Part shown: piece by piece, positions 1 to 50,483 of the stretch
Layout of the letters: each line of letters begins with the position of its first letter
How positions within the stretch are numbered: position 1 is the first letter of the stretch
Assembly: GCA_016875735.1 (NCBI GenBank)
Contig: VGOW01000023.1
Span: 1 to 50,483, forward strand
Reading direction: 5' to 3'
Source: Chloroflexota bacterium
Lineage (GTDB): Bacteria > Chloroflexota > Anaerolineae > Anaerolineales > VGOW01
DNA: 50,483 bases
Position numbers and translations under genes: made by a program
Notes under the pieces: generated by a model
Databases searched by the model: none
Seen by the model: only the letters and a program-made list of their open reading frames with translations
Told to the model about the DNA's origin: nothing

Positions 1-94
1 TTTCAAGACCGCGATTGAGACCTGCCTGCAAGAGATGCCCACCACTCATCGCGCCGCTTTACATTCATTGCTGACCTTGCGTTTTCAACTGTTT

Positions 95-641
95 TCAAAA
101 GCGCAGTTTGTGCCCGCGTGAAGTATAGATAACCCACAGATAGGCGAAGCAGGCGGCCAACATCAAGCGCATCACGCGAGTGGCGTCGCTCAAATGGCTG
201 TGGTTCAATTGAAAGCAAAGTGGCCTTTGCTCCCTTCAATCACCAGCCAAGCTATCGGAATGGCACGTTTGGCGTAATTCAAACTGACCATCAAGGTCAC
301 ACACCCCTGCGCGACCGCACTGCCATCCATAATGAACACCAGGGGACGCGCCTTCGCCAAGTTGGTCAGCAAAGGGCGCACAAAGGGCAGAAAATACAGG
401 CGAAACGTAATCGCTTCGTTTTGCACCCAACGGCTCATCTGCTTCACCCGGCTGTCGGGATGTACGTCGCCCGGAATTTTGCTGGCCAGCTTCGGCAGTT
501 GGCAACTTTTCCCCAAGACGATGCCGGTGACCATGTTAACCAGGGTGTCCAGATGCCGCGCCAAGTTCCCACGCGGTTCTTCGGGGAAAGTTGCTTCACG
601 GCTTGTTTTATGGCACGATGCGCTTGGCGGCTGTCACTCAT
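95..641 (-). pseudogene. Decayed IS4-like transposase remnant
   Basis: Three pieces of one transposase lie in different frames. The N-terminus begins with ATG at 641 (MSDSRQAHRA...), and near 591 one base appears missing, because the next frame continues as a sensible protein (residues LARHLDTLVNMVTG onward to 205). That middle piece has a first-Asp region of DDE type (VFIMDGSAVAQG) and a segment ending in EGSKGHF. It stops at 205, where the catalytic middle of the protein should follow. A third frame (about 204-95) gives a hydrophobic C-terminal-like segment (ATRVMRLMLAACFAYLW). I infer a frameshift plus an internal deletion that removed most of the catalytic domain. The IS4-type assignment rests on these motifs only. 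Terminal inverted repeats were not identified. Confidence 0.6.
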
Positions 642-828
642 GGCTTTGCTCCTGTTCTGTGAGAAGAACAAAAGCATAACCCGAGTTTCAGCCGCCCTTG
701 ACTTCAAAATAGTGCCCGGTAGTGAAGTATAGGATAGAAAGAAGATAAGGGCAAATGGGCAGGATGTCAGCACGGGCGCAACAGACTCCGCCGCAACCCT
801 GTTTTGACCGCCGCATGACAAGTGGGTG

Positions 829-863
829 AACAAAAACAAAAGCGCCCACATTGCTGTGGGCGC
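829..863 (-). terminator. Rho-independent terminator of the bactofilin gene
   Basis: A perfect 9-bp stem (GCGCCCACA at 842-850 pairing with 855-863, 4-base loop) is followed on the minus strand by a T-rich tract (829-841). It lies about 20 bases past the bactofilin stop codon. The stretch 642-828 holds no gene I can support. Confidence 0.85.
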
Positions 864-885
864 TGTGTTGCGCAACTGCCGGAAG

Positions 886-1326
886 TTACGATGCCGCCGC
901 CAAAGGCCTTTGGGCGAAAACGGGAATCTCCTCCTCGCGGACATTCCCATCGGTCATCTTCACCTGCCCGCGCAAGAAACCGCCTTCTTCGGTGGTGAAG
1001 GCTCCCGTGATCAAATCGCCGTAAATGCGGCCAGTGCGCATGATGTCCACTTTCTTCGCGGTGATGTTGCCCTTCACCGAACCGGCCACCGACACCGAGT
1101 CGGCGGAAATATTGGCGACAATGCGCGCGTTCTCGCCAATGACCAGCGGCCCCTTCACCATCAAACTGCCCTCGAACGCGCCGTCGATGCGCGCGCCCCC
1201 TTCGGTAACGATGTCACCTTTGAACGAAGAACCACTGCCAATCACGGACGTGATCTTTCCGTTGCCTGCCACCGGGGTGGGCGCGGACTCAGAGGCATTC
1301 TCTCTACCATTGGTGTGTCTAAACAT
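886..1326 (-). CDS. Bactofilin (polymer-forming cytoskeletal protein)
   Basis: 146 residues. The central part (about 27-125) is a run of short beta-strand repeats rich in G, V, I and A (for example GDIVTEGGARIDGAFEGSL, then GNITAKKVDIM), the right-handed beta-helix pattern of the bactofilin/DUF583 family. A short disordered, Pro-rich N-tail and a C-tail flank it. Bactofilins polymerise without nucleotide into filaments that act in cell shape, division-site or surface organisation. No transmembrane segment is seen. The start is supported by AAGGAA a few bases upstream and a strong promoter at 1380-1408. It is monocistronic, with its own terminator. Confidence 0.9.
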   Translation of the reverse strand: MFRHTNGRENASESAPTPVAGNGKITSVIGSGSSFKGDIVTEGGARIDGAFEGSLMVKGPLVIGENARIVANISADSVSVAGSVKGNITAKKVDIMRTGRIYGDLITGAFTTEEGGFLRGQVKMTDGNVREEEIPVFAQRPLAAAS

Positions 1327-1379
1327 GAGTGTTCCTTGAAAAATGAGAACAAAGGGCTACTGCCTGAAAAGCCACGCAC

Positions 1380-1408
1380 AGTATAGCCAGCGGACTCCCC
1401 AATGTCAA
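1380..1408 (-). promoter_or_regulatory. Sigma-70-type promoter for the bactofilin gene
   Basis: On the minus strand there is TTGACA, a 17-base spacer, then TATACT. This predicts a leader of roughly 45 bases before the ATG at 1326. It is a near-consensus match with ideal spacing. Confidence 0.75.
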
Positions 1409-1536
1409 CCGTCGTTTTTCATACTCAGTGGATTGTATGTTCTGTTTTTTCCTCAAACTGCCGTGTTTTTGGGCAAAAACCAAAATGTTGAAGTTTGGCA
1501 AAGTTTTTGCCTTCTTGCCATAATAATCACGGAAAC

Positions 1537-2367
1537 TTACAGGCCGCCGTCTCCGACCAGCTCCCTCATCGGCGCTCGCTCGAACCGGATCGGCTCACCG
1601 ATCATCCGCGATGCGAGTTCCGAGGGGTGCGGCGGCTGGCCGGTGGTGAATGCGGCAATCGATCCGTTGTTTCGATGGGGCGCGGACTCCGGCGCGGCGA
1701 CGATCACTCGCCCAACCTGCCGCACCACTGCGGGCGCCGGATCGATAATCCGCACCTTTGGGCCCACCGCTTCGGCAATGGCCGGGATGAGAAAGGGGAA
1801 GTGGGTACAGCCGAGAACGAGTGAGTCGATCCCGGCTTCGAGCAGAGGGTCGAGGTCGTCGTGGAGGAGTCGGCGAGTGGCGGGAGAGTCGAAGTCGCCG
1901 GACTCCACTTGAGTCACGAGGCCGGGGCAGGCGCGCGGTATCACCGTCACCCCGTTGGCGAATCGATCCACGACACTGGCGAACACTTCACTCTGCACAG
2001 TGGATTGAGTGGCGATCACTCCCACCACCCGGCTTTGAGTGTGCTCGGCGGCGGGCTTCACGGCGGGTTCCATTCCCACGAACGGAACGTGCGGGAAGGT
2101 TTGGCGCAGATGGGTGAGCGCGGCGGCGGAGGCGGTGTTGCAGGCGACGACGATGACCTTTGCGCCGCGGGCGAGGAGGAAACGAGTGATCTGTTCGGCG
2201 AAGCGGCGGATTTCGTCGGCGGGGCGGGGGCCGTAGGGCAGGCGGCCCTGATCGGCAAAATAGAGGAGGCTTTCGCCCGGCAGCTGTCGCCGCACTTCTC
2301 TCAGCACCGACAGCCCGCCGAGTCCCGAGTCAAATATGCCGATGGGTTTCGAATCGACAGCGCTCAT
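1537..2367 (-). CDS. murI: Glutamate racemase
   Basis: 276 residues, the usual length. It interconverts L- and D-glutamate without cofactor, supplying D-Glu for peptidoglycan. The N-terminal motif GIFDSGLGGLSVL is diagnostic. The two catalytic cysteines sit in ACNTAS (Cys76) and GCTHFP (Cys187), in the expected order and spacing. The substrate-loop residues DQGRLPYG are also present. It lies downstream of the PuuD-like hydrolase on the same strand, separated by a palindromic repeat, so cotranscription is possible but unproven. The C-terminus extends about 20 residues past the conserved domain. Confidence 0.95.
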   Translation of the reverse strand: MSAVDSKPIGIFDSGLGGLSVLREVRRQLPGESLLYFADQGRLPYGPRPADEIRRFAEQITRFLLARGAKVIVVACNTASAAALTHLRQTFPHVPFVGMEPAVKPAAEHTQSRVVGVIATQSTVQSEVFASVVDRFANGVTVIPRACPGLVTQVESGDFDSPATRRLLHDDLDPLLEAGIDSLVLGCTHFPFLIPAIAEAVGPKVRIIDPAPAVVRQVGRVIVAAPESAPHRNNGSIAAFTTGQPPHPSELASRMIGEPIRFERAPMRELVGDGGL

Positions 2368-2373
2368 TTGGGG

Positions 2374-2461
2374 AACGCGGATGACGCTGATTTGGCGGAT
2401 GAACTCAGATTCTTTTTATTTGAATCTATCCGCGAAAATCTATTTGATCCGCGTCATCCGC
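2374..2461. repeat. Imperfect palindromic intergenic repeat
   Basis: Left arm starting CGCGGATGACGC and right arm ending GCGTCATCCGCG are reverse complements. An inner AGATTC/GAATCT pair closes a T-rich loop. The element fills the gap between the PuuD-like gene and murI and could fold into a long hairpin in the transcript. It belongs to the same general class as the heptad repeats elsewhere in the window, but its period is less regular. Confidence 0.7.
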
Positions 2462-2469
2462 GTGCCGGG

Positions 2470-3186
2470 TTAACGTGCCGCTTTCACGAGTTCTGCGAAC
2501 AGCCCGCGCATCTCGGATCGGTCTTGCAACCATTCGGGGTGCCACTGCACGCCGAGCGCGAATCGGTGTCCGGGCACTTCGATGGCTTCGATGATTCCGT
2601 CGGGCGCGCGGGCGACGATGTCTACGCCGGGCGCGGCCTCGCGGATCGATTGATGATGCAGGCTGTTCACTTCCGCAATCGGTTTGCCAATGATGCGCGA
2701 GAGTGTTGTGTCTTCGCCAATGGCAACCGGGTGCGCGAGGTGATTGCGCGGGTAGCCGGGAAAGTAATCGTGTTTGAGCGGGGCGGGGGTTTGAGAGGCG
2801 ATGTCCCCGTAGAGTGCGCCGCCGAGCGCCACGTTCATCACCTGCGTCCCGCGGCAGATTCCGAGAAACGGCTTGTCTTCGTTCACAGCCCAGCGAATGA
2901 GAGTCAATTCGATCCGATCCCGATCAGAATCGAAGCCATACATTGTTGGATGGGCCTCGATGTTGAGGAGATCAGGATCGATGTCGCCGCCGCCGGAGAA
3001 GACGAAGCCATCGAGCCGCGCGAACAACTCGCGCAATTCCGTTTCATCCAGCCCGAGCGGGATCATCACCGGGAGGCCGCCACCGCGCCGCACCGACTCG
3101 ACGTACGGGATCATCAGGCCGAAGACATCGCGTTTGCCTTCATCCGAATCGCGGCGGTGGGTGGTGATGCCGATGAGGGGTTTCAC
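2470..3186 (-). CDS. Gamma-glutamyl-gamma-aminobutyrate hydrolase-like (peptidase C26)
   Basis: 238 residues, class-I glutamine amidotransferase fold. The oxyanion/turn region is FSGGGDIDP, the nucleophile Cys111 lies in LGICRG, and the His/Glu pair is in GVQWHPE near 213-219. NSLHHQ matches the PuuD family signature. Family members cleave gamma-glutamyl amides, such as gamma-glutamyl-GABA in polyamine breakdown, in the cytoplasm. The substrate here cannot be read from sequence. Its immediate neighbours (murI, rplS) say nothing about a pathway. Confidence 0.88.
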   Translation of the reverse strand: MKPLIGITTHRRDSDEGKRDVFGLMIPYVESVRRGGGLPVMIPLGLDETELRELFARLDGFVFSGGGDIDPDLLNIEAHPTMYGFDSDRDRIELTLIRWAVNEDKPFLGICRGTQVMNVALGGALYGDIASQTPAPLKHDYFPGYPRNHLAHPVAIGEDTTLSRIIGKPIAEVNSLHHQSIREAAPGVDIVARAPDGIIEAIEVPGHRFALGVQWHPEWLQDRSEMRGLFAELVKAAR

Positions 3187-3187
3187 A

Positions 3188-3300
3188 GCAGCCAGAAGTC
3201 AGCAGCCAGTAGTCAGAAGAAACAGCAAAGTCAGAAGAAGGGCAATAGGATGATCGCTCCCACTTCTGACTTCTGATTTCCGGCTTCTCGCTTCTGAAAC
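3188..3300. repeat. Heptad repeat, opposed arrays (CAGAAGT / CTTCTGA type)
   Basis: Seven-base units run from about 3191 (GCCAGAA, GTCAGCA, GCCAGTA, GTCAGAA). The reverse-complement units sit at 3262-3296 (ACTTCTG twice, ATTTCCG, GCTTCTC, GCTTCTG). The two arrays could form an imperfect hairpin between rplS and the PuuD-like gene. Confidence 0.85.
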
Positions 3301-3651
3301 TTACGCTTCTCGTTTTTCGCGCAGGCGGGCTTTCTTGCCCGTGAGGCCGCGCAGGTAATACAACTGCGCGCGGCGGACGGAGGCATGGCGCACAACTTCG
3401 ACTTTCTCGATGCGCGGTGAGCGGAGGAGGAAGGTGCGCTCGACGCCGATGCCGTGCGAGGCGGTGCGGCGCACAGTGAAGTTGGCGTTGTTGCCGGTGT
3501 TGCGCAGGCGGATGATGGTGCCTTTGAATTCTTGGACGCGCTCTTTGTCGCCTTCTTTGATACGAACGTGCACACTGACCGAGTCGCCGGGTTGGAGTTG
3601 AGGGATACGAGAGTTGGGGGTGGCTTCGACAGCCTTGAGGAAGTCGGGCAT
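3301..3651 (-). CDS. rplS: Large-subunit ribosomal protein bL19
   Basis: 116 residues, normal length. Typical bL19 features are [29 protein letters not shown], the HGIGVERTF loop and a C-terminal basic tail ([16 protein letters not shown]). It sits at the subunit interface of the ribosome. In many bacteria rplS follows trmD/rimM. Here it stands with non-ribosomal genes. A heptad repeat begins right at its stop codon. Confidence 0.97.
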
Positions 3652-4013
3652 GGCTGGGTTCCTGCGCTTTCACTAGACAAAATTTCACCGCCCACACTTC
3701 GGGCGGCGGATTGGGATTTTACCATGAGGCAGGGAGGCAAGTCTAGGGTTTGGAAAAAGATGTAAAATGGCGAGCGGTGGAAGTCTATGGCAGTCACAAA
3801 TATTCGCCGGGCTCACACCCGCCATCCTTACATTGAGCAAAGGAAGAGTGTCTGTGGCGGCAAACCCGTCGATGAAACCCAACTTGAATGAGGCGCGGCC
3901 TCAGGGTTGGTTACAGCCGATTGACTCCGCCTCTGCAATGCCCCCTAAAAAACCATGCGGTTCAGTCAAACCCGATCCGCCTGAGAATCCAACCGAACCC
4001 TATTGCCCCACGC
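3652..4013. other. Intergenic stretch without a supported gene
   Basis: About 360 bases between the divergent rplS and the membrane-protein gene. Open frames here have unlikely composition (Pro/Asn-rich, no domain). A TAAAAT box on the minus strand near 3717-3722 could serve rplS, but no good -35 was seen at proper spacing. Confidence 0.5.
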
Positions 4014-4877
4014 ATGAGCCAGCCATTTCTTTCAACAATCGCAACAACCTTTTCGGCCACTTTCAACCGCCTGAGATCAATTCAGTCCACCAATCCAGAA
4101 TTGACTCCTGAAAACTGGTGTCAGGCTCAGCCATGTGTCACAATCAAACTGGCTGCGAAAGAGATCATTCTCACTCAACCCTCCTCAACAGTTTTTGTTT
4201 ATTCTCTGGGTGTTCTAACCACCGGGGTCGGGCTTAACTTCCTGTGGCGCCAAGGCCACGAGGCCTCTCGGATGTGGTGGGGCATCGCGATGGTGCTGTG
4301 GGGAATTGGCGCGCTGCTGGCTGGAACCAGCTATCAGGCGTTTGGCTACCAGATCAAATGCGCGGGACAGAAAACATGCGCCTGGACAAGTTGGTGGGAG
4401 GTGATTTATCTGATGTTCCAGCAGGTGAGCATGGACGCGCTCCTGGTGGCGGTGGCTTATTCCTGCGCCACCGCAGTATGGCGACAAGCCTTGCTGGGTT
4501 ATGCTCTGGCCGGCGCGGTGATCTACGTCAGCATGACCTTCATCGGAGCGATCATTCCTGTTAAATCACTGATCACCTTTGAGTTGATGGTCGGGGTCTC
4601 GACTCCGATATGTCTTTTCGTCCTCGGCCTAAACAGTTGGCGCTACTATACCTACAACACCTCGATGGACTTGGCCTTGACAGTGGCATGGGTGTTGCTC
4701 CTCGCCGCCATGCTGGCGTATTGGCTCTACGACAAATCTGATCTCACAGCCCGCCTGTGGGCAAAAGGCAAAGGGGTGTGGTTCTCTCAGAATGACGTGC
4801 TGCACATCGGCCTCATTCTGTGGATGATCTATATTGCAATCGTCCTGACCACCCGCATCAACGATTATCCAGCCTAG
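4014..4877 (+). CDS. Seven-transmembrane protein of unknown function
   Basis: From about residue 55 onward seven hydrophobic segments are visible, beginning with TVFVYSLGVLTTGVG and ending with LHIGLILWMIYIAIVLTT. Short polar loops separate them, one with two cysteines (KCAGQKTC). The layout resembles small uncharacterised 7-TM families (DUF6962-like), but I cannot assign it firmly. The start is uncertain. ATG at 4014 and ATG at 3888 are in frame, yet the region before about 4170 looks non-coding and neither has a clear Shine-Dalgarno sequence, so the true start may be a rare codon near 4160-4190. The MDR gene follows 16 bases downstream. Confidence 0.6.
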   Translation: MSQPFLSTIATTFSATFNRLRSIQSTNPELTPENWCQAQPCVTIKLAAKEIILTQPSSTVFVYSLGVLTTGVGLNFLWRQGHEASRMWWGIAMVLWGIGALLAGTSYQAFGYQIKCAGQKTCAWTSWWEVIYLMFQQVSMDALLVAVAYSCATAVWRQALLGYALAGAVIYVSMTFIGAIIPVKSLITFELMVGVSTPICLFVLGLNSWRYYTYNTSMDLALTVAWVLLLAAMLAYWLYDKSDLTARLWAKGKGVWFSQNDVLHIGLILWMIYIAIVLTTRINDYPA

Positions 4878-4893
4878 CAGGAGTCAAATTTTC

Positions 4894-5937
4894 ATGCCAA
4901 CAGAAACGATGCGAGCCATGTTGCTGACCGGCTTTGGGGGTTACGAGAAGTTGGAATATCGGCCGGATATGCCAATCGCCGCGCCGGGTGAGGCCGAGGT
5001 GCTGGTCAAAGTGGCGGCTTGCGGGATCAATAACACCGACCTCTGGACTCGCGAAGGCGCCTACGGAACAAACGAGCAATCGGGTTGGCAGGGCGGCGCC
5101 TTTCACTTCCCCCGCATTCAAGGCGCCGACATCGTTGGCCGGATCGTCAAAGTTGGCGGCAAGGTTCCCCAAGAACGGTTGGGGGCGCGGGTGATGGTCA
5201 ACCCAACCGTGTATGCGGGCGAGGGGGAGGGTTTGTTCGCCGCCGCCTATATCGGCAGTGAAAGAGACGGCGGGTTTGCCGAATACGCTTGTGTGCCGGA
5301 TAGCAACGCGCATGAGATCGACTCTCCGCTCAGCGACGCGGAACTGGCAACCTTTATGACCGCGTACCTCACGGCCGAGCATATGTTGAACCGCGCCGAA
5401 GTTACCGCCGATGAGACGGTGCTGATCACCGGAGCCTCGGGCGGTGTTGGGTCGGCCCTTGTGCAACTGGCGCGCGCGCGCGGCGCCCGCGTGGTCGCCG
5501 TCATCGGGAAAGAAAAGGCCGGGCATCTGGCCGCTCTGGGCGTGGCTGGCGTTATTTTCAGAGGCGAAGCAGATTACGCGGGAGCCGTTCAAAGACAACT
5601 GTCATCCAGCACGGTGGATGTGGTCGCCGACATTGTGGGCGGCGAGCAAGTCGCTCGCCTGATCGATCTGCTCCGAGTGGGCGGGCGATACGTCACCGCC
5701 GGCGCAATCGCCGGGCCGCTGGTCACGGTTGATTGGCGCAAACTCTATTTGAAGCATTTGACTGTTCTCGGATCAACGATGGGAACCCAATCCGAGAGCA
5801 AACAGATTGTGGCCTACGTCGCCTCCGGCAAACTCAAGCCCCTGCTCGCAGGCGTTTACCCATTGGAACAACTCGCGCAAGCCCAGAGAGATTTCAAACA
5901 AAAGACTCATTTCGGGAAGCTGGTGATAGTGCCATGA
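4894..5937 (+). CDS. MDR-family (zinc-independent) NADPH:quinone reductase-like oxidoreductase
   Basis: 347 residues. The N-terminal GroES-like domain carries ACGINNTDLW. The cofactor domain has the glycine motif GASGGVGSALVQLA, typical of NADPH-binding quinone reductase/crotonyl-type MDR enzymes. The four structural-zinc cysteines of true alcohol dehydrogenases are absent. AGGAG at 4879-4883 supports ATG 4894; ATG 4909 is an alternative. It is probably cotranscribed with the preceding membrane protein, and a strong hairpin terminator follows. Substrate unknown. Confidence 0.85.
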   Translation: MPTETMRAMLLTGFGGYEKLEYRPDMPIAAPGEAEVLVKVAACGINNTDLWTREGAYGTNEQSGWQGGAFHFPRIQGADIVGRIVKVGGKVPQERLGARVMVNPTVYAGEGEGLFAAAYIGSERDGGFAEYACVPDSNAHEIDSPLSDAELATFMTAYLTAEHMLNRAEVTADETVLITGASGGVGSALVQLARARGARVVAVIGKEKAGHLAALGVAGVIFRGEADYAGAVQRQLSSSTVDVVADIVGGEQVARLIDLLRVGGRYVTAGAIAGPLVTVDWRKLYLKHLTVLGSTMGTQSESKQIVAYVASGKLKPLLAGVYPLEQLAQAQRDFKQKTHFGKLVIVP

Positions 5938-5944
5938 GAAAGCA

Positions 5945-5977
5945 AAACCTCACAGGTCTTGAAGGCCTGTGAGGTTT
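5945..5977. terminator. Bidirectional hairpin terminator between convergent genes
   Basis: A 12-bp perfect stem (AAACCTCACAGG pairing with CCTGTGAGGTTT, 9-base loop) lies between the MDR gene (plus) and icd (minus). A/T tracts on both sides fit a two-way terminator. Confidence 0.8.
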
Positions 5978-5992
5978 AGAAACAAATCCAAA

Positions 5993-7408
<1,416 letters not shown>

Positions 7409-7465
7409 TGGGACTCTCCTGTGAGTTTTGTTTTTATTTTGGCGTCGGTTGCGGCGCGAGCGGCA

Positions 7466-9211
7466 TTATAGCACGCGCGATCGCTGACGATGGGTGAGCC
7501 GCTTGCTTTGCTTGTAGGGGAAGATGTCGATGACTTCACCCGCGCGATGGCGCTGTTGAAGTTTGATCCAGAAGTCCACGCCGAGCAGATCGCCGTGAGT
7601 CTCGGTGAACAGCGCGCGCAGGTCGCCGGGAAAGCCGAGAAAGGTGAGAATCTCTTCGGGGAAGATGTCGTTGGGGCCGACGTAAAACCACGGCTCGCCG
7701 TCGAACTCTTCTTCGGCGGTGCTGGCGCGCGGCATCTCGCGGAAGTTGCAATCGGTGACGAGGCACAGTTCATCGTAATCGTAAAAGACCACGCGCCCGT
7801 GCCGGGTGACGCCGAAGTTTTTGAGCAGAAGGTCGCCGGGAAAGACGTTGGTGGCGGCGAGGTCTTTGATGGCCTGCCCATAATCCACCACCGCATCGTG
7901 GGCGGCCACTGGGTCAGCGGCGCGGATATACAAGTTGAGCGGGGTGAGACGCCGTTCGGTGTAGAGGTGTTTGATCGTCACCCGATCGCCATTCACCGAT
8001 ACACTGCCGGGCGCCGTCTCCAATAACTCGGCCAGCAGTTCCGCCGAGAATCGTTTTTTGTCGAACTGCAAATGCTCGAACCCCTGCGCGTCCACCAACC
8101 GCCCGGCGCGGTCATGATTGAATACCAACTGATACTTTTCCATCACCTCCCGCCGCGTCGTCGTCTTGGGATAAGCAAACTTGTCTCTGATGATCTTGAA
8201 GACAATATCGTACGAGGGCAGGGTGAACACGGTCATCACCATGCCCCGATCGCCCGGCGCGAGCTCGAACAGATCGTCAGAGTGATCGAGATGGCGCATG
8301 AGATCGCGGTACAGTTCGGTTTTGCCGTGCTTGTGTTCGCCGATGGAAATGTACAACTCGGCCACCCGTTTGTTGGGCATGATCGATTTGAGGAACTCGA
8401 TCAGTTCGTGCGGATGTTTGGCTTCGACGTGAAAGTACGAGCGGGTGAAACTGAAGACGATGCTGGCTTCATTCTGAGTCAACAGCGCCGCATCCACCAC
8501 GATGCCCTGCCCGTTGTTGAGCAGTGGCAGCACGAGAGGGATGCAGTGCCCCTCGCGGCAGATGCGGCCAATGAGGTACGCGCCTTTGTTGCGATAGAAC
8601 ACCGGCTTCAGCATTTCCACCCGGTCGGTTTTGTGCGCGCCCCACTCCCATTCGGGGGGCAAAGCGCGATCCACATCCTCGGCGGCCAGCGCCGCATCCC
8701 GATCCACATTTTGATACGGAATCTTGAAGCGGTAACTGAGGAGTATTCTTTTGATCAGGTCTTTGGTGCTGTTGTGGCAGGCGAAGCGGCGATAGATGAG
8801 CGCCCTCTGCCGTGCGGGTGGAGGAGAGAGCTCGGCGGCCACGTATTCAATGCGCGCATCAATCCCAACGGTGACGAGGATGCGGCGGGTGACCGAATTA
8901 AAAAAGGTCTTCGCCAGCATCGCATCCCCCCGCTCGGCGGCGAGCGATGAGTAGCGCCCTTTCATCGCCGACCACAGGGCTTTGTTCTTCGCTTTGTTTT
9001 TCAGCGCCGCCTGCAAGTGGGCAACAACTTGATCGACGACTTTGGCTCGCGCCTCCAATCGCTCGCGCATGTCGCGCTGAACGCCCTGCCAGTCTTGGCT
9101 CTCGAAGCGCGATTGGGCCCGCCGGGTGATCGCCGCAAACTTCCGCCGATACTCGTCGAAACCGTCGTAAATGATCTTCGAGCCGCGCTGCGCCAAAGGC
9201 CAACGACGCAT
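7466..9211 (-). CDS. aceK: Isocitrate dehydrogenase kinase/phosphatase
   Basis: 581 residues, the usual AceK length. The bifunctional enzyme phosphorylates Icd to turn it off and send isocitrate to the glyoxylate bypass, or dephosphorylates it. The family core is clear: YDIVFKIIRDKFAYPK in the N-lobe, then KDLAATNVFPGDLLLKNFG and VTRHGRVVFYDYDELC. The Asp in FPGD (around 458) and the metal-site Asp in YDYDE (around 475) match the catalytic positions described for E. coli. The start codon directly abuts the aminotransferase stop (TAG 9212-9214, ATG 9209-9211), so translation is probably coupled. AceK is best known from Proteobacteria; no isocitrate lyase or malate synthase lies in this window. 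Confidence 0.95.
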   Translation of the reverse strand: MRRWPLAQRGSKIIYDGFDEYRRKFAAITRRAQSRFESQDWQGVQRDMRERLEARAKVVDQVVAHLQAALKNKAKNKALWSAMKGRYSSLAAERGDAMLAKTFFNSVTRRILVTVGIDARIEYVAAELSPPPARQRALIYRRFACHNSTKDLIKRILLSYRFKIPYQNVDRDAALAAEDVDRALPPEWEWGAHKTDRVEMLKPVFYRNKGAYLIGRICREGHCIPLVLPLLNNGQGIVVDAALLTQNEASIVFSFTRSYFHVEAKHPHELIEFLKSIMPNKRVAELYISIGEHKHGKTELYRDLMRHLDHSDDLFELAPGDRGMVMTVFTLPSYDIVFKIIRDKFAYPKTTTRREVMEKYQLVFNHDRAGRLVDAQGFEHLQFDKKRFSAELLAELLETAPGSVSVNGDRVTIKHLYTERRLTPLNLYIRAADPVAAHDAVVDYGQAIKDLAATNVFPGDLLLKNFGVTRHGRVVFYDYDELCLVTDCNFREMPRASTAEEEFDGEPWFYVGPNDIFPEEILTFLGFPGDLRALFTETHGDLLGVDFWIKLQQRHRAGEVIDIFPYKQSKRLTHRQRSRVL

Positions 9212-10324
9212 CTACCTTCCCAAAATTTCTCGCAGGGCTTCGGCCAGCAGGGCTATATTCTCGCGGCGGCTCGAAAAACCCATCAGCCCCACGCGCCAAA
9301 TGCGGCCCTTGAGCGGCCCGAACCCTCCGGCGATTTCGACGTTAAACTCGTCGCGCAGTCGGGCGCGCACGGCGGCCTCATCCGCGCCGCCCGGCGCAAC
9401 CACCGTCGTCAGCGGCGGCAAACGATTCTTCGTCGTGACGTGAAAACTGAGATCCAGCTCTTCCAGTTTCTTCCACAGATACTCCGCATTCTCGCGGTGA
9501 CGCCGCCACCGAGCCTCCAACCCTTCTTCTAAAACCAAGCGCAGTCCCTCGCGGAAGCCATAATGCAGAGTCGTGGAGGGCGTGTGATGATACGCGCGAT
9601 CCTTGCTCCAATACTTTTCGATCAGTGTGAGATCGAGATACCAGTTGGGCACTTTGCTCTTGCGCGCCAGTAAAACTTCCCGCGCCCGATCGCTCGCGGT
9701 GAACGGCGCGAGTCCGGGCGGGCAGCCGAGGCATTTCTGCGATCCGCTGTAGGCCACGTCCACGCCCCACTCGTCAATCTTCAGCGGCGTGCCGCCGAGC
9801 GAAGTCACACAATCCACCATCAGCAATGCGCCGTAGCGGTGAACGATGTGGGCGATGCCCTCCAACGGCTGCAATGCGCCGGTGGAGGTTTCGGCGTGAA
9901 CGAGGGCCGCCATTTTCGTCGGGCCGCCGGTCGCCAGCGCATCCTCGATCTCGTCGGGCGCGAACACTTCGCCCCACGGCTTTTCGATGCGAGTCACCGT
10001 CGCGCCGTATCGCGCCGCCATTTCGCACATGCGCTCGCTGAAGAATCCGTTGCACCCCACGATCACCCGGTCGCCCGGCTCGAGGAAGTTGCAAAGGGCG
10101 GCTTCCATTCCGGTGCTGCCCGTTCCCGAAAGCGGCAGGGTGAGAGTGTTCTTCGTCATGAACACTTCGCGCAGCAGTGATTGCTCTTCGTCCATCAGCC
10201 CCAGCCATTCGGGATCGAGATAACCGATGAGCGGAGTGGACATGGCCCTGAGCACGCGCGGGTGCACCGCGCTGGGGCCGGGGCCGAGCAGAAGACGAGG
10301 AGACGGATTGAGATCGGTTGCCAT
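9212..10324 (-). CDS. Alanine/serine-glyoxylate-type aminotransferase (class V)
   Basis: 370 residues. It is a PLP enzyme with LLGPGPSAVHPRVL at the N-terminus, the phosphate-binding region GTGSTGMEA, the Asp of MVDCVTSLGG, and the PLP lysine Lys197 in SGSQKCLGCPPG. This is the AGXT/PucG pattern, transferring an amino group to glyoxylate (glycine formed) from alanine, serine or a ureide. The start is ATG 10324, preceded by AAAGGAA. A longer frame to 10435 runs only through repeat DNA and is rejected. Being fused back-to-back with aceK, it ties the operon to glyoxylate handling. Confidence 0.9.
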   Translation of the reverse strand: MATDLNPSPRLLLGPGPSAVHPRVLRAMSTPLIGYLDPEWLGLMDEEQSLLREVFMTKNTLTLPLSGTGSTGMEAALCNFLEPGDRVIVGCNGFFSERMCEMAARYGATVTRIEKPWGEVFAPDEIEDALATGGPTKMAALVHAETSTGALQPLEGIAHIVHRYGALLMVDCVTSLGGTPLKIDEWGVDVAYSGSQKCLGCPPGLAPFTASDRAREVLLARKSKVPNWYLDLTLIEKYWSKDRAYHHTPSTTLHYGFREGLRLVLEEGLEARWRRHRENAEYLWKKLEELDLSFHVTTKNRLPPLTTVVAPGGADEAAVRARLRDEFNVEIAGGFGPLKGRIWRVGLMGFSSRRENIALLAEALREILGR

Positions 10325-10365
10325 AGTCGATTCCTTTGAGTTGTCGTAGAGCATGAATTCTTCCA

Positions 10366-10436
10366 CGAAGCCGCGCGAAGGGTCACGAAGAAAAGCGTTT
10401 TGTTTCGTGCGCCTTCGTGTAACTTCGTGGATCACG
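10366..10436. repeat. Intergenic inverted repeat (CACGAAG / CTTCGTG type)
   Basis: Two copies of CACGAAG on the left face two of CTTCGTG on the right around a T-rich centre. The element fills the gap between the FAD oxidoreductase stop and the aminotransferase start and could act as an RNA hairpin inside the operon. Confidence 0.75.
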
Positions 10437-10438
10437 TA

Positions 10439-11722
10439 TCAAGAGATCAGATCGAGGAGGCGATACCACACTGCCGCCAACGGAAGGAACCACGGCTTGC
10501 CGTTGTACAACGGCATCGTGGGAAACGCCATACCCTCGAACGGATTATAACCGCCCCGCCCGGCGATGCGGTCGGCCATTTGCTGGCCGAGAAACGTCGC
10601 CATCGCCACGCCGTGCCCGGCATACCCCATCGCATACCACAGGCCATCCATCTGCCCGGCGTGGGGGTACAGATCGAACGTGAAGCCGAGCGTGCCTCCC
10701 CATGCATACGCCACCGGCGTGTCGCGCAGTTCGGGGAACGCGGCGATCATCTCGCGCCGCAGAATCTCCGCGCTCTCGCGCACCGTGTTCGGCGTTTCGG
10801 GCGAGAACGCCGCGCGCCCGCCAAAGACCATACGATTGTCGGGTGAGAGGCGAAAGTAGTGCAGGAAATTTTTGGTGTCGAACGCGACTCGCCGGTTGGG
10901 AATAAGAGAATTGGAGATTTGAGAATCGAGCGGTTCGGTGGCAATGATGTAACTGCCGATGGGGATGATCCGCCGCTGGAAGATCGGCGTGGCTTTGCCC
11001 GTGTAGCCGTTGGTGGCGACGAACACCTCTTTGGCCTCTATCGATCCCCGATCCGTTTTCACCGTGAAGCCGCCGTTGGCCCTTTTCTCAAGGGACGCCG
11101 CCGGTGTGGACTCGTGCAAATCGGCTCCCGCGCGTTCGGCGGCGAGGGCGAGGCCGTTGATGAATTTCGCCGGGTGCAATCCGCCACTGCGCTCGTCCAC
11201 GAGCACGCCGTGATAAAACTCCGCGCCGAGTTCAGCCTTCATCTCTGCTTTGGGCAGAGCACGAGTGGTGTGGCCGAAGTCGCGCTCCAACACTTCCTGC
11301 GCACGCTTGAGCGAGTCGAAATGCGCGGGCTTGGCCGCCGCTTCGAGGTAGCCGCACCGAACATAATCACAATCGATTTTTTCCTCTTCGATGATCTGCT
11401 CGACGCATTCTATCGTTTTGATTGACGCTTGATACAACTCGCGCGCCCGCTCTTTGCCGAACTGCCGGACGAGATCCTCCACGCCGTGTTTGTGGCCCAC
11501 CAGCACTTGCCCGCCGTTGCGCGAGCTCGCGCCCCAGCCGAGCGTTTCGCCTTCGAGCAGAGTCACCGCTGCGCCGTGCTTCGCCAGCTTCAGCGCCGCC
11601 GATACGCCCGTGTACCCGCCGCCGATCACCACCACATCGGCCTTCGCGGGCAATGGGCGATGGGCAAACGATTTGAGCGGCGGGGCAGTGGCAGACCAGA
11701 GAGAGGTTTCGGGAATGAGCAT
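10439..11722 (-). CDS. FAD-dependent amine/amino-acid oxidoreductase (DAO family, PuuB-like)
   Basis: 427 residues. The N-terminal dinucleotide motif VVVIGGGYTGVSAALKLA is followed by GETLGWGASSRNGGQ, characteristic of gamma-glutamylputrescine/glycine oxidase-like DAO proteins. The C-terminal FAD contact is seen in YAMGYAGHGVAM. Such enzymes oxidise a C-N bond, releasing an aldehyde or 2-oxo acid. The start ATG 11722 gives family length; a longer frame upstream is an antisense-like artefact overlapping the lipoprotein gene. It lies 5 bases after the BMP lipoprotein. If glycine or sarcosine were the substrate, its product would feed the downstream glyoxylate aminotransferase, but that is inference. 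Confidence 0.88.
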   Translation of the reverse strand: MLIPETSLWSATAPPLKSFAHRPLPAKADVVVIGGGYTGVSAALKLAKHGAAVTLLEGETLGWGASSRNGGQVLVGHKHGVEDLVRQFGKERARELYQASIKTIECVEQIIEEEKIDCDYVRCGYLEAAAKPAHFDSLKRAQEVLERDFGHTTRALPKAEMKAELGAEFYHGVLVDERSGGLHPAKFINGLALAAERAGADLHESTPAASLEKRANGGFTVKTDRGSIEAKEVFVATNGYTGKATPIFQRRIIPIGSYIIATEPLDSQISNSLIPNRRVAFDTKNFLHYFRLSPDNRMVFGGRAAFSPETPNTVRESAEILRREMIAAFPELRDTPVAYAWGGTLGFTFDLYPHAGQMDGLWYAMGYAGHGVAMATFLGQQMADRIAGRGGYNPFEGMAFPTMPLYNGKPWFLPLAAVWYRLLDLIS

Positions 11723-11727
11723 AAATG

Positions 11728-12855
11728 CTATTTTTCCTCCCCGGCCGCCAAATCCACGCCGGTATCCAACGCGCCGGACGATAACTGCGCGACGACATCG
11801 CTCATCAATTGAATGACCGCCGGGCTGACGTCGGGGCCAAAGTTTTCGGCCAGCGAGAGGTTGCCGTTGGCGAGGGCGAAGGCGGCGTGAGGCGGAGACT
11901 CGCCGTTGAGGATCAAGCCAATGAGTCCGGGCAGGGAAAGATCGGGGCGGCGGAGAATGCTTCCCAGCGCGCGATCGGTTGCCGCCGTGAGATCGCGGCC
12001 CGACCAGATCACCCACATGCCCAGCGCGGCGGCGGCTTCCAACCCGGAGTCTCCGGCGGGGCCCGAGGCGGCGAACATCACGTCCACCCGCGCCCTCTGC
12101 AATCGAGCCGCCGATTCCGTTCCGGCAACGGTATCGTTCGGATCGGTGAGCGTGACTACCCATAGTTCGCAGTCGCCGCAGGTGTATCGGACGCCATGCC
12201 GGAATCCGTTTTCGTACAATTTGCTTTCGCGCTCGCCGCCGACGACCGCGATGCCCACTTCGCGCTCGGTCGTCACCAGTCCGGCCAACGCTCCGGCGAG
12301 GAAGGCTTCTTCATCGAGGCGATCCCCCGGCTCGCCCAGAGTGAAATAGTTGGCGAGCGAATCGTCGGCAGGCTGATCCACTCCGACGAATTTGATGGCC
12401 GGGTAATTTTGAGCGGCGGCGCGGGCCGCATCGGCCAATTCGCTTCCGGCGACGATGATGATGATCGCGCCGCGTTCAGCGGTCATGCCGATGGCGGCGG
12501 CAGGATCGGCGGAGTCGAGCGCATCGATGTCCACAACGTCGAGCTGCGCCAAATGCGCCGCCGCCGCGATGTGCGCGCCTTCGAGGCTGAGGGCGGCGAT
12601 GGAACCGGCGGGCGCGGAGGCAATGTGGCCGACGAAGCCGATGAGAGTCGGCGCGGGGGTGGGCGATGGCTCAAGGGTGGGCGCAGAGGCCGGGAGCGGT
12701 TCGACGGTGGGGACGACGGGAGCGAGTGCGGGAGTGGATTCGCCGAGTCCGGGCGAGGGGGTGGCGCAGGCAGTGAGCGCAACCGCGAGCAATAATAGAA
12801 CCGCCGCTGTGCGCGGCGGAATAATGACGAATGGCATAGGTGTATTGTAACTCAC
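11728..12855 (-). CDS. BMP-family substrate-binding lipoprotein
   Basis: 375 residues. A signal peptide ends in a lipobox (VALTAC, Cys30), followed by a Thr/Pro-rich spacer and a periplasmic-binding domain of the Bmp/PnrA type: FLAGALAGLVTTEREVGIAVVGG, then VMFAASGPAGDSGLEAAAALG. These usually bind nucleosides or serve as sensors. No ABC permease or ATPase genes accompany it, so it may be a sensor or a partner of a distant transporter. The GTG start at 12855 overlaps the upstream stop (GTGA); ATG at 12837 is an alternative that also leaves a full signal peptide. Confidence 0.85.
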   Translation of the reverse strand: MSYNTPMPFVIIPPRTAAVLLLLAVALTACATPSPGLGESTPALAPVVPTVEPLPASAPTLEPSPTPAPTLIGFVGHIASAPAGSIAALSLEGAHIAAAAHLAQLDVVDIDALDSADPAAAIGMTAERGAIIIIVAGSELADAARAAAQNYPAIKFVGVDQPADDSLANYFTLGEPGDRLDEEAFLAGALAGLVTTEREVGIAVVGGERESKLYENGFRHGVRYTCGDCELWVVTLTDPNDTVAGTESAARLQRARVDVMFAASGPAGDSGLEAAAALGMWVIWSGRDLTAATDRALGSILRRPDLSLPGLIGLILNGESPPHAAFALANGNLSLAENFGPDVSPAVIQLMSDVVAQLSSGALDTGVDLAAGEEK

Positions 12856-14813
12856 GGCAGCGCAAACTTGTGCACCTTCGCCGCGTTGCGATCCATGTAA
12901 AACAGTTCGCCCTGATCGGAGATCGCCAAATCGAAGCCGTAGCCCTCGATGGGCAGAATGGCGAGCGGGTTGCCGTCGGCGTCGAACACCTCAACGCCGT
13001 CGAAGTCGTTGACGTAGAGATTGCCCTGCCCGTCCACCGCCACCGCCGAGGGGCCGTTCAATCTGCCGGGGCCGTCGCCTTCGCCCCCGATCAGATCGAG
13101 CAGTTTGCCTTCGGGCGAGAGTCTGATGATCACGTCGAGCGAAGCGGCGGCCAAATAGAGATTGCCATCGCTGTCCATTGCCACACCCTCAACGCCCGCA
13201 TCCTCCATCGGGATGGACGCCGACATCGTGAGATTGCCCTCGCGGTCGAACACGGCCACCGTGTCGGCGCCCGCCGCCGCGAGGTCGCCGAAGGGCGAGA
13301 CGGCCACATCTTCGAAATCCGACTCGCCGAATGACAATCCGCCCAACGCCTCGCCGGTCGCGCCTTCGAACCGATAAATCTCGCCGCCGTACACCACGAA
13401 CAATGTGCCCTCGCGGTTGGCGGCCATACCGGAGATGTACACGTTCTCGCCTTCGATCTTCCATTGATTGACGAACTCGCCCGTCGAATCGAAAACTTGA
13501 ATGCGCCCGCCACTGTAATCGGCGGTGTAAACGTTGCCGTCGCCATCCACCGCGATGGCCCGCGTGTCGTCGAAGAAGCCGGGCCCGCTCCCCTCCCCTT
13601 TGCCGAACGAGAGGGCGAGTGGCGCGAATTCGGGCGTGGGAGTGGGCCCGAGGATGAGCGTGGGCAGTGGCGCAACGGTGGCGATCAAATCCGGGATCGA
13701 CACCTCCTCACTGCCCGACTCGTCGCGGCCAAACAGAATCATCGAAAGGCTCTGCCCCGACTCTCCCGGAATGCTGGCGTTGTAAAAATATGCGCCCACT
13801 GCCACCACAAACAGCACGCCCAGCAATGGCACACACCCGGCGATTCCGAATCGGCTGAGCGAGGCGAGGCCGAAGGCCACGCCGATGCCTGCCAGCCACG
13901 TTCCGCCGAACATCACCGCGAACACCAACAACGGGTGCGGGATGATCACTTGCCCCTCGTTGTCTACGCACCGGAGCAGAGTCCCGCCGTCCACTTCGGT
14001 GCTGCTGGCCGCGTCGTAGTAGTTGGACACGCGCCCGCCGTAGGCGTCGGTGTAACCGTCGGGGCAAACCACTGGCGCGGCGAACCGCACCAGCCCGGTG
14101 AAGCCGAACTCGCTCACCATAGCCACGATGAAGGCCACCCAAAAGAATCCGAACGATGCGCCGATCCATGTGCCGAGAAATGAGCCGCGCCGCTTTCGGT
14201 TGCTGACGGTGGCGGTGGTGGTGACGGTAGAGGTTGTCGCAGGGCGCATGAGCGCATCGGCGATGCCGCTCCCCTGCACGAACACCAACGGCCCTCCGGC
14301 CTCGAACGCCTCAACGGCGTCTTTGGCTTCTTTCAGTCCTGCGCCGGTCTTCTCACGGTAAAGTTTGATGGCTTCGATTTTGTTGCCCAACTGCACCAGC
14401 CGCGAGATTTCGGCGCGGGCAAACGCCTCGTTGCTCACCGACGCCGAAGAACGGGGCGGAGCGCCCGCGCCGCCGGGCATGACCACCGCCTGCCCTCCTT
14501 CCATTCTCTCCACTGCGCCTTTGGCTTCGGTCAGACTCACGTCGAACGTCTCGCGATAGATTCGGATAGCTTCGATTTTGTTGCCGGAGCGAATCAATCG
14601 CGCGATCTCTTTGAGTTTGATCGCCTGCGAGAGGAGCGAATCCATGCCCACCACTGGAAGCGACGGGGCGTGAGGCGCAGTTGCCTGCGGGGCGCTCCGC
14701 AGAGAGTCGGGCACGATGACTGAACTGTTGCAGTACGGGCAACGCACGGTCACGTCGTCGCCGTCGTAATCGAGCGGGGCGCTGCAATTGGGGCAAGTGA
14801 AGGATTGAGTCAT
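12852..14813 (-). CDS. Zinc-ribbon / bL12-C-terminal-like repeats / membrane / NHL-propeller protein
   Basis: 653 residues with an unusual domain order. Residues 7-28 form a zinc ribbon (CPNC...CPYC). Two repeats at about 66-105 and 133-173 match the ribosomal bL12 C-terminal fold (second: KIEAIKLYREKTGAGLKEAK). A linker follows, then transmembrane segments at about 213-235, 296-318 and 324-344, enclosing a Cys-containing loop. A Pro-rich spacer leads to an NHL-type beta-propeller (about 400-653) with repeats such as AVDGDGNVYTADYSGGRIQVF. By topology the ribbon and L12-like part face one side of the membrane and the propeller probably the outside. Function unknown. First gene of the minus-strand block, with 4-base overlap into the BMP lipoprotein. 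Confidence 0.88.
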   Translation of the reverse strand: MTQSFTCPNCSAPLDYDGDDVTVRCPYCNSSVIVPDSLRSAPQATAPHAPSLPVVGMDSLLSQAIKLKEIARLIRSGNKIEAIRIYRETFDVSLTEAKGAVERMEGGQAVVMPGGAGAPPRSSASVSNEAFARAEISRLVQLGNKIEAIKLYREKTGAGLKEAKDAVEAFEAGGPLVFVQGSGIADALMRPATTSTVTTTATVSNRKRRGSFLGTWIGASFGFFWVAFIVAMVSEFGFTGLVRFAAPVVCPDGYTDAYGGRVSNYYDAASSTEVDGGTLLRCVDNEGQVIIPHPLLVFAVMFGGTWLAGIGVAFGLASLSRFGIAGCVPLLGVLFVVAVGAYFYNASIPGESGQSLSMILFGRDESGSEEVSIPDLIATVAPLPTLILGPTPTPEFAPLALSFGKGEGSGPGFFDDTRAIAVDGDGNVYTADYSGGRIQVFDSTGEFVNQWKIEGENVYISGMAANREGTLFVVYGGEIYRFEGATGEALGGLSFGESDFEDVAVSPFGDLAAAGADTVAVFDREGNLTMSASIPMEDAGVEGVAMDSDGNLYLAAASLDVIIRLSPEGKLLDLIGGEGDGPGRLNGPSAVAVDGQGNLYVNDFDGVEVFDADGNPLAILPIEGYGFDLAISDQGELFYMDRNAAKVHKFALP

Positions 14814-14905
14814 AGGTCAAGAGAGAGATATGAGGCGCTAAAACGGCATTGGGGGCTTAATGCCCATTTTGAACTATAATCCCGAGAGTATGAAAGGCGA
14901 AGCGC

Positions 14906-15256
14906 ATGGCTGACTCGGGCAAACGTTGGACAGTTCAAGATCGAGATGGGAACTCGATTTACCTGACCGAAGAGCGTTGGCGGCACATCACGGATGCCGA
15001 GAACCATCCCGAAATAGCGGAGTATGAGGGCCATTTGCAAAAGACTCTCCAAAAAGGACGGCGACGGCAGGAACCGCTCAATCCGCGCAAATACCGTTAT
15101 TCGCATCCCTTCGATGACTTGCCGGACGACTTCAATCATGTTGTGGCGATTGCGTTGTTTGGTTTCGATGTCAACGAACAGGGTGAGACCGCCCCGAACA
15201 ACTTTGTCGCCACAGCGTTTCTCAAGCACATGCGCCTCAAAGGTGGCAGCGAATGA
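14906..15256 (+). CDS. Small conserved protein, possible toxin-like partner of DUF2283 protein
   Basis: 116 residues: a short beta-rich start (WTVQDRDGNSIYLTEERW), a HIT...HPEIAEYEGHLQKTL helix, then a strand-rich C-half. Proteins of this shape commonly sit before a DUF2283 gene, and some are compared with barnase/RelE-like nucleases, but I see no proven catalytic residues. A TATAAT box at 14875-14880 precedes it. The stop overlaps the start of the next gene by four bases (ATGA), showing translational coupling. Confidence 0.7.
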   Translation: MADSGKRWTVQDRDGNSIYLTEERWRHITDAENHPEIAEYEGHLQKTLQKGRRRQEPLNPRKYRYSHPFDDLPDDFNHVVAIALFGFDVNEQGETAPNNFVATAFLKHMRLKGGSE

Positions 15257-15630
15257 TACAGAAGCCAACATACTCCTACGATAAAGAAGCCGATGTTCTA
15301 TACATTTCCTTCTCGCCCGGCGAGAAGCCGACAGCGGCTGTTGAGTTGAATGAGAATATCCTGTTGCGTTTCAACCGCGCCGAGAAACGCGCTATTGGCC
15401 TCACGCTGATGGATTTTTCTGCGCTGGTGCAACTCGCCGAGTTTGGGCCGCGCAATTTCCCTCTGACCGGCTTGAAAGACCTCGAACCGGAATGGCAAGA
15501 GATTGTGATCGAGATTATTACCGCGCCGCCTGTGAATCAGATATTGAAAGTTTCCAGTTACATGCCTTCACCCGCAGAGACGGTGCCGATCACGTTGGTC
15601 GAGAAGCCGCCGATACCTGTGGCGGTGTAG
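15253..15630 (+). CDS. DUF2283 domain protein
   Basis: 125 residues. The N-terminal half has the DUF2283 signature (YDKEADVLYISFSPGE... followed by ENILLRFN). The C-half is an extension of unknown role. DUF2283 proteins often form two-gene modules with small putative nucleases and may act as the antitoxin. The ATGA overlap with the preceding gene fits such a module. Direct evidence of toxicity is lacking. Confidence 0.8.
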   Translation: MIQKPTYSYDKEADVLYISFSPGEKPTAAVELNENILLRFNRAEKRAIGLTLMDFSALVQLAEFGPRNFPLTGLKDLEPEWQEIVIEIITAPPVNQILKVSSYMPSPAETVPITLVEKPPIPVAV

Positions 15631-15735
15631 AGAAAAGCCCAACGCTCTTGCATCGTCGAGAGGGGCGTTCTGTTTTCAGAAGGACGCAACGGCGCGCATC
15701 AGCCACAGCGGAGTGCAAGACAATCGAGTTCTGTG

Positions 15736-16308
15736 TCAACCGCTGGATTTGATTTGGGAAATCCTATTCCGAGCTTTGGCGCTCGCTGGCTTTTGTTTCA
15801 TGGGTTTTGCTATTCCTAAGGCCTGTGCGACTTGTTCAATACCTGCCTCGCCAGCGTAGGACTCGATCTCTTTTTCCAAATTCTTCAATCTTACTTTCTG
15901 CCAAGATGATGTCACATCATGGTGTTGCCGAATAAATGCATTTGGTAAAGTGTAGAATTCAGGCTCGCTCGCACCTGCTGACCCATCATGCTTGCCATAG
16001 AATTTCCCGATATTCATGAAGGCTACAATAAGAAAATCAAACGCGCCCAAAGATGTTTCCTTGATTGGAAAGCCCCTGTCACAGTCGGTGGCATACCTAC
16101 TTTTGATCTGAACCCTGATTTGCGCAAATTCGCCATTTTTCGGGATATGGCGCGGGTCAGGGTGAATGCAAATCAAATCATAGCCCTCATTGTTGGGTGG
16201 CGCTTTGTATGTGAGAATATTCCGCCGCATGAGATAGCCCATAACCAAATATTCAGCGCCAGCAGAAACAACGGGCAGTCGAAGCCAATCGCGTTCAGCC
16301 ATATTCAT
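15736..16308 (-). CDS. PD-(D/E)XK nuclease-like protein
   Basis: 190 residues from ATG 16308, which has GGAG six bases upstream; in-frame starts at 16320 and 16302 are alternatives. The arrangement GAEYLVMGYLMRRN, then EGYDLICIHP and later AQIRVQIKSRYA gives an E...D...QxK order that fits a PD-(D/E)XK-type core with Asp in YDL and Lys in QIK. Such proteins occur near DNA repair and defence genes and as intron-encoded nucleases. The gene is visibly AT-richer than its neighbours, suggesting recent acquisition. It begins only 17 bases after the end of ftsK on the same strand. Confidence 0.65.
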   Translation of the reverse strand: MNMAERDWLRLPVVSAGAEYLVMGYLMRRNILTYKAPPNNEGYDLICIHPDPRHIPKNGEFAQIRVQIKSRYATDCDRGFPIKETSLGAFDFLIVAFMNIGKFYGKHDGSAGASEPEFYTLPNAFIRQHHDVTSSWQKVRLKNLEKEIESYAGEAGIEQVAQALGIAKPMKQKPASAKARNRISQIKSSG

Positions 16309-16324
16309 TGCCTTCTCCACCCCC

Positions 16325-18844
16325 TCACTCCTCCACCTCCCACGTCGTCTTGTCTCTCGGCAAGGGAGCGGGAGCGGAGTCGGGCGGGGCGTTGGTGGGG
16401 GCGAGGTCTTCCATATCGCTGAAGCCGATCACTTCGCGCTGTTGCGCGCCGCTCTTGGCCGGGCCCACGATGCCCTTCTCTTCGAGCAGATCGATCAGCC
16501 GCGCGGCGCGGCCATAACCGATTCGCAGTCGCCGCTGGAGGAGCGTGATCGAAGCGCGGCGCATCTCGCGCACCACCTTCACCGACTCTTCGAACAGATC
16601 GTCTTCGCCTTCGGCCTTCAGTTCGGCCTGCCGCATTTCTTCCCACAGCGGCGGCTGGTGCGATGGGGCCGCGCCCGGCGTGAGCGGCGCAGAGGGAACG
16701 GCTTCGGCGGGCGGAGTCTCCACTTCGTCGAGTCCGCGCGCGCCCTTCCAATAGCGCACCAGGCGGTGAATCTCCGTGTCCGAAACGTACACGCCCTGCA
16801 TCCGCAACGGCTGGGCGGCGTCGGGCGATTGGAAAAGCATGTCGCCGCGGCCCAGCAATTTCTCTGCGCCGGGCTGATCGAGAATCACGCGGCTATCCAC
16901 CGACGAGGCGACGGCAAAGGCGATGCGCGCCGGGAAGTTGGCTTTGATCAATCCGGTGACCACGTCCACTGAGGGGCGCTGGGTGGCGATGATGAGATGG
17001 ATGCCGGTGGCCCGCGCCATCTGCGCCAAACGGGTGATCGTCTTTTCGGTTTCGTCGGGGGCGAGCATCATCAAATCGGCCAGCTCGTCGATGATGACGA
17101 TGAGGTACGGCAGTTTCTTTTCGGCCTCTTTGCTCATGCGCGCGTTGTAATCTTCGATGTTGCGCGTGCCCGCTTTGGCAAACTTGCGATACCGCTCGTC
17201 CATTTCGCGCGTGACCCATTGCAGGCTGTTCACTACCCGCTCCAAATCCACGATCACCGGCGTGAGCAAATGCGGGATGCCGTTGTACAAAGTGAGCTCC
17301 ACCCGCTTCGGATCGACCATCAGCAGTTTGATATCGTCCGGCGTGTTTTGGATGAGCAGGGTGGCGATGACCGAGTTCACGCACACCGACTTGCCGGAGC
17401 CGGTCGTTCCGGCGACGAGCAAATGGGGCATCTTCGTCAAATCGGCGCACACTGCCTGCCCCGACACATCCTGCCCCAACGCAATCGCCAGCGGGCTTTT
17501 GCTTCTTTTTTTGGCAAAGGCCTCGCTTTCCATCACGTCGCGCAGAGCCACGAGCGCAGTTTCGTGGTTGGGCACTTCGATGCCCACGTAACCTTTGCCC
17601 GGCACCGGCGCTTCGATTCGAATCGAAGGCGCGGCCAGCGCCAATGCGAGATCGTCGGCCAGCGCAGAAATTTTGCCCACCTTCACTTTCGTCTTCTTGC
17701 CGCGCATGTCCACGTAATCCGGCTCGACGCCGAACTGAGTGATCGTCGGGCCGCGATTGATCTCCACCACTTTCACCGGAGCGCCGAACGAGTTGAGCGT
17801 GTCTTCGATGACGTGCGCCCGTTTGCGATCATAGTCGTCGTCCGCGCCGCTCTCGGAACCGGCCTCCAGCATTTCTTTGACTTCGGGCAGGACCCACGGT
17901 TGGTGTCCGCCGATGATGATCGGCTGATCGTAAAGCGGGGCGGGCGGGATTTGAGTCGGGGCGCCGGACTCTGGAGTTTGACTCGATGCGCCGGGGGGCG
18001 CCGCCTTTGCCGCTTCGGCGGGGCGCGGCTTCTTCACAGCGGGGGCGAGTGTGGGCTCGGCGCGCGGAGGCGGCGGAGTCGGAGTCGCCGCAGTGGGTGG
18101 CGCGGATTGAGCGGGCCGTTTCGCCGACGGGGTGGGAAGGGGCAATTGTTGTGCGCCCGCCGGCCCGCGGCGCGGCCGCAGTCGTTCAACGATCTTTTGA
18201 GCGATCCCAATCAATTGTTGCGTGGAGAGTCCGGCGGCGAGAATGAGGGCGATGATCCACCACGCCAGCACGGCGACGAACGTGCCCGCCGTGCCGATGC
18301 CGTTGAGGAAAAATACCAGAAGCACTGCGCCGATCCATCCGCCGCCCGCGCCCTGTTCGGCGAGGCGGAAGGCGGCGATGGGATCGTCGGCGATGGCGAA
18401 GTGGAGCGAGACGAGCGCGGCGAGATAGACGAGCGCCCAGCCCAACACACGCTCGGGGGCGATGCGCGGAAGTTTGTCGCCGAAGTGGCGCATGACCACC
18501 CACGCGCCGAGAAGGATCATGCCCAGCGGGACGAGGTAGCGCCCGACGCCGAAGAGTTGGCCGAGCAGTGTGAGGATGGGCGCGGTGAAGCTGCTGTTGG
18601 TGGGCGAGAGGAAGGCGAGGGCAATGAGAATGCCGACGACAATGAGGATGATGCCGGTGATGTCGAGTTTTTGATCGAGGCTGAGGCCTTTGGGCGCGGG
18701 CGGCGGTTCGGGCGGGGGCTGGCCTCGTTTGGCGCGCGGTTTGCCGCCGCCGTTCTTCGGCTTGGAATCTTTTTTGCCGCCGCCTTTATCGCCTTTGCCT
18801 TTGTCAGGCGGCGGGCGGCGGAAGAGGCGAGAGAGGAAACTCAT
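16325..18844 (-). CDS. ftsK: DNA translocase FtsK/SpoIIIE
   Basis: 839 residues. A basic, Pro-rich N-tail precedes four membrane helices (about 60-225), then a Pro/Ala-rich linker. The motor has the Walker A motif AGTTGSGKS around residue 476, Walker B LIVIIDELADLMM, and IIATQRPSVDVVTG. The C-terminal gamma winged helix (VREMRRASITLLQRRLRIGY) recognises oriented chromosome motifs. It pumps chromosome ends through the closing septum. Length and domain set are normal. A large heptad repeat lies upstream on the start side. Confidence 0.97.
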   Translation of the reverse strand: MSFLSRLFRRPPPDKGKGDKGGGKKDSKPKNGGGKPRAKRGQPPPEPPPAPKGLSLDQKLDITGIILIVVGILIALAFLSPTNSSFTAPILTLLGQLFGVGRYLVPLGMILLGAWVVMRHFGDKLPRIAPERVLGWALVYLAALVSLHFAIADDPIAAFRLAEQGAGGGWIGAVLLVFFLNGIGTAGTFVAVLAWWIIALILAAGLSTQQLIGIAQKIVERLRPRRGPAGAQQLPLPTPSAKRPAQSAPPTAATPTPPPPRAEPTLAPAVKKPRPAEAAKAAPPGASSQTPESGAPTQIPPAPLYDQPIIIGGHQPWVLPEVKEMLEAGSESGADDDYDRKRAHVIEDTLNSFGAPVKVVEINRGPTITQFGVEPDYVDMRGKKTKVKVGKISALADDLALALAAPSIRIEAPVPGKGYVGIEVPNHETALVALRDVMESEAFAKKRSKSPLAIALGQDVSGQAVCADLTKMPHLLVAGTTGSGKSVCVNSVIATLLIQNTPDDIKLLMVDPKRVELTLYNGIPHLLTPVIVDLERVVNSLQWVTREMDERYRKFAKAGTRNIEDYNARMSKEAEKKLPYLIVIIDELADLMMLAPDETEKTITRLAQMARATGIHLIIATQRPSVDVVTGLIKANFPARIAFAVASSVDSRVILDQPGAEKLLGRGDMLFQSPDAAQPLRMQGVYVSDTEIHRLVRYWKGARGLDEVETPPAEAVPSAPLTPGAAPSHQPPLWEEMRQAELKAEGEDDLFEESVKVVREMRRASITLLQRRLRIGYGRAARLIDLLEEKGIVGPAKSGAQQREVIGFSDMEDLAPTNAPPDSAPAPLPRDKTTWEVEE

Positions 18845-18867
18845 GGGACGATTATGCTACAGGAAAT

Positions 18868-19041
18868 CTCAAACCACAATCTTCAAACTTCAAACTACAA
18901 ACCTCAAACTCCAAATTGTGGAAAGCCATTTTGAAGTTTGGAGTTTGATCTTTGGAGTTTGGAGTTTGATCTTTGGAGTTTGATCTTTGGAGTTTGGAGT
19001 TTGATCTTTGGAGTTTGGAGTTTGATCTTTGGAGTTTATAG
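18868..19041. repeat. Large heptad repeat: two opposed 7-base arrays
   Basis: The left array (18868-18916) has seven units such as CTCAAAC and TTCAAAC. A 13-base centre separates it from the right array (18930-19041), with 16 units in unbroken 7-base register: TTTGGAG and TTTGATC alternate irregularly, with TTTGAAG first and TTTATAG last. The arrays are roughly reverse-complementary. The right end includes the stop codon of the acyltransferase gene (TAA at 19036-19038). Confidence 0.93.
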
Positions 19042-20091
19042 TTGTTTTTCCACCACCAGCCGATTCACAAACGTCTCTTTCCCTCCGAACCGATACTTGT
19101 AATCTTCGTTGCCCTGCATGAAGTCGTAGACGGCGTGGCCGGTGTTGATGGCGTCTTCGATGAGGCGGGCGAGCAATATCCAGCCGGGCGAGAGTTGCCC
19201 GGCGATGGCCGGGTTGATGCCGGAGTTGTACACCCAGATTCGGTTGGCGTAATTGAATTGGGCATAAGCCGCCGCTTTGACTCCGCCCACTTCGAGGAAG
19301 GCCAATTGCAGAAGCCGCGCCCGATGCATGGCCGCAAAGATGTCACGGAAGGCGGCGCGCATGCGCGGGGTGAGGAAGGCCGCTTTGTCTGCCGAGGCGG
19401 TTTCCATCAGCGCCATAAAGGCTTCGGCTTCGGCGGCGATGTCGCGCCCGCCGTCCACCACGTGCCACGTCACCGCATCTTCACTGCCCTGCGCCTTGCG
19501 CAGTTTGCGATTGATCTCGTGCCGCTGTTTGCTGTCGAGTTGTTTGAGATAGGCGTCGAAGGTGCGCGGCAGTTGGATCACCGGGCACACGTCGAGGCGA
19601 GTCACTTCGGCGCTCATGCCGGACTCGGTGGCGAAGGCTTGCAGGCGGCGCAGAGTCGGCGTCCATTCGGGAGTGTTGGAAAGGATGAGTCGTTTCCACG
19701 CCGGAGCCTCGGGCGAGTTGAGCCACTGCCACATTGCGCGGGTGGCCGACTCCATTAAGTCGTCGGGCGCGATCACGTCGAGGTAGTCGGCGATCTCTTC
19801 GCCGCCCACCCAACGCACCACGCCGCCCTCGGCGGGATCGACGAACAGCGGCGCGATGGCGATCAACGATCCTGCGCCGTCGCGCATTGCCAACACGCAC
19901 AGATCGCCGTGCCCGAAGTGCCGCCACCACGCGGCGAGAAACTCGGCCCGTTGAAAGGGCGTGTTCGTCAAACTGCGCCCCACCAGATCGTTCCACTCGG
20001 GCGCGAGCCGGTCGAAGATCGCCGCATCGCGGTGGTGCTCCACTTTGCTGACTTCTGGCTTCTGGCTTCTGACCTCTGATTGCTCCTTCAT
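19036..20091 (-). CDS. BioF2/FemAB-like GNAT acyltransferase
   Basis: 351 residues. The middle shows FQRAEFLAAWWRHFG, and the C-terminal GNAT-like half has SKQRHEINRKLRKAQ, AFLEVGGVKAAAYAQFNYANRIWVYNSG and a YDFMQGNEDYKYRFGG end. This is the pattern of CelD/BcsL-type acetyltransferases implicated in exopolysaccharide or cell-wall modification. The first about 18 residues ([13 protein letters not shown]...) come from the heptad repeat. GTG at 20043 could be the ancestral start. The stop codon lies in a second heptad array, so both ends of the gene are bounded by repeats. Confidence 0.82.
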   Translation of the reverse strand: MKEQSEVRSQKPEVSKVEHHRDAAIFDRLAPEWNDLVGRSLTNTPFQRAEFLAAWWRHFGHGDLCVLAMRDGAGSLIAIAPLFVDPAEGGVVRWVGGEEIADYLDVIAPDDLMESATRAMWQWLNSPEAPAWKRLILSNTPEWTPTLRRLQAFATESGMSAEVTRLDVCPVIQLPRTFDAYLKQLDSKQRHEINRKLRKAQGSEDAVTWHVVDGGRDIAAEAEAFMALMETASADKAAFLTPRMRAAFRDIFAAMHRARLLQLAFLEVGGVKAAAYAQFNYANRIWVYNSGINPAIAGQLSPGWILLARLIEDAINTGHAVYDFMQGNEDYKYRFGGKETFVNRLVVEKQL

Positions 20092-20105
20092 CCTTCATCC
20101 TTCAT
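20050..20105. repeat. Heptad repeat with two unit types in one register
   Basis: Eight contiguous 7-base units. GACTTCT, two GGCTTCT, GACCTCT and GATTGCT are followed without a phase break by three CCTTCAT units. The change of unit while the register is kept suggests growth by 7-base steps rather than insertion. Confidence 0.9.
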
Positions 20106-20135
20106 CATTCGATTATACCCGCCGATGGTACAATT

Positions 20136-20831
20136 TTGCGCCTCGTGAAAGCGTTGCTCAAATTCTTCTTCGGTCTCTTCGTCGTCAGCGGGCTGGTGCT
20201 GTCGTACTTCTATTTGCCGGCGTGGATCTCTACGAGACGAAAGGCGTCGCGTTTGCGGCAATGGTTCACCGATCCGGCGGCGCACCCGGAACTGGCCATC
20301 GCGGCGGGCGCGCGCTGCGGCGACGCGCCCTTTCTTCTCCCCACCGATGGTTACATCGGATTCGGCTACGGCGATTCGTTCCGCCCCGGCCATTCGCATC
20401 AAGGCCTCGACATCTTCGGCCCCACCGACCTCGATGCTACGCCTGTCGTCGCCGCTTTCGATGGCTACCTCACCCGCGAGTCAACGTGGAAGAGCGCGGT
20501 GATCATCCGCCACCCCCGCGACCCGCTCGATCCCTCCCGGCAGGTTTGGACGTATTACACGCACATGGCCGATCCCAATGGGGAGTCGTTCATCCTTCCC
20601 GATTTTCCGGCGGGGACACGCGAACTGTTTGTGCCCGCCGGGACACTGCTCGGTTATCAGGGCAACTATTCCGGCGACCCCAACAGTCCGGTGGGAATTC
20701 ATTTGCATTTCTCCATCGTGCAATCTAACGGAAGCGGCGGATACAAAAACGAACTTGAGATCGCCAACACACTCGATCCGATCCCATATCTCGGACTGGC
20801 CGATGTGGATGGCGTATGGTGTTGCCCGTGA
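20136..20831 (+). CDS. M23-family metallopeptidase, membrane-anchored
   Basis: 231 residues from a TTG codon. One N-terminal membrane segment (KFFFGLFVVSGLVLSYFYL) places the rest outside. The zinc ligands of a lysostaphin-type peptidase are present: HSHQGLDIFG gives His and Asp, and GIHLHFSI gives the His-x-His pair. It likely trims peptidoglycan cross-bridges or acts as a LytM regulator. The first catalytic motif has HQGLD, so it is probably active. Its divergent partner is the acyltransferase, separated by a heptad repeat. It is the last GC-rich gene before the AT-rich island. Confidence 0.85.
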   Translation: MRLVKALLKFFFGLFVVSGLVLSYFYLPAWISTRRKASRLRQWFTDPAAHPELAIAAGARCGDAPFLLPTDGYIGFGYGDSFRPGHSHQGLDIFGPTDLDATPVVAAFDGYLTRESTWKSAVIIRHPRDPLDPSRQVWTYYTHMADPNGESFILPDFPAGTRELFVPAGTLLGYQGNYSGDPNSPVGIHLHFSIVQSNGSGGYKNELEIANTLDPIPYLGLADVDGVWCCP

Positions 20832-20864
20832 GTATAATTCCGGTCAAATTCTCAGGAAGGTCAA

Positions 20865-22079
20865 ATGACGGACGTTCACGACATTGTTATCATTGGTGCT
20901 GGGCCAGCCGGATCCACTTTGGCATATTTTCTTGCGTCTAATGGATTGGACGTTTTGCTTCTCGATAAAGCCGCGTTTCCACGTGATAAAACATGTGGTG
21001 ATGCGCTCTCGCCGCGGGCTCTTCACGTGCTTCGTAAGATGGGACTTTTTGAGCCAGTGAGGAGAGCCGGATTCCAAATTGAAAAGGTTGCCTTCTATTC
21101 TCCTAATGGCAAACACGTCACGATGGCTGTACCGGCTTACGACAACCTTCCAAACTTTTCTGTCGTCATGCCGCGATATAAATTCGATAACATCCTACTG
21201 GAACATGCCGTGAGTGCTAACGCTCAGTTTCAATCCAAGGTCAATGTTATTGATGTAATGCGTGAGGCTGAATCGATAGTCGGCATACGAGCAGATTCAC
21301 CTGACGGGCCAATTGAGATTCGCTCTCGTTTCACTGTTATTGCCACAGGGGCCGCCACATCGTTGTTAGAAAGGGCGGAACTCCTTGCCCATCTACCCGA
21401 ATACTCGCGAGCTGCACGGACGTATTATGAGGGCGTACAGGGTTTGTCCGATACTATCGAATTTCACTTCGATGCCGTGCCATTACCTGGCTATGGGTGG
21501 GTGTTTCCAATTTCACCTACAGCAGCCAATGTTGGTGCTGGCTATTATGCCCCTGCTGGGCGTATTCCAACAAAGAAATCACCTCGCCACTTATTGGATG
21601 AATTCATATCAAGCTCAAAAGTATCTGACTTGCTGAAAGGCGCGCGAATGACTGCGCCGATCAAAGGATACCCCTTGCGATTCGATTTTCCCAAAGCACG
21701 GATAGCATTTCCCGGTTTAGGACTTGTCGGGGAAGCTTGTGGCCTTGTTAATCCTCTTACTGGTGAAGGAATTGACTACGCATTAGAGTCAGCTGAAACT
21801 GTTGCGGGATTCTTGATCGATGTTTTCAACTCCAGCAAGTCCCCTCAATATGTGATGGAGAAATACACACAGATACTTCAGGAACGCTTTCTACGGACTT
21901 TCAATGCGCTCATCCGGGTGCGCGACTGGTATCTTCGGCCATGGATGCTTAACCGCTACGTCTCAGCTGCTCTTCGCAACGAGGAGGTCGCGCTGCTTTT
22001 GGTGAACATAGGGCTGGGCAACATTGACCCTCTAAAAGCATTCTCTCTAAGAAACCTTGTAAGGATCTTTTGGGGATAG
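20865..22079 (+). CDS. Geranylgeranyl reductase family FAD-dependent protein
   Basis: 404 residues. The N-terminal Rossmann motif is DIVIIGAGPAGSTLAYFLA, the substrate-side motif CGDALSPRAL (with its Cys) is typical of the family, and the second FAD motif is LVGEACGLVNPLTGEGIDYA. Family members saturate isoprenoid chains (chlorophyll side chains, archaeal lipids, menaquinone) or act in related redox steps. AGGAAGG precedes the ATG. Codons end in A/T much more often than in the flanking genes, so foreign origin is likely. First gene of the AT-rich island. Confidence 0.88.
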   Translation: MTDVHDIVIIGAGPAGSTLAYFLASNGLDVLLLDKAAFPRDKTCGDALSPRALHVLRKMGLFEPVRRAGFQIEKVAFYSPNGKHVTMAVPAYDNLPNFSVVMPRYKFDNILLEHAVSANAQFQSKVNVIDVMREAESIVGIRADSPDGPIEIRSRFTVIATGAATSLLERAELLAHLPEYSRAARTYYEGVQGLSDTIEFHFDAVPLPGYGWVFPISPTAANVGAGYYAPAGRIPTKKSPRHLLDEFISSSKVSDLLKGARMTAPIKGYPLRFDFPKARIAFPGLGLVGEACGLVNPLTGEGIDYALESAETVAGFLIDVFNSSKSPQYVMEKYTQILQERFLRTFNALIRVRDWYLRPWMLNRYVSAALRNEEVALLLVNIGLGNIDPLKAFSLRNLVRIFWG

Positions 22080-22115
22080 ATAGTAGACACAAGCAAACTT
22101 GCGAAGAGGTGAAAT

Positions 22116-22679
22116 ATGGATTTCATCGCTGAGTGGCGAAAATCGAGAGCGAACATCTTGACTATCTTAATCCTAGACAAGATAGCTAACCGTTTGTTTA
22201 AGCACTTTGGCCTAAACACTGGGCGTGTCTTTGCAACAGGTATACTATTTCTTGGTTTTGAAGTTGCCCAGCTTGCAATAATGGCGATAGTTCAGCGACC
22301 TGTTTGGCCGGTATTGGGAGCTTCTCTCATCATTGCCTGTATAACTTCCCTATGCTTCTATTCTATTGCTTCTGCACACCAATATGGTCTTGAACTGTGG
22401 GAGGCCGCGCTTCGAGAAGCATCTTTTAGCAAGCGTACTGAAACTCGTCTTGTTAATTGGTTGATGGGGTGGGCGAATCTGAGACATCAACTCATCGCGT
22501 CAATTGTTTGCGTCGCCGTGATTTTGGGTTATGCATTGATTTTCGATGTTTTCTTCATCTCTTGGGATGCAATTGTTTTTGTCTCGCTGATGGCGCTAGG
22601 AGGAGGCCAAGGTTTCTATTGGGGCATTGCTACACCTCTGATGACAACCCATCTTTGCCAATCGCCTATCGCCTATTGA
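22116..22679 (+). CDS. Putative integral membrane protein, unknown
   Basis: 187 residues with about four hydrophobic segments (near GILFLGFEVAQLAIMAIV, ASLIIACITSLCFYSIA, LIASIVCVAVILGYALIF and DAIVFVSLMALGGGQGFYW). A basic cytoplasmic start and a loop with many charged residues lie between the second and third. A Shine-Dalgarno GAGGTG precedes the ATG. Composition matches the neighbouring reductase, so it belongs to the same island. I do not recognise a family. Confidence 0.65.
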   Translation: MDFIAEWRKSRANILTILILDKIANRLFKHFGLNTGRVFATGILFLGFEVAQLAIMAIVQRPVWPVLGASLIIACITSLCFYSIASAHQYGLELWEAALREASFSKRTETRLVNWLMGWANLRHQLIASIVCVAVILGYALIFDVFFISWDAIVFVSLMALGGGQGFYWGIATPLMTTHLCQSPIAY

Positions 22680-22725
22680 TGAGTTTGCACATGATCCAGT
22701 CTACCCAAGTAGGAGCCCCATACTC

Positions 22726-23436
22726 ATGGCGCTTTCCAAAATACTTTTGCTGTTCGCCGCTTGGATTGCTGTACTGATCACCTTGGCTGTAGTTTTTATT
22801 TTTCTAATGCAACCACATATCAGGGAATATGGAATCTTATACGCCCTCGGTGCGGTTGTGGTAGGCTACATGAGTAGCGCTTGGACGTTTGTATATTCTC
22901 AAATTAACCTTTCACAGATTGTTAGAAGGATCAAAGAAAACACTCTTCTACAGATACAAAACGAGATTAACAAACTCTATCAGTCGTTAAGCAAGTTAGA
23001 AAAGCCCGATTTTGAAAGGCTCAACAGCCTCATGGAATTGCATAGCACCATAAGCAAAAGGCCCAACTCATTGGTTGACCTATCTACGCTGAGAACCTTT
23101 TTAGGCTCGTTACTGACTCCGACCTTGGTAACTATTATTGGATTGGTTGACAAGGATCATCCACTGCACGAGGCGGCCCGGGGCCCAGCGGCCCGATGCG
23201 GCGAAGAGGGTCAGCGGGGCGAGCGCGGCAAAATAGATCGCGCCGATGTAGCGCGAGTTGAAGGGCGGCGGCCCCCACGCCCACAACGCTTTGCCGAGCG
23301 CGGGCGAGAGAAACAGCACGAGCGCGGTGGCGGCCACGACAATACATTCGACGATGACGACGAGGCGAAGGAAGACAGGAACGCGGGGGGTGTCGGCGCT
23401 GACGTTGAACATGATGTGATGCCTTTCGTGAAGTGA
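22726..23436 (+). pseudogene. Membrane/coiled-coil protein truncated at an island junction
   Basis: The first about 140 residues are coherent: two N-terminal membrane segments (LLLFAAWIAVLITLAVVFIFL and a second near GAVVVGYMSSAWTF). A charged coiled-coil-like part follows (IQNEINKLYQSLSKLEKPDFE), then a hydrophobic end (LGSLLTPTLVTIIGLV). Near 23147 the character changes at once to a charge-rich, low-likelihood sequence (HPLHEAARGPAARCGEE...) that is the antisense of a real gene on the other strand. The authentic C-terminus is therefore missing and the last 95 codons are not real. Confidence 0.7.
23110..23412 (-). pseudogene. Small membrane protein truncated at the same junction
   Basis: Start ATG 23412, preceded by GAAAGG. 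The protein begins MFNVSADTPRVPVFLRL with a hydrophobic helix VVIVECIVVAATALVLFLSPA, then WAWGPPPFNSRYIGAIYFAALAPLTLF. It runs normally to VQWMILV and then crosses into the AT-rich island, adding about a dozen random residues before a stop. Base composition before the junction matches the GC-rich chromosome. The family is unknown; the remainder of the gene is not elsewhere in the window. Confidence 0.65.
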
Positions 23437-23510
23437 TATGAGCAATCGGAATTGTATCGAGATTTGGCGAGCCCCACCGATCCGAGAATCGGCTGTGCTA
23501 TACTGAAATC

Positions 23511-24263
23511 ATGTCCTTCACCAATAAAGTCGTGCTCGTCACTGGCGCCGGGCGCGGCATCGGCAAAGCCATTGCCCAACGGTTCGCCGCCAGCGGCGCA
23601 AAGGTGATCATCAACGACATCAACCCCGACACGTCGGATGCCACGGCAAAAGAGATCAACGGCACTGGCGGGCAGGCGCTCGCCCTCATCGCTGACGTGG
23701 CCAACAAAATGGCCGTGCAGACGATGCACTACGAGATCATCGAGAAGTGGGGCCGCGTGGATGTGCTGATCAACAATGCCGGAGTCGAGCCGACCGGAAC
23801 GATCCTGACGATGGACGAATGGGCGTGGGATCGGGCCATCAATGTCAACCTCAAAGGCGCGTTTCTCTGCGCCCAAACAGTGGGGCGCGGAATGAAAGAA
23901 CAGGGCGGGGGCGTCATCGTCAACATTGCCTCCATCGCCGGGCGAGCCGCCGGACTGCATGACCGTTCGGCGTACGTCGCCAGCAAAACCGGGCTGGTTG
24001 GCTTCACCCGCGAGTGCGCGCGCGAGTTCGCGGCGTACAACATCCGCGTCAACGCCGTGTGCCCCGGCGTGATCATTACGGAGATGACCGCGCACCTGCG
24101 CGACAACGAAGCGCAGATGAAGAAGTGGCTCGAAGACATTCCGCAGGCGCGGCTTGGCGAACCGGACGACGTGACCGGCCTTGTTCTCTTCCTCTGCTCC
24201 GACGACGCGAAATACATCACTGGGCAAGCGTTCAACGTGGATGGGGGGAAGGTGATGAGCTGA
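23511..24263 (+). CDS. Short-chain dehydrogenase/reductase (FabG-like)
   Basis: 250 residues. Classical SDR: cofactor motif TGAGRGIGKAIA, NNAG, catalytic Ser in NIASIAGRA, and YVASK supplying Tyr and Lys. The NDIN segment after beta-2 has an Asp that favours NAD over NADP, though this is only an indication. The C-terminus GQAFNVDGGKVMS is typical of 3-oxoacyl-ACP reductase/glucose dehydrogenase-like members. A TATACT box lies just upstream (about 23499). Substrate not assignable. Confidence 0.9.
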   Translation: MSFTNKVVLVTGAGRGIGKAIAQRFAASGAKVIINDINPDTSDATAKEINGTGGQALALIADVANKMAVQTMHYEIIEKWGRVDVLINNAGVEPTGTILTMDEWAWDRAINVNLKGAFLCAQTVGRGMKEQGGGVIVNIASIAGRAAGLHDRSAYVASKTGLVGFTRECAREFAAYNIRVNAVCPGVIITEMTAHLRDNEAQMKKWLEDIPQARLGEPDDVTGLVLFLCSDDAKYITGQAFNVDGGKVMS

Positions 24264-24264
24264 C

Positions 24265-24328
24265 GAACGATGAACGCGGAACGATGAATGCGGAATGTGG
24301 TTCATCGCTCATCGTTCATCGCTCATCG
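24265..24328. repeat. Heptad repeat, opposed arrays (GAACGAT / TCATCGY type)
   Basis: Five units from 24265 (GAACGAT, GAACGCG, GAACGAT, GAATGCG, GAATGTG) are followed after one base by four units TTCATCG/CTCATCG (24301-24328). The arrays are mutually complementary. The element sits between the SDR stop and the next start codon. Confidence 0.9.
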
Positions 24329-24336
24329 TTGCTACG

Positions 24337-25278
24337 ATGCTGACGATCACCACCGACCCCCGCCTCCGCGCTCTCTCCGCCGTGCTGGCCGCCACCGATT
24401 GGCCCGACCGCGAACAGCGCCCCGTGCCGCGCGGCGTGCACCCCCAAGCGCACGCGCTCAAAAAATATGTCGCCCCCTTTCGGGATCATCCGGCAGTCGC
24501 GTTCGCGCAGGCCGCGCTCGATGCCGACCCCGACCCCGCGCCGCTCTTCGCCCGCGCGCTGAACGACGAGCCGGAACTATCGGAGCGCGTGCGGTCGTTT
24601 GCCGAAGCGGCCTCGCTGGAAACGTTTTGGGCGGAGCACGAGGCCGGTTGGGCGCAGTCGGTGGCCGAAGTGCAAAAGCATGTTGCCGCGCTCGACTTCT
24701 CCGCCTTCCTCCGCGAACTGTTCGACTCCATCCCCGACGAACTTATCATTCACCCCAACATCGCTTACCCCACCACGCACTCGTTCGGGGTGAGCGCGGC
24801 GGGCAAACTCTATTCGATCATGCCGCCGCGAAAGGCGGTGGGCGAAAGCCCGCCGTGGCCCTTCGGAGACGATCGCGATTACGCGGCGCGACTCGCGCTC
24901 CACGACTTCGTTCAAGCCCAACTCGCCGACCTGCTGGGAAGCCGCCCCGGCCTCATCCCGCCCGGGGAGCACGGTGGCGGCCTCCCCCCCGAATTCCGCG
25001 CCGAGCACCCCGCGTGGGAAGCGCAAGTGGTCGAATTATTCGCCTACGCCGCGCAGATCATTTTTCTCAACCGCATCGAAGACGGCGCGGGCGATTCGTT
25101 TGCGGTGTTCGAGCGCCGCGCGCGCAAACTTGCCATTCTGCCCGGCGTGGTGGACGAGGTGACGAACTATATTGCCGAGCGAGGCATGTCGCAGAAGTGT
25201 GGTAATATCGAAACGTATCTTCCGGTTTTTGTCGAAGAGGTGCGGAGGCTGTTGGCAAGCACAGCGGCTCAAAGGTGA
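24337..25278 (+). CDS. Conserved hypothetical protein
   Basis: 313 residues from ATG 24337. A longer frame back to 24295 passes through repeat DNA and is not credible. The protein is soluble, helix-rich and acidic, with no signal peptide. Noticeable stretches are FRDHPAVAFAQAALD, IPDELIIHPNIAYPTTHSFG and a C-half with ELFAYAAQIIFLNRIEDGAGDSF. The overall shape hints at a protease-like uncharacterised family, but no HExxH or other catalytic motif is seen and I make no functional claim. The stop lies in a small hairpin that begins the AOR leader. Confidence 0.7.
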   Translation: MLTITTDPRLRALSAVLAATDWPDREQRPVPRGVHPQAHALKKYVAPFRDHPAVAFAQAALDADPDPAPLFARALNDEPELSERVRSFAEAASLETFWAEHEAGWAQSVAEVQKHVAALDFSAFLRELFDSIPDELIIHPNIAYPTTHSFGVSAAGKLYSIMPPRKAVGESPPWPFGDDRDYAARLALHDFVQAQLADLLGSRPGLIPPGEHGGGLPPEFRAEHPAWEAQVVELFAYAAQIIFLNRIEDGAGDSFAVFERRARKLAILPGVVDEVTNYIAERGMSQKCGNIETYLPVFVEEVRRLLASTAAQR

Positions 25279-25403
25279 TGACTTTCGTCACTTTACCGGA
25301 GTGGGGGCAAACGATGATAATGGTTGAGGTTCGTTCCCGCGAACGCGAACCCTTCTCCGGTAATTCAATCAAGTTGATGAATTGGAGTATCCCTTCACTC
25401 CAA
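25275..25403 (+). promoter_or_regulatory. Structured leader upstream of AOR (candidate riboswitch)
   Basis: Three helices can be drawn. GTGATGA pairs with TCGTCAC (25275-25291, one G-U). TTACCGGAG at 25293-25301 pairs perfectly with CTCCGGTAA at 25355-25363, enclosing a smaller GGTTCG/CGAACC helix (25328-25333 with 25346-25351). TTGGAGT at 25382-25388 pairs with ACTCCAA at 25397-25403. A terminator follows, then the AOR ribosome-binding site. It does not match the Moco-RNA consensus as I remember it. Whether it is regulatory RNA or the end of the previous transcript is open. Confidence 0.5.
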
Positions 25404-25443
25404 CCACACACGGAAGCCCTGATCAAATTGAAGCAGTAAAAAG

Positions 25444-25476
25444 CGTTATGCCTAACTCGCATAACGTTTTTGTTTT
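25444..25476 (+). terminator. Intrinsic terminator or attenuator before AOR
   Basis: CGTTATG (25444-25450) pairs with CATAACG (25460-25466) around a 9-base loop. It is followed by a T-rich tract (TTTTTGTTTT, 25467-25476). It ends 38 bases before the AOR start codon, so it either terminates the upstream gene or works as a conditional attenuator for AOR. Confidence 0.8.
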
Positions 25477-25514
25477 CGCTGACCATCAACCCACTCATAC
25501 CCAAGGAGAACCCT

Positions 25515-27335
25515 ATGACAACGTTAGGCGGATATGCAAACAGATTGGCTCACATTAATTTGACCAGCCGCAGTGTGGAATACAAAGAAGTGCCCGACGA
25601 GTGGGCGCGGCTCTACATTGGCGGGCGTGGGCTCGGGGTGCGCTTCCTTTTGGAGAACGGACCCACGGTGGATCCGCTCTCGCCCGACAACATGCTGTGC
25701 TTCATGAACGGGCCGCTCACCGGCTCGGAAGCGAACATGAGCGGGCGCATGGCCGTCGTCACCAAATCGCCGCTCACCGGCACCGTCGTCGATAGCCATC
25801 ACGGCGGGTGGTCGGCGGCGCGTCTGCGCTGGGCCGGCCTCGACGGCCTGATCTTCAAAGGCAAGGCCGATAAACCCGTGTATGCCTACATTCACGATGG
25901 CAACGTGGAACTGCTCGATGCCAGCGAGGTGTGGGGCAAAGGCGTGCACGACACGGTGAAATACTTCAAGAACAAATATGGCGAGAAGGATTTGACCGTG
26001 ATTGCGATTGGGCAGGCCGGAGAGCATATGGCGAAGTTTGCCTGCTGGGTGAACGAGAACGACCGCGCCAGCGGGCGCGGCGGCACGGGCTGTGTGGGCG
26101 GCAGCAAAAACCTGAAGGCGCTGGTCATCAAAGCCGAGAAGAAGATGACCAAAGCCGCCTTCCACGACGCGTGGAAGGCCGCGCACCAGAAGGCGCTGGC
26201 GGTCATCATGGACGAGAAGAACATCACCAGCCCGCGCAAGGGCGGCCTCTCGGTCTATGGCACCAATGTGCTCATGAACATCACCAGCAACATGGGCGCC
26301 CTGCCCACCAACAACGCCCAAGTCACCTCGTTCGGCGATAAGGCCGAGCATATCAGCGGCGAGTACGTCAAGACGAACGTGCTGGTGGACGACCCCACCT
26401 GCCATGCCTGCCCGGTGGCCTGCAAGAAAGAAGTCGAGATCAAAGACGGGCCGTACAAGGGCTTGCGCATGGAGAGCGTCGAATACGAATCGGCGTGGGC
26501 GCTGGGCGCGAACTGCGGCTACGACGGCATTGACGGCGTCGCCAAGTTAATCGATCAGTGCAACGATTACGGCTTCGACACCATCGAAATGGGCAACGTG
26601 CTCTCGGTGTACATGGAAGCCACGCAGAAGGGCTACACCAACGGCGCGGGCGGCCTCAAGTGGGGCGACGGCCCGGCGATGGTCGAAACGGTCAGCAAGA
26701 TCGCTGTGCGCGAAGACGTGGGCGACATTCTGGCCGAAGGCGCCGAGCGCGCGGCCAAGAAGTTCGGCCACGCCGAAATCGCCATGACCGTCAAAGGCAT
26801 GGCCATCCCCGCCTACGACCCGCGCGGCCTCAAGGGCATGGGCATTGCCTACGCCACCAGCAACCGCGGCGCGTGCCACCTGCGCGCCTACACACCGGCC
26901 AGCGAACTCAAACTCATCCCCCTGCCCACCGACCCGCTGGCTTGGAAGGGCAAAGGCGATCTCACCAAAATTCTGCAAGACATCCACGCCTTCTCCGACA
27001 GCCTCGACCTGTGCAAGTTCAGCGCCTTTGCCGAAGGCATGGATGAATACGTCGCGCAGTATTCAGCAGTGACTGGCATCCCCTTCACCGCCGACGATGG
27101 CCTGAAGACTGGCGAACGCATCTACAACCTCGAGCGCCGTTTCAACAACCTTGCCGGGATCGGCGAGGGTAGTGATTACCTGCCCGAACGATTCCTCAAA
27201 GAACCGTCCACCATGCCCGGCTCGCAAGGCCATGTTTGCGAATTGGCCGAGATGCTCGACGAGTATTACAAGGCGCGCGGCTGGGCGAATGGCGTTGTGC
27301 CCGAAGCCAAGTTGAAAGAGTTGAACGTCGCCTGA
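25515..27335 (+). CDS. Aldehyde:ferredoxin oxidoreductase family protein (tungstopterin)
   Basis: 606 residues, normal length. It oxidises aldehydes (or reduces acids) with ferredoxin, using a tungsten bis-pterin and a [4Fe-4S] cluster. Cluster ligands are in place: CHACPVAC gives Cys296, Cys299 and Cys303, with the fourth at Cys500 in LDLCKF. This spacing is close to that of Pyrococcus AOR. GGRGLGVRFL and the glycine-rich GRGGTGCVGGSKNLK pterin-side stretch are conserved. AAGGAG at 25503-25508 selects ATG 25515 over an in-frame upstream ATG at 25470 lying in the terminator. The convergent MoaD/DUF1952-like genes support cofactor assembly for it. The exact substrate is unknown. Confidence 0.93.
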   Translation: MTTLGGYANRLAHINLTSRSVEYKEVPDEWARLYIGGRGLGVRFLLENGPTVDPLSPDNMLCFMNGPLTGSEANMSGRMAVVTKSPLTGTVVDSHHGGWSAARLRWAGLDGLIFKGKADKPVYAYIHDGNVELLDASEVWGKGVHDTVKYFKNKYGEKDLTVIAIGQAGEHMAKFACWVNENDRASGRGGTGCVGGSKNLKALVIKAEKKMTKAAFHDAWKAAHQKALAVIMDEKNITSPRKGGLSVYGTNVLMNITSNMGALPTNNAQVTSFGDKAEHISGEYVKTNVLVDDPTCHACPVACKKEVEIKDGPYKGLRMESVEYESAWALGANCGYDGIDGVAKLIDQCNDYGFDTIEMGNVLSVYMEATQKGYTNGAGGLKWGDGPAMVETVSKIAVREDVGDILAEGAERAAKKFGHAEIAMTVKGMAIPAYDPRGLKGMGIAYATSNRGACHLRAYTPASELKLIPLPTDPLAWKGKGDLTKILQDIHAFSDSLDLCKFSAFAEGMDEYVAQYSAVTGIPFTADDGLKTGERIYNLERRFNNLAGIGEGSDYLPERFLKEPSTMPGSQGHVCELAEMLDEYYKARGWANGVVPEAKLKELNVA

Positions 27336-27361
27336 GTCTGAACGGCTCGATCCGACAGAAA

Positions 27362-27394
27362 AACATCCCGAAGGTTGGCCGCCTTCGGGATGTT
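27362..27394. terminator. Bidirectional terminator between AOR and the MoaD pair
   Basis: A perfect 13-bp stem (AACATCCCGAAGG with CCTTCGGGATGTT, 7-base loop) lies between two convergent stop codons. T/A-rich flanks are present on both sides. Confidence 0.85.
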
Positions 27395-27397
27395 GGT

Positions 27398-27649
27398 TTA
27401 ACCGCCTCCGCGCATCAACTTGGGTTCGAGCGCGGCCATGGCCCCCGCCACCGAGTCGGCCTCCCCCTCGAACTCCAATCGCACCTGCCCCACCCGCAGT
27501 GAGCCGATCTCGAAATCTTCGATCTGAGTCAGCCGCGCCCGCCAGCCCTCGCCGTGCAGCCAGCCATCGTCTTTGCCTTCAGCGCCAATCTGCTCAATGT
27601 ATTCGCGGAACAGCCAGAGCGGGATGCCGCGAACGATACGCTCAAACAC
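27398..27649 (-). CDS. Small DUF1952-like protein, MoaD partner
   Basis: 83 residues from a GTG codon. Key stretches are RGIPLWLFREYIEQIG, GWRARLTQIEDFEIGSLRVGQVRLEFEG and a C-terminal SVAGAMAALEPKLMRGGG. It resembles the small alpha/beta domain (DUF1952/MoaD-related C-terminal domain) that in some thermophiles is attached to MoaD. Here it is a separate gene whose start overlaps the moaD-like stop by 8 bases, so it is almost certainly translated together with it. A role in pterin-cofactor assembly for AOR is inferred from position. Confidence 0.65.
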   Translation of the reverse strand: MFERIVRGIPLWLFREYIEQIGAEGKDDGWLHGEGWRARLTQIEDFEIGSLRVGQVRLEFEGEADSVAGAMAALEPKLMRGGG

Positions 27650-27926
27650 AGCCGCCGCCTACCGGTGGAAAAATGTTGATCGTGTCGCCGGGCGCTATCG
27701 GAGTATCCAGCCCGGCATCGAGGTGTTGCGCATCGCGCCCATTGACGAACACATGAACGTGCGGATACAACTGCCCGTGCTCGTCGTACAACTGCGGGTG
27801 AAGAGCGGGGTAGCGCGCAAGCAATTCGTCGATCAGTCCCTGCACCGTCACTCCGTAGTCCAATGCGACCTCGACCGTTTTGCCGCCCACAATCTGCCGC
27901 AGTGTTGCATAGAAGTTGACTTTCAT
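27642..27926 (-). CDS. MoaD/ThiS-family sulfur carrier protein
   Basis: 94 residues from ATG 27926; the longer frame to 27983 lacks support. The beta-grasp fold is seen in MKVNFYATLRQIVGGK, HVFVNGRDAQHLD and the end DTINIFPPVGGGCV. MoaD carries sulfur for molybdopterin/tungstopterin as a C-terminal Gly-Gly thiocarboxylate. Here two to three extra residues (after the GG) follow, so the protein would need trimming or use another Gly. The gene is convergent with AOR and overlaps the DUF1952-like gene. Confidence 0.85.
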   Translation of the reverse strand: MKVNFYATLRQIVGGKTVEVALDYGVTVQGLIDELLARYPALHPQLYDEHGQLYPHVHVFVNGRDAQHLDAGLDTPIAPGDTINIFPPVGGGCV

Positions 27927-27979
27927 AGGTTGCCTCTTTGTTTTTAATTCTACCTTTCGCCGACACCCTGCCGCAACGC

Positions 27980-28366
27980 TCACACCAGCCGTTTCAGTTT
28001 CTTCACCGAAGCCTGCATTTCGAGGAACAGCAGCCCCAGCGGCGCTTCTTCGCTCGCCGTCAGAGTCAGCACGGCGTCCTCGCCGATGGACACGAGCACG
28101 ATGCGCCCGCTCTCGCCCTGAATATAGACCTTGCCCAGCTCCCCGCTCCGCATGGACTCAGTGATGCGCTCGCCGAGTAACAGCATCACCGCCGACATGG
28201 CCGACACGCGTTCCTGCTCCACGTAATACGGCATCACTGCCGCCACCGTCAACCCACTCAGCCTCACCACCGCCGCCGCGCGCACGTGCGGCGACGACTT
28301 GAGCAGTCCGCGCAGAACTTGCCGAACGGCTTCGACATTAGGTTCGCGTTTGGCGCTATTGTTCAT
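27980..28366 (-). CDS. Roadblock/LC7 domain protein
   Basis: 128 residues. The roadblock fold shows in VRQVLRGLLKSSPHVRAAAVVRLSGLTVA, SAMSAVMLLLGERI and GRIVLVSIGEDAVLTLTASEEA. Bacterial roadblock proteins regulate small Ras-like GTPases (MglB-type) or sensor kinases. No GTPase gene accompanies it here. It overlaps the HAD gene by 11 bases, so the two are cotranslated. Confidence 0.85.
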   Translation of the reverse strand: MNNSAKREPNVEAVRQVLRGLLKSSPHVRAAAVVRLSGLTVAAVMPYYVEQERVSAMSAVMLLLGERITESMRSGELGKVYIQGESGRIVLVSIGEDAVLTLTASEEAPLGLLFLEMQASVKKLKRLV

Positions 28367-29045
28367 CGTTCCCCGGCAGTGCGCCCGCCAGCAGCGGCGT
28401 CCGCTCCAAAATCATGTTCGCTCCGGCGCGCTCCAATTCACTGCGCTCGCCGAAGCCGCACAGCACACCCACCGTTTGCGCTCCGGCGCGGCGGCCTGCT
28501 TGAATGTCCATCGTCGTATCGCCCACCATCACGCAGTGGGCAACGGGCACGCCGAGCCGCTCGGCGGCGCACAGCACCGGCGCGGGGTGCGGTTTGATTC
28601 GCGAGGCGGTGAGCGCCGACACCACTACTCTGAAATACGGACACAAGTCAAATTGATCGAGAAAGGCTTCCGCGCCGCGCCGGCTGCGCGAGGTGACGAG
28701 CGCCAGCGGATAGCGAGCCGACAGCAACTCCAACATCGAGCGCGCGCCTTCGATGATCAAAAAATGTTGCGGCGAGCCTTGCCCGCGCAGGCGATAAGCG
28801 AGATCGTTGATCGCGGCCAGCGGTTTGTCGAGGCCGAGTTGATCGGGCACGGTCATCAGCCAATTGAGCGGCGTTTCGGTCGTCATCAGCCCCCAGCGCA
28901 AAAAGTAAGTTGGGTCGCGGCGCGGGAAGAGGAAATGGATCGGGCGCAAGAGTCGGGCAACCCGCGCAATGTAGGCGTCGTCGGTGTCGGCCAGCGTGCC
29001 ATCCATATCGAAGAGAATGGCGCGGATGCGGGAAGCGTCGAGCAT
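28356..29045 (-). CDS. HAD-superfamily hydrolase (phosphoglycolate phosphatase-like)
   Basis: 229 residues. Motif I FDMDGTLADTDD (nucleophile Asp), motif II TSRSRRG, motif III Lys in SRIKPHPAP and motif IV VGDTTMDIQAGRRAGA are all present. The cap is the helical type used by Gph/PgmB-like enzymes. It would dephosphorylate a small phosphometabolite in the cytoplasm. Its start directly follows the stop of the metalloprotease-like gene (zero spacing) and its end overlaps the Roadblock gene, so the three form one unit. Confidence 0.88.
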   Translation of the reverse strand: MLDASRIRAILFDMDGTLADTDDAYIARVARLLRPIHFLFPRRDPTYFLRWGLMTTETPLNWLMTVPDQLGLDKPLAAINDLAYRLRGQGSPQHFLIIEGARSMLELLSARYPLALVTSRSRRGAEAFLDQFDLCPYFRVVVSALTASRIKPHPAPVLCAAERLGVPVAHCVMVGDTTMDIQAGRRAGAQTVGVLCGFGERSELERAGANMILERTPLLAGALPGNDEQ

Positions 29046-30413
29046 TCAGAAATCGGTGACGCTTCGGATTTGCTCAACCGTCTCCGCATCCGGCGCGAGA
29101 ATCCACAACGTGGATTGCGGCGAGAAAAAGAGACACGAGTCCGCGCCGCCGTTGCTCCAGCACAAACTTCCTTCGCCGATGGAGGCCGACACGCCGAACC
29201 GCGCGTCGCCATATTCTTGGAAAGCATCCACGAACTCTTCGGCGTCCGATGTGGTGTCCCAAACCAAATGCCACGCGGCGGCTGTTTCTCCGGTTGAGTC
29301 ATTGTAGGCAACGGCGTAGCGGTCGCCGCCCCAACCGGCGGCGGCCTCCGCCGCCGCCCCGTCGAGGATATATTGCTCCAAAATCAGAGTCGTGTACCAC
29401 TCGCCCTGCGAGTTGGTGTCCACCACTCGCCAATCGGGGCCGAGCGCGTCGAGAATCGGCGGAGCGGGAACGGCGGCGGGTTGTTCGTAGTCGTCGTATT
29501 TGTCGGGGTGCAGAATCATTTCGGTGCTGATCGGGAGATGCTCGTAAGCGGCGTTCACGGCTTCCCATCCGCCGCGATCATAGAGGCGCTTCGCGAATTG
29601 ATAGCCCTGATCGTAGGGGAAGTAGAAATCTTTTTGCAGCCATTCCGGCGCGCGGAAGTAAGCCGAGTCGGGGTCGGCATAGGCGTTGGCGTAATAATCG
29701 TCCCAATCGGCTTGGGTGAAGTATTGCTCCTGCCACAAACTTTCGAGGAGTGTGGCCTCGCCTTCCATGAGGGCTTGCAAGGCGCCGAAGCGCTGGGCGT
29801 CTTCGTCGTAGGCGTCGTCGTTCCAACCCAATGCGTCGAAGCCGTGAGTCTGATCTTGCAGAGCGTGCAGATATTCGTGGGCAAACGTGCTGCGCTCCAC
29901 CGCGCCCATCGCGCCGCGCTCGGTGATGATGAACAGTTCGGCCACATCGGGATCGTAGAAGCCGAGTATGTCTTCGGAATAGAGGTCGATGTAAAAGTTG
30001 TAGAGATCGAATGACGGATCGATGAGGGCGAAGGCGGCGAGGCTCAACACGTCGTCGCGGGCTTCTTCGGGGCTGTAGTCTTCCTCGAACGATTTGATGT
30101 TGTAATCGCGCAGCTGCTCGTTGTCGTAAAAGTTGCGCGGGACGGATTGAGTGGATTGCCAACCGCGAATGTCTTTCACTTGTTGTTCGATGGCATCCAT
30201 CTCCACATTCATATCGTCGGATGTTTGGGTGGGGAGGGGAGTGGCCGTCATCGGCGGCGGAAACGGTGGGACGGCGGTGAGCGACACCGGCCGCATGGCG
30301 GCAAAGAAGCCCAAGAAGAAGAGGCTGCCCAGCGCGGCGAGCGCGAGCATACAAACGCACAGAACGGCGGCGAGCGCGAGGCCAATGGCGATCGAGGTTG
30401 TTCGTGTGGACAT
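29046..30413 (-). CDS. Membrane-anchored zinc metalloprotease-like protein
   Basis: 455 residues from ATG 30413. One N-terminal membrane segment ([29 protein letters not shown]) is followed by a Pro/Thr-rich spacer. The extracellular domain contains the gluzincin-like motif HEYLH (His179, Glu180, His183), and about 34 residues later EGEAT could give the third ligand. I do not recognise a named family. The C-half carries aromatic/acidic repeats and a cysteine pair. The promoter would be in the 30414-30580 gap, divergent from rpsB. Confidence 0.7.
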
Positions 30414-30429
30414 GCGATCATTATATCCC

Positions 30430-30458
30430 TTGATACGGCCTCTTCGCTGTGGTATCAT
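30430..30458 (+). promoter_or_regulatory. Sigma-70-type promoter of the rpsB-tsf operon
   Basis: TTGATA at 30430-30435, a 17-base spacer and TATCAT at 30453-30458 precede rpsB by about 120 bases. The leader between them is GC-rich and could carry S2 autoregulation, but I saw no definite structure. Confidence 0.7.
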
Positions 30459-30581
30459 TTGCCCATCCCGTTCTGCGGGAAATTTTCACGCCCCCCCGAC
30501 TTCGACGGTCGTGCCATTGGCCGATGGCTCCGGCGAAGAGCGACGAGAGGCGGCAGACTAAAACGACAAGGAGATTCCTCA

Positions 30582-31457
30582 ATGGCCGTCATTTCCATGA
30601 AAGCCCTGCTCGAAACGGGCGTGCACTTTGGTCACCGCACCAAAAAGTGGCACCCCAAGATGAAGCCTTACATCTTCACCGAGCGCAACGGCATCCACAT
30701 CATCGATCTTCAACAGACTCTTTCGGCAATCGATCATTGCTACAATCTCGTGCGCGACACGGCGGCGAGAGGCGGCTCTATTCTGTTCGTGGGCACCAAG
30801 CGGCAGGCGCAGGAAGCCGTCGCCCGCGAGTCCGAACGATGCGCGATGCCGCACGTCACCAATCGCTGGCTGGGCGGCATGATCACCAATTGGCGCACGA
30901 TGAAAGAGCGCATCGACGAGTTGAAACGACTGGAGAACGCGCGCGACACTGGCGAGTTCGAACTGCTCACCAAAAAAGAAGGGCTGATTCTGGGCCGCAA
31001 GATCGAAAAATTGCAGGAGCAGTTGGGCGGCATCCGCAACATGAAGGCGGTGCCCGATCTGATGTTCGTGATCGACGTGCGCCACGAACACACCGCCGTG
31101 CGCGAAGCCAACATTCTCGGCGTGCCGGTGATCGCGCTGGTGGACACGAACTGCGACCCCGGCCCGGTGGATTACGTCATCCCTGCCAATGATGACGCCA
31201 TTCGAGCCATCAAACTCATCGTCGGCAAAATGGCCGACGCCGTCATCGAGGGCCGCGCCAAATTCAAAGAAGAGCACGGCGACGAAGTTGAAAAGGCCGA
31301 GGGTGATGAGTATTCGGGCGAGGCTGAAGTGAAAGACGAGGAACTGCTCGGCGCGGCCACTCTGGCCAAACTGGCCAGCGGCGCTTTCGACGAAGCGAGC
31401 GCGGAGGCGGGCGATGAGGGCGGCGACGAAGAAGAAGTGGTCGAAGGCGAGGAATAA
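30582..31457 (+). CDS. rpsB: Small-subunit ribosomal protein uS2
   Basis: 291 residues from ATG 30582 with AAGGAG at 30568-30573; the open frame extends further upstream but without homology. Family stretches include [29 protein letters not shown] and [19 protein letters not shown]. After the core the C-terminus has about 60 extra acidic residues ([18 protein letters not shown]...), an extension found in several Chloroflexota-like S2 proteins. tsf follows two bases later. Confidence 0.97.
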
Positions 31458-31459
31458 TC

Positions 31460-32053
31460 ATGGCTGTCTCTGCTGCTGAAGTCAAGAAACTGCGCGAAGC
31501 CACCGGCGCGGCGATGCTCGACTGCAAGAACGCGCTCGAGCAGCACAACGGTGACATGGAAAAAGCGACCGAATGGCTCAAGGAAAAGGGGCTGGCGAAA
31601 GCGGCCAAGAAGGCGGAGCGCACCGCGAAGGAAGGCCGGGTGGAGGTGTACATTCATCCCGGCAATCGCGTGGCGGTGATGGTGGAAGTGAATTGCGAAA
31701 CGGACTTCGTCGCCAAGACGGAAGCCTTTCAAGAGTTCGCGCACAATGTAGCCCTGCATATCGCGATGTCCGCGCCGAAGTATGTCGATGTGACCGACAT
31801 CCCTGCCGCCGACATCGAAGCGGCCAAAGCGCAAATGCGCGAGGAGGCCGCCGCCGAGGGCAAACCGGCGCAGGCCATCGAAAAAATCGTTGAAGGCAAG
31901 CTGGAAAAATACTGCGCCGAAACCTGCCTGTTGCGCCAACCGTTCATCAAAGACGAGGAGAAGACCATTGGCGCGATGCTCAAAGAGGCCATCGTCGCCA
32001 TCGGCGAGAACATTGTCGTCCGCAGGTTCGCCCGTTACCAATTGGGTGAGTGA
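31460..32053 (+). CDS. tsf: Elongation factor Ts (short form)
   Basis: 197 residues, the short form with one core subdomain as in Thermus. The N-terminal UBA-like part has KKLREATGAAMLDCKNAL. The EF-Tu contact motif VNCETDFVAKTEAF holds the TDFV signature. The C-terminus KTIGAMLKEAIVAIGENIVVRRF is typical. It exchanges GDP on EF-Tu. Translationally linked to rpsB. Confidence 0.97.
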   Translation: MAVSAAEVKKLREATGAAMLDCKNALEQHNGDMEKATEWLKEKGLAKAAKKAERTAKEGRVEVYIHPGNRVAVMVEVNCETDFVAKTEAFQEFAHNVALHIAMSAPKYVDVTDIPAADIEAAKAQMREEAAAEGKPAQAIEKIVEGKLEKYCAETCLLRQPFIKDEEKTIGAMLKEAIVAIGENIVVRRFARYQLGE

Positions 32054-32071
32054 AATAGAACGCATCGAATG

Positions 32072-32834
<763 letters not shown>

Positions 32835-32965
32835 GCGAATCGGGCGCGCGGCGAAGCCCACCCCCGCTGTCCATTTATCCGCGCCCTCCGTTGACCCTTT
32901 TGGCTGATCTGCGTTATCCTTAGCCTGTAGCAGTCCCCATCTTTCACAGAAAACTTGGAGAGACT

Positions 32966-33523
32966 ATGGTCAAAGATGCTATGCACGAAGCCGAAGACCG
33001 CATGAAAGGCGCGGTGCGCGCGTTGGAGGAACATCTGGCCACCGTTCGCACCGGACGGGCTTCACCCACGCTGGTTGAGAAATTGATGGTGATGTACTAC
33101 GACGCGCCGACTCCGTTGATGCAGCTAGCCACCATCTCGGCCCCCGAGCCCCGCCTGCTCACCATCAAACCGTTCGACGCCGCCACTATCAAAACAATTG
33201 AAAAGGCCATTCAAGCCTCTGATCTCGGCCTCAACCCCTCCAACGACGGCAAGCTCATCCGCCTCGCCATCCCGCCCCTCACCGAAGAGCGCCGCAAAGA
33301 ACTGATCAAAGTAGTCCATCACCGGCTGGAAGATGCGCGAGTGGCGGTGCGCAACGTGCGCCGCGACGTGCACAACGATCTGCGCGACTTCGAAAAAGAA
33401 AAACTCATTTCGGAAGACGAATTGAAACACGGCGAGAGCGGCCTGCAAAAACTCACCGACAAATACGTGGAGCAGATCGAGGCGATGGGCAAGAAGAAAG
33501 AAGAAGAAATCAAACAGATTTAA
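32966..33523 (+). CDS. frr: Ribosome recycling factor
   Basis: 185 residues. The three-helix bundle is shown by MKGAVRALEEHLATVRTGRA and by the C-terminal ELKHGESGLQKLTDKYVEQIE. The hinge strand ISAPEPRLLTIKPFDA is conserved. With EF-G it splits post-termination ribosomes. Its stop TAA shares one base with the uppS start (TAATG), so the two are coupled. Confidence 0.97.
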   Translation: MVKDAMHEAEDRMKGAVRALEEHLATVRTGRASPTLVEKLMVMYYDAPTPLMQLATISAPEPRLLTIKPFDAATIKTIEKAIQASDLGLNPSNDGKLIRLAIPPLTEERRKELIKVVHHRLEDARVAVRNVRRDVHNDLRDFEKEKLISEDELKHGESGLQKLTDKYVEQIEAMGKKKEEEIKQI

Positions 33524-34239
33524 TGGCCGCCTCCAACTCGAAGCCCCTCCCCGAAAACATCCCCGCGCACGTTGCCATCATCATGGACGGCAACGGACGG
33601 TGGGCCAAACAGCGCGGCCTTCCCCGCGTGGCCGGCCACCGCGCCGGAACCGAAAACCTGCGCCGGGTCATCGAGGCCTGCGTGGAGTTCGGCATTCGCA
33701 CCCTCACCATTTACGCCTTCTCCACCGAAAACTGGCGCCGCCCCGCCGAAGAAGTCAACGGACTCATGACTATTTTCGAGGATGTGATCGACCGCGAACT
33801 GCCTCAACTGAACAAGAACGGCGTGCAACTGCGGCACATCGGCAAGTTGGAGGGGCTGAAGCCGGCCTTTGCCCAAAAAGTGCGCGAGGCCATTCAGGCC
33901 ACCAGCCACAACAGCACACTCATCCTCAACGTGGCCTTCAATTACGGCGGGCGCTCCGAGATCGTGGAGGCCGTTCGCCGCATGGTCGCCGAGGGCCTGC
34001 CCGCCGACTCGATCACCGAAGAGGCGCTGGCGGCGCACCTTTACACCGGCGGCCAAGCCGATCCCGATCTCATCATCCGCACCAGCGGCGAGATGCGCGT
34101 GAGCAACTTCCTCATTTGGCAGGGGGCGTATTCCGAGTATTACGTGGCGCCGGCGTATTGGCCCGACTTCGACAAAGAACAACTCCGTTTGGCATTGGAA
34201 GAATACGCAAACCGAAACCGCCGGTTTGGCGGCTTGTGA
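33523..34239 (+). CDS. uppS: Isoprenyl transferase (undecaprenyl diphosphate synthase)
   Basis: 238 residues. The cis-prenyltransferase signature HVAIIMDGNGRWAKQRG provides the catalytic Asp. Also present are GHRAGTENLRRVI, YAFSTENWRRP and the C-terminal DLIIRTSGEMRVSNFLIWQ. It builds the undecaprenyl carrier for cell-wall and glycan export. Follows frr with one-base overlap. Confidence 0.96.
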   Translation: MAASNSKPLPENIPAHVAIIMDGNGRWAKQRGLPRVAGHRAGTENLRRVIEACVEFGIRTLTIYAFSTENWRRPAEEVNGLMTIFEDVIDRELPQLNKNGVQLRHIGKLEGLKPAFAQKVREAIQATSHNSTLILNVAFNYGGRSEIVEAVRRMVAEGLPADSITEEALAAHLYTGGQADPDLIIRTSGEMRVSNFLIWQGAYSEYYVAPAYWPDFDKEQLRLALEEYANRNRRFGGL

Positions 34240-34258
34240 CAGCGCCCCACCCTCCTTC

Positions 34259-35104
34259 ATGCTCCGACAGCGAATCATCGTAACCCTGCTGTTGCTCCCG
34301 CCGGGCATCACTTGCATTTTTCTCGGCGGAGTGTGGTACTTCGCCTTTCTGCTGACATTTTTTCTGCTCGCCGCGTACGAGTACGCGCAGATGATGCAGA
34401 AGGGCGGCTATCGCCCCGCGGCGCCCATCATCGTGGGCGGCGTGTTTGTGTTGGCCCTCGCCCACTCTGCGCCCACCTTTTGGCCGCAGTTGGAATCGCG
34501 CGCCGGGTTGATCGCCGGCGGCGCGTTGGTGGCCCTGTTGGCGGCGGCTTCGCTGTGGCACACGATCGATTACGAACTCGGCGCCCCGGCCTCCGCTACC
34601 GATTGGGCGATCACCATTGCCGGATTCGTCTATCTCGGATGGATGGGCGGATACATCATGCTCCTGCGCGCTTTGCCCGACGGCCTGTCGTGGACGATGA
34701 TGGTGTTTCCGGCGATCTGGCTTTCGGATTCGGGCGCGTATGTGGTGGGCAAACGATTCGGCAAGACGCAAATGACGCGCCGACTCAGCCCCAAGAAAAC
34801 GTGGGAGGGATTCGTCGGCGGCCTTGTGTGGGGCGCCGTCTTCGGGGCGCTGTTCGGCTGGTTCGGGAGTTTCCGCGCCGGGCCGGAGTCATCGGCGGGG
34901 TTTGTCTCCGGCGGAGCCGTCGGCCTCGTCGTGTCGGTGGCCGGAGTGCTGGGCGATTTGGGAATCTCGATGCTCAAGCGCCAGATCGGAATCAAAGACA
35001 CCAGCAATCTTCTCGGCCCGCACGGCGGATTGCTCGACCGGATCGACTCGTGGATCATCGCCGCCCCCATCGCTTATTTCGTTATCATCACTTTCTTTCA
35101 ATAA
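34259..35104 (+). CDS. cdsA: Phosphatidate cytidylyltransferase
   Basis: 281 residues from ATG 34259. An in-frame TTG at 34226 overlapping uppS is possible but adds a non-homologous tail. Several transmembrane helices are visible. The family signature near the C-terminus reads [16 protein letters not shown] followed by [12 protein letters not shown]. It makes CDP-diacylglycerol from phosphatidate and CTP at the membrane. The uppS-cdsA pair is the usual order. Confidence 0.94.
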
Positions 35105-35114
35105 GGGAGACGCC

Positions 35115-36101
35115 ATGAACGAACAACCCGAACGCAACCTTGCCTTGGAACTCGTGCGCGTGACTGAAGCGGCGGCGATGGCCGCCGGGCGCTTCATGGG
35201 GCGCAACGACAAAGTGGGCAGTGATCAGGCCGCCGTGAATGCCATGCGGCTCGTGCTCAACTCGATTGATATGGACGGCATCGTGGTGATCGGCGAGGGG
35301 GAAAAGGACAAAGCCCCCATGCTGTTCAACGGCGAGCGGCTCGGCACCGGCCGCCCGCCCGAATTGGATATTGCCGTTGACCCCATCGACGGGACGCGAC
35401 TGCTTGCCTTGGGCCGCGCCAACTCTCTCGCCACCGTCGCCATCGCCGACCGGCACGCCATGTGGAATCCGGGACCGTTCGTGTACATGAACAAGATCGC
35501 GGTGGGCCCGGCGGGCAAAGGCATGATTGACATCGAGTCGCCGCCCACCGTGAACCTGCGTTCGGTGGCCCGCGCCAAAGGCTGCGATGTGAACGACCTC
35601 ACCGTCGTCATCCTCGACCGCGAACGCCACGCCGAGCTCATTGCCGAAGTGCGCAAGGCGGGGGCGCGCATCCGCCTCATCACCGATGGCGATGTAGCCG
35701 GAGCGCTCATGACGGCTTGGCCGGACTCGGGCATCGATCTGCTCATGGGCACCGGCGGCACACCCGAAGGCGTGATCTCCGCCTGCGCCCTCAAGTGCAT
35801 GGGCGGCGAGATTCAAGGCAAAATCTTCCCGCGCAATCAGGATGAGATTGATCGCGGCAAGGCGCTGGGCTACGACCTCGACCAAGTGCTCACCCCCGAA
35901 GACCTCGTGTCGAGCGAAAACGTGTTCTTCGCCGCCACCGGCATCACCGACGGCGAACTGCTCGACGGCGTAAAGTATTTCGGATCGGGAGCGCGCACTC
36001 ACTCGCTGGTCATGCGTTCCAAATCGGGCACGGTGCGCGAAATCATCGCCCAACACCGGCTCGACAAACTGATGAATTTCTCGGCAGTGGCGTTCGATTA
36101 A
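35115..36101 (+). CDS. glpX: Class II fructose-1,6-bisphosphatase
   Basis: 328 residues from ATG 35115, with AGGGAG ahead. GlpX signatures: [27 protein letters not shown] (metal-binding Glu/Asp), [16 protein letters not shown], and [17 protein letters not shown]. It hydrolyses fructose-1,6-bisphosphate in gluconeogenesis. It follows cdsA by 10 bases, so it likely belongs to the same transcript even though its job is different. A strong promoter (36140-36168) starts a new unit after it. Confidence 0.95.
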
Positions 36102-36139
36102 CGGAGAGGGGCTGGGGGGTGCGAGCGATCAAATCCTGA

Positions 36140-36168
36140 TTGACACATCTTCCAGCCGATGCTACAAT
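36140..36168 (+). promoter_or_regulatory. Sigma-70-type promoter for rho
   Basis: A perfect TTGACA at 36140-36145, a 17-base spacer and TACAAT at 36163-36168. It predicts a start near 36175 and a leader of about 325 bases before rho. Confidence 0.82.
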
Positions 36169-36174
36169 CTCGGC

Positions 36175-36501
36175 AACTTCAAGCACGGTAGCACGGCATT
36201 CATCCTCGCTCGAAGGCCGGCCATTCCTCTAAAAGCCCAACAGGTTCCATTTTTGTGAATTGCCCTCAACAATTGCTTTGAGAGTCTCGGACGTTGGCGC
36301 AAGCCAACAGTCTGTATTCTGCTTGCCGTTCCCAATTTATCGCCTTCACAAACCACCGCTCGCCGTGTCTGTTTGCGCACCGCAAAACCGAACCGGGGCT
36401 GATCAGCCCTGCTGAATTCTTTCGTTCCTGCAACGAAGGCTCGCTCCCCTCGCCCCCGTTTCCCAACCACCCAACCACCCAACCACCCGCCCAAGCTCCC
36501 C
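36175..36501 (+). promoter_or_regulatory. Long rho leader with C-rich rut-like segment
   Basis: No credible gene lies here. A GTTGGC/GCCAAC hairpin with a GCAA tetraloop is at 36293-36308. From about 36430 the RNA is C-rich and G-poor, with three copies of an 8-base CCCAACCA unit near 36463-36486, just before the start codon. This is what a Rho utilisation site looks like, and Rho autoregulation by leader termination is known in E. coli. The complementary strand has G-runs that could form a quadruplex. Confidence 0.6.
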
Positions 36502-37800
36502 ATGCCCAGAGAAGATTCCATTGACATCGCCTCGCTCGAGCGGAAAACGCTCGAACAACTTCGCGACATTGCCCGCGATTGGAGCATCACCAATTACAGC
36601 CGCCTGAAAAAGGATGACCTGATCATCCGCCTCTTGCGGGCCAATGCCGAAAAACACAACCTCGAACTGCGCGGCGGCGTCCTCGAAACCCTCGACGACG
36701 GAATCGGCTTCCTTCGCTCCGATCATTTCCTTCCCGGCGACGACGACATTTACGTCAGCCAATCGCAAATCCGCCGCTTCGGGTTGCGCACCGGCGATAT
36801 GGTGATTGGGCAAGTGCGCGCCCCCAAAGAATCCGAAAAGTATTACGGCCTCATCCGGGTGGAAGCCGTCAACGGCCTCGACCCCGAAGTGGCGAAACGC
36901 CGTCCGGCTTTCGAAGACCTCACCCCCATCTTCCCCACCGAACGCTTCGACCTCGAAACCGACCGCCACACCCACGCCACCCGTTTGCTCAACCTCATCG
37001 CCCCTATCGGCAAAGGCCAGCGCGGCCTCATCGTCTCGCCGCCTAAAGCAGGCAAGACCACCGTCCTCAAACAAGTCGCCAACGCCATCTCGCGCAACTA
37101 TCTCGACGTGCACCTCATGGTCGCCCTCATCGGCGAGCGCCCCGAAGAAGTGACCGACATGGATCGCTCGGTGGATGCGGAAGTGGTCGCCAGCACCTTC
37201 GACGATCCCGTTCAGTCGCATGTGCGCGTCGCCGAAATGGCCCTCGAACGCGCCAAGCGACTCGTGGAAGGCGGACGCGATGTGGTCATTCTGCTCGACT
37301 CGCTCACCCGCCTTGCCCGCGCTTACAACCTCGTCGTCAACCCCTCGGGGCGCACCCTCTCCGGCGGCCTCGACCCGGCGGCTCTCTACCCGCCTAAAAA
37401 ATTCTTCGGCGCGGCGCGCAACATCGAAGAGGGCGGCTCGCTCACCATCGTCGCCACCTGCCTCGTGGACACCGGCTCGCGCATGGACGATGTGGTGTAC
37501 GAAGAATTCAAAGGCACCGGCAACATGGAACTGCACCTCTCGCGCAAACTGCAAGAGCGCCGCATCTTCCCCGCCTTCGACATCGAACGATCCTCCACCC
37601 GCCGCGAAGAACTTTTGCTCGGCCCCGACATCACCCCGCGCGTGTGGCTCATCCGCCGCATGTTCGGGCAGATGATTGCGCCGCCCCCCAACGGCGCCGG
37701 CCTCGACATCACCAACGCCACCGAAGCCATCATCCAAAGCATAGCCCAAACCAACAATAACTCCGACTTTTTAGAGAGTATCGGCAAGAACGGGCTGTAG
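36502..37800 (+). CDS. rho: Transcription termination factor Rho
   Basis: 432 residues. The N-terminal RNA-binding half has LEQLRDIARDWSITNYSRLKK followed by the cold-shock-like RNA-1 region (DGIGFLRSD...). The ATPase half carries the P-loop SPPKAGKTTVLKQ, Walker B DVVILLDSLTRLARAYN, and the R/Q-loops. Length is normal with no insertion domain. It acts as a hexamer on C-rich RNA. The gene is alone after its own promoter. Confidence 0.97.
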   Translation: MPREDSIDIASLERKTLEQLRDIARDWSITNYSRLKKDDLIIRLLRANAEKHNLELRGGVLETLDDGIGFLRSDHFLPGDDDIYVSQSQIRRFGLRTGDMVIGQVRAPKESEKYYGLIRVEAVNGLDPEVAKRRPAFEDLTPIFPTERFDLETDRHTHATRLLNLIAPIGKGQRGLIVSPPKAGKTTVLKQVANAISRNYLDVHLMVALIGERPEEVTDMDRSVDAEVVASTFDDPVQSHVRVAEMALERAKRLVEGGRDVVILLDSLTRLARAYNLVVNPSGRTLSGGLDPAALYPPKKFFGAARNIEEGGSLTIVATCLVDTGSRMDDVVYEEFKGTGNMELHLSRKLQERRIFPAFDIERSSTRREELLLGPDITPRVWLIRRMFGQMIAPPPNGAGLDITNATEAIIQSIAQTNNNSDFLESIGKNGL

Positions 37801-37805
37801 AAATA

Positions 37806-37863
37806 AAGAAGGATGAAGGCAGAAGGATGAAGAGCCCATTAGAATTCACTCCTCATCCTTCAA
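37806..37863. repeat. Heptad repeat (GAAGGAT type) after rho
   Basis: Four units in register at 37808-37835 (GAAGGAT, GAAGGCA, GAAGGAT, GAAGAGC) face TCATCCTTCA at 37854-37863. The hairpin lies between the rho stop and the next gene and could help end the rho transcript. Confidence 0.8.
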
Positions 37864-37894
37864 CATTTCTCTCGCGGGCGATATGATCCCGCCC

Positions 37895-39043
37895 ATGAAC
37901 GAGCCGCCAACCCCACAACACCCCCGCGCCACTCCCGGCCAATTCCTGGCCGACCTTGCCAGCTCACTCGGCCTTCAACAATACGCTGTCCACGCCATTC
38001 TGTTGATCGTCGCCGCGGGAGTCATTTGGCTGGGGCGGGCCAACGTGATGAGTTGGCTCCCCGCCGGAGTGGATGTGAGCGAACTGGCCGCTATCGGCGA
38101 AGCCGTTCCCACCCCCACGCCGGTTGTTGCTTCGTTGGGCGGCACACAATTCCCCGTGATCGCCATCGGCGCATCGGCTTCCGAAGAACTTACCCGCCAA
38201 ACCGACATCCATACCAACATCCCCACCCGACCGCGCACCGACATTCAATCTTACACCGTGCAAACGGGTGACACGTTATTCGGCATTGCCGAAAAGTTTG
38301 GCCTCGCGCCGGAGACAATTGTGTGGGGCAACCCGGTGCTCAAAGATGATCCGCACTTGCTCCGCCCCGGCCAAGAGCTTCGCATCCCGCCCACCAACGG
38401 CGTTCTGCGCGATGTTCAACCGGGCGACCGGCTCGACGTGCTGGCCCGCTACTATCAAGTGACGGTCGAGGATATTGTGAACTGGCCGGGCAACGATCTG
38501 GATCCGGACAACCCGGAGTTGGTGGTGGGGAAAGTGCTGATGGTGCCCGGCGGCAAACGGGAATTCGTGCAGTTCGTCATTCCCACCATCAGCAAAGTTA
38601 AGCGCAACGTGCTGCCCAAAGACGCCGGGCCGGGGCAATGCCCGGGTGGGTACACCGGCGGCTCAGTGGGATCGGGTTTCTTCGCCTGGCCGGCCACCAA
38701 TCATTGGCTCAGCGGCAACAACTATTGGGCCGGCCATCTCGGCATCGACATCGCCGCCGGAACGGGCGATGCCATCTTCGCTTCCGACAGCGGAGTGGCG
38801 GTGTTTGCCGGATGGAGCAACTGGGGCTACGGCAACATGGTCGTGCTCGATCACGGCAACGGCTGGCAAACGCTCTACGCTCACCTTTCGCAGTGGAATG
38901 TGTCGTGCGGGCAGAGCGTATTCCAGGGCAACCTCATCGGCCTCGCCGGAAGCACAGGCAACTCCAGCGGGCCGCACCTGCACTTCGAGATGAATTATCA
39001 GGGCACGCGGCCCAACCCATGGGGCTACCTTCCCGCGCCCTAA
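37895..39043 (+). CDS. LysM and M23-peptidase membrane protein
   Basis: 382 residues from ATG 37895. TATGAT just upstream, with TTCAAC 17 bases before it, suggests a nearly leaderless message; ATG 37883 is an alternative. One N-terminal membrane segment (AVHAILLIVAAGVIWLG) is followed by a Thr/Pro spacer and two LysM repeats (YTVQTGDTLFGIAEKFGLAPE; then DVQPGDRLDVLARYYQ). The M23 domain has HLGIDIAAGTGDAIFA and GPHLHFEM zinc motifs. It likely binds and cuts peptidoglycan. Its stop overlaps the DUF4342 stop (shared CTAA). Confidence 0.9.
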   Translation: MNEPPTPQHPRATPGQFLADLASSLGLQQYAVHAILLIVAAGVIWLGRANVMSWLPAGVDVSELAAIGEAVPTPTPVVASLGGTQFPVIAIGASASEELTRQTDIHTNIPTRPRTDIQSYTVQTGDTLFGIAEKFGLAPETIVWGNPVLKDDPHLLRPGQELRIPPTNGVLRDVQPGDRLDVLARYYQVTVEDIVNWPGNDLDPDNPELVVGKVLMVPGGKREFVQFVIPTISKVKRNVLPKDAGPGQCPGGYTGGSVGSGFFAWPATNHWLSGNNYWAGHLGIDIAAGTGDAIFASDSGVAVFAGWSNWGYGNMVVLDHGNGWQTLYAHLSQWNVSCGQSVFQGNLIGLAGSTGNSSGPHLHFEMNYQGTRPNPWGYLPAP

Positions 39044-39315
39044 CCCTCGCCGTCTTTCTTCGTCTCGTCCACGCGCTCGATCACAATCGTGAGTTTGGCG
39101 GCCAATGCGGCAATGGCCCCCAGCGCCGCCCACACCGGCAGCAGCACCGCGCCCACCACGCCGACGGTGAGCGGAATCTCGATCATCGTCTGCCCCTCTT
39201 CGTTTTTGATGATGATGCGGCGGATGTTGCCCTCGTGCACCAACTCTTTCACTTTGGCCACCACGGCATCGCCCCGCACCACAAATTCTTCGGTGCGAAA
39301 GTTTGGCTCGCTCAT
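39040..39315 (-). CDS. DUF4342 domain protein
   Basis: 91 residues. The pattern FVVRGDAVVAKVKELVHEGNIRRIII followed by IPLTVGVVGAVLLPVWAALGAIAAL is the DUF4342 family: a UBA-like helical start and a membrane-associated hydrophobic segment. It overlaps the PspC gene by four bases (ATGA) and is therefore coupled to it. Its role is presumably in envelope stress, from the partner only. Confidence 0.85.
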   Translation of the reverse strand: MSEPNFRTEEFVVRGDAVVAKVKELVHEGNIRRIIIKNEEGQTMIEIPLTVGVVGAVLLPVWAALGAIAALAAKLTIVIERVDETKKDGEG

Positions 39316-39551
39316 CCTGTTTTGACTCCTGTGAAGGGTTCGGCGGAGAGAGGGCTCGGCAGTGGCGCCGGTTCGAGCGGCGCGATCAACAGCATAATGA
39401 GATAGGCCAAGAGGCCGTGCCCGCTGATCAGTGTGAGCAGAACGAAAGCCAAGCGGATGACGGTCGGATCAATGCTCAGATACTCGCCCAAGCCGCCGCA
39501 CACACCGGCGAACATCGTGTTCGTCCGGCTTCGATAAAGTTTGCGTTCCAT
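39312..39551 (-). CDS. PspC domain protein
   Basis: 79 residues. KLYRSRTNTMFAGVCGGLGEYLSIDPTVIRLAFVLL is the classical PspC domain, with one to two membrane helices (LAFVLLTLISGHGLLAYLIMLLIAP). PspC proteins sense or modulate membrane stress. The gene precedes DUF4342 in a two-gene unit. Confidence 0.92.
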   Translation of the reverse strand: MERKLYRSRTNTMFAGVCGGLGEYLSIDPTVIRLAFVLLTLISGHGLLAYLIMLLIAPLEPAPLPSPLSAEPFTGVKTG

Positions 39552-39623
39552 TTTTTGAATCTCGCTTTCGGTAACCGGGATAATAAATTACTATTACGCT
39601 GACGGCGAGAGAGGGTTGCGAAG

Positions 39624-40124
39624 TTAGGCGGCCAACGCGCCGGCCATGCGCAGCATACCTCTCATACAGGCGTGCCCGAAATCCGGTTCGAGAAACATGC
39701 TGACGCACCCGCCGGGAATGACGGCGATACCGTTCTCGCGGCACAGCCGAACGGCCTCCGGCGAAGCGCTGCCGATCTTCGCCGCCGCATCCTTCGCAAC
39801 CGTCGGCGTCGAGCCAAGCACGCAGTGCATCCACACTCGTTGGAGGCCAAGTTCGGCGCGCTCGCGCACAACTTTTTCGGTGAGGGCTGGCCGGGTGACG
39901 ATGAACACGCCATCCACTTTTTCCGGCAGTGATTTGAGATCACGATAGCACGGGTCGCCGTCGAAGGTCTCGATGTTTGGGTTGACGGCGAACACTGTGT
40001 ACCCCGCCTTCTTGAACTTTCGGTAATTCAAATTTGCCGCGCCTTCTTTGCGCGAAACGCCAACAACGGCGATCCGCTTCTGCGCCAGAAAATCTTTGAC
40101 GAGTGGATCGATAGTCTTTGCCAT
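39624..40124 (-). CDS. CoA-binding domain protein (YccU-like)
   Basis: 166 residues. The Rossmann-like CoA-binding fold starts DFLAQKRIAVVGVSRKEGAANLNYRKFKKAG and has FAVNPNIETFDG and GVFIVTRPALTEKVVRE. The C-part has an extra cysteine-containing tail (RENGIAVIPGGCVSMFLEPD). The family binds CoA, but its physiological role is unclear. Monocistronic, oriented opposite to rsmG. Confidence 0.85.
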   Translation of the reverse strand: MAKTIDPLVKDFLAQKRIAVVGVSRKEGAANLNYRKFKKAGYTVFAVNPNIETFDGDPCYRDLKSLPEKVDGVFIVTRPALTEKVVRERAELGLQRVWMHCVLGSTPTVAKDAAAKIGSASPEAVRLCRENGIAVIPGGCVSMFLEPDFGHACMRGMLRMAGALAA

Positions 40125-40231
40125 GTTGGATGCTCCTTTGGTTGTTTCCTTTCAATACGTGGATACTCCCACAAAAGTAGCAAAGTTGAGAAGTGAGCAA
40201 TTACACCCCCGCCCAGTTATAATCTCCACCA

Positions 40232-40947
40232 ATGGAACGACTGACCACTGCCGCCAAACAGATTCTCGGCCTCGACCTCACCGCCCCGCAGGTTGCCGCC
40301 TTTCGCGCCCTCGCCGCCGAACTCGCCGAGTGGAACGAGCGATTCAATCTCACCGCCATCAAAAACCCGGCGGACGTTGAAATCAAACACTTCGCCGACT
40401 CGCTTTCCTGCCTCATTCCCATCCGCGATCCGCGCTCGACACTTCGCGTGATCGACATCGGCTCTGGCGCAGGCTTCCCCGGCATTCGCTCAAGATCGTC
40501 TGCCCTGAGATTCGGCTCACAATGGTGGAGTCGGTCGGCAAAAAGGCAGCGTTCCTCAATCACATCGTCGGCAAACTCGAATTGAAGGATGTGATCGTGA
40601 TCAAAGGCCGCGCCGAGGAAGTGGGGCGCGACGCCGCGCGCCGCGAGCGTTACGATTGGGCGGTGGCGCGCGCTGTGGCCGAGATGCCCACACTGCTTGA
40701 GTATTTACTGCCGTTGGTGAAGCGCGGGGGAAAAGCGCTGGCGCAAAAGGGAGAGAACGCGCCCGCCGAGACTCACGGCGCAGAAAAGGCGGCCGGAATT
40801 TTGGGCGGGTGTTTGGCGCAAATCATTCCGGTGGAACTGCCAGGCGTCGTCGAACCGCGCTACCTCGTCGTCTTCGACAAAGTCGCCGCCACTCCGGCCA
40901 AGTATCCGCGCCGGCCCGGCACGCCGAGCAAAGAGCCTCTGAAATGA
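40232..40947 (+). pseudogene. rsmG: 16S rRNA m7G527 methyltransferase, frameshifted
   Basis: Two overlapping frames together give a complete RsmG. The first half ends with VIDIGSGAGFPGI, the SAM-binding motif I. The other frame resumes with MVESVGKKAAFLNHIVGKL and continues to a normal C-terminus. At about 40486 the sequence reads GGCATTCGCTCAAG where GGCATTCCGCTCAAG would restore PLKIVCPEIRL, so one C is missing. RsmG methylates G527 of 16S rRNA; its loss gives low-level streptomycin resistance. A sequencing error in the C-pair is equally possible. TATAAT is at 40218-40223. Confidence 0.9.
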
Positions 40948-41015
40948 ACAATGAAGAATGAGACAATGAACAATGGGCGTGAGCCGGCATTGTTCATTGT
41001 TCATTGTTCATTGAA
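40944..41015. repeat. Heptad repeat (ATGAACA / CATTGTT type)
   Basis: Left array 40944-40978 (ATGAACA, ATGAAGA and related units). Right array 40988-41015 with three CATTGTT and one CATTGAA in register. It lies between convergent rsmG and recF, overlapping the ends of both, and could serve as a two-way terminator. Confidence 0.9.
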
Positions 41016-42214
41016 ATCGTTCCCGCGTTTACTCGCCACACTCGCGCGGCTTGCACAAACTCATCTTCGAAGAGTCCCAAATCCGTTGTGGTCATCACGC
41101 TCTGCTCCACGCCGCCGAGCCGCCGCAGAAGATCGCGCCGCCGCTGGGGGTCGAGTTCGGCCAGCACTTCGTCAAGCAGAAGGAGGGGCGGCTCGCCCGC
41201 GCGATCGGTCATCCACGCCAGTTCGCCGAGTTTGAGCGAGAGCACCGCCGTGCGCCCCTGCCCGCGCGATCCGTAGATTCCGAGATCGATGCCGCTGGCG
41301 AGGAAACGCAGATCGTCGCGGTGCGGGCCGGTGAGCGTCATTCCCCGATCAATCTCTTGCCGCCGCGAGGCGATTAACTTCTCGCGCAGACTTTGGGCGA
41401 TGACGTCCGCTGTCACTCCGGCGCGGGTCACGGGCACGTCGAGGCCGAAGGCCAGTTGCGGGGAGTCGGAGTCCAACGGATCGAAAGCGGGCTGATAGGC
41501 GAGGCGAAGATGTTCTGCGCCTTCGGTCAGTTCGCGGTGGATCGCGGAGGCGAATCGTTCAATCTCTTCCAGCGCGCGGGCGCGGGCGGCGATCAGAGTC
41601 GATCCGTGCCGGCACAATTCGCCATCCCAAAATTCGAGTTCGGCGTCTCCGTTGCCGTTGCGTTCCTGCAATTGCTTGAGCAGAGCGTTGCGCTGGGCGA
41701 GGATTTTTTGGTATTCGCCGAGCGCGAGGGAGTACACGGGATCGATCTGGCAGAGGGTGTTGTCGAGGTAACGGCGGCGGTCGGAGGGCGAGCCTTCGAC
41801 GAGGGACATGTCCTGCGGCAGAAAGAGGACGACGTTGACCGCGCCGTGCAGTTCGCCCGCGCGCCGTTTGAGGCCGTTGATGAGCACGGTCTTTTTCAAT
41901 CGCGGCTCGCGCGCCGCGCCGGCCTCTTCAACTTCGATGCGAATCTCCACCCGGCGGCTCTCGTCGGCGGCGCGCACATCGGCCACAATTTTCAGGAAGG
42001 GACGCGGGTCGTTGCGCACAGCGAGCCAGTGGATGAGCTGCCGGTCGGCGGTGGCGTGGGGCGAATTGGCGGCGGCGAGGTAATAGATGGCTTCGAGCAG
42101 ACTCGTTTTGCCCTGCGCGTTGCGGCCCACGAGGATGAGCGGGCCGGGGGGCAAGTCGGCTTCGAGGCGCGTGTAATTGCGAAAGTTGGTGAGCGAGAGG
42201 TGGGCAACACGCAT
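40994..42214 (-). CDS. recF: DNA replication and repair protein RecF
   Basis: 406 residues, slightly longer than usual. Walker A GRNAQGKTSLLEAIYYL, the signature-like GSRGQGRTAVLSLKLGE and Walker B LLLLDEVLAELDP show an SMC-like ATPase. FLPQDMSLVEGSPSDRRRYLD is the RecF-specific region. It helps load RecA at gaps. The last residues (MNNEQ) and the stop codon come from the heptad repeat. It is not next to dnaA/dnaN here; a kinase gene diverges from its start. Confidence 0.95.
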   Translation of the reverse strand: MRVAHLSLTNFRNYTRLEADLPPGPLILVGRNAQGKTSLLEAIYYLAAANSPHATADRQLIHWLAVRNDPRPFLKIVADVRAADESRRVEIRIEVEEAGAAREPRLKKTVLINGLKRRAGELHGAVNVVLFLPQDMSLVEGSPSDRRRYLDNTLCQIDPVYSLALGEYQKILAQRNALLKQLQERNGNGDAELEFWDGELCRHGSTLIAARARALEEIERFASAIHRELTEGAEHLRLAYQPAFDPLDSDSPQLAFGLDVPVTRAGVTADVIAQSLREKLIASRRQEIDRGMTLTGPHRDDLRFLASGIDLGIYGSRGQGRTAVLSLKLGELAWMTDRAGEPPLLLLDEVLAELDPQRRRDLLRRLGGVEQSVMTTTDLGLFEDEFVQAARVWRVNAGTISMNNEQ

Positions 42215-42241
42215 GCGCGAGGGATTGTACCAAAGTCTGAA

Positions 42242-42270
42242 TTACATTTCGGGCGCGGCTGAACTATAAT
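42242..42270 (+). promoter_or_regulatory. Promoter of the Ser/Thr kinase gene
   Basis: TTACAT at 42242-42247, a 17-base spacer and TATAAT at 42265-42270. A strong Shine-Dalgarno GGAGGA is at 42285-42290, eight bases before the ATG. Confidence 0.75.
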
Positions 42271-42298
42271 CAACGGAAGTTTCTGGAGGAGACTCTCG

Positions 42299-44056
42299 AT
42301 GGCCGTTGACATGCTTGGCAAGACTTTCGGGTCGTACAAAATTGTGGCGCAGTTGGGGCAGGGCGGCATGGCTTCGGTGTACCGGGGCTATCAAGAGGCC
42401 ATCGATCGCTCGGTGGCAATCAAGGTCATGCCCGCCGAACTGTTGCACGACCCCAACTTCATCAAGCGCTTCGTCAACGAGGCGCGCACGCTGGCAAAAC
42501 TCAGCCACCCCAACATTCTGCCGCTCTACGATTTCGGCGAGGCCAACGGGGTGCCGTACATCATCATGCCGTTGATGGTGGGCACGCTGGTGGATCGTAT
42601 CCGCGGCGGCCCGATGGCTCCGCGAGAGGTGGCGCGCATTTTGGCGCCCATCGCCGATGCGCTCGATTACGCCCACAATCAAGGTTTGCTCCACCGCGAC
42701 ATCAAACCCAACAACATTCTGTTCGACGCGCGCGACACACCGATCATCGCCGACTTCGGCATCGCCAAATATATGGAGTCGGCCTCCAGCCTCACCGGCG
42801 CCGGCATCATCGGCACGCCCGACTACATGAGTCCGGAACAGGCGCGCGGCGAGCCGCTCGACCGCCGATCCGATATTTATGCGCTGGCGGTGATGGTGTA
42901 TCAAATGCTCACCGGGCAAACGCTGTTCAGAGCAACAACGCCGATGGGCGTGATCTTCAAGCACGTGAGCGAAGCGCCGCGCCCGCTCCGCCAACTGCAC
43001 CCCGAACTTTCGGCGGAGATCGATGCGGTGGTGATGAAATCGTTGGCGAAGACTCCCGCCGAGCGGCACCAATCGTGCGCCGAATTTGCCCGCGCCTTCG
43101 CCGCCGCCGCCGAACCGGCCACGCGCCCCGCGCCGCCGCCAGCGCCCACCGGGCCAGCACCCACCGCCATCGAGCACTATCCGCCGCAATCGTATCCTCA
43201 GCCAGCCGCTCAGCCTCAACCAGCGAAGAAAGAAGGCGGGGGCGCTGGCGTGTGGCTCAGTGTCATCGGCATTGTAGTTGCCATTGCCCTGTGCGCTTTC
43301 ATCGCCTTCGGTATGTTGGGACTCGGAGTGCTCGGCGCCGGAACCTCGTCGGCGGCGCGCACGGAACAAGCCGCCACCGACACCGCCGCCACCGCGCAGG
43401 CGCGCATCGCGCAAGAAGCCACCGCCACCGCGCAAGTCGTCGAAGCCACGCAAGCGGCCATTGCCTCGAACATCACCCGTTGGACTTCGTGGCCCGTTGC
43501 CTATTCGGATGACTTCTCCTACGATCAAGACACATGGCCCACCGGCGATTACACCGACGACCGCGCCGACGTGAATCAGCAAATCGTCGGCGGCGTTTAT
43601 CGCTGGGAGGCGGCCACCTCCAAAGGCGTCAGTTTTCGATCCACAATCACCCACCTCGATTCGATAGCCGATCTCTACCTCACGGTGGATGTGCGGCAAA
43701 CCAGTGGCCCGGCTGGCGCCGATTACGGCATCGTCTTCCGCAAAGAAGCCGATGACTCGTTTTATTATTTTGCCGTGAGCGAAACCGGGCAGTTCGATTT
43801 TGCCGTGCTCGAATCGGGGCAGTGGACGACGCTGATCGATTGGACGGAGACTGATACCATCAAACCCGGCCAAGTCAACACCATCACCGTCGTCGCCGAG
43901 GGCGCGCACTTCACCTTCTTCATCAACCGGCAAATGATCGCCGAAGCGGACGACAGCCGTTTGCGGAGGGGCACCATGGGTTTGGGCATCGAGCTGTTTG
44001 ACCCCGGCGACAAAGGCGCTTTCGAGTTCGACAACTTTGTTGTGCGCGCGCCGTAA
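42299..44056 (+). CDS. Membrane Ser/Thr protein kinase with extracellular beta-sandwich
   Basis: 585 residues. Hanks-type kinase: glycine loop LGQGGMASVYRG, Lys42 in AIKVM, catalytic HRDIKPNN (Asp134) and DFG at Asp152, then GTPDYMSPEQ. A Pro-rich juxtamembrane linker is followed by one membrane helix near 318-345 (VWLSVIGIVVAIALCAFIAFG). An Ala/Thr-rich helix leads to an outer domain (about 400-585) with the look of a laminin-G/concanavalin-type jelly roll (DYGIVFRKEADDSFYYFAVS, FEFDNFVVRAP). It is probably a receptor kinase that binds a sugar polymer or wall fragment. Glycosyltransferase follows 13 bases later. Confidence 0.9.
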   Translation: MAVDMLGKTFGSYKIVAQLGQGGMASVYRGYQEAIDRSVAIKVMPAELLHDPNFIKRFVNEARTLAKLSHPNILPLYDFGEANGVPYIIMPLMVGTLVDRIRGGPMAPREVARILAPIADALDYAHNQGLLHRDIKPNNILFDARDTPIIADFGIAKYMESASSLTGAGIIGTPDYMSPEQARGEPLDRRSDIYALAVMVYQMLTGQTLFRATTPMGVIFKHVSEAPRPLRQLHPELSAEIDAVVMKSLAKTPAERHQSCAEFARAFAAAAEPATRPAPPPAPTGPAPTAIEHYPPQSYPQPAAQPQPAKKEGGGAGVWLSVIGIVVAIALCAFIAFGMLGLGVLGAGTSSAARTEQAATDTAATAQARIAQEATATAQVVEATQAAIASNITRWTSWPVAYSDDFSYDQDTWPTGDYTDDRADVNQQIVGGVYRWEAATSKGVSFRSTITHLDSIADLYLTVDVRQTSGPAGADYGIVFRKEADDSFYYFAVSETGQFDFAVLESGQWTTLIDWTETDTIKPGQVNTITVVAEGAHFTFFINRQMIAEADDSRLRRGTMGLGIELFDPGDKGAFEFDNFVVRAP

Positions 44057-44069
44057 GCCGCATCGAGCC

Positions 44070-45266
44070 GTGCGCATCGCCTATCTCGCCCAATCCTACC
44101 CGCCCATGGTCAGCGGCGCGGCCCTCGTGGTGCGCCGCATGGCCGAGGGCATGGCCGCGCGCGGGCACGTGGTGTTGGCGCTGGCCGCCAGTGATAAAGG
44201 CCAATCCTACGTCGAAGAACGCGACAGATTAAGAGTTGCCCGCCTGCGCGCACTGCCCAACCCCGTGCGCGTGGGCCAACACTTCGTGTTGTGGCCGCAA
44301 ACCGAAATCGCCGCCGAGCTCCGCGCCTTCCAGCCCGACATCCTGCACTCGCACGATCCGCTCACGGTCGGCCTCGCCGGTTTGCGCGCCGCGCGTTCGC
44401 TTCCGCGCCCGCCCATTCGCCTCCTCACCCTCCACCAGCTCCCGTGGTTCGTCTCGACTTATTTGCCCGCTCTGCCCGCACTGCATCGCCTCGTCGAGTC
44501 TGTGTTGTGGTCGTACGGGCGATGGTTCTATCCACAATTTGACTCCGTGATCACCTCCAGCAAAATGATCGCCGACATCGTCGGCGCGCACACCCGCTTC
44601 CGCCCCCAACCCATGAGCAACGGTGTGGATACGACTCGATTCACGCCCCCACCCGCCGCCCCCGATGAAGCCGAGTCCCTCCGCCACAAATACGGCCTCG
44701 ATCCTGAACTGCCCATCATTCTTTACGCCGGGCGCGTTGACGCCGATAAGCAAGTCGATCTCGCCGTGCGCGCCGCCGCGCTGGCGCTGCAAAGCGCAAA
44801 AGCGCAGCTGCTCATCGTCGGGGACGGCAAACAACGCAACGCGATCTTTCAGTTGGCCGAGTCGCTGGGGATTCGAGATCGCAGTCGCTTCCCCGGCTAC
44901 GTGGCGATGACCGGCGACCTGCCCGGACTCTACCGACTCGCCTCGCTGTTCATCACCGCCTCCGAAGTGGAGATTCAGAGTTCGGTCGTGCTCGAAGCGG
45001 CGGCATCCGGTTTGCCGGTGGTCACCGTGCGCGCCAGCTCCATGCCCGAGTTCGTCGAAGACGGCGTCACCGGATTCCTCGTATCGCCTCGTGATGTAGT
45101 CACGCTGGCAAATCGGATCATCACTTTGCTACAGAATCCGGCGCGGGCGCGGGCCATGGGCGAGGCCGGGTTGGCCGTCGCCCGCCGTCACTCCCATGAA
45201 AATGCGATTGAGGCGCACGAGCGATATTATGAGTCGTTGGCTCGCCGTCGGCAGGGCGAGTTATAA
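44070..45266 (+). CDS. GT4-type glycosyltransferase
   Basis: 398 residues from GTG 44070. GT-B fold: MVSGAALVVRRMAEGMAARGH near the start, HSHDPLTVGLAG, SNGVDTTRF at the hinge, LYAGRVDADKQVDLAVRAAA, and the donor-site E-x7-E element in EVEIQSSVVLEAAASGLPVV. It transfers an activated hexose to a lipid or glycan acceptor at the inner membrane face. Cotranscription with the kinase is likely from the spacing. Confidence 0.93.
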   Translation: MRIAYLAQSYPPMVSGAALVVRRMAEGMAARGHVVLALAASDKGQSYVEERDRLRVARLRALPNPVRVGQHFVLWPQTEIAAELRAFQPDILHSHDPLTVGLAGLRAARSLPRPPIRLLTLHQLPWFVSTYLPALPALHRLVESVLWSYGRWFYPQFDSVITSSKMIADIVGAHTRFRPQPMSNGVDTTRFTPPPAAPDEAESLRHKYGLDPELPIILYAGRVDADKQVDLAVRAAALALQSAKAQLLIVGDGKQRNAIFQLAESLGIRDRSRFPGYVAMTGDLPGLYRLASLFITASEVEIQSSVVLEAAASGLPVVTVRASSMPEFVEDGVTGFLVSPRDVVTLANRIITLLQNPARARAMGEAGLAVARRHSHENAIEAHERYYESLARRRQGEL

Positions 45267-45292
45267 TGCCCAACGTAGGGAGATCACATGCT

Positions 45293-45520
45293 ATGAGTTC
45301 AGAACAACTCGTGCGCGAAGCACAAACCCGCATTAGGCGATTGCCATCCAAGGATTTGCGAGTCGCAATCGCATTTTTGGCTTTCCTAGAAACATCGAAA
45401 GGCGAGGCGCTTTCCAAGAGAGACCGGGAGGCGGTTGCAAGTTTCAGGCGCGCATGGGCGCAGGCGCACAAGCGCAAAGTACGACCTCTCCGAGAATTGC
45501 GGTGGGATAGCAAAGGATGA
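45293..45520 (+). CDS. Putative antitoxin of a RelE-type module
   Basis: 75 residues from ATG 45293. Features are SEQLVREAQTRIRRLPSKDLRVAIAFLAFLE and a basic C-tail (AHKRKVRPLRELRWDSKG). It is a short helical protein like antitoxins that precede RelE toxins. TATAAT at 45262-45267 lies across the end of the glycosyltransferase gene. It overlaps the next start by four bases (ATGA), so toxin synthesis would be coupled. Confidence 0.65.
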   Translation: MSSEQLVREAQTRIRRLPSKDLRVAIAFLAFLETSKGEALSKRDREAVASFRRAWAQAHKRKVRPLRELRWDSKG

Positions 45521-45847
45521 CTGGGCGGTCATTATTCTTCACTCTTGAGTTTCAGGATCAGATCAAACGCCTGGCCAAGCGATATCGCCACATACGTGCC
45601 GACGTTGAGCCAGTATTGGAGCAACTTCAAAAGGGCGCGACTCTTTCGAGGCGTCAAACATCGGGTCTACAAGGCGCGCATCCCCAACCAAGATGCACGA
45701 CGTGGCAAAAGCGGAGGTTACCGCTTGCTTTACTATCTGCGCACGGAATCTCGTGTGATCCTGCTGACCATTTACAGCAAAACTGACCAATCAGATTTTG
45801 AGATTCGCGAGATCGAGCGCATACTGCGTTCTTGGACTCCAGAATAG
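45517..45847 (+). pseudogene. RelE-type toxin, frameshifted
   Basis: The first frame gives SLFFTLEFQDQIKRLAKRYRHIRADVEPVLEQLQKG. The frame one base further on then gives FRGVKHRVYKARIPNQDARR, then GKSGGYRLLYYLRTES and ILLTIYSKTDQSDFEIREIERIL. Together these are a complete RelE/ParE-like fold (about 105 residues), with the basic and Tyr residues of the RNase active face in the second part. An extra base near 45635-45645 breaks it. RelE toxins cut ribosome-bound mRNA. Here it is probably inactive, unless the shift is an error. Confidence 0.75.
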
Positions 45848-47453
45848 ATCCACGATTCTTGGAACGATCCCGCCCTCCCTCCGCCTCACTGGCACTACTG
45901 GCTTTTTTTATCGCTTCCTGCGTTCGCGCGCCCGCCCCACCGCCCGCGCCTCTCGTCATCACCATCGCGCCGCCCGCCGTTTCGCAAGTCACCTTCACCC
46001 CCTCGCCCGTCACGCCCGCAACACGCCCAACTTCAACGGCCACCCCTGCCGCCCCCTCTCCATCGCTCCCATTCTCTCCTTCTCCCTCTCTCTCCTTCAC
46101 CCCCTCGCCCACACTCACACTCACTCCAACCCAAACTCCAACTCACACCCTCCCACCCGCTCGCCCGGCGCCCCCCTCATCAGCGAAAGCACGATCACCC
46201 TCGCCTCAACCAATTGGCGCGATCATCTTTTCGACACTGCCCCCGGCGATCCTCTCTACCCATACCCTCGCCTCGACTACGATCCGTTCGAGTTCGATCC
46301 CAGCATGGCCGCGCCGATTGCCCTCAAGGCCGTCGTCCTCGAAAACAAATACGTCAGCCTCACCTTCCTCCCCGAACTCGGCGGGCGGCTCTATCGCTGA
46401 CAAGATAAACTCACAGGCCGCCAACTTCTCTACAACAACCCCGTCGTCAAAGCCACCGGCTATGGATACCGCAAATGGTAGCTCGCCATCGGCGGCCTCG
46501 AATGGAGTCTGCCTGTGGAAGATCACGGCTTCGTCGAATGGCTGCCGTGGAATTATTCCACCGTCACCAGACTCGACTCCGCCGCCGTCGTCGTCTCCAT
46601 CGCCGAAGAGCGAACCGGCCTCGAAGCCGCCATCCGCATCGAGCTCGACTCGGCGCACAGCTATTTCACCCTCACCCCTGTTCTGCATAACCCCAACACC
46701 AGTCCGCTCGCCTTTCAATTTTGGATGGCGGCCATCGCCGCGCCCGCCGGAGACAACCGCGCCGGGCCCGATCTCCGTTTTAACATTCCCACCGACGGTA
46801 TGCTCGTCCACTCCACCGACGACAAAACCCTCCCGCCCGAAGGCCAAACCATTTCGTGGCCCGATTACAATGGCCGCGACATGAGCCTCTACGGCAACTG
46901 GCGCGAATTCCTCAGCCTCTTTGCCAGCGGCGGAGCAGCCCAACCCTACACCGGCCTCTACTCTGCCCGCGCCGACGAAGGCTTCGCCCGCATCTTTCCT
47001 CCGCAAGCCGCGCGCGGCCTCAAACTCTTCGGCCCCGGCGATCTGCCTTCATACACTTGGACGACCGACGACAGCAGTTACGTCGAACTGTGGGGCGGCC
47101 TCACCTCCAACTTTTCCGAAACCGTCACCCTTCAGCCCGACGAAAGTTACAGTTAGACCGAATACTGGTATCCCTTCCACAGCATCGGCAACTTCGTGTG
47201 GGCCAACAAAGACATGGCCCTCTCGATTGACGAGACCGCTGATTTTGTGACCGTGCGACTCTACACAACCTCAGCGCAGACTCTCGCCGTGACACTTTTT
47301 GTGAACGGGCAACTATCGGCGCAGGGGGACGCCGTCACCGCCTCGCCCGCGCCGTGGGCCGCCACGTGGAGTCGGCCTGCGCCCGGCCCGCTCGGCCTCA
47401 CCATCGCCGACCGGCTCGGAAACACCATCACCCGCTGGGGGCAAACGCCTTAA
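45832..47453 (+). pseudogene. DUF5107-like lipoprotein gene, broken
   Basis: A lipoprotein-like start (ALLAFFIASC) and a Thr/Pro spacer occupy one frame. About 46150 the coding frame switches and then runs to the end, interrupted by three stops. The protein (LASTNWRDHLFDTAPGDPLY, LTFLPELGGRLYR, GLEWSLPVEDHGFVEWLPW, ELWGGLTSNFSETVTLQPDES) has the sugar-mutarotase-like beta-sandwich of DUF5107/galactose-mutarotase relatives. The in-frame stops are TGA at 46398-46400, TAG at 46488-46490 and TAG at 47154-47156. Each falls where the family pattern calls for Trp. A TTG start near 45832 is assumed. Confidence 0.75.
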
Positions 47454-47491
47454 ACAAAAACTTCCTCGAAGATCACCTCCGAGAAAGTTCC
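47453..47491 (-). terminator. Terminator of the V4R gene
   Basis: On the minus strand an AACTTTCTCGG/TCGAGGAAGTT hairpin with one mismatch precedes TTTTTGTTT. It lies past the V4R stop, between two convergent genes. Confidence 0.7.
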
Positions 47492-47492
47492 T

Positions 47493-47527
47493 CTGACTAC
47501 TGATCACTGACTACTGACTTCTGGCTA
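47493..47527. repeat. Heptad repeat (CTGACTA type)
   Basis: Five contiguous 7-base units: CTGACTA, CTGATCA, CTGACTA, CTGACTT, CTGGCTA. Register is unbroken and the last unit overlaps the stop codon of the V4R gene. Confidence 0.85.
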
Positions 47528-48193
47528 CTCCTTCGCCTTCTTGCTCACCTCCCACACACACGCCGCCGCGCCCATCGCCCGGCACTCCGCCTGCAGCACC
47601 TCGGCCTCTTTCCCCGTCTGCCAGCGTAGCCCTTCCTGAATCACGCCCAAGTGAATCCAACACATCGGCGCATCCGATTGCTTGCCCGCGCAGTTGGCGC
47701 AGCCGTAATCGAGATAGGCAATGCGGTCGCCGCGATCCTCGACGACGATCTCCACCTTTTGCCCGCTCGCGCCATACACTTTCACAAACCCGTCGCGCAT
47801 CGCTTCCAGCCCCAATTTGACTTGCGCCGGAAACGGCAACACTTTGGAGGCGATCAGCGCGGCGATGCCGAACATCGCCCCCTGCTGTTCGATGCCCTGT
47901 TTGGCCGAGAGCCGCCCGATGCGCAGCACCATGCTCTTCGCCGCCCGCCCGAAGAAGTTGAGCAGAGCGGCGTTGAGGCTGGCATATTCGCCGAACGAAT
48001 ACCCGCCCGACGCTTTCAACTCATTCGGCGGCAGGTTGTCGATCACCCGCTCCAGTTTCGCCTCGCGCAGAACCACGCTCATCCCCTTCTTCCCCACCAC
48101 TTCCTCAGCGGCCAAGAGCGCCCAACGCATATAGGCATCCACGATTTTTAGATCGCCGGCCGGATCATGTTCGGGGTTGTTTTTGATCACCAT
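47525..48193 (-). CDS. V4R (4-vinyl reductase) domain protein
   Basis: 222 residues from ATG 48193, with GGAGAAGG upstream; the longer frame to 48316 runs into hairpin repeat DNA. The C-terminal V4R domain shows DYGCANCAGKQ and CRAMGAAACVWEV, with Cys residues that bind a small ligand or metal in this family. The N-half has helices SLNAALLNFFGRAAKSMVLRIG. V4R proteins act as small-molecule sensors in regulators. No DNA-binding domain is attached here. Confidence 0.82.
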   Translation of the reverse strand: MVIKNNPEHDPAGDLKIVDAYMRWALLAAEEVVGKKGMSVVLREAKLERVIDNLPPNELKASGGYSFGEYASLNAALLNFFGRAAKSMVLRIGRLSAKQGIEQQGAMFGIAALIASKVLPFPAQVKLGLEAMRDGFVKVYGASGQKVEIVVEDRGDRIAYLDYGCANCAGKQSDAPMCWIHLGVIQEGLRWQTGKEAEVLQAECRAMGAAACVWEVSKKAKE

Positions 48194-48306
48194 TGAGCCT
48201 TCTCCTCGTCGCCCGCAAACTGCCGCAAGCGTATCACCGTTGCCCCTCATTGGCAAACTTTTCACTTCGGCGCTACTCTGTTGCAAACATCGCTGCCGGT
48301 CAGATC

Positions 48307-48412
48307 GCGCGGGCATGAATTGCCCGCGCTGCTCAACGGCGCCCGATGAATCGGGCTAACAAGTCGGCTTCAGCCGACGCCGGGAGGTAGCCCGCCGACT
48401 TTATCGGCGGGC
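48307..48412. repeat. Cluster of four short hairpins
   Basis: Four perfect stem-loops in about 105 bases. GCGCGGGCA with loop TGAAT (48307-48329). GCCCGA with loop TGAA (48341-48356). GTCGGC with loop TTCA (48363-48378). GCCCGCCGA with loop CTTTA (48390-48412). Spacers are 7-11 bases. It looks like a REP/MITE-like extragenic repeat between the V4R gene and the GT39-like pseudogene. Confidence 0.8.
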
Positions 48413-49608
48413 GGCGCAAGGTCGAAACGGGATCCGTGCAACAGAGCATTTCGGCGCGAATAACACGCTCGGCTTCACCGGCATCCCGGCCATCGTCGGC
48501 GGCCCGTCGATCGTTTCGGCGCGCATGTAGTCCGATTCGATCAGCGCCCGTATCTCCGGGTCGGTCTCGAACATACTTTCACTCGAAATGATCGCCGAGT
48601 AATACCGCCCGCGAATCCTCGCCACGAAATCTTGCGGCAACGGCATACCGCTCCATTCGCGCAAATACCACAACTCGGCCATCTGCGCCGACGGCCCGAG
48701 GCCCGGCCCGCGCCGCTGATGATCGCCGCCGCGCCGATGTCCAACAGCCACGGACGATTCCGCAGGACTCCGATTCCGAGTCGCCGCCAACCCATCACCC
48801 CCGCCGCTGCCGCCATCACACTCAGCCCGCCCATCACCCCGAACAACTCGAAAGCCGCGTATCGAAACACGCGCCCGACTTCAACCCGGTCGGCTCCGGC
48901 AACGATGAAGGTGTGATAGAAAAACCAACCGTCGGTCGCCGCGTTCAATATCGCTATCCCGATTCCGATCAACCCGATCCACGCTCCCAAAAACAACCCG
49001 CTTCGCCGCCTGATGGTGATCCACAAATACACCGCCACGCAGGCCCCGAAAGCCAACGCCGTTTGCTTGGTGAAAAAGGCGAGGGCCAGCACAATGGCCG
49101 AAATGAGCATCCGCGCGGTCGAGTCGCGGCCATACAGTCCGAGTGTCAACCCGATCATCGAGAGAGCAACGAACAATGAATCGACTCGCGCCAGTTCGTA
49201 CCAGAATCCGTTGAGGCGATAGCCGCCGAGATACAGCCCGGCGCACACCGCCGCCAGCCATCGCGCGCCGCTCTCGCGGTGGGCAATGAAAAAGATCAGC
49301 GCCGCCGTCGTCAGTGTGGCCGCGAACGAAAGCGCCCTCAGCGGTGTGTGCCCCACGCCAAAGATTCGGAGCAACACGCCGCCCAGCCACGAATACAGCG
49401 GCATGTACACGTGCGGCGCGAACTCCACGTTCGGCGCAGTGAATACTGCGCGCCCCTCCGCGAAACGCAGAGACTGCATGAGCATGCTGTCTTCGATGAA
49501 ATCGAGATCATAGGGATAGAAAATGCGCGGGAGGGCGGTGGCGAAATACATCGCCGCAAATATGGTAGCAGCGACAACAACAAACAATGGCAGTGATCGG
49601 CGGGGCAT
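48401..49608 (-). pseudogene. GT39-like membrane glycosyltransferase, broken
   Basis: From ATG 49608 an N-terminal helix is followed by DLDFIEDSMLMQSLRFAEG and about eight membrane segments (typical of DUF2029/ArnT-type glycosyltransferases) up to IGAAAIISGAG (about 48707). There the frame changes, and the other frame gives a C-terminal outer domain (AQMAELWYLREWSGMPLPQD, GRYYSAIISSESMF, SDYMRAETIDGPPTMAG). The total is shorter than the usual about 500 residues, so I infer a deletion of the middle of the lumenal part plus a frameshift. The last residues come from the hairpin cluster. Confidence 0.65.
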
Positions 49609-49610
49609 GG

Positions 49611-49675
49611 ATCACAAAGGCTCAAAGAGGCGAAGGCGCGAAGAAGATTTGTGCCTTCGCGCCTTCGTGGTTGAA
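49611..49675. repeat. Intergenic repeat with about 8-base units
   Basis: GCTCAAAG, AGGCGAAG and GCGCGAAG lie on the left, with CCTTCGCG and CCTTCGTG on the right. It is built like the heptad repeats but with an 8-base step, between two GT39-like genes on the minus strand. Confidence 0.75.
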
Positions 49676-49677
49676 AT

Positions 49678-50483
49678 TCATCGCCGCACGGTGATGGCCG
49701 AAAGGAACAGCGAATCGCCGCCCGCGTGTGTCAGCCGCGCGCCATTATCCACACGATAGAGGCCGACGACGAGCGAATACTCGCCGGGCGGCAAGTCAAG
49801 CGGAATGAGCACGCCATGGTTGTCGGCGACGGTTTGATCCGGTGTCCACGTTGTGGTGAGGGCGAGTCCGCCGCCGGGTTCGCCGTCGTGCTGAGCAACG
49901 GGCGGCGACGATGGGTCGCCAATGAGGTGGACAAAGACTTTGTAGCGATTGGAGATTGGAGAATTGGCGCGCCAAAAGAGAGTGAGCTGCAAAATGTCGC
50001 CCGGCGAAAAAGTTTGGGCGTTGAGGCTGTATCCATCGAGGATGAGTCGGTCGCCAAAGGTTACGTCGGTTCGGGTTTGCAAAACGGCGGCGGCGCGGGG
50101 AACAGCGTATGCCGCCAATCGCACGTCGGCATGCCACTGATCGTATGCTTTGAAGGTGTGTTCATTCAGCCACGATTCGATCACCCGTCCCGGATCCGAT
50201 TGCGCGTCGCCCCAATAGATCACGAACAACCGATCATGAGTCGCGGCGATGCGTTCGAGCTCGGCGATCTGCGCGGGAACGTCGAGCGGGCGCGAGCGGG
50301 CGACGGGGAAGACGTTGTCGGTGTCGGTGTGATAGTAGGTGAGCACTTCCCACTGATTCGGCGCGTTGAGCAAAATGGCGTCGCCCGGTTTGGCAATCGA
50401 GTCGAGATAGCGAACGATGCCGCGATAATCGGCGCGCGCGTAAGTTGGATTGAAGTATAGATTCGAAAGGGATGCCGCCGCCG
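49678..50483 (-). CDS. GT39-like membrane protein, C-terminal part (runs off the window)
   Basis: The open frame continues to the window edge without a start. Visible is the outer C-terminal domain: FNPTYARADYRGIVRYLDSI, PGDAILLNAPNQWEVLTYYH, IAATHDRLFVIYWGDAQSDPG, and a final beta-sandwich (FGDRLILDGYSLNAQTFSPG, LPPGEYSLVVGLYRVDNGARL). This matches the periplasmic half of Chloroflexota GT39/ArnT-type proteins that move sugars from polyprenyl donors. It is intact so far, unlike its downstream neighbour. Confidence 0.8.
   Translation of the reverse strand, partial: AAASLSNLYFNPTYARADYRGIVRYLDSIAKPGDAILLNAPNQWEVLTYYHTDTDNVFPVARSRPLDVPAQIAELERIAATHDRLFVIYWGDAQSDPGRVIESWLNEHTFKAYDQWHADVRLAAYAVPRAAAVLQTRTDVTFGDRLILDGYSLNAQTFSPGDILQLTLFWRANSPISNRYKVFVHLIGDPSSPPVAQHDGEPGGGLALTTTWTPDQTVADNHGVLIPLDLPPGEYSLVVGLYRVDNGARLTHAGGDSLFLSAITVRR

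Follow-up and report, generated by a model that had tools for sequence, protein, structure and literature searches.

The locus raises the question of what a single bacterial protein might do with a zinc ribbon, L12-like repeats, membrane helices and an NHL propeller. The window, i.e., the whole stretch of DNA that was analysed (50,483 nucleotides), corresponds to contig C23 of a Chloroflexota genome (4.15 Mb in 150 contigs).

Modular Organisation of the Protein

The ORF starts with ATG, contains no internal stop and encodes an intact protein of 653 aa. The following features were assigned to the gene and to the gene adjoining it, all on the reverse strand:

12852..14813 (-), whole gene, 653 aa: zinc ribbon, two alpha-hairpin repeats, three transmembrane (TM) helices and NHL propeller
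14706..14807 (-), zinc ribbon, aa 3-36, Cys 7/10/25/28: invariant Cys, four short strands in the model
14496..14645 (-), repeat 1, aa 57-106: helices 57-75, 79-90 and 94-105, the last two forming the L12/EF-Ts-type hairpin
14298..14438 (-), repeat 2, aa 126-172: helices 126-141, 145-156 and 160-171
14082..14177 (-), membrane helix 1, aa 213-244: AlphaFold2 model, preceded by RKRR
13938..14081 (-), loop with two Cys, aa 245-292: predicted outside from TM number and the positive-inside rule
13857..13937 (-), membrane helix 2, aa 293-319: AlphaFold2 model
13773..13832 (-), membrane helix 3, aa 328-347: AlphaFold2 model
13626..13772 (-), flexible linker, partly Pro/Thr-rich, aa 348-396: low pLDDT from 347 to 391
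12855..13625 (-), six-bladed NHL propeller, aa 397-653: AlphaFold2 model and structure matches
11728..12855 (-), gene for a Bmp/PnrA-like substrate-binding protein: its start overlaps the stop of the 653-aa gene (GTGA)

The original prediction had listed a ribbon, two repeats, membrane helices and a C-terminal propeller, and this list was borne out by the ORF, Pfam, the alignment and AlphaFold2. Ribosomal_L12, NHL and SGL each scored above their own Pfam cut-off, and the NCBIfam matches (NHL protein (ScyF) and L12) were both sub-threshold. The AlphaFold2 model, built on an alignment of eight sequences (the protein and seven relatives), had high confidence for the propeller and the repeats, and low confidence for the linkers and the membrane region.

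The two CxxC knuckles of the ribbon (CPNC and CPYC) are present, with Cys 7, 10, 25 and 28 invariant in 8/8 aligned sequences and a small beta ribbon modelled at residues 3-33, and the ribbon is predicted to bind zinc. The propeller model (397-653) showed a six-bladed fold like that of solved NHL domains, which were its best solved matches (TRIM3, Z 36.1, rmsd 2.1, 256 residues), and several of these carry bound RNA in the structure. The PknD extracellular domain was matched with a Z of 28.9.

The same genome holds a second gene of the family (G000:C9, about 68545-69389; L036, L144), with the ribbon and the propeller in different frames and the hairpins and TM missing, and this locus is either a pseudogene or an assembly fault. 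Another ribbon-hairpin protein, without propeller, is encoded at G000:C121 2779-3159 (L035).

Membrane Topology

Where the window protein has three hydrophobic regions, each of its seven aligned relatives has one, so the three-TM segment is peculiar to the former. No homologue of this segment, including the loop 245-292, was found among 40 relatives from 40 other genomes. Of 67 single-TM hairpin proteins, 48 have more Lys and Arg on the side of the hairpin and 9 have fewer, a difference whose p value is inflated because the sequences are related. These counts suggest that the hairpins lie on the cytosolic side. The order of TM followed by a C-terminal NHL propeller is present in the model, and its placement outside is predicted from TM count and charges only. 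The membrane-spanning layout that had been proposed, with the propeller outside, thus stands as a prediction.

Relationship of the Repeats to bL12 and EF-Ts

Each repeat is about 47 residues long, and their 35-residue cores (70-104 and 136-170) are identical at 20/35 positions by manual count; a profile of the module recovered them with E values of 1e-17 and 4e-21, respectively. The Pfam Ribosomal_L12 match reached 40 bits (curated cut-off 25.9) in two stretches, but the repeats cover only about positions 10-37 of the 67 of the profile (PF00542) and not the whole domain; the better of the two stretches spans 11-36. Among the PF00542 matches in 61 genomes, 59 span positions 1-66 or 1-67 and are ribosomal proteins, whereas ten further copies, including the window protein, span only 9-41; the repeat is therefore a fragment that corresponds to helices 4 and 5 of L12.

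The bL12 C-terminal domain (CTD) is an alpha/beta domain. AlphaFold2 predicted each repeat as three helices without strands (pLDDT about 95), and a second prediction, made for residues 56-178 with 31 sequences, gave the same two three-helix units, again with a pLDDT of about 95 and no strands. Neither prediction showed the three-strand alpha/beta fold of the bL12 CTD for residues 56-178, and the added N-terminal helix appears in the model where the CTD has its first strand. In a profile comparison, the hairpin gave a probability of 97.7 with bL12 (28 aligned columns) and of 86.4 with EF-Ts (24 columns), the latter link being only moderate because the aligned stretch is short. This similarity to both places the repeat with the ancient L12/EF-Ts alpha-hairpin fragment; the hairpin has been called 'EF-Tu-binding' (PMC4739770).

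Identity with the whole bL12 CTD was rejected, given the partial profile coverage and the predicted all-helical fold. The repeats had been described as bL12-CTD-like, a description that has to be narrowed: the predicted fold of the region is not that of the CTD, only the helix 4-helix 5 hairpin is common to both, and the name L12/EF-Ts alpha-hairpin suits the predicted repeats better. Foldseek returned nothing significant for the two-unit model (best E 2.5), and bL12 and EF-Ts were absent among its matches. With VIA-align, the best Z was about 6 over 45 residues, in a range common for helical bundles, against chains of the eukaryotic large ribosomal subunit. That bL12 and EF-Ts are missing from these matches is no evidence against kinship. 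The 60S chains share 15-27% identity with the three-helix unit of the 56-178 model over those 45 residues; the chain is probably eL36, judging by its name, and the match may be due to chance.

Conservation of the L12 Factor-Binding Residues

Equivalents of K65, I69, R73 and K84 of E. coli L12 occur in both repeats, and K70 is matched by Lys in the second repeat and by Arg in the first. Repeat 2 retains K65, I69, K70, R73, L80, K81, E82, A83 and K84. At the level of sequence, the repeats thus appear to contain the factor-binding residues of L12 helices 4 and 5. Across 145 distinct copies, the equivalents of K65, I66, I69, K70, R73, L80, A83 and K84 are 74-96% conserved, part of which reflects selection, since the genome scan sought KEAKDAVE; position 66 is V in E. 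coli L12 and I in the Chloroflexota proteins. In the 30 copies that were not picked by this motif, conservation was 83% for R73, 73% for K84, 73% for I69, 67% for K70 and 67% for K65, with A68 at 90% and A83 at 93%. V68, V72 and L86 of bL12 are replaced by A, Y and A in the hairpin copies, and positions 71 and 75 are variable. The changed positions (68, 72, 86 and others) are those that we take to face the L12 sheet.

Mutation of K65 or K70 in L12 weakens its binding to EF-Tu about 2-4-fold, the published Kd of L7/L12 for EF-Tu being about 0.7 uM (PMC10602876). RF3 contacts L12 via helices 4 and 5 (PMC3677378). Among candidate partners of the hairpins, the conservation of the factor-binding residues points most specifically to a translational GTPase; this candidate is unproven, since five relatives of the same layout are without the L12 signature.

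Relatives and Exchange of the Inner Part

About ten relatives have the full architecture with a recognisable hairpin. A ribbon, at least one such hairpin, a TM and the NHL propeller were found, besides the window protein, in L007, L012, L055, L056, L057, L061 (the same gene as L009), all from Anaerolineae and other Chloroflexota, and in L058, L062 and L063, which, like L065, where the full architecture is split over two frames, come from Acidobacteriota or unplaced MAGs. Five proteins (L008, L010, L135, L137 and L138) have the same layout with a degenerate helical repeat that retains the small residues (equivalents of A68, G and A83) and has lost the charged face, and L006 has the same layout and no recognisable hairpin. 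A profile search of 301 genomes of the phylum (E 1e-25) gave matches in 10, of which 5 were ribbon-to-propeller proteins and 4 kinases with propeller. The full architecture is therefore patchy.

Hairpin copies were recorded in Chloroflexota, Acidobacteriota, Planctomycetota, Myxococcota, Actinomycetota, Pseudomonadota, Verrucomicrobiota and Cyanobacteriota, the phyla being those of the record titles. The hairpin ORFs contain one to three repeats, with one TM in 67 and none in 32 and a zinc ribbon in some, and the hairpin occurs alone, with N-terminal helices or with PQQ-type propellers, which follow a ribbon-hairpin-TM part in L059, L060 and L064 (Pfam run on L059). In a Polyangiaceae MAG, an ORF of 1161 aa (L124, 629-4114, forward strand) carries a single hairpin at its end. 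The combination had been called unusual, which holds for the full ribbon-hairpin-TM-NHL architecture, patchy and without a published description in our searches of open-access papers, but not for hairpins in membrane proteins, which are common across phyla.

Four proteins of kinase-TM-propeller type, L139-L142, carry the same propeller subfamily, with profile E values between 1e-64 and 1e-71; of these, L140 was run against Pfam, which confirmed Pkinase. L011 combines kinase, TM, TPR and propeller, and L045 kinase, zinc ribbon, TM and propeller. L011, a kinase, and the zinc-ribbon protein L006 are sister branches of the propeller tree (support 97/94), which supports a probable exchange of the inner part. 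The tree suggests that kinases were exchanged several times independently and that the signature was lost more than once; AU tests are compatible with single origins, rejecting neither that of the kinase propellers (p 0.128) nor that of the degenerate hairpins (p 0.113). In the window protein, no Pkinase was present among the best 25 of 27 Pfam families, and its 653 residues belong to other parts, leaving it without the Hanks-type kinase domain of a PknD-type receptor.

Neighbouring Genes

An operon system with the Bmp-like gene was considered, given the overlap of the two genes in this genome, yet no shared neighbour was apparent beside the genes of the relatives, as judged by eye from N-terminal sequence and length. 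As the genes beside the relatives differ, the Bmp/PnrA-like gene is probably outside the system. An anti-phage role was rejected, PADLOC having given no match. Divergent from the 653-aa gene, two small overlapping ORFs (14906-15630, forward strand), the first without Pfam match and the second a DUF2283 protein, could form a two-gene toxin-antitoxin-like unit. Further along the window, an isocitrate dehydrogenase gene lies beside that of AceK (isocitrate dehydrogenase kinase/phosphatase; both AceK Pfam domains full length) at 5993-9211 (reverse strand) in this Chloroflexota genome, and EF-Ts, the other protein known for a related hairpin, is encoded at 31538-32050 (forward strand).

Possible Function

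Binding modules in place of the kinase, in an otherwise known receptor layout, point to a sensor or adaptor. Starting from the parts of the protein, their predicted folds, the relatives of the same layout and the propeller held in common with Ser/Thr kinases, we infer its orientation, sensing and docking as follows. The protein would be a membrane-spanning sensor or adaptor of PknD topology with a cytosolic docking module in place of the kinase, a reading that we consider about evenly balanced between right and wrong. Outside, the propeller on its flexible linker would bind a ligand; it would be joined by three membrane helices, where most relatives have a single one, to the cytosolic ribbon and the two tandem three-helix units, each of which would display the alpha-hairpin with which bL12 and EF-Ts grip EF-Tu. 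The cytosolic part would act as a docking platform and not as an enzyme. The idea of an outer sensor linked to an inner docking part, put forward in the original prediction, is supported by the layout of PknD-like receptors, and a link of the repeats to translation factors is plausible from the conserved residues.

Docking of EF-Tu or a different translational GTPase is a speculative and rather unlikely step; the conserved face argues for such a partner, the degenerate relatives against a universal role. In the specific form of the sensor/adaptor explanation, the hairpins would bind such a GTPase, most likely EF-Tu, and tether it at the membrane, where an outside signal would alter local factor activity or EF-Tu would report the growth state. 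The alignment of the hairpin profile to both bL12 and EF-Ts and the retention of the K65, I66, I69, K70, R73 and K84 equivalents in most copies across phyla, with 68, 71, 72, 75 and 86 changed, are consistent with such a tether, but the five same-layout relatives without the signature speak against it, as does the fact that the lone hairpins are without the beta-sheet that holds helices 4-5 of L12, and we rate it as rather unlikely. The relatives with degenerate hairpins, together with L006, which has none, indicate that the layout does not require factor binding, and the conserved hairpin residues may serve the fold.

The three-helix units could accordingly be generic spacers or oligomerisation helices, with L12-like residues kept for folding, in a surface scaffold of which the propeller is the active part. 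The degenerate hairpins, which keep their small residues and lose the charged face, and the many partners of the hairpin (none, PQQ-type propellers or N-terminal helices) fit this proposal, but the charged residues K70, R73 and K84 are more conserved across phyla than a spacer needs, and it seems to us somewhat unlikely. It is very unlikely that the propeller is a surface enzyme (SMP-30/gluconolactonase or Vgb-type lyase) and the remainder its anchor: the Pfam SGL match lies above its cut-off, but its best stretch is short (54 residues), and among solved structures NHL domains, several with bound RNA, match best.

Under the sensor/adaptor reading with a translation factor as partner, several phyla would hold EF-Tu or a relative at the membrane, here with an outward-facing end. 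In its broadest form, which we regard as unlikely, this proposal gives the ancient EF-Tu-binding alpha-hairpin a role well outside bL12 and EF-Ts: tethered to the membrane, it would be widely used to dock translational GTPases, and its coupling here to an extracellular propeller would form a direct physical link between surface sensing and translation factors. Even without factor binding, there would be a family of PknD-like receptors with a docking part in place of the kinase, and the L12/EF-Ts hairpin persists as an independent repeat, mostly membrane-anchored, in many bacterial phyla.

Comparison with Known Systems

The architecture is a variant of the PknD-like plan, which is itself known; the variant was found without description in the open-access literature. 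Like PknD-type Ser/Thr kinases, the window protein has an inside module, a TM region, a flexible linker and a six-bladed NHL propeller, extracellular in those kinases and predicted to be outside here, and its propeller subfamily also occurs on Chloroflexota kinases; it differs from them in having a ribbon and alpha-hairpin repeats instead of a kinase, and three TMs instead of one. With the bL12 CTD (PF00542), the repeats have in common the helix 4-helix 5 hairpin, including the lysines that bind EF-Tu, but they have neither the strands nor the third helix of the CTD, and they carry an extra N-terminal helix, stand in tandem and are membrane-anchored. The N-terminal domain of EF-Ts (UBA-like), i.e., the alpha-hairpin of Wieden 2001 and Alva 2015, has the same hairpin with all-helical support and a TGAG(L/M) turn, the extra helix coming before the hairpin in the window protein. 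In EF-Ts, this helix comes after the hairpin. Finally, the same repeat and a membrane anchor occur in small membrane proteins (DUF6793/PF20593-like and PRK06771-like) that have one to three hairpins, some of them with a ribbon, and that differ from the window protein in lacking a propeller.

Follow-up and report, generated by a model that had tools for sequence, protein, structure and literature searches.

Attenuators that work through an intrinsic terminator share a simple order of elements, a promoter, a leader, a hairpin with its T-run and then the gene. The leader of the aldehyde ferredoxin oxidoreductase (AOR) gene described here follows the same order but differs from such attenuators in that no antiterminator, leader peptide or aptamer was found and in that the stem has a fixed sequence of a protein-site type. 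The closest protein-based systems are those of ModE. In the available text of PMC545781 the E. coli ModE consensus is given as ATCGNTATATA-N6-TATATANCGAT, and single-domain ModE proteins are noted in Desulfovibrio and D. psychrophila. E. coli ModE represses modABCD and activates moa (PMC11980592, in the part available), and at moa FNR, ModE and an RNA element are combined (PMC2408646, likewise in part). In the same portion of PMC11980592, TudE proteins are proposed as tungsten-sensing ModE homologs and TaoR is named as a regulator of a tungsten AOR.

The half-site of the box found in the window agrees with the E. coli consensus (PMC545781). As at modABC in E. coli and in Geobacter sulfurreducens, inverted CGNTAT half-sites stand before oxyanion transporter genes and the ModE-like gene adjoins mod/tup genes, whereas the E. 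coli operator spans 24 bp (PMC545781, as far as that text is available) and the site in the window, like almost all those of its relatives, only 23 bp. Two further differences from the E. coli and Geobacter sulfurreducens systems of that source are the single-domain regulator, devoid of TOBE, and the position of the AOR site, which is part of a terminator stem about 110 nt downstream of the predicted transcript start (PMC545781). ModE-type control by tungsten is what the TudE proposal also holds, but TudE and TaoR are TOBE-containing or PBP-like, and the available text of PMC11980592 describes no terminator-embedded site for them. Among the open-access papers searched, none was listed that places a ModE site within a terminator or ahead of AOR in its leader.

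The window, that is, the whole stretch of 50,483 nucleotides that was analysed, is contig C23 of genome G000 (4.15 Mb, 97.8% complete). Upstream of AOR and co-directional with it lies an ORF of 327 aa (24295-25278, plus strand) that ends 160 nt ahead of the terminator hairpin and matched no family in Pfam or NCBIfam. Just 3' of AOR a MoaD/SAMP1-like gene (27642-27983, minus strand) is convergent with it, a possible pterin-cofactor neighbour. The stretch in front of AOR appears to consist of two modules, a DNA promoter followed by an intrinsic terminator that contains a ModE-type box, with the following features:

25279-25290, no strand assigned: Crp/Fnr-like palindrome TGACTTTCGTCA, inside GTGATGACTTTCGTCAC (25275-25291), which by its look we take to be a candidate Crp/Fnr-type site; supported by TGAYN4RTCA counts in AOR upstream regions
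25293-25363, plus strand: 9-bp inverted repeat ('outer helix'), arms TTACCGGAG (25293-25301) and CTCCGGTAA (25355-25363)
25316-25321, plus strand: GATAAT, the -10 box of a promoter predicted for AOR, by sequence and palindrome spacing
25382-25388 and 25397-25403, plus strand: 7-bp leader hairpin TTGGAGT/ACTCCAA
25439-25471, plus strand: predicted intrinsic terminator hairpin, 13-bp stem and 7-nt loop, by sequence, recurrence and covariation
25444-25466, no strand assigned: candidate ModE-type operator core CGTTATG-N9-CATAACG, 23 bp, inside the terminator stem, by sequence
25467-25477, plus strand: T-rich tract of the terminator, by sequence
25503-25508, plus strand: ribosome binding site AAGGAG, by sequence, ahead of the ATG at 25515
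25515-27335, plus strand: AOR gene of the AOR/WOR type (P0001), by Pfam AFOR_N and AFOR_C

The predicted terminator occupies 25439-25477, where a stable hairpin is followed by a T-run. DNA BLAST of the leader gave no match in 100 relatives and only the leader itself, in one copy, in its own genome, a single copy that ruled out a repeated element. As the leader DNA is not conserved, AOR orthologs were gathered through their protein sequences, from 101 relatives, from 396 genomes belonging to the class and from the GTDB collection (Anaerolineae and Chloroflexota MAGs were among the best matches of the GTDB search, which makes Anaerolineae the probable class). For 106 of these orthologs the upstream DNA was examined, over at most 600 bases. 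The pattern CGYTRYG-N9-CRYRRCG, with at most one mismatch, is present in 36 of the 106 leaders, against 1.1 after shuffling, and in 32 of these 36 the core lies within a hairpin that a T-run follows (the consensus hairpins). Three more leaders (L124, L140 and L141) carry hairpins with slightly different cores, which brings the total to 35/106, spread over ten families (f1, f10, f29, f30, f35, f44, f45, f55, f59 and f61). The CGYTATG..CATARCG span measures 23 bp in 18 leaders and 22 in one. In G006, G121, G225 and G156 the box has no arms and is placed farther upstream, ahead of a visible promoter. Of the 67 box-free leaders, five (L018, L019, L076, L083 and L127) also show a terminator no more than 200 nt from the start codon, with stems of 7-11 bp. 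Most hairpin leaders display, by eye, a sigma-70-like promoter typically some 100-170 nt 5' of the hairpin, so that the hairpin would be transcribed.

Covariation was measured on an alignment of 27 of the 35 hairpins that includes L132 and omits L136, L155 and L157, whose arms have bulges or mismatches, L162 (an arm mismatch), L170 (a close copy of L169) and the variant cores L124, L140 and L141. In this alignment 91.5% of the cells are paired, against 80.5% in shuffled sets, and 56 cells show double changes, against 18.4; none of 500 shuffles reached either value. The double changes fall in all six arm pairs and in three of the eight core pairs, and controls in which the partners were slid gave far lower values. 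The mean length of the contiguous arm in the 32 consensus hairpins is 4.28 bp, compared with 2.34 bp when partners are shuffled (0/2000 as high). Kinship of the sequences inflates these covariation figures; the hairpins nonetheless come from ten families. The predicted terminator is thus, on the aligned leaders, the conserved part of the AOR leader, and the attenuator-type terminator proposed by an earlier sequence-only reading of this DNA proves to be evolutionarily maintained. The covariation for which that reading had proposed to test AOR leaders is found in the hairpin arms, while nothing is widely conserved between promoter and hairpin. Two genus-mates, G001 and G004, possess AOR and lack the box, which counts against an operator-terminator.

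A closer look at the stem core revealed the inverted CGNTAT...ATANCG half-sites of the ModE operator at 25444-25466 (CGTTAT..ATAACG). The strict core CGNTATG-N9-CATANCG occurs only twice in the whole genome, in the AOR leader and before tupA (C1:38544-38566, between the modB permease gene and tupA). The gene order there is the modE-like gene (P0002), modA-like, modB, the box, tupA, tupB and tupC. The tupA, tupB and modB products match NCBIfam models, modB alone above the cut-off, and the modA-like gene is presumably such, having been named from sequence motifs. The TupA-like protein of this genome (L203 3961-5007, minus strand, G000:C1) carries an N-terminal LysM domain before its binding-protein domain. 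Over 21 genomes the strict core gave 22 sites in 14 genomes (reversed pattern, 7), and 19 of the 22 stand before AOR or tupA. A looser pattern, CGYTRYG..CRYARCG, is not over-represented in the genome (three sites against four reversed-pattern controls); that count proves nothing alone, and the case therefore rests on the stricter core and on the positions of the sites. A search with a leading G did not recover the genome's own tupA site; it gave four sites before AOR (G000, G003, G050 and G060), and single sites ahead of tupA (G008) and of a MoaD-like ORF (G050), and its other matches look by eye like chance, most lying within coding sequence. In several genomes the tupA box is placed directly 3' of a TATAAT-like hexamer, where a repressor site would be expected.

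The tupA boxes used for comparison are 17 of the 30 upstream regions fetched. No box-like site was found in the available bases, some of them short, before tupA in G345, G226, G208, G340, G130, G243, G254, G364, G129, G389 and G409, and G282 (a far site, at -398) and G219 (a variant in a short upstream) also stand outside the set. The 17 boxes have arms of 1.35 bp, mostly without a T-run, and a mean hairpin energy of -9.7 kcal/mol against -20.6 kcal/mol for the AOR hairpins; a C-A mismatch at core position 3 is present in some of them and in none of the 32 AOR hairpins. The AOR version thus looks like a tupA-type box around which a terminator has been built, and a box that recurs at tupA with no long arms around it suggests that a protein is the regulator. 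The sequence-only reading had tied the leader to tungsten/molybdenum metabolism, and this tie gains support from the box shared with tupA and from its co-occurrence with ModE-like genes.

The likely regulator acting on the box, judged by its sequence and gene position, is P0002 (132 aa). Its PDB matches are all ModE or molybdenum-binding repressor chains (1b9m, 1o7l; E about 1e-8), and it matches TIGR00637 with an E value of 1.7e-19 and 69.7 bits, under the cut-off of 98.5. HTH_1 is the only domain detected; no TOBE domain was found, which leaves oxyanion sensing by P0002 unexplained and counts against an operator-terminator. The AOR leader could be read in 95 genomes; box and ModE-like gene occur together in 29 of them, the box alone in nine, the ModE-like gene alone in five and neither in 52 (Fisher p 1e-11); counted by family the figures are 10/2/2/12 and p is only 0.001. 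In nine of the 38 box genomes no ModE-like gene was found, with a nearer query included, which counts against an operator-terminator. Most of the nine are fragmented MAGs, and several of these also miss tupA; G254, in turn, is rated complete. In G243, G208, G226 and G130 the ModE-like gene is the immediate 5' neighbour of AOR.

At the upstream end of the leader, TGAYN4RTCA palindromes occur in 22 of the 106 AOR upstream regions (3.1 in shuffled sequences), and in eight of the 106 a -10-like hexamer follows 24-25 bp 3' (0.06 shuffled), although L018, L019 and L084 among these pairs seem to have a better -10 further downstream. In the window the distance from palindrome to -10 box is 25 bp, a spacing that recurs in other AOR leaders, and from the placement of the -10 box we infer a transcript start at about 25328. 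Palindromes of the form TGAC-N4-GTCA also stand before AOR genes without a ModE-type box (the leaders noted, with or without box, are L016, L018, L019, L028, L035, L084, L135, L138 and L139). The roughly 38 nt between the T-run and the ATG contain no visible promoter, so the sequence gives no sign of an AOR start after the terminator.

We consider it reasonably probable, on the sequence comparisons above, that the leader is an 'operator-terminator' in which a ModE-like protein gates AOR transcription. The span, one base pair short of the E. coli value, and the modest family-level p are further points against it. RNA polymerase would start near 25328, at a promoter with a Crp/Fnr-like site, and about 110 nt on would meet the hairpin terminator, so that AOR mRNA would be made only by read-through. 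The core of the stem would double as a DNA operator, 23 bp long, for a ModE-like regulator of one domain that senses the intracellular tungstate/molybdate status, directly or via a partner, and whose presence on the palindrome would change the number of polymerases that pass. In the simplest form the regulator would be a roadblock just before or in the terminator, and the two together would keep AOR off; upon its departure a fixed fraction of polymerases would read through. The narrower proposal, that the terminator stem itself serves as operator, occupancy by the metal regulator setting read-through and one 23-bp sequence being kept both for DNA binding and for the RNA hairpin, we hold at slightly less than even weight. 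The computed comparisons show the box, its location in a terminator, its conservation, its presence at tupA as well and its co-occurrence with ModE-like genes; from this arrangement we infer that P0002 binds the box, that it acts as a roadblock, in which direction it controls AOR and which metal it senses. If the AOR site worked as the repressor-like placement of the tupA box suggests, AOR would be repressed when the oxyanion is plentiful. Repression of a tungsten enzyme at high oxyanion would be odd physiology, since AOR needs tungsten, and the opposite sign may apply; E. coli ModE both represses and activates. If the proposal is true, tupABC and AOR form a tungsten regulon with a recognisable site in the Anaerolineae-like group, in a layout where one sequence is both operator DNA and terminator RNA. 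A transcription factor that regulates by sitting on a terminator would become testable, and the locus would show that a riboswitch-looking leader can be a protein site.

The alternative that survives best, though unlikely, is a plain ModE-type operator acting as a roadblock in the leader, the hairpin and T-run being functionless. The promoter-proximal position of the tupA box agrees with it, and any palindrome in a leader will fold; it does not account for the covariation of the arms beyond the box, nor for a T-run after all 32 consensus AOR hairpins when this is mostly absent at tupA. Less likely still is an ordinary terminator with no regulator bound, which would end the transcript of the ORF at 24295-25278 or work as a constitutive attenuator. 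The orientation of that ORF and its end 160 nt before the hairpin would suit such a role, but ordinary terminators neither keep an 8-bp core and a 23-bp span across ten families nor share a core with tupA promoters, and the AOR promoter, where visible, precedes the hairpin. A likeness of the stem to integron attC sites, an idea formed by eye, was dropped after the tupA box turned up.

The operator-terminator was also weighed against the riboswitch of the sequence-only reading, in which an aptamer between promoter and terminator would sense Moco/Wco, tungstate or an aldehyde-linked metabolite and switch the terminator. The elements described there (the 9-bp repeat, the 7-bp hairpin, the terminator and AAGGAG) are all present. 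The 240-nt stretch folds better than 200 of 200 dinucleotide shuffles (z -4.27), and the leader from about 25328 on, with the terminator at its end, still folds better than shuffles (z -3.64). However, the outer helix has its 5' arm in the promoter, between palindrome and -10 box, and hence 5' of the predicted transcript; with this arm probably untranscribed, the main helix is unlikely to form in RNA. No counterpart of the 7-bp hairpin at 25382-25403 was found among the relatives' AOR leaders. Rfam (4227 models) gave no match at gathering thresholds in the whole window, the absence of a Moco RNA match being as that reading had stated, and a single sub-threshold, implausible match on 20 loci. 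With 14 sequences from f29 and four from f45, RNAalifold gave 0.0 and no promoter-to-hairpin structure, and no conserved aptamer was found 5' of the terminator in either family. The sets of two or three close relatives from f10, f30 and f59 give weak signals (RNAalifold z -4.4 to -6.1), which we take as shared descent and which may alternatively reflect family-specific structure. The conserved part, moreover, is a DNA-type palindrome common to tupA. Like the Moco/Tuco riboswitch, the element lies in the leader of a Mo/W gene, and some Moco/Tuco examples have an intrinsic terminator; unlike it, the AOR leader matches no Rfam model and has no conserved aptamer, its conserved palindrome being shared with tupA promoters (PMC2408646, in the part available). 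The riboswitch is accordingly very unlikely.

Leader-peptide attenuation, in which translation of a short ORF (25314-25440) would control the terminator, is close to negligible and was rejected. In the window this ORF, of 41 codons, stops exactly next to the stem, but it begins with a codon that overlaps the -10 box predicted for AOR. Of the 35 hairpin leaders only 10 have an ORF that stops close to the hairpin and is preceded by a loose match to a ribosome site, so that such an ORF is not conserved, and the encoded peptides are unrelated, bar two same-genus sequences.

Several minor observations were made beside the operator-terminator. A second ribosome-site-like GGAGGT, well 5' of the true site and 75-119 nt before the AOR start, is present in 20 of the 106 leaders (1.9 shuffled), both with and without the box hairpin (e.g. 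L004-L007, L009, L013, L017, L135, L139 and L140). In L081, L126 and L130 (G121, G225 and G156, respectively) the ModE-type box stands 5' of the AOR promoter, an activator-like or mobA-repressor position; in G225 it lies between AOR and a divergent gene which, from a sequence motif, we take to be MobA-like. Finally, the box of L101 (G050:C320:328-351), which is flanked by complementary arms of 8 bp and has no clear T-run, precedes a MoaD-like ORF, so that the hairpin form may extend beyond AOR.
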